Positions 1 to 46,503 of a stretch of DNA of 46,503 bases are shown here, one piece after another. Origin of the DNA: a virus. The notes under the pieces are model-generated. The model made no database searches, was not told where the DNA came from, and saw only the letters and a program-made list of their open reading frames with translations. A program made the translations under genes and the position numbers. Location of the stretch: the IMG/VR virus record IMGVR_UViG_3300033571_005373, positions 1 to 46,503 of that record; one strand, 5' to 3'. The stretch's first letter is position 1; the number at the start of each line of letters is the position of its first letter.

Positions 1-1
1 A

Positions 2-1066
2 AGAACCTCTACAGGCACTGCTCGTATTGCAACCCCACAGGACGACCTATCACTTCGCTCTGCAAGAGACATCACGCTCTTTGCTGGTAGCGAAGGTCCA
101 GGAAACGTCTACATTGGCTGGGGAGACGCAGAGCTCACTCCAGACGCAAGCAACCGAGTTGCAACCATTGCGGACGTTACAGCAGCAACAGGTCTTGGAG
201 ACATTACTTTTGATGGTGTAAAGATTACTGGCGCTGGCACTGCCTCTGGCGACGGACTTGGTGCTGGGACTATGGAATTGGTTCCAGACGCAGACCTATA
301 CGCCAATGACCAATACCTAGTTATTGACCCAACTGACCCCAACCACATCCACATTCGTGCTGGTGGTGCAATGGATGAGTCCAACGCAAAAGTTATTCTT
401 GGTGGAGAAAGAAACCACGTTTATGTCTCTGATGGTAGCAGACAAGTTTCAATTCGTACAAGACCAGCAAGAATTGAAAATACCTATGCAAACGTAAACG
501 AAGCAAGCAGCACAGAGTTTATGGCACCCATGCCAATAATCGTTTCTGTTGGCTATACCGTTACCGTTGGTGAGACTGACTACGAGGTAACAGCAGTTAC
601 CCCTAATTCTCCGTATGAAGGTATGGCAACTGTTACAGCAACTGGAGCATCCTTTGTATCAGGAACTTCATATACATTTAGCTATGAGGAATCATACGAC
701 AACTACTGGCAGTTTAACTCAGATGGATACCTGTATGGACCTGCAATGGGTGGTCTATTTGTTTCAGGCCTTCTTAATGGAGAAGGTGATTTATGGCTTT
801 CGTCAAACGATAGCGTTGTTCTTAATGGCAATGAAGGTGGGGAGTTCCTAGGAAATCCAGAATTTCCTGGAAACCAGATTGCAAAACTAGATGATTTAGC
901 CTACCTTCGTACTAACGTTCCAACAACTTCTATAGGACTTCCTGGAGAAGTTGCTGGCCTTGTTGCAGACGATGCAAACTATCACTACTACTGCACAGCA
1001 GCCTACGACGGCACTACCCACATTTGGAAGCGTGTCGCCTGGGACGCTGGAACTTGGGGAGATTAG
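2..1066 (+). CDS. Virion or tail-fibre-like protein, C-terminal part (partial)
   Basis: The reading frame is open from the left edge to a TAG at 1064-1066, so 354 C-terminal residues are visible and the start lies outside the window. The sequence is rich in Gly, Asp, Thr and aromatic residues, has alternating hydrophobic beta-strand character, and contains no charged helical stretch, which suits a fibre, appendage or baseplate decoration. A typical internal segment is VYVSDGSRQVSIRTRP. The end (AAYDGTTHIWKRVAWDAG) resembles a phage fibre terminus that shows the last strand of a globular tip. No specific family is recognised. The gene lies directly before the small-gene train and 2.2 kb before the tail module. 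A minor capsid or head-fibre protein is the alternative. Confidence 0.6.
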   Translation, partial: RTSTGTARIATPQDDLSLRSARDITLFAGSEGPGNVYIGWGDAELTPDASNRVATIADVTAATGLGDITFDGVKITGAGTASGDGLGAGTMELVPDADLYANDQYLVIDPTDPNHIHIRAGGAMDESNAKVILGGERNHVYVSDGSRQVSIRTRPARIENTYANVNEASSTEFMAPMPIIVSVGYTVTVGETDYEVTAVTPNSPYEGMATVTATGASFVSGTSYTFSYEESYDNYWQFNSDGYLYGPAMGGLFVSGLLNGEGDLWLSSNDSVVLNGNEGGEFLGNPEFPGNQIAKLDDLAYLRTNVPTTSIGLPGEVAGLVADDANYHYYCTAAYDGTTHIWKRVAWDAGTWGD

Positions 1067-1077
1067 GAAAGGTAAAA

Positions 1078-1266
1078 ATGGCAGAAAAGAAAAAGAAATC
1101 AGCTAAAAGAATTGGTCACATTGCAGGTAAGAATCCTGAAAAAGCTATTAACCTAGGCTTAACGGGGTCTAAATACCACGGTGGAGGCTCTAAGAATAGG
1201 GGTAAAAAAGGCGGAATTATCCGTAAACCTACCGCCCCTATTAGGTACAGAAAGAAAAGTGATTAG
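1078..1266 (+). CDS. Small lysine/glycine-rich basic protein
   Basis: 62 residues starting MAEKKKKSAKRIGHIAGK, with ATG at 1078 preceded by AGGAAAGG. This is the first gene of the small basic gene train. It is dominated by Lys, Arg and Gly with almost no acidic residues and has no hydrophobic core, so it is probably disordered or nucleic-acid binding. No family is recognised. A GTP-binding or enzymatic role can be excluded by composition. The position between two structural modules would allow an internal virion or DNA-compacting role, but that is inference. Confidence 0.7.
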   Translation: MAEKKKKSAKRIGHIAGKNPEKAINLGLTGSKYHGGGSKNRGKKGGIIRKPTAPIRYRKKSD

Positions 1267-1274
1267 GAAATAAC

Positions 1275-1577
1275 ATGGCAGAAGCAAAAAAGTCAAGTAA
1301 GAAGGACCCTCGCCTAGCTAGAGCTGGCGTATCGGGCTATAACAAACCTAAGGCTACCCCTGGAGCTAAAAAGTCTCACGTAGTAGTGGCCAAAGAAGGT
1401 AACCAGATTAAGACTATTCGTTTTGGTGAGCAGGGAGCGGAAACTGCTGGTAAGCCAAAGGCTGGAGAGTCTGAGCGCATGAAGGCTAAGCGCAAGAGCT
1501 TTAAGGCTCGTCACGGAAAGAACATTGCTAAGGGAAAGATGTCAGCAGCATACTGGGCTGACAAGGTGAAGTGGTAA
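1275..1577 (+). CDS. Small lysine-rich basic protein
   Basis: 100 residues starting MAEAKKSSKKDPRLARAG. ATG follows TAGGAAATAAC, a reasonable ribosome site. A predicted beta segment in the middle (SHVVVAKEGNQIKTIRFGEQ) is followed by a basic C-terminal region (GESERMKAKRKSFKARHGK) and the ending SAAYWADKVKW. The middle part suggests a small folded unit, so it is more than a disordered tail. The stop codon overlaps the next start as TAATG. Function unknown. Confidence 0.75.
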   Translation: MAEAKKSSKKDPRLARAGVSGYNKPKATPGAKKSHVVVAKEGNQIKTIRFGEQGAETAGKPKAGESERMKAKRKSFKARHGKNIAKGKMSAAYWADKVKW

Positions 1578-1780
1578 TGGCTGCCTCTAAACCAAAGCCA
1601 AAGCCAAAGGCTAAGTCAAAAGTAAACGAAGCTGGAAACTACACTAAGCCTGGAATGCGCAAATCTTTATTCAATAAGATTAAAGCTGGCACTAAGGGTG
1701 GCGACCCAGGGGAATGGTCTGCCCGTAAAGCACAGCTACTAGCATCTGAGTACAAGAAAGCTGGCGGAGGCTACAAGTAA
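1577..1780 (+). CDS. Small lysine-rich basic protein
   Basis: 67 residues from the ATG at 1577, which overlaps the previous stop by one base (TAATG). A GTG six bases upstream is in frame, but the TAATG start matches the pattern of the whole train. The N-terminus is a Lys-Pro repeat (KPKPKPKAKSK). The rest (GMRKSLFNKIKAGTKGGDPG, then WSARKAQLLASEYKKAGGGYK) looks like one amphipathic helix with a Gly-rich tail. The second half resembles the short motif 'RESLRKRIKAGSKGGKPGQWSARKAQLLA' seen in several phage and uncultured-virus proteins, but no function is attached to it. Confidence 0.75.
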   Translation: MAASKPKPKPKAKSKVNEAGNYTKPGMRKSLFNKIKAGTKGGDPGEWSARKAQLLASEYKKAGGGYK

Positions 1781-2022
1781 TGGCTCTAGCTAAGTCTCAG
1801 AAGTCCCTTAAGAACTGGACTGACCAGAAGTGGAAAACCTCCGACGGTAAACCGTCTAAGGGTAAAAAACGCTATCTACCTGAGAAAGCTTGGGCTGAGT
1901 TATCGCCTGCAGAAAAGGCCGCTACTAATAAAGCTAAGGCCGCTGGAAATAAAAAAGGCAAACAGTTTGTAGCTCAACCTAAGAAGATTGCTGAAAAAGC
2001 AGCAAAGCACAGGAAGTCATAA
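1780..2022 (+). CDS. Small lysine-rich basic protein
   Basis: 80 residues starting MALAKSQKSLKNWTDQKWK, coupled by TAATG to the genes on both sides. It contains an SGKKR-like turn (PSKGKKRYLPEKAWAELSP) and a long Lys/Ala C-terminal helix (ATNKAKAAGNKKGKQFV). The segment YLPEKAWAELSPAEKAATN is a recurring small phage motif in which a short basic strand precedes an amphipathic helix. No enzymatic signature is seen. Function unknown. Confidence 0.75.
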   Translation: MALAKSQKSLKNWTDQKWKTSDGKPSKGKKRYLPEKAWAELSPAEKAATNKAKAAGNKKGKQFVAQPKKIAEKAAKHRKS

Positions 2023-2303
2023 TGGCAGAAACTAAGAAGTTTGGCCCATACAAGGGGTCTAAGGCTAATGGTGGTAGGCCTATCTATGTCTATAAGACTA
2101 AGAACGCTAAAGGCGAATGGGTAACCACATCCAAGAATAAGGCTCGTGCAGACTACGAGGCTAAGAATGGTAAGTTGCCTAGAGACACAGATGTTGACCA
2201 CAAGGACAACAACAAAAAGAACGACTCTAAGAGTAATCTAAGAGCTCTAAAGCACGGTAAAAACACGGCTAAAGAGAACAAACGACGGGTAGGAAAGAAG
2301 TAA
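2022..2303 (+). CDS. Small HNH-like protein
   Basis: 93 residues, coupled by TAATG on both sides. The C-terminal half carries an HNH-like arrangement: D59-H60 in DVDHKDNNKKND, then N72 in SNLRALKHGKN and N81 near the end. This is the VDHxDxNkxNn...NLR pattern of HNH endonucleases of the homing/AP2 type. The N-terminal half (RPIYVYKTKNAKGEWVTTSK) resembles a short three-strand substrate-binding element. The usual second catalytic His is not clear, so activity is uncertain. A DNA-nicking or packaging role is possible. A selfish homing enzyme is less likely because the gene is fully integrated in the operon. Confidence 0.6.
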   Translation: MAETKKFGPYKGSKANGGRPIYVYKTKNAKGEWVTTSKNKARADYEAKNGKLPRDTDVDHKDNNKKNDSKSNLRALKHGKNTAKENKRRVGKK

Positions 2304-2545
2304 TGGCTAAAAATCCTAAATTAGTAAGAGCAGCTGCAAAAACAAACGCAAAACAAGCAAAAATGGAAGTTTCTAATCCTTTACAGTACAACAACGTAGG
2401 CATGGGTAAAGCGCCCAAAGGCCAAACAAAAGCAGCCAAGCTTTTTATGAAGACTATGTCGTCAGATAAAAAAGGCTACGTAGCTAAGCAAGTAGACAAA
2501 GCAGTTACTAAAACTGCAAAGAAGATGAAAAAAGGCGGAAAGTAA
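2303..2545 (+). CDS. Small lysine-rich basic protein
   Basis: 80 residues starting MAKNPKLVRAAAKTNAKQAK and ending in TAKKMKKGGK. It is almost entirely Lys, Ala, Met and Thr, with predicted helix and no acidic patch. TAATG junctions link it to both neighbours. The Lys-rich C-terminal codons also provide the purine-rich sequence ahead of the next start. Function unknown. Confidence 0.7.
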   Translation: MAKNPKLVRAAAKTNAKQAKMEVSNPLQYNNVGMGKAPKGQTKAAKLFMKTMSSDKKGYVAKQVDKAVTKTAKKMKKGGK

Positions 2546-2610
2546 TGTCAGATTGCGGTTGCGGCCACTGTGGCTGTGGAAAGAAGGAAGACAATGGCGG
2601 AGAAGCCTAA
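2545..2610 (+). CDS. Cysteine-rich 21-residue miniprotein
   Basis: ATG at 2545 overlaps the previous stop (TAATG). The product reads MSDCGCGHCGCGKKEDNGGE followed by A. Four Cys and one His in nine residues (CGCGHCGCG) look like a metal-binding knot. The ribosome site GGCGGAAAG in the previous gene is good. It is shorter than most annotation cut-offs, but the coupling and composition support it. The gene is overlapped out of frame by the next one from 2594. Confidence 0.5.
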   Translation: MSDCGCGHCGCGKKEDNGGEA

Positions 2611-2707
2611 GAAACCAATGAAACCAATCAAGAATCTTAAGCCAATTACGGCTCAAGTTAAAATGCCTAACATGGCTAAATACAACACCAAAGGAAAGAA
2701 GAAGTAA
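2594..2707 (+). CDS. Lysine/proline-rich 37-residue protein
   Basis: ATG at 2594, preceded by AAGGAAGAC, overlapping the cysteine-rich miniprotein by 17 bases in another frame. The product starts MAEKPKKPMKPIKNLKPITA and ends in KGKKK. It is strongly basic and probably unstructured. It ends at 2707, directly against the next ATG. Function unknown; it fits the composition of the train. Confidence 0.5.
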   Translation: MAEKPKKPMKPIKNLKPITAQVKMPNMAKYNTKGKKK

Positions 2708-2926
2708 ATGGCAGGAAAACCAGCATTCCTAAAGGGTAAGTACACTGAGGAAAAAGACAAGAAAAAAGACGCAGCTATGACTAAGAACTTGACCCCAGAG
2801 CAGAAGAAGCGCTTTGAGAAGATGGACAAGGCTCATGGAGACAAGAAGAAGCCTAAGACCATGAAGGAAGACAAGAAGATGGATTCCAAGATTATTAAGA
2901 AAGTAACTAAAGGAAAGAAGAAGTAA
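2708..2926 (+). CDS. Small charged lysine-rich protein
   Basis: 72 residues starting MAGKPAFLKGKYTEEKDKKK. The central helix (AAMTKNLTPEQKKRFEKMDK) is amphipathic with mixed charge, and the ending KKVTKGKKK is purely basic. The ribosome site is inside the Lys-Gly tail of the previous gene (GGAAAGAAGAAG). The central helix resembles small phage structural or scaffold-like proteins, but no family is recognised. Confidence 0.7.
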   Translation: MAGKPAFLKGKYTEEKDKKKDAAMTKNLTPEQKKRFEKMDKAHGDKKKPKTMKEDKKMDSKIIKKVTKGKKK

Positions 2927-3177
2927 TGCCACTAGCAGCTAAAGGCTCAAAAGCCTCTATGAACAAAAAAATGGGTGCAGACAAGACTTACAACCCAGCA
3001 AAAAGCAACGTAGCAAAGAACGCCAAGAAGACTCTTAGCACTGCAAAGGGCTATGGCAAGGCTGGTGGAGGAATCTCTACAGCTGCCTCTAAAGCTCTTG
3101 GTGAAAAGGGCCTAGAAAAGGGAATGCAGAAAGCCGAAAGCCGCATGAAAAAGGCAGCTATGGCGAAAAAGAAGTAA
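2926..3177 (+). CDS. Small lysine/alanine-rich protein, last of the train
   Basis: 83 residues starting MPLAAKGSKASMNKKMGADK. It is rich in Lys, Ala and Gly, with a Gly-rich centre (GYGKAGGGISTAASKALGEK) and a basic helical end (MQKAESRMKKAAMAKKK). The ATG overlaps the previous stop (TAATG). It is the final gene before a Rho-independent terminator, which defines the 3' end of this transcription unit. Function unknown. Confidence 0.7.
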   Translation: MPLAAKGSKASMNKKMGADKTYNPAKSNVAKNAKKTLSTAKGYGKAGGGISTAASKALGEKGLEKGMQKAESRMKKAAMAKKK

Positions 3178-3203
3178 TCTCCCAACACAAACATTTATAG
3201 ATT

Positions 3204-3230
3204 AACCCTGCGAATAGCAGGGTTTTTCTT
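3204..3230 (+). terminator. Rho-independent terminator
   Basis: A perfect 8-bp stem AACCCTGC / GCAGGGTT (3204-3211 with 3217-3224) with loop GAATA is followed by TTTCTT. It sits 26 bases after the stop codon of the small basic gene train and separates it from the tail genes. Confidence 0.85.
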
Positions 3231-3236
3231 TACCCT

Positions 3237-3293
3237 AGAGGAGTAGGTATCCGTGCGGAGCCTACCTAGCTACTGCTAGACCTGCGTACCTCT
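3237..3293 (+). ncRNA. Possible small structured RNA or leader (three-way junction)
   Basis: Complementary segments in this non-coding gap can fold into three helices. P1 is AGAGG (3237-3241) with CCTCT (3289-3293). P2 is GTAGG (3243-3247) with CCTAC (3261-3265) and an inner TCC/GGA. P3 is CTAGC (3266-3270) with GCTAG (3275-3279) and loop TACT. P2 and P3 are adjacent, so they could stack. It lies between a terminator and the GTG start at 3309, so it could be the 5' leader of the tail operon. The helices are short and there is no comparative evidence. Confidence 0.3.
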
Positions 3294-3308
3294 GATTGGG
3301 GATTTGCC

Positions 3309-3497
3309 GTGCCTTCAAAAGACTGGAAGCCGTGGTGGGAAAAGACCTTTGACACACCACAGGAAAGAGACGAGTTCATCCGTGGACTGTCTGGGGCTAC
3401 ACCTAGCTCTAATAAGTCTTCAGGAATTCTACTGGCTTTAATAGCAGGCTACGTAGGCGGTAAAGCATCCCAATTCAAAGGTAAGAAGTGGCAGTAA
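3309..3497 (+). CDS. Small protein with one membrane segment
   Basis: 62 residues from GTG at 3309, preceded by GGGGA. The N-terminal half is polar and Trp-rich (DWKPWWEKTFDTPQERDEF). The second half contains one hydrophobic, Gly-rich segment (SGILLALIAGYVGGKASQ), followed by a basic end. It is the first gene after the terminator and overlaps the next gene by 10 bases. A role in lysis or in virion membrane contact is conceivable, but nothing specific is recognised. Confidence 0.6.
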   Translation: MPSKDWKPWWEKTFDTPQERDEFIRGLSGATPSSNKSSGILLALIAGYVGGKASQFKGKKWQ

Positions 3498-3805
3498 CTA
3501 CCCTAGTAAAGTTAGCTGAATTATCAGCAGATGACACCGCCAAGTTCATAACCGAGGACGTTAAAGAACTTGCTACTAAGCACGGCTGGGATGCTACATC
3601 CGTTAACGGTGTAGCCGTCAAATACTCTGACTCTGAATTCTCTTTTGACATCTCTCCTGAAACGGAGAACTCTGTCATGCGCCTAGAATACGGCACTGAA
3701 ACAGTGGCCCCCACAGCAGTTTTTCGTAAGTACGGCTCTAATACCAAAGAGGCTGAAAAGGTATTCATCAAAGGCCTTGAAAAGAGAGTAGGGATTTCCC
3801 TATGA
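3488..3805 (+). CDS. Hypothetical protein in the head-tail junction region
   Basis: 105 residues from GTG at 3488. The protein alternates a helix (LAELSADDTAKFITEDVKEL) and beta strands (FSFDISPETENSVMRLEYGT), giving a compact alpha/beta fold with an acidic surface. It overlaps both neighbours (10 bases upstream; ATGA downstream). Position just before the tail terminator-like gene suggests a neck or head-completion protein, an inference from gene order only. Confidence 0.6.
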   Translation: MAVTTLVKLAELSADDTAKFITEDVKELATKHGWDATSVNGVAVKYSDSEFSFDISPETENSVMRLEYGTETVAPTAVFRKYGSNTKEAEKVFIKGLEKRVGISL

Positions 3806-4464
3806 CTTTTTTACTTTCTGAAGACAAGGCTCTACGGGAGCTTATCCAGGGTGTTGAAGTTAGCGACCAAAAAGCAGACAACTCCTTGGCTCCGCGTCAG
3901 GTAGGCGTGTGGTTTGGACAGCCTGACCAAGAGTTGCGAAACCAGAACTACCCTTACGTAACTATTCAGATGATTGACGTTGCTAGAGACACCACTAGAG
4001 AAATGCGCGGTAAAACAAGCGCAGAGTACCTACGAAACGACACTGTCGGTGAAAATGACGAGTTTATTACTGATAGGCCGATTCCTGTAAATATTGACTA
4101 TCAGATAACCACCTACTCTCGCCACCCTAGGCATGACAGAGAGCTTTTGGCAAAAATACTGTATGACAGATTGCCATTTAGATTTGGTACGTTGAACTGC
4201 GACGACAATACTGTTCGTCGTTTAGACGTGCTAGACGTCACAAAACGTGATGTTACCGAGCAAGCAAAGCGCCTGTTCGTCAATGTATTCACTGTACGTG
4301 TTTCTAGCGAAATACTGCAGAGTGTACTGACAAAACTATACCCAGTATCAGAAGTGCACATTGATTCTCCAACGGAAGAAAATTCCAATGGTGGACCAAG
4401 AAATCCCCAGTATGTGGGGATAGGCAGTGTAATTATCTCGGAACAAGTCGGAACCCCTTCTTAA
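3802..4464 (+). CDS. Putative tail terminator / tail completion protein
   Basis: 220 residues, ATGA overlap with the upstream gene. Features include an N-terminal helix followed by a strand (NQNYPYVTIQMIDVARDT) and a central strand-rich domain (RPIPVNIDYQITTYSRHPRH). This layout, and the position immediately before the sheath gene, match tail terminator proteins of myoviruses, which cap the tail tube and sheath and join the tail to the neck. Sequence similarity to any one family is not obvious, so the call rests mainly on order, size and fold pattern. A neck protein is the alternative. Confidence 0.55.
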   Translation: MTFLLSEDKALRELIQGVEVSDQKADNSLAPRQVGVWFGQPDQELRNQNYPYVTIQMIDVARDTTREMRGKTSAEYLRNDTVGENDEFITDRPIPVNIDYQITTYSRHPRHDRELLAKILYDRLPFRFGTLNCDDNTVRRLDVLDVTKRDVTEQAKRLFVNVFTVRVSSEILQSVLTKLYPVSEVHIDSPTEENSNGGPRNPQYVGIGSVIISEQVGTPS

Positions 4465-4491
4465 TAACCCCCCTAGTTAGGAGAAACAAAA

Positions 4492-6021
4492 ATGGCTACT
4501 TATGGTCGTCCAGGCGTTTACATTAGTGAGCGTCTTCTCCCTGCGCCTATCACCGTTCTAGGTACCGCAAATGCTGCTGGTGCTGTAATTGGTGAGTTTG
4601 CTCAGGGACCAGAAACCGTGACTTTGGTCACATCTTGGTACGATTTTGTAAAGCAGTTTGGTGGCTACAACGCAGCCTACCCAGCTACTTACGGAATTGG
4701 ACTATTCTTTAAAAACGGTGGAAGCGAGCTGTATGTTAAGCGCGTTCTATCCGATGATGCCGAAGCCGCTTCTATTACAGTGCCTTCAAGCGTAGAAGAA
4801 GCTGACGATGTAGCAGTAATTACTGCTAAAAACAGAGGTGAAGACGGCAACAGCATCAACGTAACTTTTAGCCCAGCTAATATTGATGGTCTTTGGAACC
4901 TTCTTGTTTCCAAGGAAACTGTAGCTGGTACAGCCGCAGACACTACCAACGACGTTGTTCTAGAAAGCTACATTAACTTAGAGCTTAATGACTCACTTTC
5001 TAGTGACTTTATTGAGAACGTAGTAAATCAGTCCTCTAAGTACATTTCTGTAGTAGTTTCCGAAGACAACAACGCTCTGCCAGTTGTTACCACTCTACCG
5101 CTAACTGGTGGAGACAACGGTTCCGCTCCAAATGGAGACGATTACATTCAGGTCGTAGAAGAGTTCAGCACTGCTAACAGGCCTCTAGTGCTATTCTCCC
5201 CAGAAATTAACACTAACGTCAGACTTGCTAACCCTGTAGAAGACGAGCCAAACGTAGGTTCGATTTACGATGCTTGGATTTCATGGGCGCAGAATAACGA
5301 TGGATTTGTAATCCTCGATACTGAGCCTGACACCAGTGTTAATGATGCCGTAAGCCTAGCCTCTGTTAGACAAAGCTCAACAAACGCGGCCATGTATTAT
5401 CCAAATATCTTGATTACTGACCCGCTAGGTAGAAGCCCGTCTTCTCTCCGTAAGGTTGGTCCAGCTGGTGCAGTTGCAGGCCTATACCTGCGCACTGACA
5501 AGCAGATTGGTCCTTTTAAGTCACCTGCTGGAGTAACCGCGGCAGTTAGTGGCGCTGTTGCGATTGAGGCAGCCTTCACTACACAAGAGCTAGACGTTCT
5601 AAACTCTAGTGCAAGCCCTATTAACGCTATCCGTGCCCTACCAGGTGCGGGAGTAGTCGTTATGGGTGCTCGTACACTAAAGAATGATGGAACTGCAAAT
5701 AAGTATGTAAATACTCGCCGTTCCCTAATCTTTATCAAGAAGAGCTTGACTGATTTGACTGAGTTTGCCCTATTTGAGAACAATGACGAAAAGCTATGGG
5801 CGAGACTTCGCTCCGCAATCTCGGTGTTCTTGGGTGGCTACCAGAACCAAGGTGGTCTAAGAGGAGCAACTCCTGCAGAAGCTTTCTACGTAAAGTGTGA
5901 CGCAGAAAACAACCCAGACGAAAGCATTGCAAGTGGTGAAGTTAACATTGAAGTTGGTGTTGCACTTCAGTACCCAGCAGAGTTTGTCGTAATCAACCTA
6001 AGTCAAAAGACGTCTGAGTAA
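4492..6021 (+). CDS. Contractile tail sheath protein
   Basis: 509 residues, ATG 4492 after TTAGGAGAAAC. The N-terminus RPGVYISERLLPAPITVLGT is the hallmark of phage sheath proteins (pGVYi.E), and the next segment (AAGAVIGEFAQGPETVTLVT) is the conserved sheath 'fvG.a..Gp' element. The C-terminal domain (NDEKLWARLRSAISVFLGGY, then GATPAEAFYVKCDAENN) is the conserved sheath core that connects subunits in the contractile lattice. The sheath surrounds the inner tube and contracts on infection. The length is in the normal range. The tube gene follows 19 bases later. Confidence 0.95.
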   Translation: MATYGRPGVYISERLLPAPITVLGTANAAGAVIGEFAQGPETVTLVTSWYDFVKQFGGYNAAYPATYGIGLFFKNGGSELYVKRVLSDDAEAASITVPSSVEEADDVAVITAKNRGEDGNSINVTFSPANIDGLWNLLVSKETVAGTAADTTNDVVLESYINLELNDSLSSDFIENVVNQSSKYISVVVSEDNNALPVVTTLPLTGGDNGSAPNGDDYIQVVEEFSTANRPLVLFSPEINTNVRLANPVEDEPNVGSIYDAWISWAQNNDGFVILDTEPDTSVNDAVSLASVRQSSTNAAMYYPNILITDPLGRSPSSLRKVGPAGAVAGLYLRTDKQIGPFKSPAGVTAAVSGAVAIEAAFTTQELDVLNSSASPINAIRALPGAGVVVMGARTLKNDGTANKYVNTRRSLIFIKKSLTDLTEFALFENNDEKLWARLRSAISVFLGGYQNQGGLRGATPAEAFYVKCDAENNPDESIASGEVNIEVGVALQYPAEFVVINLSQKTSE

Positions 6022-6040
6022 TCTAAGGAGATACTAAACA

Positions 6041-6655
6041 ATGGCTACTATTATCAACAATAGGTCAGTACTAGAGACTGACCCAATCAGAAATTTTAGA
6101 TTTCTGGTTACATTCAAGCCACATGACACCGCAGGGTCTGCTTCTTGGTACGACTCAAAGGTCACTCTTGGCTTTACCTCTGTTTCGGGACTGTCAGTAA
6201 CTACTGACTCTATCCCTTACCGTGAGGGTGGCTACAACACCACAGTCCACCAGATTCCTGGCCAGACTACATTTGCACCAATTACCCTACAGCGCGGAGT
6301 TATTCTTAACACCAAGCAGAACTGGCAGTGGATGAGAACCTTGTTCGCTACCGTTCAGGGTGGTGCAGCAAACGTTCAGGGAAAGTCCTTCCGTGCTGAC
6401 CTAGAGATTGAGGTACTAAGCCACCCAATTCCTGGTTCCGCTGGTGGAACTACCGCAGGAACTGGCGGTGTAGCTAAGGATGACCACGTGTCTATGAGGT
6501 TTAACGTGTACAACTGCTGGATTACTTCAGTATCGTACTCTGACCTAAACGCAGGTGACAACGCAATCTTTGTTGAGCAGGCAACTCTTGTTCACGAAGG
6601 TTTTGATGTTAACTGGGCACCAAACCTAACCGATAGTGCTCCAAAATTTAACTAA
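6041..6655 (+). CDS. Tail tube protein (T4 gp19-like)
   Basis: 204 residues, ATG 6041 after TAAGGAGATAC. The N-terminal DPIRNFRFLVTFKP and the following GFTSVSGLSVTTDSIPYREG are the standard motif of the T4 gp19-like/P2 tube fold: the short N-terminal strand, then the beta-barrel that stacks into hexameric rings. A strand near the end (NAIFVEQATLVHEGFDV) matches the family's 'a.i..e.l.l..eg' terminus. The protein forms the inner conduit for DNA. Sheath upstream and chaperone-like gene downstream are the expected order. Confidence 0.93.
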   Translation: MATIINNRSVLETDPIRNFRFLVTFKPHDTAGSASWYDSKVTLGFTSVSGLSVTTDSIPYREGGYNTTVHQIPGQTTFAPITLQRGVILNTKQNWQWMRTLFATVQGGAANVQGKSFRADLEIEVLSHPIPGSAGGTTAGTGGVAKDDHVSMRFNVYNCWITSVSYSDLNAGDNAIFVEQATLVHEGFDVNWAPNLTDSAPKFN

Positions 6656-6669
6656 TAAAAGGAATAAAT

Positions 6670-7485
6670 ATGGAAAACCAAACGATTAACGCAGCAACTA
6701 ACCCTGGCCTAGCAAACAAACTTGCGGCCGAGGCTGTTTCTCAAAAAACCGAAGCACCAGAACCAGCAAAAATTAAACTTCCTGTAGATGTTCTTGTAGA
6801 CCTTCCTGGAGGGTACATGTCTCCCTCTGGGGAGGTTTACAGAACCGCTGAAGTTAGGGAACTAACAGGAAAAGACGAAGAAGTTATTGTCAAGGCGGCT
6901 AATATGCCTAAAGCTTTGGCACTAGCTCTATCTAGAGGAACTGTAAAAATTGGGGATGTTGAAGCTACTGAAGAAGTCTTAGACAAGATTTTGGCAGCAG
7001 ACCGAGACGCAATTATGCTTGGAATATACCGAGCAACTTTCGGTGACACCGCTGAATTTGGGGCTTATTGCATGGGGTGTAAAGACTCTAAAACTGCGGA
7101 GATTAATCTTCTAGAAGACATAAAGGTAAAGGTTTTACTAGACCCTCTAGAAGACAGGGCTTTTAAGGTTCAAGGAAAGTCTAAAGAGTATCTTGTACGA
7201 CTTCCTGAAGGAAAAGCTCAACGAGAACTAGCTAATAACTTAGACAAAACGTCCTCTGAATTAGATTCAGTTCTTTTGGACTACTGTTTGGTGGAAATAG
7301 ACGGCAAACAAGTATTTGGTAAAAATCAAGTACAAGCTATTGGCTTAGCTGATAGACGTCTTATTTTAAGTGAAATTATCAACAGAAACCCTGGACCACA
7401 ATTTAACGATGTCAAAATTACCTGCCCTGATTGTGGCGGAGAGGTGGTAGTTCCGATTAGTCTCGGGACTCTATTTCAGTTCTAA
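6670..7485 (+). CDS. gp26-like baseplate/tail assembly chaperone
   Basis: 271 residues, ATG 6670 after AAAAGGAATAA. Conserved segments are YRTAEVRELTGKDEEVIVKA, the 'e.r.ltg.dEe' motif of T4 gp26-like proteins and tail chaperones, and a C-terminal ITCPDCGGEVVVPISLGTLF. Two CxxC pairs (C134-C137 and C252-C255) could form one zinc site. The location between tube and tape measure is that of tail assembly chaperones, which bind the tape measure during tube assembly. The frame +1 to it stays open from 7451 into the next small gene, consistent with a frameshifted longer form. Confidence 0.75.
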   Translation: MENQTINAATNPGLANKLAAEAVSQKTEAPEPAKIKLPVDVLVDLPGGYMSPSGEVYRTAEVRELTGKDEEVIVKAANMPKALALALSRGTVKIGDVEATEEVLDKILAADRDAIMLGIYRATFGDTAEFGAYCMGCKDSKTAEINLLEDIKVKVLLDPLEDRAFKVQGKSKEYLVRLPEGKAQRELANNLDKTSSELDSVLLDYCLVEIDGKQVFGKNQVQAIGLADRRLILSEIINRNPGPQFNDVKITCPDCGGEVVVPISLGTLFQF

Positions 7486-7498
7486 TTTAGCATCATAT

Positions 7499-7639
7499 AT
7501 GCAGTTGATGAGTCAGTGGACAGCATTAACTGTTAGTTACACGGGTTGGTCTTTAGAAGAAATTCGAAGACTTACTCCAAGAGAAAGAAAGAATTGGCTA
7601 GAAATAGCCAGAGAATACGGATTGGTGGTGAAGAAGTAA
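7499..7639 (+). CDS. Small chaperone extension / tape-measure-adjacent protein
   Basis: 46 residues if ATG 7499 is used: MQLMSQWTALTVSYTGWSLE and ending REYGLVVKK. The segment LEEIRRLTPRERKNWLE resembles the short proteins encoded just after gp26-like chaperones (L.e...lp...r.w....l). There is no Shine-Dalgarno sequence before 7499, while the frame is open back to 7451 across the end of the upstream gene. A fusion with the chaperone through a +1 (or -2) ribosomal frameshift in 7451-7485 is therefore a good alternative to independent initiation. It ends one base before the tape measure ATG. Confidence 0.6.
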   Translation: MQLMSQWTALTVSYTGWSLEEIRRLTPRERKNWLEIAREYGLVVKK

Positions 7640-7640
7640 T

Positions 7641-10013
7641 ATGGCTAATAGTTTAACCGTGTTAATGCAAGACGTCAAAAAACTTCTTGGCCTACTTAAC
7701 CAAGTAGATGGATTCGTTAAAGGCGGAGGAGTAACTGGCGGCGGTAACATGCTGTCAGGGTCTTTGGCGGGTATCTCTACTGTTGCTTCTGGCGCGGGTT
7801 CTCGCATTCAAACTGCTGGTAGCCTAATTGGCATCGGTACAACAGCCGCAGCAGGATTTGCTGGCGGCGTGTCCTCAATGATGCCTGACGTAGCGCTGAC
7901 TATTGGCCGTCAGGCTGCCCTTTACGGCGCTGGGGTATCCAGCGGTGGGCTAATGGGCACCGCCATGCTAGACCGTAATACGCGGCTAGGTCTAGGTCAA
8001 TTCCAAACTAGTGCAGGGGCTTCTTCAAGAGTCGCAGCTATGCTTACTGGGCGAGGTATGGCTCCAACTAGTGCTGCGTTTACGCGGACGGTTGCTTCTA
8101 CAGCTAATGCTGCCAAGTACTTAAACATGCCAAACGAAGTTGCCGCTTCCGCTTTTGAGGGGCTAACTTCTGGTGCTACATCTTCCATGATGATGAGAAA
8201 TTACGGAATTTACACTGGAAATCCCGTAACTGGACAAGCTCTGGGTCAAAAAGAAATTTTTGAACAGCTCTATCAAAGATTTCTTGGCGGTAGAAGTACC
8301 AACGTAGAAAGAACCATGGAGTCCTTGCGTAGAGGAAACCTTGGGGCAAATATCCGTGCTTCGGGACTTGACGAGGCACAACAAGGATTGCTTTCTCAGT
8401 ATTTTATTGACCGTGCTCGTGGCATCAACGTAGACTACTCTGACGATAAGTCAGTTCAAGCAGCAGTGGACCGTAATAAGGCCGAGGGCATCGTAAACCC
8501 AATGCTTGACCCAATGAAGCTTAGCTCTAGACAAGACGAGCTTATGAGCCTTGCTACTGAGCCGTATCTACAAGGACTTAAAACTTCTACAGATTTGCTA
8601 ATGCAACTTAGTGATGTAGTAGAGGACCAGTTAATCCCAAGTTTTGGTGCTCTCAAGTCAACCCTTGACAATTTTATGGGTAATAACATGGGTGCAGGAG
8701 CAGTTACTGCTGGTGCCGCATTACTAGGTGGGGGACTTGCTGGAGCTGGGGTACTGGCGGGTGCTGGAGTTGGTCCTAGAGGTGGAAAAAGCCCAAAGTC
8801 TAGTGGTAAAGGTAACTTTAAAGGCGGTATGGGAATCCGAGCTGGTGGCCCTCTAGGAGCCGCGGCTATGCTGGGCGGTCAGGCCATGGGTGGACTAGGT
8901 GGCGACCTGCTTTCTGGTGCTGGAACAGGCGCTATGTTTGGTTCTTTTGCTGGTCCAAAAGGAATGCTAATTGGTGCCGCTATTGGTGCGTTAATTAGCG
9001 GTGGAGCCAGTATTCTAAGCGGCAGCCTTGCTCCTAAGGCTCCAGGTAAGGGTGGTGGCGGAAACATTGACCCAGGACCTCAGGGGAATAGTTGGACGGG
9101 TGCGTATGGGGAGCGACGCCCATATGGAATCCACGACGGTGTAGACATTGCGATGGCTGTTGGAACTCCACTAAAAGCCGTAATGGACGGAGTTGTTTCC
9201 TATGCAGGTAGCGGAAGCGGCAGCCGCTCAAGAGGACTTTACATAACAATTGAGCATGAGAATGGGTACAGAACGCTGTACGCCCATTTAAGTAAGTTTT
9301 TTGTTAAAAAAGGTGATGCTGTTTCTAAAGGACAACTAGTAGCACTCAGTGGTAATAGTGGTTTTTCAACTGGTCCTCACTTGCACTTTAGCTTATACAA
9401 AAATGGAACCCACATTAATCCAGGTCAGTTTGTAAATGACGGGCTCTACGGTGGGGCAGGAGTGTCTGTACCTCAAGGTGGATACACAGCATCAACTGGT
9501 GAGCAAAACATCAACAGCGGAATGACCGCAGGAATTTCTACCTCAAATTTTGCGTCTGTAATTAACCAATTTATGTCTGGCGGCTCTTCAGGTATCTCAT
9601 TGGGCTCAAGCGCCATGTCTATTCTTGGTTCTGTACTGGGCGGAGCAAGCGGCTCATTTGGAAGCATTGCGTCAAACTCATCTGGTGTAAATCTTCCAGA
9701 ACCTATTGGCAATACCTCTTCAGGAATGATGGGGACAGACTTAAACGCGCTTTTGAACTCTGGAGAATCTTCTGGGGTTGGAGGCGGGTATGAGCCACAG
9801 GGATTATCTGAAGGAACCAATCTTTCTAGCGCCATTTCACGCTCAAACTCTGGGTCAATATCTTCCAATGGTCGTTCAGGAGTGTACAAGCCCCAAGTAA
9901 CGATAAACGTAAACATAGCTCGTGCGTCAGAAAGTGAAGCTAAGCGATTTGCCAAGATGGTTAAAGACGAACTAGAAGAAGACAGAATGTTAGACAGAAT
10001 TGGTGGTAAGTAA
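7641..10013 (+). CDS. Tape measure protein with M23 (LytM-type) peptidase domain
   Basis: 790 residues. The N-terminal part is long, Gly/Ala/Ser-rich and helical, with hydrophobic stretches near residues 350-460 (AGAALLGGGLAGAGVLAGAG), as expected of the rod that sets tail length. Residues about 485-605 form an M23 zinc metallopeptidase domain: H498-x3-D502 in HDGVDIA, and H580-L-H582 in GPHLHFSL, the three metal ligands plus catalytic His. This domain would cut peptidoglycan cross-links during DNA entry, useful against a thick actinobacterial wall. The C-terminus ends in a charged helix (AKRFAKMVKDELEEDRM). It sits between chaperone and hub genes. Confidence 0.9.
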   Translation: MANSLTVLMQDVKKLLGLLNQVDGFVKGGGVTGGGNMLSGSLAGISTVASGAGSRIQTAGSLIGIGTTAAAGFAGGVSSMMPDVALTIGRQAALYGAGVSSGGLMGTAMLDRNTRLGLGQFQTSAGASSRVAAMLTGRGMAPTSAAFTRTVASTANAAKYLNMPNEVAASAFEGLTSGATSSMMMRNYGIYTGNPVTGQALGQKEIFEQLYQRFLGGRSTNVERTMESLRRGNLGANIRASGLDEAQQGLLSQYFIDRARGINVDYSDDKSVQAAVDRNKAEGIVNPMLDPMKLSSRQDELMSLATEPYLQGLKTSTDLLMQLSDVVEDQLIPSFGALKSTLDNFMGNNMGAGAVTAGAALLGGGLAGAGVLAGAGVGPRGGKSPKSSGKGNFKGGMGIRAGGPLGAAAMLGGQAMGGLGGDLLSGAGTGAMFGSFAGPKGMLIGAAIGALISGGASILSGSLAPKAPGKGGGGNIDPGPQGNSWTGAYGERRPYGIHDGVDIAMAVGTPLKAVMDGVVSYAGSGSGSRSRGLYITIEHENGYRTLYAHLSKFFVKKGDAVSKGQLVALSGNSGFSTGPHLHFSLYKNGTHINPGQFVNDGLYGGAGVSVPQGGYTASTGEQNINSGMTAGISTSNFASVINQFMSGGSSGISLGSSAMSILGSVLGGASGSFGSIASNSSGVNLPEPIGNTSSGMMGTDLNALLNSGESSGVGGGYEPQGLSEGTNLSSAISRSNSGSISSNGRSGVYKPQVTINVNIARASESEAKRFAKMVKDELEEDRMLDRIGGK

Positions 10014-11326
10014 TGCCCAACATAAGGCCCCTTCCTGTATTCCCTGGAATTACTGAAAAATCTGCTAAGACTTTAAAAGAAAAAGTTAGCGCTAGCGTTC
10101 AGTCTGTTTCACCTGCAGCAAAAGCAAACACTAAAATTAAACGTTTAAATGAGCAGATAGCCGCGCTAAAAAAGAATCTGCAAACTTCCTTAACTAGATT
10201 GGGGGAGATTACTAAAATATTAGAAAAACCACCACTACAGGTTCTTTGGGGTGTTATATACGTTAATAGGTATTACATTCCTTGGCTTCCCGAAGGAAAA
10301 GACTTAGCTACACCAACTGAGGCTAAAAAAGTCAAACAAGACCTAATTGCTAGTATTGCAGAAACTAGAGAAAATATTAGAAAGCTAGAGGGAGCATTAA
10401 ATAGCTCCTCTAAACAGCAAGAGCAGCAACAGAAAAACGGCAATAAAGGCAATAGAGGCAATAGAGGCAATAAGGAAGACGTTAGCGGAGGACCGCCGTC
10501 TTCTGACCCCGCTAATACAGCTATTGAGTACAACGTAAGCTCAGTTAAAGAAGCCTACTTCACTAGTAAACAGGACACCCTAGACACCGCAAAACTTTTT
10601 GCTGGAAATACTCCTGCAAAAGTTACTCAAGCTATGGACCTGTGGAAAGCGGGAGTATCAAGTAAGGGAATGATTGTTACCCACATTCCTCCTGGCCCTA
10701 AACCTGCTCAGTATATGGATAGTAATGGTAATTGGGCTGTTCCTGGTGATGCTTCCTCTATAAAACGTTCAGGGTTTCAATTCTTGTACAACCCTACAAC
10801 TATAGGCATGACCTACGGCGGGGTTCCCCCAGTTGACATCACTATGTCCACTTCTGGTCTGGAAGACTACACGCTTCAAGCCCCCAGCATTTATCAATCC
10901 GCAATTAATTTTGAAATATTAATTAATAGAATGCACGATTTAGAGTACATAGGGGAAAACGGCACAATAAAGGGAGGCTTAAGAGCTTCTGATTTGTGGG
11001 TAGGAAATATTCCAGATACTAAAACTTTAAATCGTATTTACAATAAAGGAACAATGTACGACATAGAGTTTTTGCTAAAGACTATGTTTGCCGTAGACCC
11101 ATTCCCGAGTTTACTCCGCGGAAGAACCACAGACATTGGTTTCTTAGGCCCATCTCCCGTAGAACTGCACTTAGGAAAAAAACTACGGTATGTAGTAATG
11201 GTTGACAGCATAACTGTAGACCACGTTATTTTTAACAGTCAAATGGTGCCGATGTTTAGCACAGTACGTGTTTCCACACGCAGAATTCCAGACTACAGGC
11301 CAGGAAAGGTTTCAAATGCTTCTTAG
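10013..11326 (+). CDS. Baseplate/tail tube initiator-like protein
   Basis: 437 residues, TAATG junction with the tape measure. Residues about 20-70 form a coiled coil (KIKRLNEQIAALKKNLQTSL), followed by a low-complexity Gln/Asn/Gly stretch (residues 138-155). The C-terminal half carries FQFLYNPTTIGMTYGGVPP and a strand-helix domain (SAINFEILINRMHDLEYIGE) like the LysM-associated hub/tube-initiator proteins of contractile systems, where 'F.yNP.e' begins the tube-like barrel. A gp53-like LysM protein follows directly. Likely part of the hub at the end of the tube. Confidence 0.65.
   Translation: MPNIRPLPVFPGITEKSAKTLKEKVSASVQSVSPAAKANTKIKRLNEQIAALKKNLQTSLTRLGEITKILEKPPLQVLWGVIYVNRYYIPWLPEGKDLATPTEAKKVKQDLIASIAETRENIRKLEGALNSSSKQQEQQQKNGNKGNRGNRGNKEDVSGGPPSSDPANTAIEYNVSSVKEAYFTSKQDTLDTAKLFAGNTPAKVTQAMDLWKAGVSSKGMIVTHIPPGPKPAQYMDSNGNWAVPGDASSIKRSGFQFLYNPTTIGMTYGGVPPVDITMSTSGLEDYTLQAPSIYQSAINFEILINRMHDLEYIGENGTIKGGLRASDLWVGNIPDTKTLNRIYNKGTMYDIEFLLKTMFAVDPFPSLLRGRTTDIGFLGPSPVELHLGKKLRYVVMVDSITVDHVIFNSQMVPMFSTVRVSTRRIPDYRPGKVSNAS
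10439..10474 (+). repeat. Short tandem repeat inside the tube-initiator gene
   Basis: Four 9-base units of the form GGCAATARA/G encode GNKGNRGNRGNK, after a Gln-rich stretch. The repeat lies in a linker between the coiled coil and the C-terminal domain, so unit number could change without breaking the fold. Confidence 0.6.
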
Positions 11327-11338
11327 GAGTTGGTTTTA

Positions 11339-11614
11339 ATGATTTTTACAGATAGTAGATACGCTTCTGGTATTTTGACTAAGTCGTATGACGCAAGAAA
11401 GCAGTCCTACGGAGTTACTGTTTTTCGCCAATTTACCGAAGACTCTTCGTCTTTCTTTTACTACACGTGGACTCAAAAAGACAGGATAGATTTAGTAGCA
11501 GCTGAGCTATTAAACGACCCAAATCTTTGGTGGTTAATTATGGATTACAATCCAGAAATTTCAAACCCATTTGATATTCCCCTAGGAACTGTGCTAAGGA
11601 TACCTGGTGAGTAA
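11339..11614 (+). CDS. LysM / gp53-like baseplate wedge protein
   Basis: 91 residues from ATG 11339, which has AGGAG nine bases upstream; an in-frame TTG at 11330 lies on the ribosome site itself and is rejected. The segment DRIDLVAAELLNDPNLWWLI followed by MDYNPEISNPFDIPLGTVLR is the gp53/LysM pattern (D.ld.iA...ygdp.lWwlI...N...p..i..G..l.iP), which contacts other wedge proteins. Overlaps the next gene by 8 bases. Confidence 0.8.
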   Translation: MIFTDSRYASGILTKSYDARKQSYGVTVFRQFTEDSSSFFYYTWTQKDRIDLVAAELLNDPNLWWLIMDYNPEISNPFDIPLGTVLRIPGE

Positions 11615-13019
11615 AGAACCTATTATTGGAAAATCTAGGCGCTCCTCTCCCTTTAGTGTTCAATTTCCGACATTGCCTTCTATAAAGGCGCAACCTCAGA
11701 CCGTCATGTTAAAGCAAAAGCAAAAGAAACATGACGTATTAATTATTGAATATCCTGCAACTAGCTTTAAAAACGCAAGAGTTTTAAAAACAGGTGTTCC
11801 TGTTAAGTTTGTCTGGAGACAGGGTTCTCGAAAAGCTGAGTGGCTTGGATATGTCACTTCTGTTTCTAGAAAATCTTCTTCTCAATTTTTGCAGCCTATG
11901 AAAGTTTACTGCGTTGGTGCTTCGTTTGTACTAAAACAAACTAAAACTAAAACGTACAAAAATAAAACTGTATCTGAAGTTGCTGCAGTAATTGCTAAAG
12001 AAAATAATCTTAGATTTGTCGGAGATAGGGATAAAAGAAGATTTAATCAGCTAGCTATTTCTGGGCACAGTCAGTGGGAATGGTTACAAGAGCAGGCTAA
12101 TCGTGTAGGTTACGTGGCTTATGCCCAAGGAACTAACTTAGTGTTTAAGTCAATAGACAAGATAATTGACGAAAAATCTTTAGATGCGCCAATTTTTCAA
12201 TTGTGGAGTCCGTACATACCAAGAACACCCCAAGGATTAGACAGAACTTTGGATTCTATAGAGGTGTTGGTTGGAGAAAACAACGAAGGCGATTACCCCA
12301 CAAGGGCTGTAAAACAAACTGGTGGAGTAGACCCTGTAAAAGGAACATCATTTACTAATAAAAAGTCACCTTCAAGGTCAGGAAAGTCTGTTAGAGAAAG
12401 TGTTGCAGATACGCTGTTTGATGAGCTTAATAGTGACCAAGTAGTTAGCAGTAAAGCTGACTCTAGAGCAGCTTCGTCAGGAGCAGCTGAACTTGCAAGG
12501 TTTAATATACCAGCTAAAGTTATTGGGCAGGGAGACCCTCGAATACACCCGTATCAAATGATAGAAATACAGGGCTCAGGAAATGACACTGATGGCCACT
12601 GGATTGTGCGGGAAGCTACGCACAAGTTTCTTTATGGAGGTTACTACACTATAGAAATGATTGTAGCTACTGACGGTCTTGGAAAAAATACCAGAAAAAC
12701 TAGAAACTCTTCCAGAAATAGAGCTATAGACCCATTTAGGTCAGAGACTGTAAAGAGCGCAATTGATGTTGAGTACTTACTTAACAAAAACAAACGCCCT
12801 TTTAATTCTCGAGGAAATGACTCTTCAGTAAACCTAGCTGTAGAGCTAAACAGGACAGGAAATCCTTTTTCAATAGGAAATTCCAGGGAAACTAGCTCGG
12901 CTAGACTTTCTGCTAATAAGCCACTGTTAACAAATGTTGAAAACCAAGGGTATTTACGAACACCAACTGTTTGGAAAACTAAGGCCCCAACCTCAAGAAA
13001 TCCAAGAAAAGCTAGTTAA
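11607..13019 (+). CDS. Baseplate hub protein, gpD/late control-like
   Basis: 470 residues from GTG 11607. The N-terminal half has the phage late-control D pattern: a strand-rich domain with G.PV.F.W..g.....GyV (TGVPVKFVWRQGSRKAEWLG), then the VSEVAAVIAKENNLRFVGDR helix (like 'vs.vi..ia....l') and HSQWEWLQEQANRVGYVAYA, the classic 'S.wefL..lA...Gy....g..l'. This fold is the hub that connects spike and tube. The C-terminal third (after residue about 370) is Asn/Ser/Arg-rich and probably flexible. The gp53-like and gp25-like neighbours fit. Confidence 0.85.
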   Translation: MSKEPIIGKSRRSSPFSVQFPTLPSIKAQPQTVMLKQKQKKHDVLIIEYPATSFKNARVLKTGVPVKFVWRQGSRKAEWLGYVTSVSRKSSSQFLQPMKVYCVGASFVLKQTKTKTYKNKTVSEVAAVIAKENNLRFVGDRDKRRFNQLAISGHSQWEWLQEQANRVGYVAYAQGTNLVFKSIDKIIDEKSLDAPIFQLWSPYIPRTPQGLDRTLDSIEVLVGENNEGDYPTRAVKQTGGVDPVKGTSFTNKKSPSRSGKSVRESVADTLFDELNSDQVVSSKADSRAASSGAAELARFNIPAKVIGQGDPRIHPYQMIEIQGSGNDTDGHWIVREATHKFLYGGYYTIEMIVATDGLGKNTRKTRNSSRNRAIDPFRSETVKSAIDVEYLLNKNKRPFNSRGNDSSVNLAVELNRTGNPFSIGNSRETSSARLSANKPLLTNVENQGYLRTPTVWKTKAPTSRNPRKAS

Positions 13020-13034
13020 TTTTAAAGGAGTCTA

Positions 13035-13451
13035 ATGTCAAAATCACCCGTGTATGAAATGGCCATAAGCTTGCCATTTAAAATAGATAACTTTGGCGGA
13101 GTTGCTGTGACCATGTCCCAAGAGAAAATTTGGGCTGATAGGGTACGTAGCGCTATTGGTACCCAGTTAAAAGAGCGTGTATTTAGGGCTGATTACGGCA
13201 CCACTATCCCAGTGACGCTATTTGAGGACACCGACTTGATGACCGCAACCATTGAAGAAGAGGTGGAAAGAGCCTTTATTGAGTACCTTCCTACCCTACA
13301 ATTAGATGTAGTAGAGGCCACGTACGACAGGTCTCAGGACACTATATTTGCTGAAGTAGGCTACTTTCTGCCAAATAAAGACCAAACGTCTGTTGTAATC
13401 GGTATTGCCAGACTTTCTACTACTAGACCAATTGATGAGGAACTACTATGA
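13035..13451 (+). CDS. Baseplate wedge protein, gp25-like
   Basis: 138 residues, ATG 13035 after AAAGGAG. Conserved features are WADRVRSAIGTQLKERVFRA and DYGTTIPVTLFED ('R.dyG..l...lfe'), followed by a helix with EEEVERAFIEYLPTLQLDVV ('i..ai..~eP.l.v..v.v') and a C-terminal strand pair. This is the gp25/GPW family fold, which joins the wedge to the sheath start. The ATGA-type overlap with the gp6/J-like gene is normal for these operons. Confidence 0.85.
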   Translation: MSKSPVYEMAISLPFKIDNFGGVAVTMSQEKIWADRVRSAIGTQLKERVFRADYGTTIPVTLFEDTDLMTATIEEEVERAFIEYLPTLQLDVVEATYDRSQDTIFAEVGYFLPNKDQTSVVIGIARLSTTRPIDEELL

Positions 13452-15532
13452 CAGCCCCAGTAAGCAACATTCCCGTATCGGTAGATTACACTTCTAGGGA
13501 TTACTACGCTCTGCGTGAGGACTTAATTAACCTCGTAAAAGCAAGGGTAAACTCAGGCTCCTCCAAACAATGGTCTGGGGAAGACCCTTCAGACTTTGGT
13601 CTAGCGTTGGTTGAGGCATTTGCCTACATCGGTGACTTGACAAACTATTACATTGACAGAATTGCAAACGAAACCTACTTACCTACAGCTACTCAGCGAA
13701 AAAACATCTTAAATATCGCAAGACTGTACGGATATGCCCCTACTGGTTTTAGAGCTTCTCAACTACAAGTTGAGTTTACTAACTCATACACTACAGACGT
13801 AACAAACGCTGTTGGAAACGGAACCCTTATAACTTATACTGCTGCTAATGACTTTGTAGTGGGAGATGTAGTAACGATTTCCGCAGTTAATCCTTCTGGG
13901 TTTAATTTAAGTAACAAAGAAGTAGTGTCTTGCACCCCAACAAGTTTTGCTGTAAGCAGCACTTTTAGTGGAGCTTACGTTAGTGATGGTGTTGTTGGCA
14001 AGGCTATATCAATACCTGCAGGAACCCAAGTAAGTGGCTCAGTCATTAAAGATGACGTAGTAGAAGAAGTTGTGTTTACTACACTAGAAACAGTAGAAAT
14101 CCCAGCTTCTTTAGAAAATTCTGTGGGGTCTGTCTTGGCTTGGGCAAAAAATGGAGAAGACATTCGCTTAAGGCCAGGTAACGAAGCTCAAAATGAATTA
14201 GACATTGCTGGTGAACTTATTGGTACGTCAAATGGATTTGCTAATCAAACTTACATTCTTACTGAAAACGAAGTAGTAACTGAAGATATAGAGGTGTATG
14301 TTGAGGCGGGAGACCTTTATGAGCCTTGGCAGCAAGTTACCAATCTAATTGACTACGGTCCGACCGACGCAGTGTTCCGTACTGAATTAGACGAAAACAA
14401 CTTTGTTTCTATCATTTTTGGTGACGGTATCTCGGGCGCTATACCAAACACTATGTCTGGAATTAAAGCAGTTTACTATGTTGGGGGAGGAACTATAGGA
14501 AACGTTTCTGCGGGAACTATTGACACAATTGACTACATTCCTAACTTAACATCCGTACAACTAAACTCATTATCTGAATTTGTTTCTGTTGGCAATCCAG
14601 GAACTGTAGGTGTTGGCGGCTCAGAGCCTGAAGATAACTTTAGTATTAGAACTAACGCTGCTCTTGCAGTTCGCTCTAATAACAGGGTTGTTAGTTTTCA
14701 GGATTACGAATCATTGGCTTTATTTGTAGAAAATTGCGGAAAAGCCAACGCAACGGCAGCGGTATGGACATCAGTAACCCTATATGTTGCACCTATCAGG
14801 AACCAAGGAGATTTAGATAAATTCCCTGGCTTTGATGGTGCTAATGATGAAGTGACTTCAGAATGGAACGCTCTACGAGACAATGTACTAGAGTATTTTG
14901 AAGGAAAAACTCTAATTGGTGCATCTCTTCAAGTATCTCCCCCAACGTATTCCCCAGTGTCTATTGACGTAGTGTTTACTAAAAATGACAACTACACCTC
15001 TGAGCAAGCTGAAGACGATATTAAAAAAGCTTTGGTTACTACTTTTGGGTACGCAAACTTAGACTTTGAGCAAACAATTACCCCAGAACTAGTTGAAAGT
15101 GTTCTAATTGGTCTTCCAAGTATAAAAACCTCTAGAGTAACTAACCTATACAAAACTGGTCAGACTCCTAAAAGAGCAGCCCTTATAGGTTCCCCAGCTG
15201 AAATATTTGTATTTTTAGAATCAGATATTGATGTTTTAGAGTCCTCTAACGACGCTCAGTTGTCTGCGCTAACCGCATCTAGCGGAACCCTAAGCCCTGT
15301 GTTTAACAGCGACTTTTACGCCTACAACTTGGTAGGAGTTAGCGCCTCAACTGTCACGCTAACTCCTGTAGGAGCTGCAGGTTCGACAATAACCGTTAAC
15401 GGAGTCTCTGCTGCTACACCTGTTACTCTAGGTGCTGTAGGAAGCACCACTACTGTTTCAATTGCAGTTATTGCTCCTGATGGAACTACTGTTCGAGTGT
15501 ACACCGTATCTATCTTTAGAGTCGCTCCGTAA
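13448..15532 (+). CDS. Baseplate wedge protein, gp6/J-like, with cadherin-like C-terminal domain
   Basis: 694 residues. The N-terminus SVDYTSRDYYALREDLINLV and DPSDFGLALVEAFAYIGDLT is the gp6/J-like beginning ('ytsrDy..ir..l......dw...~d.g..liel~A...d.l.yy.d'). Residues about 112-187 are an inserted beta module (ITYTAANDFVVGDVVTISAV) also found in the 1020-residue protein. The core continues with GGSEPEDNFSIRTNAALAVR, the gp6-type 'G.d~E.~~~~r.ra', and FQDYESLALF. Residues about 604-694 (LSALTASSGTLSPVFNSDFY, then YNLVGVSASTVTLTP) form a cadherin-like beta-sandwich domain, seen in surface proteins and fibres. Confidence 0.88.
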   Translation: MTAPVSNIPVSVDYTSRDYYALREDLINLVKARVNSGSSKQWSGEDPSDFGLALVEAFAYIGDLTNYYIDRIANETYLPTATQRKNILNIARLYGYAPTGFRASQLQVEFTNSYTTDVTNAVGNGTLITYTAANDFVVGDVVTISAVNPSGFNLSNKEVVSCTPTSFAVSSTFSGAYVSDGVVGKAISIPAGTQVSGSVIKDDVVEEVVFTTLETVEIPASLENSVGSVLAWAKNGEDIRLRPGNEAQNELDIAGELIGTSNGFANQTYILTENEVVTEDIEVYVEAGDLYEPWQQVTNLIDYGPTDAVFRTELDENNFVSIIFGDGISGAIPNTMSGIKAVYYVGGGTIGNVSAGTIDTIDYIPNLTSVQLNSLSEFVSVGNPGTVGVGGSEPEDNFSIRTNAALAVRSNNRVVSFQDYESLALFVENCGKANATAAVWTSVTLYVAPIRNQGDLDKFPGFDGANDEVTSEWNALRDNVLEYFEGKTLIGASLQVSPPTYSPVSIDVVFTKNDNYTSEQAEDDIKKALVTTFGYANLDFEQTITPELVESVLIGLPSIKTSRVTNLYKTGQTPKRAALIGSPAEIFVFLESDIDVLESSNDAQLSALTASSGTLSPVFNSDFYAYNLVGVSASTVTLTPVGAAGSTITVNGVSAATPVTLGAVGSTTTVSIAVIAPDGTTVRVYTVSIFRVAP

Positions 15533-16005
15533 TGAAAGACGACTCTGGTAACAGGAGATTTTACGGGGTATACAGAGGTACAGTAACTAACGTAAAAGAC
15601 CCAGAAAACAAGAAGAGAATCAAGGCTAGGGTACCCCAAGTATTGGGTGATGGAACCACGGACTGGATGTGGTGTAGCGACTACTCTGCGCAGAGCGCTG
15701 TTCCGCCGTCGATTGGTCAAGGTATTTGGGTAATGTTTGAGGGAGGAGACCCCTCTTTCCCTGTATGGACTGGTACTTTCGGTACGCATAAAGGCACTGG
15801 ACACCAGGTAAATATACGGCCATTAAATACTGGGTCTTATCCATCTACGGTTAAGCTTAGGTCTACTGGTTCTGGGGCCAAAGAGCTTGATTTAATCGCT
15901 ACGGTAATAGCTATAGCAAAAACGGTGGAAGATATACGCCTGTCTTTAAACTCTCATGGTGGTGGCGAGTTTGAATCGCCCCCTACAGACGTACAAAACT
16001 ATTAG
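15532..16005 (+). CDS. Baseplate spike-region protein with gp5-type OB fold
   Basis: 157 residues, ATG overlapping the previous stop. The N-terminal FYGVYRGTVTNVKDPENKKR is the OB-fold signature of gp5/VgrG/gpV proteins ('y.G.v...~~p~~~gRv~v..p'), followed by WMWCSDYSAQSAVPPSIGQG and VMFEGGDPSFPVWTGTF, the 'P.vG..V.v.f..gd...Pv..G' element. Such proteins make up the central spike base. There is no lysozyme or triple-helix needle, so the spike tip must be another protein. Ends with a short Gly-rich tail. Confidence 0.85.
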   Translation: MKDDSGNRRFYGVYRGTVTNVKDPENKKRIKARVPQVLGDGTTDWMWCSDYSAQSAVPPSIGQGIWVMFEGGDPSFPVWTGTFGTHKGTGHQVNIRPLNTGSYPSTVKLRSTGSGAKELDLIATVIAIAKTVEDIRLSLNSHGGGEFESPPTDVQNY

Positions 16006-16062
16006 TTCACCAAATAATTACCCTGTAAAACAGCGAAAATAGAACTATATTTAGGAGATTTA

Positions 16063-16533
16063 ATGCCATCTAACTACCCTTCCAGCATCAAGGTCTGGTC
16101 ACCAACCGATGCGGGATTTAACTATCCAGAAGATTTAAAAGAGGTTGTTTACGCTCGCCACGTTACTACTATTTACGATGAAGTAACTGCTGTTCAGCAA
16201 GAATTAGGCGCAGGCTCTGGAGGACTAAAGACCAGTGTTATTGACAGTCTTTCTCCTTTTGACCCACTTACTAGCGGAAAAACTTGGCCAAATCTTAGGA
16301 CAAGACTATTCAACATGGAACAAGGGGCTATTGACGGCTCCCTTAAGCGCGTAAGCATTTTAGGTGGGTCAACTATTACCCCATCTTCAGCTTCTACTGT
16401 AGGATTAACTGTTCGAGCTGCAACTGTACAAACGGCAAACTTAATTGAAATTAGAAACACAAGTAACGTTGTCAGAACCGCCTTTGGTTCTGATGGTCTA
16501 ATCTCAGGAGTAATTGACGGCGGCAACGCTTAA
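16063..16533 (+). CDS. Baseplate-associated or fibre-attachment protein
   Basis: 156 residues, ATG after TTAGGAGATTT. The segment VVYARHVTTIYDEVTAVQQE (A.hvn.i.~Ei.aiq..lG) is recurrent near phage fibre bases. The C-terminal half is strand-rich (SASTVGLTVRAATVQTANLI, then IEIRNTSNVVRTAFGSDGLI), which matches the repeating pattern at the start of tail fibres and 'tail needle' shafts. Likely an adaptor between the baseplate and a fibre. It sits between the OB protein and the large tail protein I-like protein. Confidence 0.6.
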   Translation: MPSNYPSSIKVWSPTDAGFNYPEDLKEVVYARHVTTIYDEVTAVQQELGAGSGGLKTSVIDSLSPFDPLTSGKTWPNLRTRLFNMEQGAIDGSLKRVSILGGSTITPSSASTVGLTVRAATVQTANLIEIRNTSNVVRTAFGSDGLISGVIDGGNA

Positions 16534-16543
16534 GGAGAATTAA

Positions 16544-19500
16544 ATGGGACTCTATAACGTTGCGGGGTACGATTCTGGTGATATTTACGGAGATATTCCA
16601 AAACTCCAGTACTACTCAGAACCTTTTAGGTCGATAGCAGTTAGCTATACCCAAATTGAACTTACTTGGGTAATTCCTTCTGGTGACTTTTTTGAACTGA
16701 GAGTAGTAAGAAGTACCGATGGATTTCCAGAAACTTCTGAAGACGGCGCTGTAGTCTATTCGTGGAACGTAACTACTGCAGGAGTTCTAGAGTCTAGTTT
16801 CTTAGACGGAGAAGACTCCTCAATACCACTAGTTCCTGGAAGATTTACTTATTACAGGATTTGGCTAAAAAATGCGCTTGGTAATTGGGTAATTGCTGCA
16901 GACTCGTACACCCTGCTACCAATCAATCACACTACGTATTCCCCTGATGGAACAGCGCTAGTAACAACCAAAAATAAACTTCTTGAAGTGCTTCCTAAAG
17001 TATTTACTACGGCTTCTCAGTCTCCTTTGGATGAGATTGACCCTAACTCTGATTTAGCTAAGTTTTTAGAAGGACCAGCATTTGAATTAGATAGAATGCT
17101 AACTTATGCTGAGCTACTTCTTCCCCTAGAAAGTAACAGGCTAGTTGGCCCTGAGATATTGTTGCTTCAAAGTTTGCAGCTAGGAGTTCCACTAGAGCCC
17201 TACTTAGCAACTAAACAGCAAAGACGCCTAACCCGTGAAGCTCTGTACATCTATCAAAACAAAGGAACTTACGCTGGTTTAGAGGCGTTTGTAGAAAGTT
17301 TTACTGGATTTGCTCCCGACATTTCTCCCTCCCCAAACCTAGTTCTAAGTCCACAAGACAGCAGCTTTACTGGTGGATTTGGTTTTTGGAGACCTGTAGG
17401 AGACGCAACCCTTGACCTAGAAACTACAGTACCAGGGGTTGGTCCAGAGGTAGAGCCGTATGTAGACGATTACAGATATGTAGCAAAAATTACTGCAAAC
17501 GAAGTTGGCGCAAGAATCATAAATGGAACTGACGACCCTATTAGACAAGGAACTCCAGTAAAAGCTGGAGAAGCTTATGTATTTTCTGGATACGGTAAGG
17601 CTGCAGACGAAACCACTATGGGCGTATCTGCCTACGCTCTTTGGTACAACTACAAAGGCGAGTTAATCGACATAGACCCACCAAGAACGTTTGTTCAAAC
17701 TCCACAATCTGTTACAGACGAGTGGACTCGGTTTGAATTTGTTGGAAGAGCTCCTGGCGTAGTTCGTGACGTTTCTGCATACAGTATCGAAGACGGGATA
17801 ATTACTTTATTTTTGTCTACTTTGAACGTCATGGTTAGAGGCGAAACCATCATTGTTGATGGGGTCAGTGATGACGTAGATGGGATTTACCAAATTGAAG
17901 GTGCTGGGGACATTACGGAAATTCCAGAAGGCGGAATTGCTGGTCTTTTAGGTTCTAATTTAAACCAAATTTACCTAGCAACTAGCTTACCCGATACTCC
18001 TACCACAGAAGTAAGCGGAACTATTACTGAAGCAACCCCTGATGTTGGACCTACAACGTACGTCATTATGGCTGGAGAAATTGTAGACGGTGAGGCCACT
18101 GTAACGTTTGCTCTTCCTCACGATTTAGTTGTTGGAGACAAAATCGTAATTCAAGCTATGAGCTCGTACTTTAGCTACGGACTGCACACTATAACTGGTG
18201 TTGGAGTAAACACTGTAGAATTTAGCATTTTTGAACCGTTTACTGGAGAGCCTGCAGTAGACGTTAGTGAGTCTTTTCCTGTAACTGGAGTTCCTTATGG
18301 AGGTGCTGTAAAAATTATTCCAGGGACTGGGACACCACTTGAGCCTGCAGTTTACGGTGGGTTTGAGCTCGTGTGTGCGACCACTGGAACACTGTACCTA
18401 GACCTATTCCAAATGGCGTCGTTCACTGTACAGGAATTTCACGAAGCTCGCGGTGTAGAGATGTTCTTAAACCCTACAAAAACTAACTATTTAAGGAACC
18501 CTGGATTCAACCCTACAACGCTAGCATTAACTTGGTCAATTGCGGCCCAAGATTATCAGAGTGTAGATAGAACAGACGAGCCTCTTGAACTGCTAGAAGA
18601 CGGTTACTCTTTAGAAGTAGAGACTCTAAACTGCGTGCCCACTTACCTTATGACTGCATACTCAGTTTCTGATGGAGTTGCTGAAGTAACTATAGGAACA
18701 AACGAACTTAGCGCTGGAGATGTGGTCCTAATTACGGGAGCAGGTCTGCAACCTGTTTACGGACAGCACCTAGTGCTCGCAGCTACTCCTACCACAGTTA
18801 GTTTTGCCCTAGAGTTACCAGACATTCCGACTACTCCAGCAGTAGCTGCAGTAACGCATCTTAAGTACGTAATGGTCGGATACTTGGTTAATAACAATAT
18901 TGCTACAGTTACGTTTACTGGTCCACACGGCATTGAAGAAGGTCAAATTGTTGACATTTCAGGTTTTGTTTCTAGCCCTATTTTGGGACAGCATTTAGTT
19001 ACGGATATTGGCGCTAGCACTATTAGCTTTGCTTTTCAGGCCCCTAACAGTACTACAGTACCGTTAACTGCGGCAGTTACGGCGCTAACAACGGTCTCTA
19101 CTAACTCGACCATTATTGGCTCTGGAAAGTTTGTCAGCGCATCTTTTTACGCAAAAACTCTTGAGGAAAACTCTGAAGAAACCTTCACAGTAGTTATATC
19201 CGCAGTAAACCTGTTAACACAACAGCCTGTATTTTCAACATCATTTCAAATAGAGGTTACCAATGAATTACAGCGATTTAACAAAGAGCTATTTGTTTCT
19301 AAAGTAGAGCCTGAAATTTATATAATAAATCTGACAATAGCTGGAAATACTAAGGGAAATACCGTGTACTTTGACAGAGCTGTAGTAGAGAATTCTTTTA
19401 CTCCTACAGATTACTTTGATGGGGATTTCCCAGCTTCTTACGGAGCTGTTTGGGAATCTATCCCGTTTGCCTCTGCTTCTCACTTGTACCCAAACCTTGC

Positions 19501-19606
19501 CATAAAAATGACTAGATTAAAACAAGAGCTGGAAAAGTATCTTCCAATTAATACTTCGTTCTTGGTTCAATGGCATGGCGGCGGAATAGCCAAACCTTCA
19601 ATTTAG
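16544..19606 (+). CDS. Large tail protein I-like baseplate protein with repeated beta modules
   Basis: 1020 residues, ATG after TAAGGAG. Residues about 172-262 are tail-protein-I-like: AKFLEGPAFELDRMLTYAEL, LLLQSLQLGVPLEPYLATKQ and RRLTREALYIYQNKGTYAGL are the P2 gpI-type helices that bind baseplate gp6/J. After that come two jelly-roll-like sections (near 265-400 and 615-690 onward; FGFWRPVGDATLDLE, TGTLYLDLFQMAS) interrupted by four beta modules (about 406-462, 502-575, 699-772, 773-849). The C-terminus returns to a jelly roll and then an LKQELEKYLPIN helix and FLVQWHGGG. It would sit on the baseplate periphery, and could bind surface glycans. Confidence 0.7.
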   Translation: MGLYNVAGYDSGDIYGDIPKLQYYSEPFRSIAVSYTQIELTWVIPSGDFFELRVVRSTDGFPETSEDGAVVYSWNVTTAGVLESSFLDGEDSSIPLVPGRFTYYRIWLKNALGNWVIAADSYTLLPINHTTYSPDGTALVTTKNKLLEVLPKVFTTASQSPLDEIDPNSDLAKFLEGPAFELDRMLTYAELLLPLESNRLVGPEILLLQSLQLGVPLEPYLATKQQRRLTREALYIYQNKGTYAGLEAFVESFTGFAPDISPSPNLVLSPQDSSFTGGFGFWRPVGDATLDLETTVPGVGPEVEPYVDDYRYVAKITANEVGARIINGTDDPIRQGTPVKAGEAYVFSGYGKAADETTMGVSAYALWYNYKGELIDIDPPRTFVQTPQSVTDEWTRFEFVGRAPGVVRDVSAYSIEDGIITLFLSTLNVMVRGETIIVDGVSDDVDGIYQIEGAGDITEIPEGGIAGLLGSNLNQIYLATSLPDTPTTEVSGTITEATPDVGPTTYVIMAGEIVDGEATVTFALPHDLVVGDKIVIQAMSSYFSYGLHTITGVGVNTVEFSIFEPFTGEPAVDVSESFPVTGVPYGGAVKIIPGTGTPLEPAVYGGFELVCATTGTLYLDLFQMASFTVQEFHEARGVEMFLNPTKTNYLRNPGFNPTTLALTWSIAAQDYQSVDRTDEPLELLEDGYSLEVETLNCVPTYLMTAYSVSDGVAEVTIGTNELSAGDVVLITGAGLQPVYGQHLVLAATPTTVSFALELPDIPTTPAVAAVTHLKYVMVGYLVNNNIATVTFTGPHGIEEGQIVDISGFVSSPILGQHLVTDIGASTISFAFQAPNSTTVPLTAAVTALTTVSTNSTIIGSGKFVSASFYAKTLEENSEETFTVVISAVNLLTQQPVFSTSFQIEVTNELQRFNKELFVSKVEPEIYIINLTIAGNTKGNTVYFDRAVVENSFTPTDYFDGDFPASYGAVWESIPFASASHLYPNLAIKMTRLKQELEKYLPINTSFLVQWHGGGIAKPSI
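17761..19090 (+). repeat. Four divergent repeats of a ~75-residue beta module
   Basis: Protein-level repeats at about 17761-17930, 18049-18270, 18640-18860 and 18862-19090. The shared pattern is [D/N]G.a.VTf.....L..GD.V.I.g.......G.H.v......tvsFa...p..p..pa..v. Clearest members are DGEATVTFALPHDLVVGDKI, DGVAEVTIGTNELSAGDVVL and NNIATVTFTGPHGIEEGQIV. A fifth copy lies in the gp6/J-like gene near 13785-14010. They diverge too far to be recent DNA duplications. Confidence 0.6.
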
Positions 19607-19621
19607 TGCTACTATCTAGCC

Positions 19622-19894
19622 ATGGATACTTTAGCTCACGTAATAGTTGCAGGCCTTGGAGTCGCCTTTATATTAGCCACAATTGACGATTTGTTAGGTC
19701 GGTACTTCCCTACTAAATGGGTAAAGGTCGTCTTAACCCTCCCCCTTTCTCTGTTACTCGTTTCCCCTTTAGGTGCTTACACCTTTGGTCAGTTGGTCGT
19801 CTTGGGTATTGCGGCAGGATTTTTTTCACTCTCGGCTTTACTTTTAATCAATCGACCTGTTAGTATACAAACTTCACCACGACGGAGAATTTAA
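19622..19894 (+). CDS. Small membrane protein with three predicted segments, holin-like
   Basis: 90 residues from ATG 19622. Hydrophobic segments at about 5-22 (AHVIVAGLGVAFILATIDDL), 34-54 (VVLTLPLSLLLVSPLGAYTF) and 57-76 (LVVLGIAAGFFSLSALLLIN), separated by short charged loops, end in a basic tail (SPRRRI). Size and topology suit a holin, and it lies at the junction of structural and replication modules, but no endolysin is adjacent. It could also be a membrane regulator of DNA entry. Very weak evidence for a specific function. Confidence 0.45.
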   Translation: MDTLAHVIVAGLGVAFILATIDDLLGRYFPTKWVKVVLTLPLSLLLVSPLGAYTFGQLVVLGIAAGFFSLSALLLINRPVSIQTSPRRRI

Positions 19895-19907
19895 AAAAGG
19901 AGTAAGA

Positions 19908-20906
19908 GTGGGGCACTCAGACGAGCTACTACTGCTGTCGCTTTCTGCAAACGAAGCCCGCACGCTACTCGCACTCCGCCACCTTTCCGACCGTGACGGA
20001 AAAATTGTTGCCACGATGGAAGAGCTAGGCATACTTACCAAGTACAGCCGTGAAACTCTCCGTGTTGCCGTACGTAGTCTAGAAGACCGCGGCCTAATCA
20101 CAACCAGACGTACCAAGAGAAACCTAGGTAAGTTGTACAAAAATGAGTACCAACTTATCCAAGAAAATCTGGCATCAGAAGACAAAAAGCAGGAAAATCT
20201 GGCATCACCTGCAGAGGTATTTGCACAGAAATTTCTGGCATCAACAGCTGGTACTGACGATATAGGAGTACCTAGTACCAATAGTAAGTCAATAGTATTA
20301 AATACTACGTATTTAATACCGAGCGAGGCTCGAGAGGAAGAATTCAAGGAGGTCAAATTGGTGAACAAATGGCAGGACGACGATGACCACATTGGCGGTT
20401 TCGGTTTACTTGATGGCGAGGTGCGGGCTTCACTGAAGCCAGTGCCAGTATCCAAGCGCAACCCCAAGACCAGATGGCAGAGACCACAGGATGACTGGAC
20501 TCCAGCGGATGTCGCCACAGAGTTTTCCTATCGGATGTACCAGAAGATTAACAACGCCCCTGCGATGATTAACACCGCAGAGCTACGTGGTGCTTTAGCT
20601 GCTTACCGCAAGCGTTACAACACCAACGCCACTATCGAGATGTCCGTCATGGAGAAGTTCTTTGGTGATGCTAGAATTTGGACTGACGCAAAAAAGGCCC
20701 CGCACTTCGCTCACAAAATATTTCTTCGGTTGATGACTACGGAAACCGCTAATGTTATGGATGAGCTGGGTATGAACGAGCCAGTGTCAACAGAGCCAGC
20801 ACGAAGCAACTACGTTTATGCTTCCGATGGGTCCAGATTTGACAACTCAATTCCAGGCCGTGTAGATTTACAGCGGTACGAGGAAAAACTACGGAGGGTA
20901 AAATGA
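19908..20906 (+). CDS. Replication initiator, winged-helix DnaD/lambda O-like
   Basis: 332 residues from GTG 19908, after AAGGAG. Residues about 5-75 are a winged helix: ANEARTLLALRHLSDRDGKI, MEELGILTKYSRETLRVAVR as the recognition helix, then a wing (LEDRGLITTRRTKRN). A linker of about 100 residues holds repeated DNA (20163-20319) like an origin. The C-terminal domain (about 205-300: TPADVATEFSYRMYQKINNA, ELRGALAAYRKRYNTNATIE) is alpha-helical, like initiators that recruit the helicase loader. ATGA overlap with the DnaC-like gene supports a joint role. Confidence 0.7.
   Translation: MGHSDELLLLSLSANEARTLLALRHLSDRDGKIVATMEELGILTKYSRETLRVAVRSLEDRGLITTRRTKRNLGKLYKNEYQLIQENLASEDKKQENLASPAEVFAQKFLASTAGTDDIGVPSTNSKSIVLNTTYLIPSEAREEEFKEVKLVNKWQDDDDHIGGFGLLDGEVRASLKPVPVSKRNPKTRWQRPQDDWTPADVATEFSYRMYQKINNAPAMINTAELRGALAAYRKRYNTNATIEMSVMEKFFGDARIWTDAKKAPHFAHKIFLRLMTTETANVMDELGMNEPVSTEPARSNYVYASDGSRFDNSIPGRVDLQRYEEKLRRVK
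20163..20243 (+). repeat. Three direct repeats (iteron-like) inside the initiator gene
   Basis: GAAAATCTGGCATCA occurs at 20163-20177 and 20193-20207, and the closely related AAATTTCTGGCATCA at 20229-20243. Shared core is TCTGGCATCA, at intervals of 30 and 36 bases, about three helical turns. They lie in the sequence coding for the linker between the DNA-binding and C-terminal domains, as iterons do in lambda O. Confidence 0.75.
20295..20319. other. AT-rich perfect inverted repeat, candidate origin unwinding region
   Basis: GTATTAAATAC (20295-20305) and GTATTTAATAC (20309-20319) are perfect inverted arms of 11 bases around the spacer TAC. The stretch is AT-rich and lies 52 bases after the iteron-like repeats, within the initiator gene linker. 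Position and composition suggest an origin of replication; a regulatory dyad is the alternative. Confidence 0.6.
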
Positions 20907-21628
20907 GTTACGAACTTTCACAGCTAGACCCAATGAAGATGCATTGGCTACTTAGGACCTCAAATATTCCACGTCGTTTTATCGGAATGGATAGAGCAGA
21001 CCTAGAGGCGCACGCTGGCTCCTTCCCAAAAATTATAGACAGCTGGCTAGAGCTTGTTATGGAAAAGCAAATCATTAAGCAAATTGGTGGGCTGGGAACT
21101 ACGGGTACTGGGCTACTATTTGACGGTGCCCCAGGACTAGGAAAGACAACACATGCTGTTGTTGCTGCCACAGAGCTTTTAAGGTCACTACCAGACGAAG
21201 CTAAAGAGGCAAGAGAAATTTTAGGCTTTCGCGAACAGGACTACGGTATGCACTGCCGTCCTGTCTATTACATGACCTACCCCGAGTTTTTAGCCCGTAA
21301 AAAGGCAATGTTTGATGCTGACCCAGAGACCAAGAAAGAGATGTTTTTGGAGATGGAAGGCTTCCATGGAAGAGCCAAAGAAGACCACATGAACGTCCGT
21401 GTACTGGTCCTAGACGACCTTGGAAAGGAATATAAGGGGTCTGGGTTCAATGACGCCTCATTTGACGAAATCCTGCGTTCCAGATACGATAGAGCCCTAC
21501 CAACAATTATTACTACAAACGTAATGCGTGATGATTGGGCTACGCAGTATGGTAAAGCTATGGGTAGTTTCGCCTTCGAAGCATTCAGAAGAGTTGAGAT
21601 AATAGGAGAGGACAGGCGTAAAAAATGA
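20903..21628 (+). CDS. DnaC-like helicase loader ATPase
   Basis: 241 residues, ATGA overlap with the initiator. An AAA+ ATPase with Walker A GAPGLGKTT at residues 75-83 and Walker B VLVLDDLGKEY with acidic pair D171-D172, followed by a short sensor region (YDRALPTIITTNV, 'tN' sensor-1). This is the DnaC/DnaI layout used to load DnaB-like helicase onto ssDNA. The helicase gene is two genes downstream. The N-terminal ~50 residues, which in DnaC bind helicase, are basic and not recognisable. Confidence 0.85.
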   Translation: MSYELSQLDPMKMHWLLRTSNIPRRFIGMDRADLEAHAGSFPKIIDSWLELVMEKQIIKQIGGLGTTGTGLLFDGAPGLGKTTHAVVAATELLRSLPDEAKEAREILGFREQDYGMHCRPVYYMTYPEFLARKKAMFDADPETKKEMFLEMEGFHGRAKEDHMNVRVLVLDDLGKEYKGSGFNDASFDEILRSRYDRALPTIITTNVMRDDWATQYGKAMGSFAFEAFRRVEIIGEDRRKK

Positions 21629-21933
21629 GAGGTTTAGACATGGAAATTGACTGGAGAACAGTCCAGCTATTTTTAGATGACTCTGGTGTTTCTGAAGTAG
21701 AGATTGACGCCGAAGATTCTTCCAAAGTTAGATGCGACTGTAGGGCATTCTCTAAGTCATCACGCTGTAAGCACACGCGCTATGTTCGCGCAGAGATGCT
21801 TCGTAACGAAGGAAATTACGCCATAAAAGTTCCTATGGATATTTCTGACGAAGAGGCTTTAGATGCCATGTCTTCTTCCGCAACTTTTAGAGAGTTTATT
21901 CTTAAGTACGGTAAGGTAGAGGTAATTGATTAA
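21625..21933 (+). CDS. SWIM zinc-finger protein
   Basis: 102 residues, ATGA overlap with the loader gene. A SWIM-type zinc finger C-x-C-x(n)-C-x-H is visible as CDCRAFSKSSRCKH. The N-terminal ~35 residues are acidic. SWIM domains bind DNA or proteins. The C-terminal half is helical (DEEALDAMSSSATFREFILK). Coupled location between loader and helicase suggests a replisome accessory, for example helping the loader bind the helicase or ssDNA. Function inferred from context only. Confidence 0.65.
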   Translation: MRGLDMEIDWRTVQLFLDDSGVSEVEIDAEDSSKVRCDCRAFSKSSRCKHTRYVRAEMLRNEGNYAIKVPMDISDEEALDAMSSSATFREFILKYGKVEVID

Positions 21934-22342
21934 TGGCGATATCTCCAATGAGACGTCCCCAAGAATTATCGTAGTAATAGACGTAGTCGCTAACTCAGAA
22001 ATTTTTGAAGAGAAAAAGATTCTCAGGACAATAGTTGAGAGAAAAGTTGTATCGCTAAACAATGTTGCGCTGTCAGAGCTTTGGACCGTGTCAAATAAGT
22101 ACGGACTATCAGTAGAACTTGCTGGGTTTGCAGATGAGCTGTGGACACAGGGACACCTAGACAGCTTTATGGAAAGACTCGAAAGACGCGGTGGAAACCC
22201 ATTTAATTACGCAGAACTATACAGCGATATAAATGAGTTCATTAGCGAGTTGCCTTACAGGACTAACCTAAAAGGCGTGGTAGATTTACGGGAGCGAATT
22301 GCAAGGTACGGTTCCTGGGGTATAGAATTAAATAATCTGTAA
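21926..22342 (+). CDS. Conserved phage hypothetical in replication module
   Basis: 138 residues from TTG 21926; the ATG at 21933 reads only 13 codons, so it is rejected. A ribosome-binding sequence (AGGTAGAGG) precedes the TTG. The N-terminus has a Rossmann-like strand (PRIIVVIDVVANSEIFEEKK), then the helix VALSELWTVSNKYGLSVELA and ERLERRGGNPFNYAELYSDI. A toprim or HAD-like fold is possible because of the 'vVIDVv' strand, but the key acidic partners are not clear. Function unknown. Confidence 0.6.
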   Translation: MINGDISNETSPRIIVVIDVVANSEIFEEKKILRTIVERKVVSLNNVALSELWTVSNKYGLSVELAGFADELWTQGHLDSFMERLERRGGNPFNYAELYSDINEFISELPYRTNLKGVVDLRERIARYGSWGIELNNL

Positions 22343-22365
22343 TAGTAACGAGGGTAGAGGGTAGA

Positions 22366-23637
22366 ATGGCGTATGACAATGAGCATCGGCTCGTCAGCAA
22401 AGTCGTAAAAGACAGAAACATAATTCCTGTTCTTGAGCAGGGAATCAAAGACGACTGGTTTGTAGATGATGACCTTAGGCGTGTCTGGAAGTTTGTACGG
22501 GACCACTATGTCAACTACAGGGAAGTCCCAACTGCCGTAACCGTTGTAGACAACTTCCCTAACTTTAAAGTCCTAGATGTCGAAGACACTATTGACTACC
22601 TAATTGACACCATAGTTGCGTTTAGACGTAGGACCATTACTCGAAACGGTATTGAGATTGTCGTCAATAAGATTGACATGAACGACCATGAGGCAGCTCT
22701 TATTGAGATGTCTAAGACAGTTTCGCTAGTCAATGAGCAAGGGGTTATAGGAACAACCCACATAGACCTTTCTGAGAACCCAGATAAGTTCTGGGAAGAC
22801 TATGAGAACGTACAGGGCAACAAGTTACTAGGAGTTCCTACAGGCTTCAAAAAGATTGACGAAGCTACTGCTGGTCTTCAAGGCGGTCAGTTGATTACAG
22901 TTATTGCTCCACCAAAGACTGGTAAGTCACAGATTATTCTTCGTATGGCCGCCAATGTTCACGAAGCTGGAATGGTCCCTATGTTTCAGTCTTTTGAGAT
23001 GACAAACCATGAGCAGGCTCAGAGGTACTTGTCTATGACTGCTCACATCAGTAACTCAAATCTTAGAAGAGGTAAACTCGACGTAGCTGAGGAAGACAAG
23101 CTGATTGGTCAAATAGAAAAGCTAAAACAATCTAAACCGTTTCACTTGGTAGACGCTGTGAACGGTCTGACTATTGACTCTTTACTAGCAAAAGCTGAGC
23201 AACTAAACCCAGACATACTTTTTGTAGACGGCGTATACCTGATGATGGACCAAGTTACTGGAGAAGCTAACACACCTCAGGCCCTGACCAACATAACTAG
23301 GGGCCTAAAAAGATTGGCCCAGAAACTAAACATACCAATCGTAATTTCTACCCAGACACTTCTTTGGAAGATGCGGGGCGGAAAAGTCTCTGCAGATTCA
23401 ATTGGTTACTCATCCTCATTCTTCCAAGACTCGGATGTTATTTTAGGTTTAGAACCAGTTGAGGATAGTGACTACACTAGAAACTTACGTGTAGTTCAGT
23501 CTAGAAACTCCGCACCAGAAGCAACTCTAATTACTTGGATATGGGATACGGGTTGTTTCCATGACGTCCCAGATAAAAATAACCCTAGCGCCGCGTGCAA
23601 GTTCTGTGCAGTTTGGGGTACGAAACACTTATTATGA
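22366..23637 (+). CDS. DnaB-like replicative helicase
   Basis: 423 residues, ATG 22366. N-terminal helical domain (residues 1-130) followed by the RecA-like core: GVPTGFKKIDEATAGLQGGQ (linker helix and L1 loop) and Walker A APPKTGKS (residues 181-188), then SFEMTNHEQAQRYL, equivalent to the H1a/H2 motif ('slEm....~~~R'), and ILFVDGVYLM as Walker B. A C-terminal motif SRNSAPEATLITW matches the arginine-finger H4 region. Unwinds DNA 5'->3' ahead of the phage polymerase. ATGA overlap with the primase gene is expected. Confidence 0.9.
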   Translation: MAYDNEHRLVSKVVKDRNIIPVLEQGIKDDWFVDDDLRRVWKFVRDHYVNYREVPTAVTVVDNFPNFKVLDVEDTIDYLIDTIVAFRRRTITRNGIEIVVNKIDMNDHEAALIEMSKTVSLVNEQGVIGTTHIDLSENPDKFWEDYENVQGNKLLGVPTGFKKIDEATAGLQGGQLITVIAPPKTGKSQIILRMAANVHEAGMVPMFQSFEMTNHEQAQRYLSMTAHISNSNLRRGKLDVAEEDKLIGQIEKLKQSKPFHLVDAVNGLTIDSLLAKAEQLNPDILFVDGVYLMMDQVTGEANTPQALTNITRGLKRLAQKLNIPIVISTQTLLWKMRGGKVSADSIGYSSSFFQDSDVILGLEPVEDSDYTRNLRVVQSRNSAPEATLITWIWDTGCFHDVPDKNNPSAACKFCAVWGTKHLL

Positions 23638-24614
23638 TGAATATTGACATTGAAAAGGTTTTGTTAAACCTAGGAATTGATTACGACAACAAAGGTCACG
23701 AAGCAAACGGCCTTTGTCCTATGCACAAGACTAGGACTGGAAAAGAAGACCATTCCCCATCTTGGTGGATAAACATGGAAAGCGGACAACACATCTGCTT
23801 TTCGTGCCACTATAAGGGCAACCTTCTTCAGCTAATTTGTGATGTTAATGAGTTTTACAAAAAGGGTCTTGACGGTAATTACGTCTACGACTACAGCGCA
23901 GCAGAGCTGTGGCTATCACAAATCTCTGCGGTGTCTGTAGAGGCTCTCAAAAGCATTATTGACAATCTACCAAACTATCTAGGTCCTGCCCCCAAGCCAG
24001 TAGCAATGTCTGAAGCTAGGCTAGCCATCTTTGATGAGCCCCCAGCCACTGCTTTAGCCTCTAGGGACATCTCTGCAGAGTCAGCTCAGAAATACGGGGT
24101 CATGTGGGACACAAAGACCAGTACTTGGATTCTGCCATTAAGAGACCCAGACGACAACAAGCTCCTTGGTTGGCAGGAAAAAGGCACTATAAATAGGACT
24201 TTTTTCAACAGGCCTACAGGGCTTACCAAGTCTAAGACCTTATTTGGGCTCCAGAATCAATCGGAGGACCTTGTGGTAGTGGTGGAGTCTCCTTTGGACT
24301 GTTTGAGGCTGTACAGCGCTGGTGTGACCTCTGCGGTGGCAATTTGCGGGTCTTCTCCATCGGAAACTCAAATCAAGCTACTTAGGGCCTCTGACAGGAT
24401 TATCTGCGCTTTTGACAATCCCAAGCTAGATAGCGCTGGCAAAAAGGCATCAGAAGAGATGAGGGAGTTTGCTAGGCAGTACGGCTTGAACCTGTCATTT
24501 TTCAACTATGGAGACAGCGGTAAAAAAGACCCTGGAGACATGACTGATGAAGAAATCCAGTGGGGTATTGCTAATAGCAAGTCCGCAGTCCTAGGTGAAA
24601 AGGCGTATGTTTAA
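23634..24614 (+). CDS. Primase with CHC2 zinc finger and TOPRIM domain
   Basis: 326 residues from ATG 23634, which forms an ATGA overlap with the helicase stop; an upstream in-frame TTG or ATG inside the helicase is rejected. The zinc finger is C-P-M-H ... CFSCHYKGN (CHC2 type, residues 28-60). The TOPRIM part has VVVVESPLDCLRLYSAGVTS, with E for the catalytic glutamate, then IICAFDNPKLDSAGKKASEE for the DxD. The order is primase DnaG-like but shortened (no long helicase-binding domain), as in phages. It makes primers for the polymerase. Confidence 0.88.
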   Translation: MMNIDIEKVLLNLGIDYDNKGHEANGLCPMHKTRTGKEDHSPSWWINMESGQHICFSCHYKGNLLQLICDVNEFYKKGLDGNYVYDYSAAELWLSQISAVSVEALKSIIDNLPNYLGPAPKPVAMSEARLAIFDEPPATALASRDISAESAQKYGVMWDTKTSTWILPLRDPDDNKLLGWQEKGTINRTFFNRPTGLTKSKTLFGLQNQSEDLVVVVESPLDCLRLYSAGVTSAVAICGSSPSETQIKLLRASDRIICAFDNPKLDSAGKKASEEMREFARQYGLNLSFFNYGDSGKKDPGDMTDEEIQWGIANSKSAVLGEKAYV

Positions 24615-26175
24615 CGGAACTTTAAAGCCGTATCAAACCGAAGCTGTCGAAAAGATGGTGGAGGTAAAGCACATTCTTGTGGCGTACGAGATGGGCTTGG
24701 GAAAGACTCCCATGACAATTGCTGCAATTGAGCAGCTCAAAGATTCTGGTGAGGCAGAGGGCACTACCCTCGTTCTCTGTCTCGCCAGTCTAAAATACCA
24801 GTGGCAAAAAGAGATTACAAAGTTCAGCGATTCCACAGCAATAGTTATTGACGGCACACCAAAACAACGGCAATCCCAATACGACGAAGCTAGTACGCAC
24901 GACTACGTAATCATGAATTATGAGCAGGTAGTCAATGATTGGGAAATTATTAAAACTTTTAAATTTGGCGCTGTGGTTTGCGATGAGGCAACCGCCATCA
25001 AAGGATTTAGGGCCAAAAGGGCCAAAAAAGTAAAAGAGTTAGCAAAGAAGATTCCAATTAGGTTTGCCTTAACAGGAACTCCCATTGAGAATGGCAAGCC
25101 TGAAGAAATCTTCTCTATCATGCAGTTTGTAGACCCAAGTGTTTTGGGAAGATTTGACCTCTTTGATAAAACGTTTATTGTACGAAACTACTATGGCGGG
25201 GTCCAGCGCTACAGAAACCTCCCAGTTCTCCACAAGATTTTGATGGAGTTCTCAGTACGCAAGGGCCAAAACGATGAAGATGTAAAGCCATACCTTCCAG
25301 ACGCAATTTACCGTGAGCCAATCTTGGTTAAGTTAGACAAGGCCAGCCAAGGGCTGTACGACATGATTGCAAAAGATTTGTACTCAATTCTAACTGACGC
25401 TAAAGAAATGTTTGGAAGTAGCTTTAACATTGCAGCCCATTATGGGCAGACCTACGACGCAAGCGACCCAGCTAACGAGCTTCGCGGTGCAGTTATGTCC
25501 CGTATTGGTGCTATGAGGATGCTGTGTTCTAGCCCCCATGTTTTAGTCAGTAGCTATAAAAACTTTGATGCTCATACAGGCAAGGGCAGTGCTTACATTC
25601 ACTCCTTAGGTTCCTACTTAGAAACCCTTTCAAAGACACCCAAACTAGATGTTGCAACCCAGTACCTTAGCGAGCATCTGGACATCTCACAGGACTACAA
25701 GGTAGTCGTGTTTGCCTCCTACCTTGACTCAGTGTCAGAGATTGCTGCTAGACTAAACGCCAAAGGTTATGAAGCAGTTGAGTACACGGGAGAGATGAAT
25801 GCCAAGCAAAAAGAAGAAGCCAAAGTTAAGTTTCAACTGGAAGCTGGCTGCCGTGTCTTGGTCTCTAGCGATGCTGGGGGTTATGGTGTTGATTTACCTC
25901 AAGCAAACCTCTTAGTTAACTACGACCAACCTTGGAGCGCTGGCCTTGCAGTACAAAGAAACGGAAGAATTAACAGAGCGTCGAGCACTTGGGGTACAAT
26001 AACAATTCAAGATATACTTGTAAAGGATTCCATCGAACAACGCCAGTACGACATGCTAAAACAAAAAGGCAATGTTGCAGGGGCAATCTTAGATGGAGTT
26101 AATATAAACGATAAGGGCGGAGTTGACTTGACCGTCGGAAGTCTGTTAGACTTCTTAACCAATAAGTTAATTTAG
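24607..26175 (+). CDS. SNF2-family DNA helicase/ATPase
   Basis: 522 residues from ATG 24607, overlapping the primase by 8 bases. Motif I EMGLGKT (residues 28-34), motif II DEAT (126-129, in VVCDEATAIKG), motif III LTGTPIENGKPEEIFSIMQF, and C-terminal motifs V-VI (VLVSSDAGGYGVDLPQANLL, then QRNGRINR). This is a Swi2/Snf2-type remodeller, common in large phages, where it helps remove proteins from DNA or restart forks (as UvsW does in T4). No extra nuclease domain. Its place after the primase supports a replication/recombination role. Confidence 0.88.
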   Translation: MFNGTLKPYQTEAVEKMVEVKHILVAYEMGLGKTPMTIAAIEQLKDSGEAEGTTLVLCLASLKYQWQKEITKFSDSTAIVIDGTPKQRQSQYDEASTHDYVIMNYEQVVNDWEIIKTFKFGAVVCDEATAIKGFRAKRAKKVKELAKKIPIRFALTGTPIENGKPEEIFSIMQFVDPSVLGRFDLFDKTFIVRNYYGGVQRYRNLPVLHKILMEFSVRKGQNDEDVKPYLPDAIYREPILVKLDKASQGLYDMIAKDLYSILTDAKEMFGSSFNIAAHYGQTYDASDPANELRGAVMSRIGAMRMLCSSPHVLVSSYKNFDAHTGKGSAYIHSLGSYLETLSKTPKLDVATQYLSEHLDISQDYKVVVFASYLDSVSEIAARLNAKGYEAVEYTGEMNAKQKEEAKVKFQLEAGCRVLVSSDAGGYGVDLPQANLLVNYDQPWSAGLAVQRNGRINRASSTWGTITIQDILVKDSIEQRQYDMLKQKGNVAGAILDGVNINDKGGVDLTVGSLLDFLTNKLI

Positions 26176-26188
26176 GAGAGGAAACCTG

Positions 26189-26629
26189 ATGGCTAAAAGA
26201 ATTGATGAAGAAGCTCTACGCATCTCGGACCCAGACGACTTGGGTTCGCAAATTAGAGAATTTGTATTACTAAAGGCATCCCTTGAAGTAATGGAGGCTC
26301 GTTCAAAAGAGCTTAGAGACAAACTAATGGCCCAGCTTGATACCGAAGGGTATGAAGATGAGAAGGGAAACATTCAGTTTGACCTGCCAGAATCCGTCGA
26401 AGGAATCGTCAGGCTAGAGAAGCAGCGTCGAGTAACCAGAAAGCTTAACGAACCAAAGGCAGAAGAAATTCTGGAAGCCAACGGTTTAGAAGAAGTGTTC
26501 GAGCTTAAGAGGGTTGTAAACGAAGACGCTCTCATGGCTGCTTTCTACGAAAATAAAATTACCGAGGATGAGCTCGACCAGATGTTTCCAGCATCAACTA
26601 TCTGGGCTCTAAGAACCCTAAAGAAGTAA
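26189..26629 (+). CDS. Hypothetical coiled-coil protein in replication module
   Basis: 146 residues, ATG after TTAGGAGAGGAAACC. Two predicted helices with coiled-coil character (LKASLEVMEARSKELRDKLM, then AKAEEILEANGLEEVFELKR region) around a strand pair (IQFDLPESVEGIVRLEKQRR). A similar layout is found in small phage Gam/anti-nuclease or clamp-loading proteins, but the key residues are not clear. The gene is separated from its neighbours by only 13 and 6 bases, so it is in the operon. Function unknown. Confidence 0.6.
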   Translation: MAKRIDEEALRISDPDDLGSQIREFVLLKASLEVMEARSKELRDKLMAQLDTEGYEDEKGNIQFDLPESVEGIVRLEKQRRVTRKLNEPKAEEILEANGLEEVFELKRVVNEDALMAAFYENKITEDELDQMFPASTIWALRTLKK

Positions 26630-26635
26630 TTAACT

Positions 26636-27106
26636 ATGCCAGGGATGAGAAGTGAAGAGGAGATTCTCAAAGCCTTTGAGGGTCTTGACCGCGTACCTGG
26701 CTCTAAACATAAACGACGTGAGTCAACAGAAGTTGCAGACAAACGTCGCTCAAAAGTCTTAGGCGAGTCTAATGGTTGGGATGCAAACCCCATCATAAAG
26801 ACCGTCAAAGGAGTGGAGACCGAGCTGTTTACAGTCAGTGCATTTGCATCCGCACTGGAGAAAAGTTTGGTCACCATTCGTTTGTGGGAGAAGAGGGGAT
26901 ACATTCCTGGAGCTCCTTACCGTTTACGCTCAAAGAGTTTGAACGGCAAGAAAGTAAATGGTAATCGTGTTTACACGCGAGAGCTCATTGAAATTGCTGT
27001 AGAAGAATTCCAAAAGCGTAAGCTGTTAGGCACTGCTCGTGTAGAGTGGCGTCACCACGCTGATTTGACCCAAGCATTAGTGCGACGGTGGAAAGAAGCA
27101 ACTTAA
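26636..27106 (+). CDS. MerR-like DNA-binding protein
   Basis: 156 residues, ATG 26636 six bases after the preceding stop. The segment LFTVSAFASALEKSLVTIRL followed by WEKRGYIPGAPYRL has the MerR-type winged helix pattern (yt..~lA..lg.s..TiR.WE..G.lp.p), so it binds DNA. The following VYTRELIEIAVEEFQKRKLL is the conserved C-terminal helix of that unit. There is no metal-binding effector domain. It may regulate phage late or replication genes or act as a terminase-like DNA adaptor. Context alone is not decisive. Confidence 0.65.
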   Translation: MPGMRSEEEILKAFEGLDRVPGSKHKRRESTEVADKRRSKVLGESNGWDANPIIKTVKGVETELFTVSAFASALEKSLVTIRLWEKRGYIPGAPYRLRSKSLNGKKVNGNRVYTRELIEIAVEEFQKRKLLGTARVEWRHHADLTQALVRRWKEAT

Positions 27107-27178
27107 ATCAGGGAAACTTGATTTCTAACATATGGCACAGAGACTAAGGGTCGAAAGGCCTCGAACAGAAAGAAGAAT

Positions 27179-27835
27179 ATGGTAACACAGCCAACACTAG
27201 ATGCCTCTAACTACCTCGAAGAGGATAGCGAAGATGCGCAACCAAAGCACGGAACTACCGTCCAAGCAGGATGGGGAGCTGCAGCTAAGCTACTCAAGCC
27301 AAAGGAGAAGTCTAGCGGCTACGCTACAGAGGTTAAGTTCTCTGAGAAGCCTGTACTAGTTCGTTTCCTAGAGGACGGACCATTCCATGCGTACGAACAG
27401 CACTGGATTGACCGTACTGAAGGTAAGCGTTCCTTTGTTCACTTGGGAGACGACGACCCGCTACTAGTAATTGCGGGCTCACAACCTAGAGCAAAGTTTG
27501 CCTTTAACGTATTGGTTCTATCGGAAGAAGAGCCAAACGTGCAGATTCTAACTGCCCCAATTACCCTTGCCAGAATTTTGTTTGCGGCTCACGAAGACCC
27601 TAAGCGTGGACCACTAACTAAGTTTGACTGGTCAATTACTAGACTAGGAAAGGGCAAAGAAACTCAGTACATTGTTGACCGAGTTCGTCGCGACACTGAC
27701 CTAGTTGAGGATTGGGAGCTTGACCCAGAAAAGATTGCAGAAATTGCAGCAACCGCTGTTAAGTATGACAAGTCAGCAATCTACGTGAGTACTCGCGAGG
27801 AGCACCTAGAGGTAGCTCGTTCACTCGTAAAGTAA
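27179..27835 (+). CDS. Candidate single-stranded DNA-binding protein
   Basis: 218 residues, ATG 27179 after AGAAAGAAG. The N-terminal segment (AGWGAAAKLLKPKEKSSGYA) leads into a beta-rich core (EVKFSEKPVLVRFLEDGPFH, then RTEGKRSFVHLGDDDPLLVI), and KFAFNVLVLSEEEPNVQILT. A flexible Lys-rich entry, an aromatic/basic OB-like barrel, and location just before DNA polymerase fit a T4 gp32/T7 gp2.5-like ssDNA-binding protein. An acidic C-terminal tail, usual for such proteins, is not obvious, so the call is uncertain. Followed by a strong terminator. Confidence 0.5.
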   Translation: MVTQPTLDASNYLEEDSEDAQPKHGTTVQAGWGAAAKLLKPKEKSSGYATEVKFSEKPVLVRFLEDGPFHAYEQHWIDRTEGKRSFVHLGDDDPLLVIAGSQPRAKFAFNVLVLSEEEPNVQILTAPITLARILFAAHEDPKRGPLTKFDWSITRLGKGKETQYIVDRVRRDTDLVEDWELDPEKIAEIAATAVKYDKSAIYVSTREEHLEVARSLVK

Positions 27836-27847
27836 CTCTTTACACTT

Positions 27848-27899
27848 GAGGGGGCCAGGCGATTTCCCTCCTCTCTTCTCTCCTGGCCCCCTCTATTTT
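27848..27899 (+). terminator. Strong Rho-independent terminator
   Basis: A perfect 12-bp stem GAGGGGGCCAGG (27848-27859) / CCTGGCCCCCTC (27882-27893) with a 22-base pyrimidine-rich loop, followed by TATTTT. It lies 12 bases after the ssDNA-binding candidate and before DNA polymerase, so it likely gives the upstream gene its own strong 3' end. Confidence 0.88.
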
Positions 27900-27915
27900 A
27901 CTTTGAGAGGTAAGC

Positions 27916-29919
27916 ATGAACGTAATCACAACTAAAGAACAGCTACAAGAGTTCGTAGACTTTTATAAAAACGTACAAGAGTTTGCTTTTGACGTCGAAA
28001 CTATTGGGGAAGATAGGCTGTACCCAGTGATTAACGATGTTTGCTGGATTTCATTTGCGACTGAAGGTCGCGTAGACGTTATACCTATGGGTCACCCTAA
28101 TGGTGAGTTTGAGGGTTGGGATAAACCCCTCCTTACCCCTGGCCAGAAAAGGCTAGAAGAAGGAAAAAAGATACTTGAGTCCCACTACTCTAAGGATGAA
28201 CGAAAATGGACAGCTAAGTTTGGGGAGCCACCAGTGCAGTTAACTCCTCGTCAAGTATTCGATGCAGTAGAACCGTTGATGTTCGGGAACCAGCTAAAAA
28301 TAGCTCACAATGCAAAGTTTGACCTAAAGTCTGTTGCAAAGTACTACGGAGGCAGAGTTCCAACCAAGCCGTACTTCGACACATTGACTGCATCGTTTAT
28401 CGTTAACAACCTAAATAAGTTTGCGCTAGGTCTAAAGGACTGCGTAAAACGAGAATTAGGCGTAGAAATGGAAAAGGGAGTTGGAGAGAACGTAGCCCTC
28501 CACTCGTTTACTGATGTCGCCACCTATTCAGGCATTGACTCTGAGTTGACTTGGAAGCTATACAAGGTGCTAGCCCCTAAGATTACTGGGAATCTTACAA
28601 AGGTTTGGAAGCTAGAAATGGATGTACTGGCTGCCCTATGCGACATGGAGCTCACTGGAGCGTACATTGACCAGAAACAGCTCAAAGTACTATCAGAAGA
28701 GATTGAAAAGGGTAAGCAAGAAGCAGAGGCAAAGTGCTACAAGATTGCGGGCAAAGCTTTTGCCATCAACTCTGTGCCAGTTAAGCAAAAGCTTTTGTAC
28801 ACTCCTCAAGACGGGGATGTAAAAGCTCGAATTACGCCTAACCCAAAGTATCAAGGTGTGCTAACCCCTAAAGGGCAGAAAGCAGCCAAAGAAGGCAAGA
28901 CCCTTGACTACAGTCACTTCTCTGTCTCAGCCGATGCATTGGAGTATTACCGAGGTAAAGACGACCTAGTAGACGCAATCCTTACTTATCAGGACCTAAA
29001 TAAGCTTATGACAACCTACGTAACTCCTTACACAGGTGGAGAAGTTAAGCGAGTAACTAACGGTAAAGAAAAGATTACTCAACGTAAAAGTCTTTTAATT
29101 AACGGGAGAGTACACACTAACTTTAAGTCCCATGGTGCAGAGACTGGCAGGTTCTCTTCCAGCGAACCTAACCTACAGAACATCCCTTCATCAGGAGATT
29201 ACGGCAAGCTAGTTCGTAATTTGTTCATTGCCCCACCAGGACACAAGTTAATTGTTGCGGATTATTCACAGATTGAACCTAGAATCATAGCTGCTTTCTC
29301 ACGCGACCCTCTTCTAGTAGAGAACTACATGACTGGTGGAGATGTGTACACCACAATTGGTGACACTATGGGGGTAGACCGTAAGGCAGGAAAAGTCTTG
29401 GTTCTAGCCATCTCCTATGGTGTAGGGCCAGACAAGATTGCTTCATCCATCGGCTGTTCTTTAGCAGATGCTAAAAAACTATTGACTGACTTTGAAAAGA
29501 AGTTCTCGTCTATTTCTAAGTACAAAAGCCACGTAATCAGAATGGCAAAAGATAAGTCGCCCCTACCTTATGTGGAGACCCTGTTTGGTCGCAGACGCTA
29601 TATCCCTGACCTTTTAAGTAAGGAAATAGGAAAATCTGCTAGAGCAGACCGCCAAGCATTTAACACCATGATTCAAGGTTCCGCTGCAGATGTGATGAAG
29701 TTGGCGTTAGTTAGGGCCCACTCTTGCTTTTTGACCGAACCTACTATTAATGTAGTACTTACAGTGCATGACGAACTAGTCACCATAGCGCCTGATGACC
29801 GTGCCGAAGAGGTTGCGGAAGCTATCAGAGAGTCTATGGAGGGCATTCGACTGAAGCAAATTGACATCCCACTACTTGCTGAGGTACACATAGTGGACAA
29901 GTGGGGAGAGGCAAAGTAA
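27916..29919 (+). CDS. DNA polymerase I-type (family A) with proofreading exonuclease
   Basis: 667 residues, ATG 27916 after GAGAGGTAAGC. 3'-5' exonuclease motifs: Exo I FDVETIG (D26, E28), Exo II AHNAKFDLKSV, and Exo III-like YSGIDSELTWKLY. Polymerase motifs: DYSQIEPRII (motif A, D449), the O-helix RKAGKVLVLAISYG (R489, K493, Y501), and HDE at 618-620 (motif C). There is no 5' nuclease domain. At the position of E. coli Phe762 this protein has Leu497. It is the replicative DNA polymerase of the phage. TAATG coupling to the next gene. Confidence 0.96.
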   Translation: MNVITTKEQLQEFVDFYKNVQEFAFDVETIGEDRLYPVINDVCWISFATEGRVDVIPMGHPNGEFEGWDKPLLTPGQKRLEEGKKILESHYSKDERKWTAKFGEPPVQLTPRQVFDAVEPLMFGNQLKIAHNAKFDLKSVAKYYGGRVPTKPYFDTLTASFIVNNLNKFALGLKDCVKRELGVEMEKGVGENVALHSFTDVATYSGIDSELTWKLYKVLAPKITGNLTKVWKLEMDVLAALCDMELTGAYIDQKQLKVLSEEIEKGKQEAEAKCYKIAGKAFAINSVPVKQKLLYTPQDGDVKARITPNPKYQGVLTPKGQKAAKEGKTLDYSHFSVSADALEYYRGKDDLVDAILTYQDLNKLMTTYVTPYTGGEVKRVTNGKEKITQRKSLLINGRVHTNFKSHGAETGRFSSSEPNLQNIPSSGDYGKLVRNLFIAPPGHKLIVADYSQIEPRIIAAFSRDPLLVENYMTGGDVYTTIGDTMGVDRKAGKVLVLAISYGVGPDKIASSIGCSLADAKKLLTDFEKKFSSISKYKSHVIRMAKDKSPLPYVETLFGRRRYIPDLLSKEIGKSARADRQAFNTMIQGSAADVMKLALVRAHSCFLTEPTINVVLTVHDELVTIAPDDRAEEVAEAIRESMEGIRLKQIDIPLLAEVHIVDKWGEAK

Positions 29920-30329
29920 TGCGTCGCAATAAAAAAAAGGACGAGCTGACCCTAGCTGACGTCACTAACAGGCTACGTGGATTCATACTAGATTCTCAAA
30001 TACAAAATGCCCATGAACTGAGTGTCATTTTAGGCTGCTCACCATTGTCCGACGAGCTGCAGGAAAAAGAAGAAGAAGAAAGCGACAACAGAGTAGACAA
30101 AATTGGCTCTTTGATTCCCCTGCTATATGCTCACGCCCACGTTCTTGCCGAGGGTGCGGTTGAATTTCAAAGGGCAAATGTTAAGAACGAGGCTTTAAAG
30201 AACCTTCCAGACGAAATGTGGTGGGAAAGCAGGAAATTGATGGAGCAAATGGCTTTATCAGTTCTGCTAGGTTCCGTTTCTCAGCTAGTAGACATGGGTC
30301 TTTTAACAGTAACAAAGAAGAGGAGATAG
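29919..30329 (+). CDS. Hypothetical replication-module protein
   Basis: 136 residues from ATG 29919 (TAATG with the polymerase stop). N-terminal basic start (MRRNKKKDELTLADVTNRLR) and a helical body with an acidic loop (EKEEEESDN). Helices follow at LIPLLYAHAHVLAEGAVEFQ and KLMEQMALSVLLGSVSQLVD. It is alpha-helical and probably a small dimer. No family is recognised. Coupling suggests a polymerase accessory role, which is inference. Confidence 0.6.
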   Translation: MRRNKKKDELTLADVTNRLRGFILDSQIQNAHELSVILGCSPLSDELQEKEEEESDNRVDKIGSLIPLLYAHAHVLAEGAVEFQRANVKNEALKNLPDEMWWESRKLMEQMALSVLLGSVSQLVDMGLLTVTKKRR

Positions 30330-30331
30330 TA

Positions 30332-30718
30332 ATGAACAACGCAGACTGGTGGGCAAAAAAACTGCAGCAACAACAACCGCAGGTTCAACAATACCGCCCA
30401 GACCCAACTCCGCCAATGCCTCCGTCTCAGAGGCCTATGGACCCGATGCCTTCCTTTCAGACACCGCCGAATCCAGCGGAGCGTGCGCAGTCATCTAAAC
30501 AGACTTCTACGTGTCCTGAGTGCGGGTCGGTCAACTACATGGCAGTGGCGAATGCGGCTCCGAGGTGCTACGACTGTGGGTATCCCATATCTCAGTCGGG
30601 TTCAAGATACGGGTCTCTAACAGGAGCTCACGTAGAGGGTTCGGCAAAAGGCGCAAGGGGTAACGACCCTGCCAGTAACTGGAACCCACAAGGAATTATC
30701 GGAAGAATTGGAGAATAG
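30332..30718 (+). CDS. Zinc-ribbon protein with Pro/Gln-rich N-terminus
   Basis: 128 residues, ATG 30332 after AGGAGATAGTA. The N-terminal ~65 residues are low-complexity Gln/Pro (KKLQQQQPQVQQYRPDPTPP). A zinc ribbon follows: CPECGSVNYMAVANAAPRCY with the second CxxC as CYDC. The C-terminus is Gly/Ser/Ala-rich. Zinc ribbon plus disordered tail suggests a nucleic-acid or replisome adaptor between polymerase and RecA genes. Confidence 0.65.
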   Translation: MNNADWWAKKLQQQQPQVQQYRPDPTPPMPPSQRPMDPMPSFQTPPNPAERAQSSKQTSTCPECGSVNYMAVANAAPRCYDCGYPISQSGSRYGSLTGAHVEGSAKGARGNDPASNWNPQGIIGRIGE

Positions 30719-30720
30719 TA

Positions 30721-31767
30721 ATGATTAATGCTGACGCACAAAAGGTAATGGCCCAAATTAATAAGAGATTTGGTGCTAACGTCGTAGTTGTAGGTAAAGA
30801 TGTACGTACAGATTTAATTACCAGAGTAACCACAGGGTCCACTACCTTTGATTACGTACTAGGTGGGGGATTCCCCGCAAACCAGTGGAATGAGCTTATT
30901 GGTGAGGCATCTCACGGAAAGACCGCAATTGCGTTAAAGACTATTGCGGCTAACCAAGCAAAAGACCCAGACTATACAACTGTGTGGGTAGCTGCAGAAC
31001 AATGGGTTCCTGAGTACGCTGCAATGTGCGGAGTAGACCCTTCTCGTGTTATTGTTATTGAAACCAATATTATGGAGGAAGCGTATGACGCGGTTATTGC
31101 TTTTGCTGAATCGAAATCAGTTGACGCTATCGTTATTGACTCTCTTCCTGCCCTAGTTCCGTCTCCAGAAGACGAGAAAAACATGGACGAGATGACCGTC
31201 GGACGTGGGGCCCTCATCACTAACAAGTTCTTCCGTAAAGCGGGGGCTGCTATGAAACGCTCCCTAGTAGAAGACGAGCGCCCAATTCTAGGTATTGTTA
31301 TTAATCAGTACCGCATGAAGATTGGCGTAATGCACGGAGACCCTCGAACCACTCCTGGAGGAGAAGGAAAGAACTACGCTTTCTTTACTCGTGCAGAGGT
31401 TCGTAGAGACGAATGGATTGAGGCGGGCACAGGAGTAAACAAGCAAAGAGTTGGGCAGAGGATAAAGATTCGTGTCCTTAAAAACAAGACGGCCCCACCA
31501 CAGCGAGTTGCTTTTGTAGATTTCTATTTTGCCCCGTACAGCATTTACGAACCTGGAGATTACGACGTTGCTAAAGAAATTGCGGCAATGTCTATAGTCA
31601 AGGGTATAGTAGACCGTAAGGGTGGCTGGATTTACTACGGCGACCGTAAGTGGCAGGGACAAGAGGCACTTGTCAATTCCATTAGAGAAGAGGTAGACTT
31701 CTTGGAAGAACTACGAGATAAAGTAATGACAACCCCAGATTCATTTATAGGAGCGCAGGATGAGTAA
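30721..31767 (+). CDS. RecA/UvsX-type recombinase
   Basis: 348 residues, ATG 30721. RecA core: RVTTGSTTFDYVLGGGFPAN (start of the core), Walker A GEASHGKT (residues 61-68), the catalytic Glu in VWVAAEQWVPEYAAM, and VDAIVIDSLPALVPSPEDEK as Walker B. This is the phage recombinase that coats ssDNA and drives strand exchange and recombination-dependent replication. A 7-residue overlap (31760-31767) with the next gene and a nuclease/resolvase neighbourhood support this. Confidence 0.93.
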   Translation: MINADAQKVMAQINKRFGANVVVVGKDVRTDLITRVTTGSTTFDYVLGGGFPANQWNELIGEASHGKTAIALKTIAANQAKDPDYTTVWVAAEQWVPEYAAMCGVDPSRVIVIETNIMEEAYDAVIAFAESKSVDAIVIDSLPALVPSPEDEKNMDEMTVGRGALITNKFFRKAGAAMKRSLVEDERPILGIVINQYRMKIGVMHGDPRTTPGGEGKNYAFFTRAEVRRDEWIEAGTGVNKQRVGQRIKIRVLKNKTAPPQRVAFVDFYFAPYSIYEPGDYDVAKEIAAMSIVKGIVDRKGGWIYYGDRKWQGQEALVNSIREEVDFLEELRDKVMTTPDSFIGAQDE

Positions 31768-31975
31768 AATGAACGAGTTATCAATTTCAGACATGGAAGA
31801 CAGCTACGCAGAGCACGTGGAAGAGCAGCGCCAAGAACTTCGTAAAGAAGGGGCTGAAGAACTTCGTAAAGATATTCTGCGCGAGCTAGAGAGCTTAAAA
31901 ATTAAGGCCTGGACATCTCAGGAAAGAATCGCTTATGAAGCAGCAATTATTGTTGTTGGGCGTGCAAATATTTAA
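31760..31975 (+). CDS. Small charged helical protein
   Basis: 71 residues from ATG 31760, overlapping the RecA-like gene by 8 bases. It has a long charged helix (EEQRQELRKEGAEELRKDIL, then RELESLKIKAW) and a short end (AYEAAIIVVGRANI). The helix could be a coiled coil. It may be an accessory to the recombinase or to the nuclease that follows (TAATG). No family is recognised. ATG 31769 is an alternative start. Confidence 0.6.
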   Translation: MSKMNELSISDMEDSYAEHVEEQRQELRKEGAEELRKDILRELESLKIKAWTSQERIAYEAAIIVVGRANI

Positions 31976-32298
31976 TGAAAAGTGTTGGCCAGAAGGAATC
32001 CCAGAAGCATGAAAAGCGAATTGCTAAAGCCATTGGAGGGCAAACCACGGCTGCTTCAGGAGCCTTCTGGTCACGCAAAGGCGACGTTAGAAGTACAGGG
32101 TTATTGGTCGAGCATAAATGGACAGGTAAAAAGTCCAAAACAATACAGTCTGCTGAACTTAAAAAAATAACAACTGAAGCAATCATAGATGGTAGGACAC
32201 CAGTGTTTGGCCTTCATCTAGACGGTGAAGACTACGTTATACTTTTAGAGACAGACTTTTTAGAGTTATGGAACAAACTAAATGACACTCCCGCATGA
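31975..32298 (+). CDS. Small PD-(D/E)XK nuclease, resolvase-like
   Basis: 107 residues, TAATG start. Motifs: E13 in KHEKRIAKAI, D37 in SRKGDVRS, and E46-H-K48 in LLVEHKWT. This E-D-ExK arrangement with the 'GDV...vE.K' core is the Holliday-junction-resolvase/small nuclease (archaeal Hjc-like or VRR type) fold. It probably cuts branched DNA formed by the phage recombinase. A weak alternative is a restriction-type or mismatch-type nuclease. Confidence 0.65.
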   Translation: MKSVGQKESQKHEKRIAKAIGGQTTAASGAFWSRKGDVRSTGLLVEHKWTGKKSKTIQSAELKKITTEAIIDGRTPVFGLHLDGEDYVILLETDFLELWNKLNDTPA

Positions 32299-32695
32299 CG
32301 GTGACCTCTCGTGGTATGACGATGCCGCTTGTAGAGGCGCTGATACGGAGTTGTTCTATCCTCCAAGGGACAAGGCTAAATACAAAAAGATTGCTAATGA
32401 AGCCAAAACTTACTGTTTTGGAATTTCAGGAAAAACCCCTTGCCCTGTTAGAATGAATTGTCTTTGGGACGCTATTATCCGAGATGAGCAACATGGCATC
32501 TGGGGAGGAATGTCTCACAGAGAAAGAAATGCTTTAATTAGAAAATGGGAACGCAAGTACAAAGGGACTATGACTTTGAAAGAATACATCTTTCAATTGG
32601 ATACGAGGAGAGAAAACAATGCCAGCACCAAAAACGGACCTATGGAAATTCTTAGACGCAAAGGCAAAGCCAACACGTCTACTAGGCGATATTGA
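32282..32695 (+). CDS. WhiB-like Fe-S transcription regulator, atypical cysteine spacing
   Basis: 137 residues from ATG 32282, overlapping the nuclease by 17 bases. Four conserved Cys are present: C17 (YDDAACRG), C45 (KTYCFG), C54 (KTPCPVRMNC) and C60. The pattern C-x5-C and the downstream GIWGG turn (72-76) are diagnostic of WhiB. Normally C2 and C3 are CxxC; here C45 and C54 are separated by eight residues. WhiB proteins bind a [4Fe-4S] cluster and a sigma factor, so this may redirect host transcription. The 77-base overlap with the next gene is odd. Confidence 0.82.
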   Translation: MTLPHDGDLSWYDDAACRGADTELFYPPRDKAKYKKIANEAKTYCFGISGKTPCPVRMNCLWDAIIRDEQHGIWGGMSHRERNALIRKWERKYKGTMTLKEYIFQLDTRRENNASTKNGPMEILRRKGKANTSTRRY

Positions 32696-33467
32696 GCGCC
32701 ACCTACTAAAGCGACCTGTTGGAGACCGTGATTACACGGTACTGCATCCTTCTGACATTATTAAGCGTGATTGGTGTAAGCGTTCTTCTTACTTCTTATT
32801 GCGTGGTCATGAGCGTATTGCTGAAAAACCAAACCTTAGACTGCAGTCAATCTTTGATGAAGGCCATGCTATCCACGCTAAATGGCAGGCTTGGTTTCAG
32901 GAAATGGGCGTACTTCACGGCAAGTTTAAATGTGTTTCTTGTCACGAAATAACTTGGGGAACCTCTCCCTCTGAGTGTAGTAAGTGTGGTTGGAAAACCT
33001 TAGAATATGCTGAAGTAACTTTAGTGGATAAAGATTTGCGCATAGCTGGGCACACAGACGGTTGGATAAAAGGTATCGGAGACGACTGCCTTATAGAGAT
33101 TAAGTCAATTGGCCCAGGAACTATTCGGTCAGAAGCCCCTAACCTTATGATGGAGGCCGATGGAGACTTCATGAAAGCGTGGAGTACTGTTCGTAAGCCT
33201 TTTGGTCCACACGTTTTGCAGGGCCAGATTTACCTTGAGTTGATGAAGCGAATGGGAAATTCTGTTGATGAGATTGTATTCTTGTACGAACTAAAGGCTG
33301 ACCAGTCTTACAAGGAATTCACCGTTAAAGCAGACTACTCGTTAGTAGAGCATGTTTTTGATGGTGCTAAATTTGTCGTAGATGCAGTGGCCGCAGGCAT
33401 TGCTCCAGACTGCTCTAACAACCCTGGCAGTATCTGCAAGCAGTGCGCCCCTTACAAGGAGGCATAA
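32619..33467 (+). CDS. Cas4-like Fe-S PD-(D/E)XK nuclease with an extra zinc ribbon
   Basis: 282 residues, ATG 32619 with GAGGAG six bases upstream, starting inside the WhiB gene. RecB-type motifs: GHAIHAKWQAWF ('G..vH'), D147 in AGHTDGWI, E160-I-K162 in LIEIKSIG, and Q203/Y205 in LQGQIYLE. Cys at 53, 265, 273 and 276 form the pattern of Cas4/AddB Fe-S clusters (one N-terminal, three C-terminal). An extra zinc ribbon, C105/C108 and C120/C123, is inserted. Likely a 5'->3' exonuclease in recombination or a replication end-processing enzyme. Confidence 0.75.
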   Translation: MPAPKTDLWKFLDAKAKPTRLLGDIERHLLKRPVGDRDYTVLHPSDIIKRDWCKRSSYFLLRGHERIAEKPNLRLQSIFDEGHAIHAKWQAWFQEMGVLHGKFKCVSCHEITWGTSPSECSKCGWKTLEYAEVTLVDKDLRIAGHTDGWIKGIGDDCLIEIKSIGPGTIRSEAPNLMMEADGDFMKAWSTVRKPFGPHVLQGQIYLELMKRMGNSVDEIVFLYELKADQSYKEFTVKADYSLVEHVFDGAKFVVDAVAAGIAPDCSNNPGSICKQCAPYKEA

Positions 33468-33928
33468 TGTCTGCATTAGATAAGTTTCAAGACTGGGGCC
33501 TTACATTTAGAAAGCCAAGTGACAATCAGGTAGAACTACCAAATGACATTACGATGCTAAACTCAGAACAGCTGGGAGAAATATTTACCAGACTTACTGC
33601 GTGGACAGACTACATTGCGTCACAACTTGTTCACGCACAGTTAGATGAGCGTGCAGCACAAAAAGTTCTGGAGTACAATGAGAACCTCATGCTAGTCAAA
33701 AGGCTAGGGAGTGGCATTCGAGGGGAACGTGTAACCACCGTTAAAGCAGAAATTGCAATTGACGAAAACATTGTTCAACTTAGTAATCAGTACGAAGAAA
33801 AGTATGCGTACAGAAAACTTGTAGAAATGCTGCTTCATAATCATGAACGTGACCTGTCCTTAGTCAGCCGAGAGATTACTCGTCGCTCCAATGACTCAAG
33901 GGCACTTAGAAAGGAATATGGCGTCTAA
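33467..33928 (+). CDS. Helical accessory protein in recombination cluster
   Basis: 153 residues from ATG 33467 (TAATG with the nuclease stop), after AAGGAGGC. Long predicted helices (LNSEQLGEIFTRLTAWTDYI, QKVLEYNENLMLVKRLGSGI, and a charged C-terminal helix ERDLSLVSREITRRSNDSRA) suggest a helical bundle. There is no enzyme motif. Coupling with the Cas4-like gene suggests a partner protein. Not assigned to any family. Confidence 0.6.
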   Translation: MSALDKFQDWGLTFRKPSDNQVELPNDITMLNSEQLGEIFTRLTAWTDYIASQLVHAQLDERAAQKVLEYNENLMLVKRLGSGIRGERVTTVKAEIAIDENIVQLSNQYEEKYAYRKLVEMLLHNHERDLSLVSREITRRSNDSRALRKEYGV

Positions 33929-34221
33929 TGACCACACCAACCGATAGCACTCTTCAAGCATCAACCCCTCTGGAAATCACCGTGTATACAAACCCCAACT
34001 GCGTACAATGCGTTCAGACAAAAAAGTATTTTGATGCAAATGAGGTCCCGTACTCTGTAGTAGACCTTTCTGAAGACAAAGCAGCGTTGGACATGGTTCT
34101 AGAGCTAGGGTTTACTTCCGCCCCAGTGGTTATCGCCAATAAAGAAAAGTGGTCAGGATTTAGAATGGGCAAGCTGTCCGATACAGTACACGCATACAAA
34201 CTAAGCATTAGGGGTAAGTAA
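33928..34221 (+). CDS. NrdH-type glutaredoxin-like protein
   Basis: 97 residues from ATG 33928. Thioredoxin fold: ITVYTNPNCVQCVQTKKYFD with redox centre C25-V-Q-C28, the cis-Pro motif TSAPVV, and KWSGFRMGKL (the 'W.Gf...ki' motif of NrdH redoxins). It may reduce ribonucleotide reductase to keep up dNTP supply, though no NrdEF is visible here and the target could be host RNR. TAATG start. Confidence 0.85.
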   Translation: MTTPTDSTLQASTPLEITVYTNPNCVQCVQTKKYFDANEVPYSVVDLSEDKAALDMVLELGFTSAPVVIANKEKWSGFRMGKLSDTVHAYKLSIRGK

Positions 34222-34224
34222 CTG

Positions 34225-34656
34225 ATGGGGAGGGCGGTAGGTTACGAGCCAAGATTCGATAGAGACCTAGAACGTGGCAATGTTGGAGAAGACCTACTAG
34301 AGCTGTTTTTTGCTGATGGCGAAGACAACAATATGTTTGAGGTTAAGACGGATTACCGAATTAACGAAACAGGCAATATCTACGTAGAGACCCACAAGTA
34401 TAGAAAAGCTGACCAGTCAGACCTAGTTCCTTCTGGCATAAACGTTACTGAAGCTAAGTGGTGGGTTCAGGCATCTCCTGATGGGACTGCCATGCTTATT
34501 TTTAAAACCGACCATATTAGGAAGTACATTGAGTTTACTCAGCCTCCTAGGTCAGCCCAACCTACGGCAAACGCACATTCTGCAGCGAGCCTAGGGGTGT
34601 TAATTCCCCTCAAAGGTTTGATGAAGTTCAGCAAAATGTGGAAGCTAAATGACTGA
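34225..34656 (+). CDS. Putative PD-(D/E)XK nuclease-like protein
   Basis: 143 residues from ATG 34225, after GGGGTAAG. Motifs: GNVGEDLLELFF (helix with E), then NMFEVKTDYRI (D/E-x-K: E-V-K) and IYVETHKYRK (second acidic-lysine strand). This arrangement, with two beta strands holding E...VK and E..K, resembles the small phage 'restriction-endonuclease-like' proteins next to RuvC. An N-terminal acid residue pairs with the active site. Function not proved; 8-base overlap with the resolvase. Confidence 0.55.
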   Translation: MGRAVGYEPRFDRDLERGNVGEDLLELFFADGEDNNMFEVKTDYRINETGNIYVETHKYRKADQSDLVPSGINVTEAKWWVQASPDGTAMLIFKTDHIRKYIEFTQPPRSAQPTANAHSAASLGVLIPLKGLMKFSKMWKLND

Positions 34657-35251
34657 GAAAGTATTCCAAAATGGTCTAGTACCTGGAAACGTAGCTATAG
34701 GTATAGACCAGTCACTAACGGGGTTTGCAATTACAGCCCTCAATGTCGACGACCCGCAGTGCTACGAAACCTGGGTATACAAGTCTGACTACAACGGGGT
34801 AAAGCGCCTTCACGACATCCGCTGGTGGATGGAAGATAAGTTTGATACTTTAGATGCCAAAGAGTGCAGGGTAGTAGAGATAGCTATGGAGGGTAGTGTA
34901 TTAGCCTCCCAATCGGCGCTAATTCTTGGGGAGCTTGCTGGTATGGTAAAACTGAGTATATGGACCTACTTTGATGGGAACACCAACAGCTACATCCCGT
35001 ACCCAAATCACTTAAGAACTCCCCTCCAGATACCTCCTATGACCCTTAAAAAGTACGCTACAGGCAAAGGAACGTCTAAAAAACAAGAAATGCTTTTACA
35101 AATGTACAAGAGGTGGGGAGTAGAGTTTAACGATGATAACGCCGCGGACTCCTACGCCTTAGCCAGACTAGCTTCTGGGTCTATTACGGGGGCAATTGAG
35201 GCACAAGTAGTAGAGCAAATAAAAGACCCTAAATACCGAGATTCTCAGTAG
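34649..35251 (+). CDS. RuvC-type Holliday junction resolvase
   Basis: 200 residues. RNase H-fold signature: GIDQSLTGFAIT (D20), then VVEIAMEGSVLASQSALILG (E81) and NDDNAADSYALARLAS (D162, D163, D167), the DxxDAxA-type C-terminal acid pair of RuvC. This nuclease cuts four-way junctions, needed before DNA packaging. With the RecA-like, Cas4-like and ExK proteins it completes a phage recombination set. Overlaps its upstream gene by 8 bases. Confidence 0.9.
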   Translation: MTEKVFQNGLVPGNVAIGIDQSLTGFAITALNVDDPQCYETWVYKSDYNGVKRLHDIRWWMEDKFDTLDAKECRVVEIAMEGSVLASQSALILGELAGMVKLSIWTYFDGNTNSYIPYPNHLRTPLQIPPMTLKKYATGKGTSKKQEMLLQMYKRWGVEFNDDNAADSYALARLASGSITGAIEAQVVEQIKDPKYRDSQ

Positions 35252-35257
35252 GTTTAC

Positions 35258-35277
35258 CCTTATCCTAGTTCTTAAGG
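35258..35277 (+). other. Weak hairpin after the RuvC gene
   Basis: CCTTA (35258-35262) and TAAGG (35273-35277) could pair in the 60-base gap before the SpoVS gene. The stem is short and lacks a clear T-run, so a terminator is only a possibility. Confidence 0.2.
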
Positions 35278-35311
35278 ATGGCACCACATCGAAACCTAAG
35301 GACTACCAACT

Positions 35312-35602
35312 GTGACCGAAGAAATTCAGTTATCCCCAGAAGAGCCATTCCTACGAGTTAGCGCTGGCTCCAACCCACAATCTGTTGCATCTGCTATTGC
35401 CCACGCTATTTACGAAAACAAGCAAGTAAAGCTTCGTGCCGTAGGTGCTGGCGCAGTCAACCAAGCTGTAAAAGCTATCGCTATTTCAAGAGGATATGTT
35501 GCTCCTCGTGGATTAGACCTAATTTGTAAGCCTGGTTTTACAACAATCGAATCCCGTGATGGCGAAATAAGCGCAATTGTTTTTGCCATTTCAGCAAGCT
35601 AA
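35312..35602 (+). CDS. SpoVS-family protein
   Basis: 96 residues from GTG 35312, 10 bases after AAGGA. It matches SpoVS over nearly its whole length: FLRVSAGSNPQSVASAIAHA, then RAVGAGAVNQAVKAIAISRG and APRGLDLICKPGFTTIE. The 'vSa.SnP.sVAgAia' and 'iGagAvNQAvKAiaiarG' motifs are diagnostic. In Bacillus, SpoVS acts in sporulation and cell division and is thought to be an Alba-like nucleic-acid-binding protein. It is unusual in a phage of non-sporulating actinobacteria, where it may act as a host regulator or DNA-binding factor. Confidence 0.92.
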   Translation: MTEEIQLSPEEPFLRVSAGSNPQSVASAIAHAIYENKQVKLRAVGAGAVNQAVKAIAISRGYVAPRGLDLICKPGFTTIESRDGEISAIVFAISAS

Positions 35603-35638
35603 AAAAGCCTTACTCTAGTAGTAAGCAAAGGAGTTATT

Positions 35639-36061
35639 ATGGCATCTTGGGCAGACCAAGGACATGCAATGCGTCGCCGCGAAGGCAATCCTTCCTCACA
35701 CCTAGAATCAGCGGGCAAGTCAAATGCTCGTAGTCACCAGACCTCAGACGAGGCATATGAAAGCGCAGGAAAAGTTATGGGTACTAGAGTTCCAATGAAT
35801 TCTATGGACGAAATTAACAAAGGCCAACTAAAGGGAACTCTTATAAAGAAGAAGAGCACTCAGGCAGCTGACCCAACATACGGTGGCAAGGCTAACCGTA
35901 AGAACATCGAGAAAATCGGTGCGTCTTACCGTGTAACCGCTAAAGTAGATTCTCCACTGATTGACCCAGCTGTTGGTCCAACCATGGCTAATGCACGTAT
36001 CGTGCCATCTGTCCAGGGCCGTAACGCTAACTTCAGCGGAGAAATGAACTCCAGCTACTAA
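35639..36061 (+). CDS. Hypothetical phage protein
   Basis: 140 residues, ATG 35639 after AAAGGAG. Contains HAMRRREGNPSSHLESAGKS and a C-terminal DSPLIDPAVGPTMANARIVP, Pro/Gly-rich. Lacks hydrophobic core segments and seems partly disordered. It begins a run of twelve rightward genes of unknown function. A structural or internal virion role is possible; no family recognised. Confidence 0.6.
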   Translation: MASWADQGHAMRRREGNPSSHLESAGKSNARSHQTSDEAYESAGKVMGTRVPMNSMDEINKGQLKGTLIKKKSTQAADPTYGGKANRKNIEKIGASYRVTAKVDSPLIDPAVGPTMANARIVPSVQGRNANFSGEMNSSY

Positions 36062-36070
36062 GGAGTAACA

Positions 36071-36301
36071 ATGCTTTCAGCAAACCAAGCTGCAGCTAAG
36101 TACGGCGTTCCAAGTCCGAATGCTGGTTCAGAGTTCGCTAAGAACGCCTACGAAGGCGACCCAAAGGTTTTGCCCTACGCTAAACAAACTAGGGACACCT
36201 CTGCTAAAGCTACGGTTTGGTCTAATCAAAATCCTGGTCGTCCAGGTTCATTCCAAGACTTTGGTGGAAGTAATCCTACCATGGCACAGCCAGGAGCTTA
36301 A
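36071..36301 (+). CDS. Small hypothetical protein
   Basis: 76 residues, ATG after TAAGGAGTAAC. Sequence MLSANQAAAKYGVPSPNAGS with a Pro/Gly/Asn-rich body (NQNPGRPGSFQDFGGSNPTM). Low hydrophobicity; probably a disordered or structural accessory protein. Function unknown. Confidence 0.6.
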   Translation: MLSANQAAAKYGVPSPNAGSEFAKNAYEGDPKVLPYAKQTRDTSAKATVWSNQNPGRPGSFQDFGGSNPTMAQPGA

Positions 36302-36303
36302 TC

Positions 36304-36831
36304 ATGGCTGGAGCAACTAACAACTTTTCTCCACAGCAGAACTGGCAATCAATCGGTGGCCAGGGATTCTACGGATACAATAACCAAGGTGGCCAGGGTG
36401 TACCTGTAGCCCGTGGTGAGCTTGATGCTGTTCGTATTGGAACGGGAAGAGTCCCATCCGCTGAGTATCCAGATGGTTACCTCGGAACGATTCGCTCTCG
36501 TAGAGACGACCGTTTGCTGGACAGCATTAAGTCTCGTGTTGGTCAAAAATCTTATCAGCGTGGTGTACACAAGGGTGAGCGGATTGAGCCTAGTGGGTAC
36601 TTCTGGTCCCCAGACTTTAACGACCAAATGGGCATTAAGCGCCAGATGAAGGCTAAGTATGATGCCAAATCAGGAATGTACAGGGTACCTCGTGCGGGCA
36701 TGGACTTGCGCCTAATTCCTGCGCCTCACCTTGTAAACGACGGAAAGTCAAACATGCGTTCAGACCAAGACGTGGCCCTAAACGTAAAGCGTGCCAATCA
36801 AATGGCTTACCTAAAGCCTGTGTATAGATAA
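36304..36831 (+). CDS. Hypothetical phage protein
   Basis: 175 residues from ATG 36304. Gln/Gly-rich N-terminus (SIGGQGFYGYNNQGGQGVPV) leading to a more ordered basic section (YLGTIRSRRDDRLLDSIKSR, then DFNDQMGIKRQMKAKYDAKS). It may be a structural accessory. Coupled by TAATG to the next gene. Function unknown. Confidence 0.6.
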   Translation: MAGATNNFSPQQNWQSIGGQGFYGYNNQGGQGVPVARGELDAVRIGTGRVPSAEYPDGYLGTIRSRRDDRLLDSIKSRVGQKSYQRGVHKGERIEPSGYFWSPDFNDQMGIKRQMKAKYDAKSGMYRVPRAGMDLRLIPAPHLVNDGKSNMRSDQDVALNVKRANQMAYLKPVYR

Positions 36832-37193
36832 TGGCTGGCTCATTCGACGGTAACTACGACAGAACAAAACCGTGGCGTAGTAACATTACTGACGCCAACG
36901 GTCGTCCTAAGTGGACCTACAACGGCCCTTGGGCATCAAACGAGCAGCGCCTAACACAGCAGGCGCTGATGGTTGCCTTAATTCCAGGAGCAGACATTCA
37001 ACAAATGGTTCGCCCTAATCTTCCTCAGATTCGTTTATTTCCAGACAGATTTGGATATGGGCCTCGCACACAGCCTGAGATTGAAGACGTAGTAAGCATC
37101 GACCGTGTCTACACAGAGCCTCGAGTTAGCTGGTACTCAGGAGGAGTTGCAGGGTATTCTGGTAGCAGTAGAAATAGCTTGGAAGGTAACTAA
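36831..37193 (+). CDS. Hypothetical phage protein
   Basis: 120 residues, TAATG start. Aromatic, Gly and Pro-rich (GSFDGNYDRTKPWRSNITDA, then WTYNGPWASNEQRLTQQALM), with a helix ALMVALIPGADIQQMVRPNL near the centre. No recognised domain; coupled to both neighbours, so probably a component of one assembly. Confidence 0.6.
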   Translation: MAGSFDGNYDRTKPWRSNITDANGRPKWTYNGPWASNEQRLTQQALMVALIPGADIQQMVRPNLPQIRLFPDRFGYGPRTQPEIEDVVSIDRVYTEPRVSWYSGGVAGYSGSSRNSLEGN

Positions 37194-38251
37194 TGGCTAA
37201 TAGAAATTCTTCGTTTGGTGAAGGACAGAGTGGCGCTAAAGGCGCAGAGACAGGCATTATTAAGCCTGCCGTAGACCGACCTGCCTTGCAGAGCAAGGGT
37301 CCTGGAGCCCCGAACCAGCCAAGCCCAGTTCAGCCAAAAGTTCTTGACCCAAACAAGATGAACATCATTTCTGACCCTAAGCCAATTGCTGAAGAAGAGC
37401 TAGCCACTTCCCGTCGTAGGTATGTTCTTGGTGGAGGAAATGTAGGTGAGTCTAAAGTTGCTCGCCACATTACTACTCCTACCGATAGAAATGCTAATTC
37501 TAAAGAAGTATTACAGAAGCTAAACGAGCATTTTAATGTACTAAACTCTTTTGCTACTACTCATTCAGGAGCAGTTCAAACTGCTGTTAGAGCGATGCCA
37601 GGAGCACACAAAGACCATGGCAGAGCAACTATGAGCCTAATGTCTGCTTCAGAAAACCTTGCGCTTGCCAGAACCGCCTTTTCAGACCGAAACTCAGCTA
37701 AAGGAAATGAGCACCTTCAAAAAGCCTCTAGGAATTTAGTTTCTGCGCACGGGTCGCTAAACAGCACCAATGTAAGAGAAGTTACTGGTGTAGAAGTTCC
37801 TATTCATAAAGATGAGCTAGGTGCATGGCAGAGCCACGCATCGAACCTGCCTTCGTTTAGACGTCAAGGAAAGCCTTTTGACAGGGTACAAATTGGCAAA
37901 GCCATTGTCAGACCAACCTCTCCTGCAGCCGCAGAAACTGAGCAGGGTGCAAAAGGAACTCTTCTAGGAGATAAAGTAAAGAGGGCCAGAACTGGTACTC
38001 CAAGAACTCCAAGATGGGAAAGAAGCCTGCCATCTATGCCTGAAAAATCCGAAAAAGGCACTGGCGTAATCAACACCGCCACTAAAGGTACCGCTGCTGG
38101 AACTACTGGGCAAAACGACCCTCGTAGAAAAGCCAGTAGCACCAACAGGATTAACGTAAGCCTTCCAAAAACAAACCTTCCAAAGATTGGTGACACCAGT
38201 AGGCCAGCTAAAAAGCCTATGAAACCTGGGGACACAGTAGAGGGTAAGTAG
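37193..38251 (+). CDS. Hypothetical protein with helical repeat unit
   Basis: 352 residues, TAATG start. Flexible N-terminus (about 1-90), then a helical section at about 100-190 (LQKLNEHFNVLNSFATTHSG, and RNSAKGNEHLQKASRNLVSA), followed by a long basic, Thr/Lys/Pro-rich tail. The helical unit is shared with the next gene and with 39286-39615. The function is not known; a virion or scaffold role is possible from position and low complexity. Confidence 0.6.
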   Translation: MANRNSSFGEGQSGAKGAETGIIKPAVDRPALQSKGPGAPNQPSPVQPKVLDPNKMNIISDPKPIAEEELATSRRRYVLGGGNVGESKVARHITTPTDRNANSKEVLQKLNEHFNVLNSFATTHSGAVQTAVRAMPGAHKDHGRATMSLMSASENLALARTAFSDRNSAKGNEHLQKASRNLVSAHGSLNSTNVREVTGVEVPIHKDELGAWQSHASNLPSFRRQGKPFDRVQIGKAIVRPTSPAAAETEQGAKGTLLGDKVKRARTGTPRTPRWERSLPSMPEKSEKGTGVINTATKGTAAGTTGQNDPRRKASSTNRINVSLPKTNLPKIGDTSRPAKKPMKPGDTVEGK

Positions 38252-38252
38252 T

Positions 38253-39083
38253 ATGCCTCAAACAAGTAAAGAAAAAGAAGCAAGATACCGTGCAAATCTT
38301 GCAGAAGCTAGAGAGCTTAAGAAATCAAACAAGCCTTTAGAAGCGCACCACATAAGTGCGCTAAACAAGTACAGCAGAAAGCTTGACAACAGAAAAGCTG
38401 GAAGACAAAACAAGCAAGCACAAGATGTAGTAGAGGCTACTAAAAAACTTTCTACACTACGTAGCGCACCGAGCAAGCCTCAAGAACCTGCGTTTACTCC
38501 CACCACATTTAAAGGCGCTAGAACTCGTACTATTTCTAATTTCCCTAACACTATTAACGAAGACAGTACCCACCATGACGCTATGTCAGAGGCAATGGAG
38601 CACCTGTCAAATAAACTGAATGACGTTCCTAGCCACATCACAAAGAACATAGACAATTTGTTGGCTAAAGGAGCTGACCACCTAAGGGATTCTCAAACAG
38701 CCCATGAAAGTGGTGACATAACGGGTGCCAAGGAGCACATGCAAAAAGCTGCGCACCACTTCACCCTTGCAACGTCTGAGATGGGTAACCGAGGAGTATT
38801 AGGAAACACAGCGGACAAAATAAAGTCGTTTGTTAGAGCTAATGCAAACTCGTACATTTCCAGTACTGTTCCAGGAACAGGCGCTGCTCCTCACGAATCT
38901 TTTACACCACCCAAAAAGCCTAGAGCTAAAGCCGCAGCCGTAAAATCAACCTCAGATAGTTTAGCGAGCTCGTTTGATTCATTGCCTTCTGAGCACAGTT
39001 TTGGCAGCTCGTTGGGTAAGCAATTTACTGGCAAACACCACATGGACAGCGCCGTAATTGGAATGATGGAAGGCAAGTACTAA
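38253..39083 (+). CDS. Hypothetical protein with helical repeat unit (paralogue)
   Basis: 276 residues. Basic helical N-terminus (SKEKEARYRANLAEARELKK), a central helical unit at about 105-185 (HDAMSEAMEHLSNKLNDVPS, SGDITGAKEHMQKAAHHFTL), and a Ser/Lys/Pro-rich C-terminus. The SGDxTGAxxHxxxAAxH motif also occurs in 39286-39615, and a looser version in 37193-38251. Genes are contiguous and likely arose by duplication of the helical unit. Function unknown. Confidence 0.6.
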   Translation: MPQTSKEKEARYRANLAEARELKKSNKPLEAHHISALNKYSRKLDNRKAGRQNKQAQDVVEATKKLSTLRSAPSKPQEPAFTPTTFKGARTRTISNFPNTINEDSTHHDAMSEAMEHLSNKLNDVPSHITKNIDNLLAKGADHLRDSQTAHESGDITGAKEHMQKAAHHFTLATSEMGNRGVLGNTADKIKSFVRANANSYISSTVPGTGAAPHESFTPPKKPRAKAAAVKSTSDSLASSFDSLPSEHSFGSSLGKQFTGKHHMDSAVIGMMEGKY

Positions 39084-39286
39084 TGAACGGTGAAGATGGC
39101 GCTCTAACCCTAGAGCTACAGGCGTACAAGATTGCTCAAAATGCTACCCAGTACAGAGGGTCTCACCCTTGCCCAATGTGCGGAATTATTATTAATCCTA
39201 CCCAGTACCTCTACAGTGCAATGGGCATTTGCCCACCATGTGGAGAAGAGCGTAAAGCCAAAAGGATTAAGGGGAAGATGGCCTAA
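39083..39286 (+). CDS. Small zinc-ribbon protein
   Basis: 67 residues, TAATG coupling on both sides. A zinc ribbon is visible: CPMCGIIINPTQYLYSAMGI with second CxxC CPPC (GICPPCGEERKAKRIKG). It probably binds RNA, DNA or a protein partner. It lies between two genes of the helical repeat family. Confidence 0.65.
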   Translation: MNGEDGALTLELQAYKIAQNATQYRGSHPCPMCGIIINPTQYLYSAMGICPPCGEERKAKRIKGKMA

Positions 39287-39615
39287 TGGACCAATCCTCA
39301 TTGACCATGATGTCTGAACAGGCTAACTTGTTAGCTACTGTAGCTACTCATCCAAAGGCCGTCAGACTAGCCCAGAAAGCCCTAGGATGCTCCGTAGAGG
39401 GGTTAAAAGCTCATTCTAGTGGAGATTATACTGGAGCCTCTATGCACGCCGCATACGCCGCCGCTCACTTAACCGATGCGGCTAAACTACACGTTTCAAC
39501 TCTGGACGACTTTCCAGAGCCACAAATGCTAGACTTAGCCCATCTAGGAAAAGCTCACTCAATGCACCAAGATTACGTAGACGCTATTAACGAAGGAAAG
39601 AAAAATGGCAGTTAA
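39286..39615 (+). CDS. Small protein with helical repeat unit (paralogue)
   Basis: 109 residues, TAATG start. Almost entirely the helical unit: LLATVATHPKAVRLAQKALG and SSGDYTGASMHAAYAAAHLT, matching the motif of the upstream genes. It lacks the long disordered tails of its paralogues, so may show the minimal fold. No known family. Overlaps the next gene by 11 bases. Confidence 0.65.
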   Translation: MDQSSLTMMSEQANLLATVATHPKAVRLAQKALGCSVEGLKAHSSGDYTGASMHAAYAAAHLTDAAKLHVSTLDDFPEPQMLDLAHLGKAHSMHQDYVDAINEGKKNGS

Positions 39616-39817
39616 CACTAGTCGTTCAATGAACGAAGGCCTGCACGAGGGTACCACCGATGGTAAGTACCGCAAGGCTCGCCCAAATACTGAGGTAGCA
39701 GATGTTGATGGAAACGAAAAGACCATGGACAACCGCCAGTCTCTAAACCCATTCTACGGATACGGATTCCTTACTTCTGAGTACCCAAGCGACTCTCAGG
39801 TAAACCCAGGTAAGTAG
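39605..39817 (+). CDS. Small polar hypothetical protein
   Basis: 70 residues starting MAVNTSRSMNEGLHEGTTDG. Polar, Gly/Asn/Asp-rich (RPNTEVADVDGNEKTMDNRQ) with an aromatic end (SLNPFYGYGFLTSEYPSDSQ). No domain recognised. Overlaps the upstream gene by 11 bases. Confidence 0.55.
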   Translation: MAVNTSRSMNEGLHEGTTDGKYRKARPNTEVADVDGNEKTMDNRQSLNPFYGYGFLTSEYPSDSQVNPGK

Positions 39818-39861
39818 CAAAATACACTACACTAATACGGACTACTAACAAGGAGCAATAG

Positions 39862-40425
39862 ATGTCAGACGCACCACTAATCGGCACAAGAGAAATGAAA
39901 CACGAAGGGCCGTTGATTCGGCTGCTAATGTGTTTTGTGTGTAACACCCTGGAGGAGTTGCCAGATTACGATGGCCCAGTAGAACAAGATTATCTACTAG
40001 AAATCTCTATTGAGAAGCATGTGTTTCCATCTGGAGAGCCCCACAAAGGTAAGCTGTTTAAGCTGCCAGTAAAGTCATGGGCAACCGCTGACCAGAGAAA
40101 AGCTATTCTAGGCCAGCTGCAAACTGGTGGTAGCCGAGGGCTAGACGAACTAGACCCAGATAAGTCGTTTTACGACACCAAAATGACATTCATGGAAGAC
40201 GCCATGAAATGCTACGCTGCCCATAACCGCCCAAAGATTGAGTGCCCAGATTACGGAAGCCCTCAAAAGAGGTTGTTACCTAATTCTGCAAAAGAACGAG
40301 CTGAGCTTAATCTTCCTAAGCCAGAGCACGCAGATGGGCCCAAGATTTATCTGTGCAATTTCTGCCCAATGCACTCAACTGTAACTACTAATAACCGACT
40401 AAAACAAGGACTATACAAAGCATGA
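39862..40425 (+). CDS. Cysteine-containing hypothetical protein
   Basis: 187 residues, ATG after CAAGGAGCAATAG. CxxC in MCFVCNTLEELPDYDG, further Cys at YAAHNRPKIECPDYGSP and a CNFCPMH near the C-terminus (KIYLCNFCPMHSTVTTNNRL); together they could make a zinc site. The rest is beta-rich with an acidic helix. Unknown function; ATGA coupling to the next gene. Confidence 0.6.
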   Translation: MSDAPLIGTREMKHEGPLIRLLMCFVCNTLEELPDYDGPVEQDYLLEISIEKHVFPSGEPHKGKLFKLPVKSWATADQRKAILGQLQTGGSRGLDELDPDKSFYDTKMTFMEDAMKCYAAHNRPKIECPDYGSPQKRLLPNSAKERAELNLPKPEHADGPKIYLCNFCPMHSTVTTNNRLKQGLYKA

Positions 40426-40700
40426 GTGAAGTAGAAACATATTTTTTAGTAGCAGTAAACAAGGACGCCACCCTAGCAACTTACGCAGAGTTGCCTGAAG
40501 AAGGCCTGACTCGTGAGAGGCCAGCTAACAATTACGACGTTTATCAGGCCGCAAAGCAGGTTGTAGATGAGTTTGAGCAAACAATGTTCGCAAACAAAGT
40601 GGCCCAGATTGTCATGGCAAACCTTAATCCAGCACCTGAGCCTGTGTCCGACAAGGTAAAAGACAAGCTAAAGGAACGTGGCATTCAGCCCGAGAAATAA
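40422..40700 (+). CDS. Small hypothetical protein
   Basis: 92 residues, ATGA overlap. N-terminal strand/helix (ETYFLVAVNKDATLATYAEL) then a helix ANNYDVYQAAKQVVDEFEQT and a charged C-terminal tail (SDKVKDKLKERGIQPEK). No family recognised. Confidence 0.55.
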   Translation: MSEVETYFLVAVNKDATLATYAELPEEGLTRERPANNYDVYQAAKQVVDEFEQTMFANKVAQIVMANLNPAPEPVSDKVKDKLKERGIQPEK

Positions 40701-40724
40701 GCCAACAACTTATAGACTAGTTGT

Positions 40725-41627
40725 ATGACTGAGTTTGGTTCGTTTCCGACATCCTATTTCAGCACACCTGCGCCAGAACTAGACCCCACCCTGTTTGAGG
40801 GTAGACAAATCCGTTCATGGGTCCGCCAAGGAATCCGTCACATTCTTACTGATTTCCTGTACAAGAGATACCGCCACCCAGAGCTGTGGGCACACCCATG
40901 GTTGGCTGGTTCCGCAGTCTCGTACCAATGGCAAGCTGCACGGCAGCCAGGGGACCTCGATTGTTTAATTGGCGTAGATTACATTCAATTTAGAAAAGCA
41001 AATCCAGAATTTAAAGGACTGACAGATAAAGAAATCTCAGAGCAGTTAAACGAAGAGTTCAGAGAAGAGCTGCACCCTCAGACCAGCGACTGGAACGGAT
41101 TTGAGTTGACGTTTTACGTAAACCCTGGGGCAACAGACATTCGTACAATAAAGCCGTATGCGGCGTATGACCTAAAGTATGACGAGTGGACAGTCCACCC
41201 AGACCCGCAGCAGATAGCTGCAGTCAATGAAGATTGGGAACGGGTTATCAGTTCTGATAAGGATTCTACAAAGCAAATATACACTAGGTTTACCCAAGCT
41301 GTTCAAGACCTAAAGCAGTCAGTAAGTGAACCGAACCGCAGAAATGCTGAAGCTAGGTTGGCCGCTGCACATCAGCAGGCAGAAGCATTGTTCCACGAGA
41401 TACACTCCAATAGGCGTGAGGCGTTCTCTACTACAGGGGCAGGATATAACGATTTCAACAACTACCGTTGGCAAGCAGGAAAGCGTGAAGGCGTAATCCA
41501 GTCCCTACGTGAAATACGTGAGTACATGAGCAACATCCAGCAGGAACAGAACAAATCAAAGTACGGGGTAGAATTCCCAGACTCCAGCACCTTAGTTCGA
41601 AGGGCAGCCACGTACAGAGCTAAATGA
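40725..41627 (+). CDS. Nucleotidyltransferase-fold protein
   Basis: 300 residues, ATG 40725. Residues 60-85 (LAGSAVSYQW...GDLDCLIGVDY) match the nucleotidyltransferase pattern hG[GS]x(9-13)D-h-[DE]-h: G62-S63 and D77-L-D79. A third acid is expected near FELTFYVNPG. The rest is alpha-helical, with a charged coiled region toward the C-terminus (ARLAAAHQQAEALFHEIHSN). It may add nucleotides to RNA or protein, or modify a metabolite; no specific member is recognised. It lies next to HAD-like and transglycosylase-like genes. Confidence 0.6.
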   Translation: MTEFGSFPTSYFSTPAPELDPTLFEGRQIRSWVRQGIRHILTDFLYKRYRHPELWAHPWLAGSAVSYQWQAARQPGDLDCLIGVDYIQFRKANPEFKGLTDKEISEQLNEEFREELHPQTSDWNGFELTFYVNPGATDIRTIKPYAAYDLKYDEWTVHPDPQQIAAVNEDWERVISSDKDSTKQIYTRFTQAVQDLKQSVSEPNRRNAEARLAAAHQQAEALFHEIHSNRREAFSTTGAGYNDFNNYRWQAGKREGVIQSLREIREYMSNIQQEQNKSKYGVEFPDSSTLVRRAATYRAK

Positions 41628-41716
41628 ACACGTGTATAAAATGTGGGCATGAGCTCGACATGGGTATTTGTATAAAAGATTCATGTAAGTGTGATTGTTC
41701 AGACGATAGTTACTAG
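41624..41716 (+). CDS. Cysteine-rich zinc miniprotein
   Basis: 30 residues from ATG 41624, ATGA overlap with the upstream gene. It reads MNTCIKCGHELDMGICIKDS then CKCDCSDDSY. Six Cys plus one His support zinc binding. Too short for most gene finders, but the coupled start and cysteine pattern support it. Confidence 0.55.
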   Translation: MNTCIKCGHELDMGICIKDSCKCDCSDDSY

Positions 41717-41725
41717 GATTAAAAT

Positions 41726-42211
41726 ATGGAAATACTTGTAGAACTAGACGGCGTATTACGTAACCAAGCGGACGCCCCCATCCCAACGGGCGTAATTTTG
41801 TACCAAACTCTTACAGCCTATAACCGCATGACCATAGCCTCCTCAATGAGCAAAGAGGACACAGAGCGGTGGTTAAACATCCACAAGATTGTTGATTTCG
41901 ATTTAATGATTGACAATTCGGCCCACCTTGAGGGCGAAAATCTCGTGGAGCGACAGATTAACGTAGCCAGAGCACGTGGTGGAGTTGCGTTGTTTATAAC
42001 TGCCAACCCCGAATCATGGGTTTATGCGTTTAATCAAGGAATCCCTTGTGCCATGTTTGGTGTACCAGCGTACCAAAGAGTGGAGTTTAGGCCAGATGCG
42101 CCTAAAAGAGTCAGGTCCTGGGACAGCATTGTAGACGCCGTAGAGAAGCAGAACGAATTAAAGACAAAAGACGTTCGTCTACTACGTACCGAGGGATTGA
42201 ATTTTGAGTAA
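41726..42211 (+). CDS. HAD-like protein with altered first motif
   Basis: 161 residues. The N-terminus EILVELDGVLRN resembles HAD motif I (DxDGT/V), but the first, nucleophilic Asp is Glu (E-L-D). Motif II-like segment RMTIASSMSK and a later GGVALFITANPESW could be Rossmann strands with the Ser/Thr; the final part PAYQRVEFRPDAPKRVRSWD resembles HAD phosphatase family ends. With E instead of D, classic phosphatase activity is doubtful. Nucleotidyl or sugar phosphate binding may remain. Confidence 0.6.
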   Translation: MEILVELDGVLRNQADAPIPTGVILYQTLTAYNRMTIASSMSKEDTERWLNIHKIVDFDLMIDNSAHLEGENLVERQINVARARGGVALFITANPESWVYAFNQGIPCAMFGVPAYQRVEFRPDAPKRVRSWDSIVDAVEKQNELKTKDVRLLRTEGLNFE

Positions 42212-42347
42212 GCTGCGCTGCCTCCTGGGCCTGCACGCAAAAGAAGTTACGGGCCAATGTCCCGTAACTAGATTTAAAGTATGGGAATGCCAAACCTGCG
42301 GTAAAACCAATAAAAGAAAGCACTCCGCTGGTAGCAGGTTTAACTAA
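42204..42347 (+). CDS. Small cysteine-containing protein
   Basis: 47 residues from TTG 42204, overlapping the HAD-like stop by 8 bases. The protein begins SKLRCLLGLHAKEVTGQCPV and has CxxC in WECQTCGKTNKR. The 'CLlGlH...C..CG' pattern recurs in small phage and bacterial proteins and suggests zinc binding. TAATG with the next gene. Confidence 0.6.
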   Translation: MSKLRCLLGLHAKEVTGQCPVTRFKVWECQTCGKTNKRKHSAGSRFN

Positions 42348-43852
42348 TGATTATTTTTGGTGGGGTAGAGATACCCTCGAATAGAACCCTTTTAGAGCGC
42401 AGCGGCGTAAGTAACGTGATGCTCAATTACTGGGGGTTACGTAAAAGAGGATTGCCTAAGACAAAGGCATATTTAATTGGAGAGCATTTCCTACCAGATA
42501 TGAAAGTATGGGTAGATTCAGGGGCAACTCAGGCGGACAAAGCAAACCTGTCGTCAAGAGAGTTGGAAGAATACGCCGCAGATTACGAAGAGTTTGTAGC
42601 CCTGAATTATGAGCGAATTGAGGGGTGGGTAGAGTTTGATTCCCAAGTCATGGGATTGCCGTGGATTCAGCAGCAGCGTGCAGCGTTTGAGAACGACCCC
42701 AAGATGTGGGTGGTTTGGCACGAGGCCTACAATACACTCCTACTACAGCAGTGGGCAGGGTCCTACGATAACATCGCGATACCAGGGGACGCGGTAGAAA
42801 ACATGACCTCGTTGGCGGGTATTGTACGTTCGTTGAAAACAAAGCACAATGTACAGGTTCACGCCTTAGCCACTGCAAAGCCAGATAACCTACGGCAGGT
42901 GCCGTTTGATACAGCCAGTACACTATCGTGGTTGTCCCCCATGCGTAGGGGGGAAACAATCGTTTGGGATAATACCAAGCTGGTTCGATACCCGAAGAAA
43001 ATGAAAGCTCAAGCGAGGCCAAGATATAAGGCCATAGTTGAAAAGGCTGGGTTAGATTTCCAGAAGTTTATAGACGACGACACCCTAGAAGCGACTAAAG
43101 TGGCCGTATGGTCCTATTTACAGTTAGAGAAAACAATGGATAAAGACAAGCCAGACCTGAGAGTACTTAAAGGTGGCAAGAAAGACGAACTGTTAGCTGA
43201 TAACAGTGATGACACCCTATACACAGGTTTGATGGATTTGATGGGGGGTGCTTCTAATAACAGTGGTCAAGAAGTGCGGAAACTTGAGGGGTCAGAAGTG
43301 GTACAAAGAGACCCTTCTGAAATGACATCACTCCCAGTATTTGGGTACCAGATGAAGACAGTCGTCGAGACTGATGATGAGGGTAGGGACATACTAAAAG
43401 AGGTTCCTGTTGTACACAATCAATACTCTAGTTTACGTCAGTGTAACACTTGCTTTGTAGCAACTAACTGCCCTGCTTTTAAGGAAAACAATACGTGTGC
43501 TTTTAATCTACCAGTAGAGGTAAAGACTAAGGACCAGCTTAAGGGATTGCTTACCGCAATCATTGAAATGCAGGGCCAAAGAGTAGCGTTTATGCGGTTT
43601 GCGGAAGAAACTAACGGTGGCTATGCGGACCCAAATGTGAGCCAAGAAATAGATAGATTGTTTAAGTTAGTGTCCTCTATGAAAGAACTAGAGTCTAATA
43701 AAGAGTTTGTAAGGATTACGGCAGAACGCCAGACCTCTGGTGGAGTGTTGTCTGCTATTTTTGGAGATAGAGCGCAGGCCCTAAAAGAAATGCCTCAGCC
43801 GTTAAACGAACAACAGACAACTATGATTATCAAGGACTCTTTAGAGGATTAG
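42347..43852 (+). CDS. TGT/DpdA-like transglycosylase with C-terminal Cys cluster
   Basis: 501 residues, TAATG start. Residues about 50-210 match the tRNA-guanine transglycosylase barrel: MKVWVDSGATQAD (D57, the DSG of TGT), EGWVEFDSQVMG (D98, like TGT 'mafDe'), VHALATAKPDNLRQ (H172), and VPFDTASTLSWLSPMRRG (D188, equivalent of the nucleophile region). This version resembles phage DpdA, which inserts 7-deazaguanine bases in DNA. Residues 366-384 hold four Cys (C366, C369, C375, C384) in a pattern unlike the TGT zinc site. Helical C-terminal domain of unknown role. No queuosine pathway genes are visible nearby. Confidence 0.65.
   Translation: MIIFGGVEIPSNRTLLERSGVSNVMLNYWGLRKRGLPKTKAYLIGEHFLPDMKVWVDSGATQADKANLSSRELEEYAADYEEFVALNYERIEGWVEFDSQVMGLPWIQQQRAAFENDPKMWVVWHEAYNTLLLQQWAGSYDNIAIPGDAVENMTSLAGIVRSLKTKHNVQVHALATAKPDNLRQVPFDTASTLSWLSPMRRGETIVWDNTKLVRYPKKMKAQARPRYKAIVEKAGLDFQKFIDDDTLEATKVAVWSYLQLEKTMDKDKPDLRVLKGGKKDELLADNSDDTLYTGLMDLMGGASNNSGQEVRKLEGSEVVQRDPSEMTSLPVFGYQMKTVVETDDEGRDILKEVPVVHNQYSSLRQCNTCFVATNCPAFKENNTCAFNLPVEVKTKDQLKGLLTAIIEMQGQRVAFMRFAEETNGGYADPNVSQEIDRLFKLVSSMKELESNKEFVRITAERQTSGGVLSAIFGDRAQALKEMPQPLNEQQTTMIIKDSLED
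43192..43211 (+). repeat. 20-base direct repeat, copy 1
   Basis: GTTAGCTGATAACAGTGATG within the transglycosylase gene; copy 2 at 43852-43871 differs by one base. The two are 660 bases apart. Could be a remnant of a local duplication or a binding site. Confidence 0.6.
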
Positions 43853-43871
43853 TTATCTGATAACAGTGATG
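43852..43871 (+). repeat. 20-base direct repeat, copy 2, with perfect palindrome
   Basis: GTTATCTGATAACAGTGATG begins at the last base of the transglycosylase stop codon. Its first 13 bases, GTTATC-T-GATAAC, are a perfect inverted repeat, suggesting an operator-like site or the base of a hairpin between convergent genes. Confidence 0.55.
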
Positions 43872-43901
43872 GCTTGTACTTGGAACAAGGTTCGCTAGAA
43901 A

Positions 43902-43931
43902 CCCTGCCCGATTTGTTTGTGTTGGGCAGGG
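43902..43931. terminator. Hairpin between convergent operons
   Basis: CCCTGCCC (43902-43909) and GGGCAGGG (43924-43931) form a perfect 8-bp stem with loop GATTTGTTTGTGTT, lying 50 bases after the transglycosylase gene and just after the leftward WhiB gene. On the minus strand the stem is followed by TTTCT, a weak T-run, so it likely ends the leftward transcript and possibly both. Confidence 0.7.
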
Positions 43932-43940
43932 GTCTCTCAG

Positions 43941-44222
43941 CTACTTCTTCTTCTTCTTCTTAGGTTGCAGGGCTAACTTGATAATCATTGTCTTGTTGTT
44001 GGATGTACGGCGAACTCTGTCTCTAAGTATCCTGAGTTCCTCGGGGTTCTTACCTCCCCAGATACCATACTCTTCCTTATGGAACACAGCCCATGTTAGA
44101 CACTGCTCTACTATTGGGCATGAGTTACATAGTGTCTTAGCCCTTATCTCGTTCTCTCGGTTCAATTCGTAAAAGGTGTCAATGGGTTCCCCCACACACT
44201 TTGCATCAGTGGTATCAAACAT
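43941..44222 (-). CDS. WhiB-like Fe-S transcription regulator (canonical)
   Basis: 93 residues from the ATG at 44222, which has GAGGAG just upstream; the in-frame ATG at 44234 lacks a good ribosome site. Four Cys: C9, C32, C35 and C41 in the canonical C...CxxC-x5-C arrangement, and GIWGG at 53-57. The C-terminus ends in six Lys (KPKKKKKK), encoded by repeated CTT on the plus strand. WhiB proteins bind a [4Fe-4S] cluster and a sigma factor; a phage copy would modulate host transcription. Last gene of the leftward operon. Confidence 0.9.
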   Translation of the reverse strand: MFDTTDAKCVGEPIDTFYELNRENEIRAKTLCNSCPIVEQCLTWAVFHKEEYGIWGGKNPEELRILRDRVRRTSNNKTMIIKLALQPKKKKKK

Positions 44223-44721
44223 CTTTCTCCTCATCTGTTGGCCATACGTAATCGTATGCTGTTGGTTCTATCCCTGTATCTTCTGGCCAGTTGAATTGAC
44301 TATACCATGCATAGTCCTTGGCCAGTAAAGCTTGGCGGTGGCTGGAGGCTACCTCTTCGTACTTAGCTTTGTCTACCATCCAGTCAGGCTTACCTTCTGC
44401 GTACACTAGGGCATTCTCGTAAGCTACTTTCATAGTCTGTGTAGCCTTCTCTGCGATGGTGGTATTGTATCCCCGAGCTACCCACTCATCTGTCATAGCT
44501 ATGACGTAGGAGTATAGCTCGTTCTCGTGGTCACGCCACATCTTTACTGCTGGATGATTACGCCAACCACGTGCTCTACGGAACTCTCCCTGAGGGTCAA
44601 GCTCTAATAGATTCATTAGTATCTGCCAGCCTTCTAGGGCTTGCTTGTTGAGCCTCTTGTTGTCAAGAGTCTTAGCTATCTCTTTGTAATCGTTTGTTGC
44701 TATTGGTAGAAACGTCTGCAT
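44215..44721 (-). CDS. Pyrimidine-dimer DNA glycosylase-like protein
   Basis: 168 residues from the ATG at 44721, preceded by AGAGAGGAATAAC; an upstream in-frame extension (28 residues) overlaps another gene and has no support. The N-terminal MQTFLPIATNDYKEIAKTLD and NKRLNKQALEGWQIL, then ARGWRNHPAVKMWRDHENEL, are the hallmark of the pyrimidine-dimer excision family (DNA glycosylase/AP lyase, PF03013-type). The C-terminal part contains HRQALLAKDYAWYSQFNWPE ('H...Ll.k...~Y~~fgw'). It would repair UV damage in phage DNA; useful for a sunlit habitat. Confidence 0.85.
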   Translation of the reverse strand: MQTFLPIATNDYKEIAKTLDNKRLNKQALEGWQILMNLLELDPQGEFRRARGWRNHPAVKMWRDHENELYSYVIAMTDEWVARGYNTTIAEKATQTMKVAYENALVYAEGKPDWMVDKAKYEEVASSHRQALLAKDYAWYSQFNWPEDTGIEPTAYDYVWPTDEEKDV

Positions 44722-44722
44722 G

Positions 44723-44881
44723 TTATTCCTCTCTGCTTTGTTTCCAGTCCTCGTACATCTCGTCACACATACATGGGAAGTACCCACAGATACAAATGGG
44801 CTCATGCTCTGTACAATCTATCGAGCATTCATCACACTGGTCACAAGTGATGGTCATTTCCATACGGTCGTTCCAGCCCAT
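44723..44881 (-). CDS. Cysteine-rich small protein
   Basis: 52 residues from the minus-strand ATG at 44881 (TAATG with its upstream neighbour). It contains CDQCDECSIDC and then CICGYFPCMC: eight Cys in two clusters, pointing to zinc or Fe-S binding. Ends one base before the glycosylase start. No family recognised. Confidence 0.6.
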   Translation of the reverse strand: MGWNDRMEMTITCDQCDECSIDCTEHEPICICGYFPCMCDEMYEDWKQSREE

Positions 44882-45018
44882 TACTCTACCTCATAGCTCT
44901 CAGCTATGGCGGCTACGGTGTCATTTAGCTCATTGATTAGCAGGCTAATCTCTTGCCCGTTTAGATGGCTAACCATCTCTTCTGTGATTCTTGACTCCCA
45001 AAGGATGTTGCCCTTCAT
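44881..45018 (-). CDS. Small acidic helical protein
   Basis: 45 residues from minus-strand ATG 45018. It reads MKGNILWESRITEEMVSHLN, then GQEISLLINELNDTVAAIAE. Acidic and helical, with probable coiled-coil. Overlaps both neighbours (ATGA upstream, TAATG downstream). Function unknown. Confidence 0.6.
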   Translation of the reverse strand: MKGNILWESRITEEMVSHLNGQEISLLINELNDTVAAIAESYEVE

Positions 45019-45200
45019 TTTGTATCCTCCTGTAGTTCATTCTCATCCCACTCGACTGTGCCGTCCTTGTAGTTAGGCTCGGTGTCCTCGGTGAAGTCTC
45101 CCTTGATTACGATTGCCTTAGCTTCTTCTAGGCTGTCGGCCTCAATTTCGTACCACCCTCTGTTTACTTCTACAAAAGGCAATAAGTAAGTCTTGGTCAT
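45015..45200 (-). CDS. Small acidic protein with YxVEA-type domain
   Basis: 61 residues, start at 45200. TKTYLLPFVEVNRGWYEIEA followed by DSLEEAKAIVIKGDFTEDTE. The 'vev.~gwyeieAdsleEAk.i~~~g' pattern occurs in many small plasmid and phage proteins, usually two strands, helix, two strands. Strongly acidic. Function unknown. Confidence 0.65.
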   Translation of the reverse strand: MTKTYLLPFVEVNRGWYEIEADSLEEAKAIVIKGDFTEDTEPNYKDGTVEWDENELQEDTK

Positions 45201-45364
45201 TCTGTCTCCTCTCCTATTTCTGATAGATAATCATTACCGTAGATTCTATAGGCTACGGGGTCACAATCAAACAATACTTTTGAAGGCCAAAAGGTCAGCC
45301 CTACTATAGATACTGCTGGATAGGTATCATCTAAGAACTCATCGAACTGGTCTATGCGTTCCAT
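45197..45364 (-). CDS. Small acidic protein
   Basis: 55 residues from minus-strand ATG 45364 (TAATG). MERIDQFDEFLDDTYPAVSI, then VGLTFWPSKVLFDCDPVAYR. Ends with an ATGA overlap. Alternating strand/helix; Cys at 34. Resembles other 'DUF'-like small phage host-takeover proteins, but no function can be named. Confidence 0.6.
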   Translation of the reverse strand: MERIDQFDEFLDDTYPAVSIVGLTFWPSKVLFDCDPVAYRIYGNDYLSEIGEETE

Positions 45365-45537
45365 TATGCTTCCTCCTCAATCTGTACTACCTCAACCCAT
45401 AGTTGATACTTGTTGTCTCTACTTGCTACCTCTAACAGTCTGTCGGTAAGCTCACCTAGGAAAGCACTGTCAGCCTCATCTTCATTGGCACAGTCAGCTA
45501 CTGCTGTTAGGTTTATTACTGCTTCATACTTTGGCAT
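45364..45537 (-). CDS. Small acidic protein
   Basis: 57 residues from minus-strand ATG 45537; a longer in-frame extension to 45582 is rejected because TAATG coupling supports 45537. MPKYEAVINLTAVADCANED, then EADSAFLGELTDRLLEVASR. Shares its strand-helix-strand pattern with the 45015 and 45537 genes. Acidic. Function unknown. Confidence 0.6.
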   Translation of the reverse strand: MPKYEAVINLTAVADCANEDEADSAFLGELTDRLLEVASRDNKYQLWVEVVQIEEEA

Positions 45538-45707
45538 TACTCTTCCTCCTCTATCTCGAATACATCTACTTGGCCATCCCAAGCATAGTCTGGTTCTCCA
45601 TCAGCACTGACGAACTCCCATGCTTCGTCTTCTGTATCAAAGATGGGAGCCCAAGCTACTTTCTCCCACCCAGAACCTGTGTTGCTCATTACTTCGTACC
45701 GTGGCAT
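45537..45707 (-). CDS. Small acidic protein
   Basis: 56 residues from minus-strand ATG 45707. MPRYEVMSNTGSGWEKVAWA, then PIFDTEDEAWEFVSADGEPD and a strongly acidic end (FEIEEEEE-like). 'MPrYEV' start resembles the neighbouring 'MPkYEA' protein. TAATG on both sides. Function unknown. Confidence 0.6.
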   Translation of the reverse strand: MPRYEVMSNTGSGWEKVAWAPIFDTEDEAWEFVSADGEPDYAWDGQVDVFEIEEEE

Positions 45708-45919
45708 TACATGTCCTCTCTGTCTCCGTTGATGTTTCCTCTGTCGTGTACCTTCTCGCAGTGCTCACACTCTACGGTCCAGTTTCCCCAGTCATCATAG
45801 TAAGCAAAGGCATTGAAGGTATCTTCATAGCACTCTACGCAGCTGAAGCTTCCATACTCAAACTCTCCGCTGTCAATACCAGACCCTTTCATCCCTCCTG
45901 GGGGGTAGTAATCATTCAC
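45707..45919 (-). CDS. Zinc-ribbon-like small protein
   Basis: 70 residues from the GTG at 45919 (GAGG just upstream). FSCVECYEDTFNAFAYYDDW followed by GNWTVECEHCEKVHDRG contains two CxxC pairs, a zinc ribbon. The N-terminus is Gly/Pro/Tyr-rich. TAATG with the downstream gene; 8-base overlap with the upstream one. Likely nucleic-acid or protein binding. Confidence 0.65.
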   Translation of the reverse strand: MNDYYPPGGMKGSGIDSGEFEYGSFSCVECYEDTFNAFAYYDDWGNWTVECEHCEKVHDRGNINGDREDM

Positions 45920-46079
45920 GATTCCTCATAACATGAGTTACTTTTGCCATTACAACTCCGATAATGATTAGCCACACTGACAATCTCCACTGCTCATTGT
46001 CAATGGCAAATCCAAACAGCCCTATGAATACTAGGGCAGCAGCTAAGCCGTAGTAGAGACTTCTAAAGTAAGTGTTCAT
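45912..46079 (-). CDS. Small protein with two membrane segments
   Basis: 55 residues from minus-strand ATG 46079. Segment 1 LYYGLAAALVFIGLFGFAID and segment 2 LSVWLIIIGVVMAKVTHVM, separated by a short charged loop NEQWR. Small membrane proteins like this often act as holins or antiholins or superinfection-exclusion proteins; nothing else distinguishes them here. Confidence 0.6.
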   Translation of the reverse strand: MNTYFRSLYYGLAAALVFIGLFGFAIDNEQWRLSVWLIIIGVVMAKVTHVMRNRE

Positions 46080-46248
46080 TTTGACCTTTCTCTAGGCCTA
46101 ACCCAATTGCTATTTTAGTGTAGACGCTGTCGAGCGTTTCCCTAGCAAGACCACCAATCATGTTGTCATCTAGAATCTCTCCAACAAAGCCAATCATTGT
46201 CTCAGCTTCTACAGGAGATAACTCTATTGCTATGTTGTCATCCATCAT
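46063..46248 (-). CDS. Small acidic protein
   Basis: 61 residues from minus-strand ATG 46248 (GAGAGGAAG upstream; ATG 46245 also possible). DDNIAIELSPVEAETMIGFV and GEILDDNMIGGLARETLDSV, a mixed helix with a conserved-looking 'lsp.Ea..~ig~v' start. Overlaps the upstream gene by 4 bases and the downstream by 17. Function unknown. Confidence 0.6.
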   Translation of the reverse strand: MMDDNIAIELSPVEAETMIGFVGEILDDNMIGGLARETLDSVYTKIAIGLGLEKGQNEHLL

Positions 46249-46436
46249 TCTTCCTCTCGCTGTTGGTTTACAATCATCAAAGCTTTGTGTAATCCCCAAA
46301 GCTCTGTACGACCGTATTGTTTTAGTGCCTCTATTTCACGGTTCAACTCGCTGGTGATTCTCTTTCGTTCTTCCATAATGCCTGAGTTGAAGGCTCGGAT
46401 AGAGCTGGTAGCGATAATGTCTTGTAGGTCACTCAT
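46245..46436 (-). CDS. Small charged helical protein
   Basis: 63 residues from minus-strand ATG 46436 (AAGGAGAAC upstream). SDLQDIIATSSIRAFNSGIM followed by EERKRITSELNREIEALKQY. A basic/acidic helical hairpin, similar to small phage coiled-coil proteins. Overlaps both neighbours. Function unknown. Confidence 0.6.
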   Translation of the reverse strand: MSDLQDIIATSSIRAFNSGIMEERKRITSELNREIEALKQYGRTELWGLHKALMIVNQQREEE

Positions 46437-46503
46437 TAGTTCTCCTTTACTAGGTTGTACAGCATTAGCTCAAAGTTAGTGGCATCTCCGTCATTGTCAA
46501 ACC
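46436..46503 (-). CDS. Small protein, C-terminal part (partial)
   Basis: The reading frame runs from the right edge to a TAA overlapping the next start (TAATG). The visible 21 residues include FDNDGDATNFELMLYNLVKE. The start lies beyond the window. It continues the leftward operon of tiny genes. Confidence 0.5.
   Translation of the reverse strand, partial: FDNDGDATNFELMLYNLVKEN

Follow-up and report, generated by a model that had tools for sequence, protein, structure and literature searches.

What does a phage do with a protein built like a DNA-guanine transglycosylase, and does such a protein still exchange bases? The question is raised by a 46.5-kb virus record from IMG/VR, a genome fragment analysed here over its whole length (the window, below), which carries a myovirus-type gene set comprising tail sheath, gp19-like tube and baseplate proteins, DNA polymerase A, primase, DnaB helicase and UvsX/RecA. 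The gene of interest, whose extent the initial annotation had given correctly, is a real open reading frame running from ATG to stop, and its product consists of a DpdA/TGT barrel, a linker and a helical domain with a cluster of four cysteines (Cys4; Table 1). The family profile phrog_887, labelled queuine tRNA-ribosyltransferase, matches the protein over its full length (E=2e-59).

Table 1. Features of the DpdA-like gene and its upstream cassette (positions are those of the window).
Feature	Position	Strand	Basis
187-aa protein with terminal CNFC motif	39862..40425	+	locus comparison
Putative nucleotidyltransferase, GS...DLD motif conserved	40725..41627	+	motif
HAD-like protein, 161 aa	41726..42211	+	motif; 'phosphatase' labels of relatives
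DpdA-like protein, 501 aa	42347..43852	+	ORF; phrog_887; full-length relatives
TGT/DpdA-type (beta/alpha)8 barrel, residues 1-263	42347..43135	+	AF2, PDB match, hhalign
D57 in DSG, equivalent of acid/base Asp (TGT Asp102)	42515..42517	+	alignment
E96, C-terminal end of a barrel strand	42632..42634	+	AF2 secondary structure, alignment
H172, equivalent of DpdA His196	42860..42862	+	alignment; PMC6884629 for His196
S191, nucleophile Asp column (Asp215 in 9g DpdA)	42917..42919	+	alignment
Basic motif RYPKKMKAQAR, residues 214-224	42986..43018	+	alignment
C-terminal domain, about residues 361-495, Cys4 cluster and helices	43427..43831	+	profile and neighbourhood comparison
Cys4 cluster C366-x2-C369-x5-C375-x8-C384, probable metal site	43442..43498	+	alignment

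The DpdA-like family is widespread in phages: more than a hundred viral stretches were recovered besides the window, and one scan covering 600 stretches yielded at least 399 confirmed relatives. An identical gene (100% identity) lies on a 75.6-kb contig, and the named relatives, about 32% identical, belong to Streptomyces phages BRock, GiJojo, LuckySocke, Alone3 and pSt2308; the BRock and GiJojo homologues carry the labels queuine tRNA-ribosyltransferase or DpdA-like. Proteins of this BRock/GiJojo group, also phrog_887, resemble the window protein over their full length, follow the same upstream cassette and have no catalytic nucleophile either (see below), but an extra gene separates their HAD-like and DpdA-like genes. 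Just downstream of the window gene, on the minus strand, lie a gene for a WhiB-like regulator at 43941-44234 (Pfam E=3e-16) and one at 44215-44805 for a pyrimidine-dimer DNA glycosylase (E=3e-19). The WhiB gene, taken with the Streptomyces-phage relatives, suggests an actinobacterial host for the window virus, and the glycosylase suggests repair of UV damage. DpdA-like genes were also seen in bacterial contigs of Saccharothrix sp. ST-888 (L211) and Terracoccus sp. 273MFTsu3.1 (L210), with HAD-like and 187-aa-type genes upstream; both loci are probably prophages or co-sequenced phages.

By fold and ancestry, the protein belongs to the TGT/DpdA superfamily. An AF2 model predicts a TIM barrel over residues 1-263 with pLDDT of about 90 for the greater part of it, while the linker and C-terminal domain are modelled at low confidence. 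The sole structural match below 0.001 in the PDB is the archaeosine TGT 1j2b (E=3.8e-5), and a search of a viral structure library with the same model returns queuine tRNA-ribosyltransferases. An HMM was built from 13 canonical DpdAs (those of 9g, BS162P1, Cracklewink, Dp-1, a Rosebush relative, Nicole72, Mufasa8, phi38:2, MMDA13, Rinkes, RHEph04, BUCT006 and L197); among the window ORFs it scores the DpdA-like protein at 46 bits and places no other above threshold. Aligned by hhalign, the DpdA-like family and the canonical DpdAs match over 209 columns (probability 99.1%, E=1e-18). The initial annotation had proposed a base-exchanging transglycosylase fold, and on this point the confident TIM barrel, its TGT match and the two profile comparisons bear it out. 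The TGT family model PF01702 matches nothing in the window or its relatives, nor does it match 9g DpdA. Pfam, NCBIfam and PDB sequence searches with the window protein returned nothing useful, and the absence from Pfam and NCBIfam was not counted as evidence because 9g DpdA fails both too. A Pfam match to Coq4 (E=0.09) and a phmmer match to a SnoaL-like protein (E=0.4) were dismissed as chance.

Ancestry does not settle activity, which turns on a few residues. The covalent intermediate of TGT arises when Asp280 attacks the glycosidic carbon, and the role of acid/base belongs to Asp102 (PMC3660597, PMC6165067). The nucleophile motif aligns without gaps between the DpdAs of 9g (HGFGITSRPLMERYPWYSCDSSSW) and Bacteroides phage BS162P1 (HGFAWTEFDLLKHYPFFSVDSVTW) and the window protein (HALATAKPDNLRQVPFDTASTLSW), which puts Ser191 in the column of 9g Asp215. 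The Asp is present in 13/13 canonical DpdAs, a set that includes 9g, Dp-1 and a close Rosebush relative, and 7-deazaguanine DNA has been reported for phages 9g, Dp-1 and Rosebush (PMC6884629). Among 121 distinct relatives of the window protein, which share kinship and so are not 121 independent observations, the same column holds Ser in 118, Ala in 2, Thr in 1 and Asp in none. The Asp has also been lost in divergent members of the family, those of BRock, Saccharothrix and Terracoccus. From these alignments we infer that 9g Asp215 is the DpdA counterpart of TGT Asp280; when the PDB was searched with the DpdA profile, no TGT chain came up through which the two residues could be aligned.

The initial annotation had drawn support for catalysis from three acidic residues (D57 in DSG, D98 and D188) and from H172. 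All four exist in the protein, and their conservation across the 121 relatives divides them. D98 (113/121) and H172 (118/121) are largely kept; D57 is not, the column being Asp in only 54 relatives and otherwise Glu (57), His (6), Ser (3) or a gap (1), with His or Ser found in some clades. D188 can be set aside as a catalytic acid, as it lies three residues before the nucleophile column and is variable (A 32, V 22, S 21, T 16, D 14, E 13, G 2, N 1). Two further features are invariant in all 121 relatives. One is E96, at a position that is usually non-acidic in canonical DpdAs and that predicted secondary structure and alignment would put on the barrel's catalytic side; the other comprises R214, K217, K220, Q222 and R224 of the basic motif.

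The gene is not decaying. Median dN/dS (23-25 pairs) is 0.063 in the barrel, 0.127 in the linker and 0.032 in the C-domain; purifying selection on the barrel is thus strong, and decay into a pseudogene can be rejected. The gene also keeps constant company: the HAD-like gene lies upstream, directly or at a short distance, in 161/161 loci, the nucleotidyltransferase-like gene is present in 156/161, and the gene for the 187-aa CNFC protein is upstream in 160/161. A HAD fold for the 161-aa protein is suggested by its motif and the 'phosphatase' annotations of relatives, some of which carry the label phosphatase and some hydrolase. The expected motif I nucleophile is missing from the protein (VELDGVL).

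The retention of H172, D98 and the invariant E96 in the barrel makes an altered chemistry possible. Such an enzyme would remove or exchange bases without a covalent Asp intermediate, using for example E96 and D98 or S191, to produce an undescribed modification of DNA or RNA, possibly with the help of the nucleotidyltransferase-like and HAD-like proteins encoded next to it. The modelled position of E96, the strength of purifying selection and the near-constant presence of the two neighbouring genes would all fit. That said, TGT uses the Asp and every canonical DpdA examined keeps it, the HAD-like partner has itself no nucleophile, certain clades have His or Ser in place of D57, and genes for a precursor were not found (see below). 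We consider this explanation rather unlikely.

A different lead comes from the C-terminal domain. Its four cysteines are invariant in 44/44 aligned relatives, and the cluster is shared with proteins of Bacteroidota phages. The CxCx2Cx(n)H zinc site of TGT is absent; the Cys4 cluster has another spacing and sits in a separate domain, and the initial annotation was right to describe it as differing from the usual site. The cluster and the helix pattern that follows it (Q..R...E..GG..D...E.DRL) recur as a standalone protein in Bacteroides phage BS162P1, where the gene lies directly downstream of a DpdA that has both Asp residues, in DSG and at the nucleophile. That DpdA adjoins QueC and the gene of a radical-SAM, QueE-like protein; FolE and QueD are encoded at other places in this genome, and the same DpdA/Cys4/QueC/QueE-like neighbourhood is found in MT835482, L197 and L209. 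These phages thus share the barrel and the Cys4/helical domain with the window protein, as neighbouring genes rather than as a fusion. Since the two parts are fused in one lineage and encoded by adjacent genes in another, the arrangement indicates that barrel and Cys4 domain function jointly. Two of the Bacteroidota-phage DpdAs (L195:473-2713 and L209:2819-5014), both next to genes for QueC, the Cys4 protein and a QueE-like protein, contain an intein-like insertion exactly inside the nucleophile motif (DSS^TTW). On a bacterial contig of Streptomyces sp. ISL-96 (L212:7794-8456), possibly a prophage remnant, the Cys4 C-domain occurs with no DpdA barrel.

The Cys4 domain also matches the C-terminal part of 'terminase small subunits' (TerS) of Gordonia and Tsukamurella phages (hhalign E=2e-6, probability 89), the genes for which lie immediately upstream of TerL. 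In Rhodococcus phage ReqiDocB7 the TerS match spans two adjacent genes, gp001 and gp002, ahead of TerL. An AF2 model of a Gordonia-type TerS (mean pLDDT 62.5) has an N-terminal order of strands and helices very similar to that of the DpdA-like protein, and its Foldseek neighbours include a member of the window family (E=1.4e-8) and a Microbacterium phage queuine tRNA-ribosyltransferase (E=3e-4). Direct hhalign comparison of the DpdA-like barrel with the N-terminal half of TerS stays below significance (E=0.02-0.08); as the sequence match is weak, the barrel-TerS link rests on a model of moderate confidence. With that qualification, the Gordonia, Tsukamurella and Rhodococcus TerS proteins look like degenerate DpdA-type barrels combined with the Cys4 domain, either fused or split between two genes. 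Compared with the window protein, those of GMA7, GTE7, Katyusha and TIN4 (phrog_6902/16015) share the Cys4 domain, have a similar length and domain order and are predicted to have the same fold in their N-terminal half, but their genes are directly upstream of TerL and their barrel sequence has diverged beyond recognition. TerS loci with this pairing were recorded at L213:42-1499, L214, L215, L216, L218-L227 and L228:152-1548.

Is the window protein, then, a small terminase that recognises DNA for packaging? As a specific form of the explanation that we favour (below), this would account for the same two-domain architecture standing at the TerS position before TerL in the Gordonia, Tsukamurella and Rhodococcus phages, and for the Foldseek connection between the TerS model and DpdAs; it would also fit the finding that none of six BRock proteins encoded near TerL matches a TerS family. 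In relatives of the window phage, however, TerL lies tens of kb from the DpdA-like gene, so that gene position lends no support to a packaging role there, the TerS label of the Gordonia proteins may itself be positional, and the sequence link between the barrels is non-significant. We regard the small-terminase identity as unlikely on present evidence.

The initial annotation had pictured a working DpdA that shields phage DNA from restriction by inserting a preQ0-type base salvaged from the host. The fold and homology to DpdA would agree with this, as would the database labels of the BRock and GiJojo homologues. The window protein shares with the phage DpdAs of 9g, CAjan, Rosebush and Dp-1 (Hutinet et al. 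2019, PMC6884629) a TGT-type barrel and the His196 equivalent, but it has Ser191 in place of Asp215, belongs to a family in which the DSG Asp is unconserved, and carries a fused Cys4 domain; no pathway genes were found to go with it. Searches of near-complete relatives (90-115 kb) for QueC, QueD/PTPS, FolE and the preQ0 transporter family Vut_1/YhhQ found none, and the same FolE and QueD searches were positive in phages 9g and BS162P1. The absence of queuosine genes remarked on in the initial annotation extends, for the genes searched, to these relatives; the host salvage offered to explain it may occur but would not replace a missing nucleophile. Phages with dpdA and no pathway genes do exist, and Salmonella phage 7-11 has traces of dADG (PMC6884629); phage Orion, which has DpdA only, has unmodified DNA, ascribed to the missing precursor (PMC6884629). 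In the Orion relative Burr, the DpdA gene was not found in the parts of the genome examined. With the nucleophile Asp replaced in all 121 relatives, the acid/base Asp often replaced and no precursor genes found, canonical 7-deazaguanine exchange by the family is unlikely, to judge from its sequences, and we hold a functional DpdA in the window phage to be distinctly improbable. Of the earlier interpretation, the TGT/DpdA ancestry and the atypical Cys4 site survive and the synthesis of 7-deazaguanine DNA is not supported.

Least probable of all, in our estimate a very slim prospect, is an action on RNA, in which the protein would bind or modify tRNA as a relative of TGT or would pair, itself inactive, with the host TGT in a heterodimer of the QTRT2 kind. 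The QTRT2 precedent (PMC6165067) and some 29 tRNA genes in BRock might favour this reading, but it sits badly with homology to the DNA-acting phage DpdA group, with the partnership of the Cys4 C-domain and canonical DpdA in other phages, and with the lack of any tRNA gene found by ARAGORN in the window. A second, catalytic DpdA was looked for in the near-complete relatives and none was found, so that the phage is unlikely to encode both halves of a QTRT1/QTRT2-type pair.

The explanation that we favour, and to which we give about an even chance of being correct, is that the DpdA-like protein is a non-catalytic descendant of DpdA that recognises nucleic acid, most likely DNA. It descends from the phage DNA-guanine transglycosylases and retains the TIM barrel, the DpdA-type His and the Cys4 partner domain. 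The nucleophile Asp has been lost, its place now taken by Ser191, in a family that tolerates loss of the acid/base Asp as well. Binding of phage DNA would fall to the barrel, with its invariant basic segment RYPKKMKxQAR, and a second contact, with DNA or with a partner, to the Cys4 domain. Base exchange would thus be gone and recognition of nucleic acid kept, much as in the non-catalytic TGT subunit QTRT2, which provides a precedent for losing both the nucleophile and the acid/base residue (PMC6165067). Eukaryotic QTRT2 has the TGT fold with both residues replaced; it differs from the window protein in pairing with a catalytic paralogue, none of which was found in these phages, and in keeping the TGT zinc site. 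The analysis shows the fold, the ancestry, the loss of the nucleophile, the domain organisation, the purifying selection and the conserved cassette; we infer both the absence of base exchange and the binding of DNA. As to the step that such binding would serve, DNA packaging is a leading candidate, speculative as this is, because in Gordonia, Tsukamurella and Rhodococcus phages the same pair of domains is encoded ahead of the large terminase. No earlier report of the nucleophile loss or of the TerS link was found in a partial coverage of the literature, and one may exist.

More broadly, and more tentatively, DpdA may have been repurposed in many, mostly actinobacterial, phages as a non-catalytic DNA-recognition module that became a small terminase in one branch and the widespread protein described here in another; this remains a doubtful proposition. 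If it holds, phages would have, in a dead transglycosylase with a Cys4 partner, a novel type of factor for recognising or packaging DNA. There is also a practical consequence, since labels such as queuine tRNA-ribosyltransferase or DpdA-like make the family easy to miscount as phages with modified DNA, and the nucleophile test argues against counting hundreds of its members in this way. The Cys4 domain connects 7-deazaguanine operons, the DpdA-like family and small terminases, and the hypothesis that we offer is of a route by which a base-exchange enzyme may have become a DNA-recognition protein.
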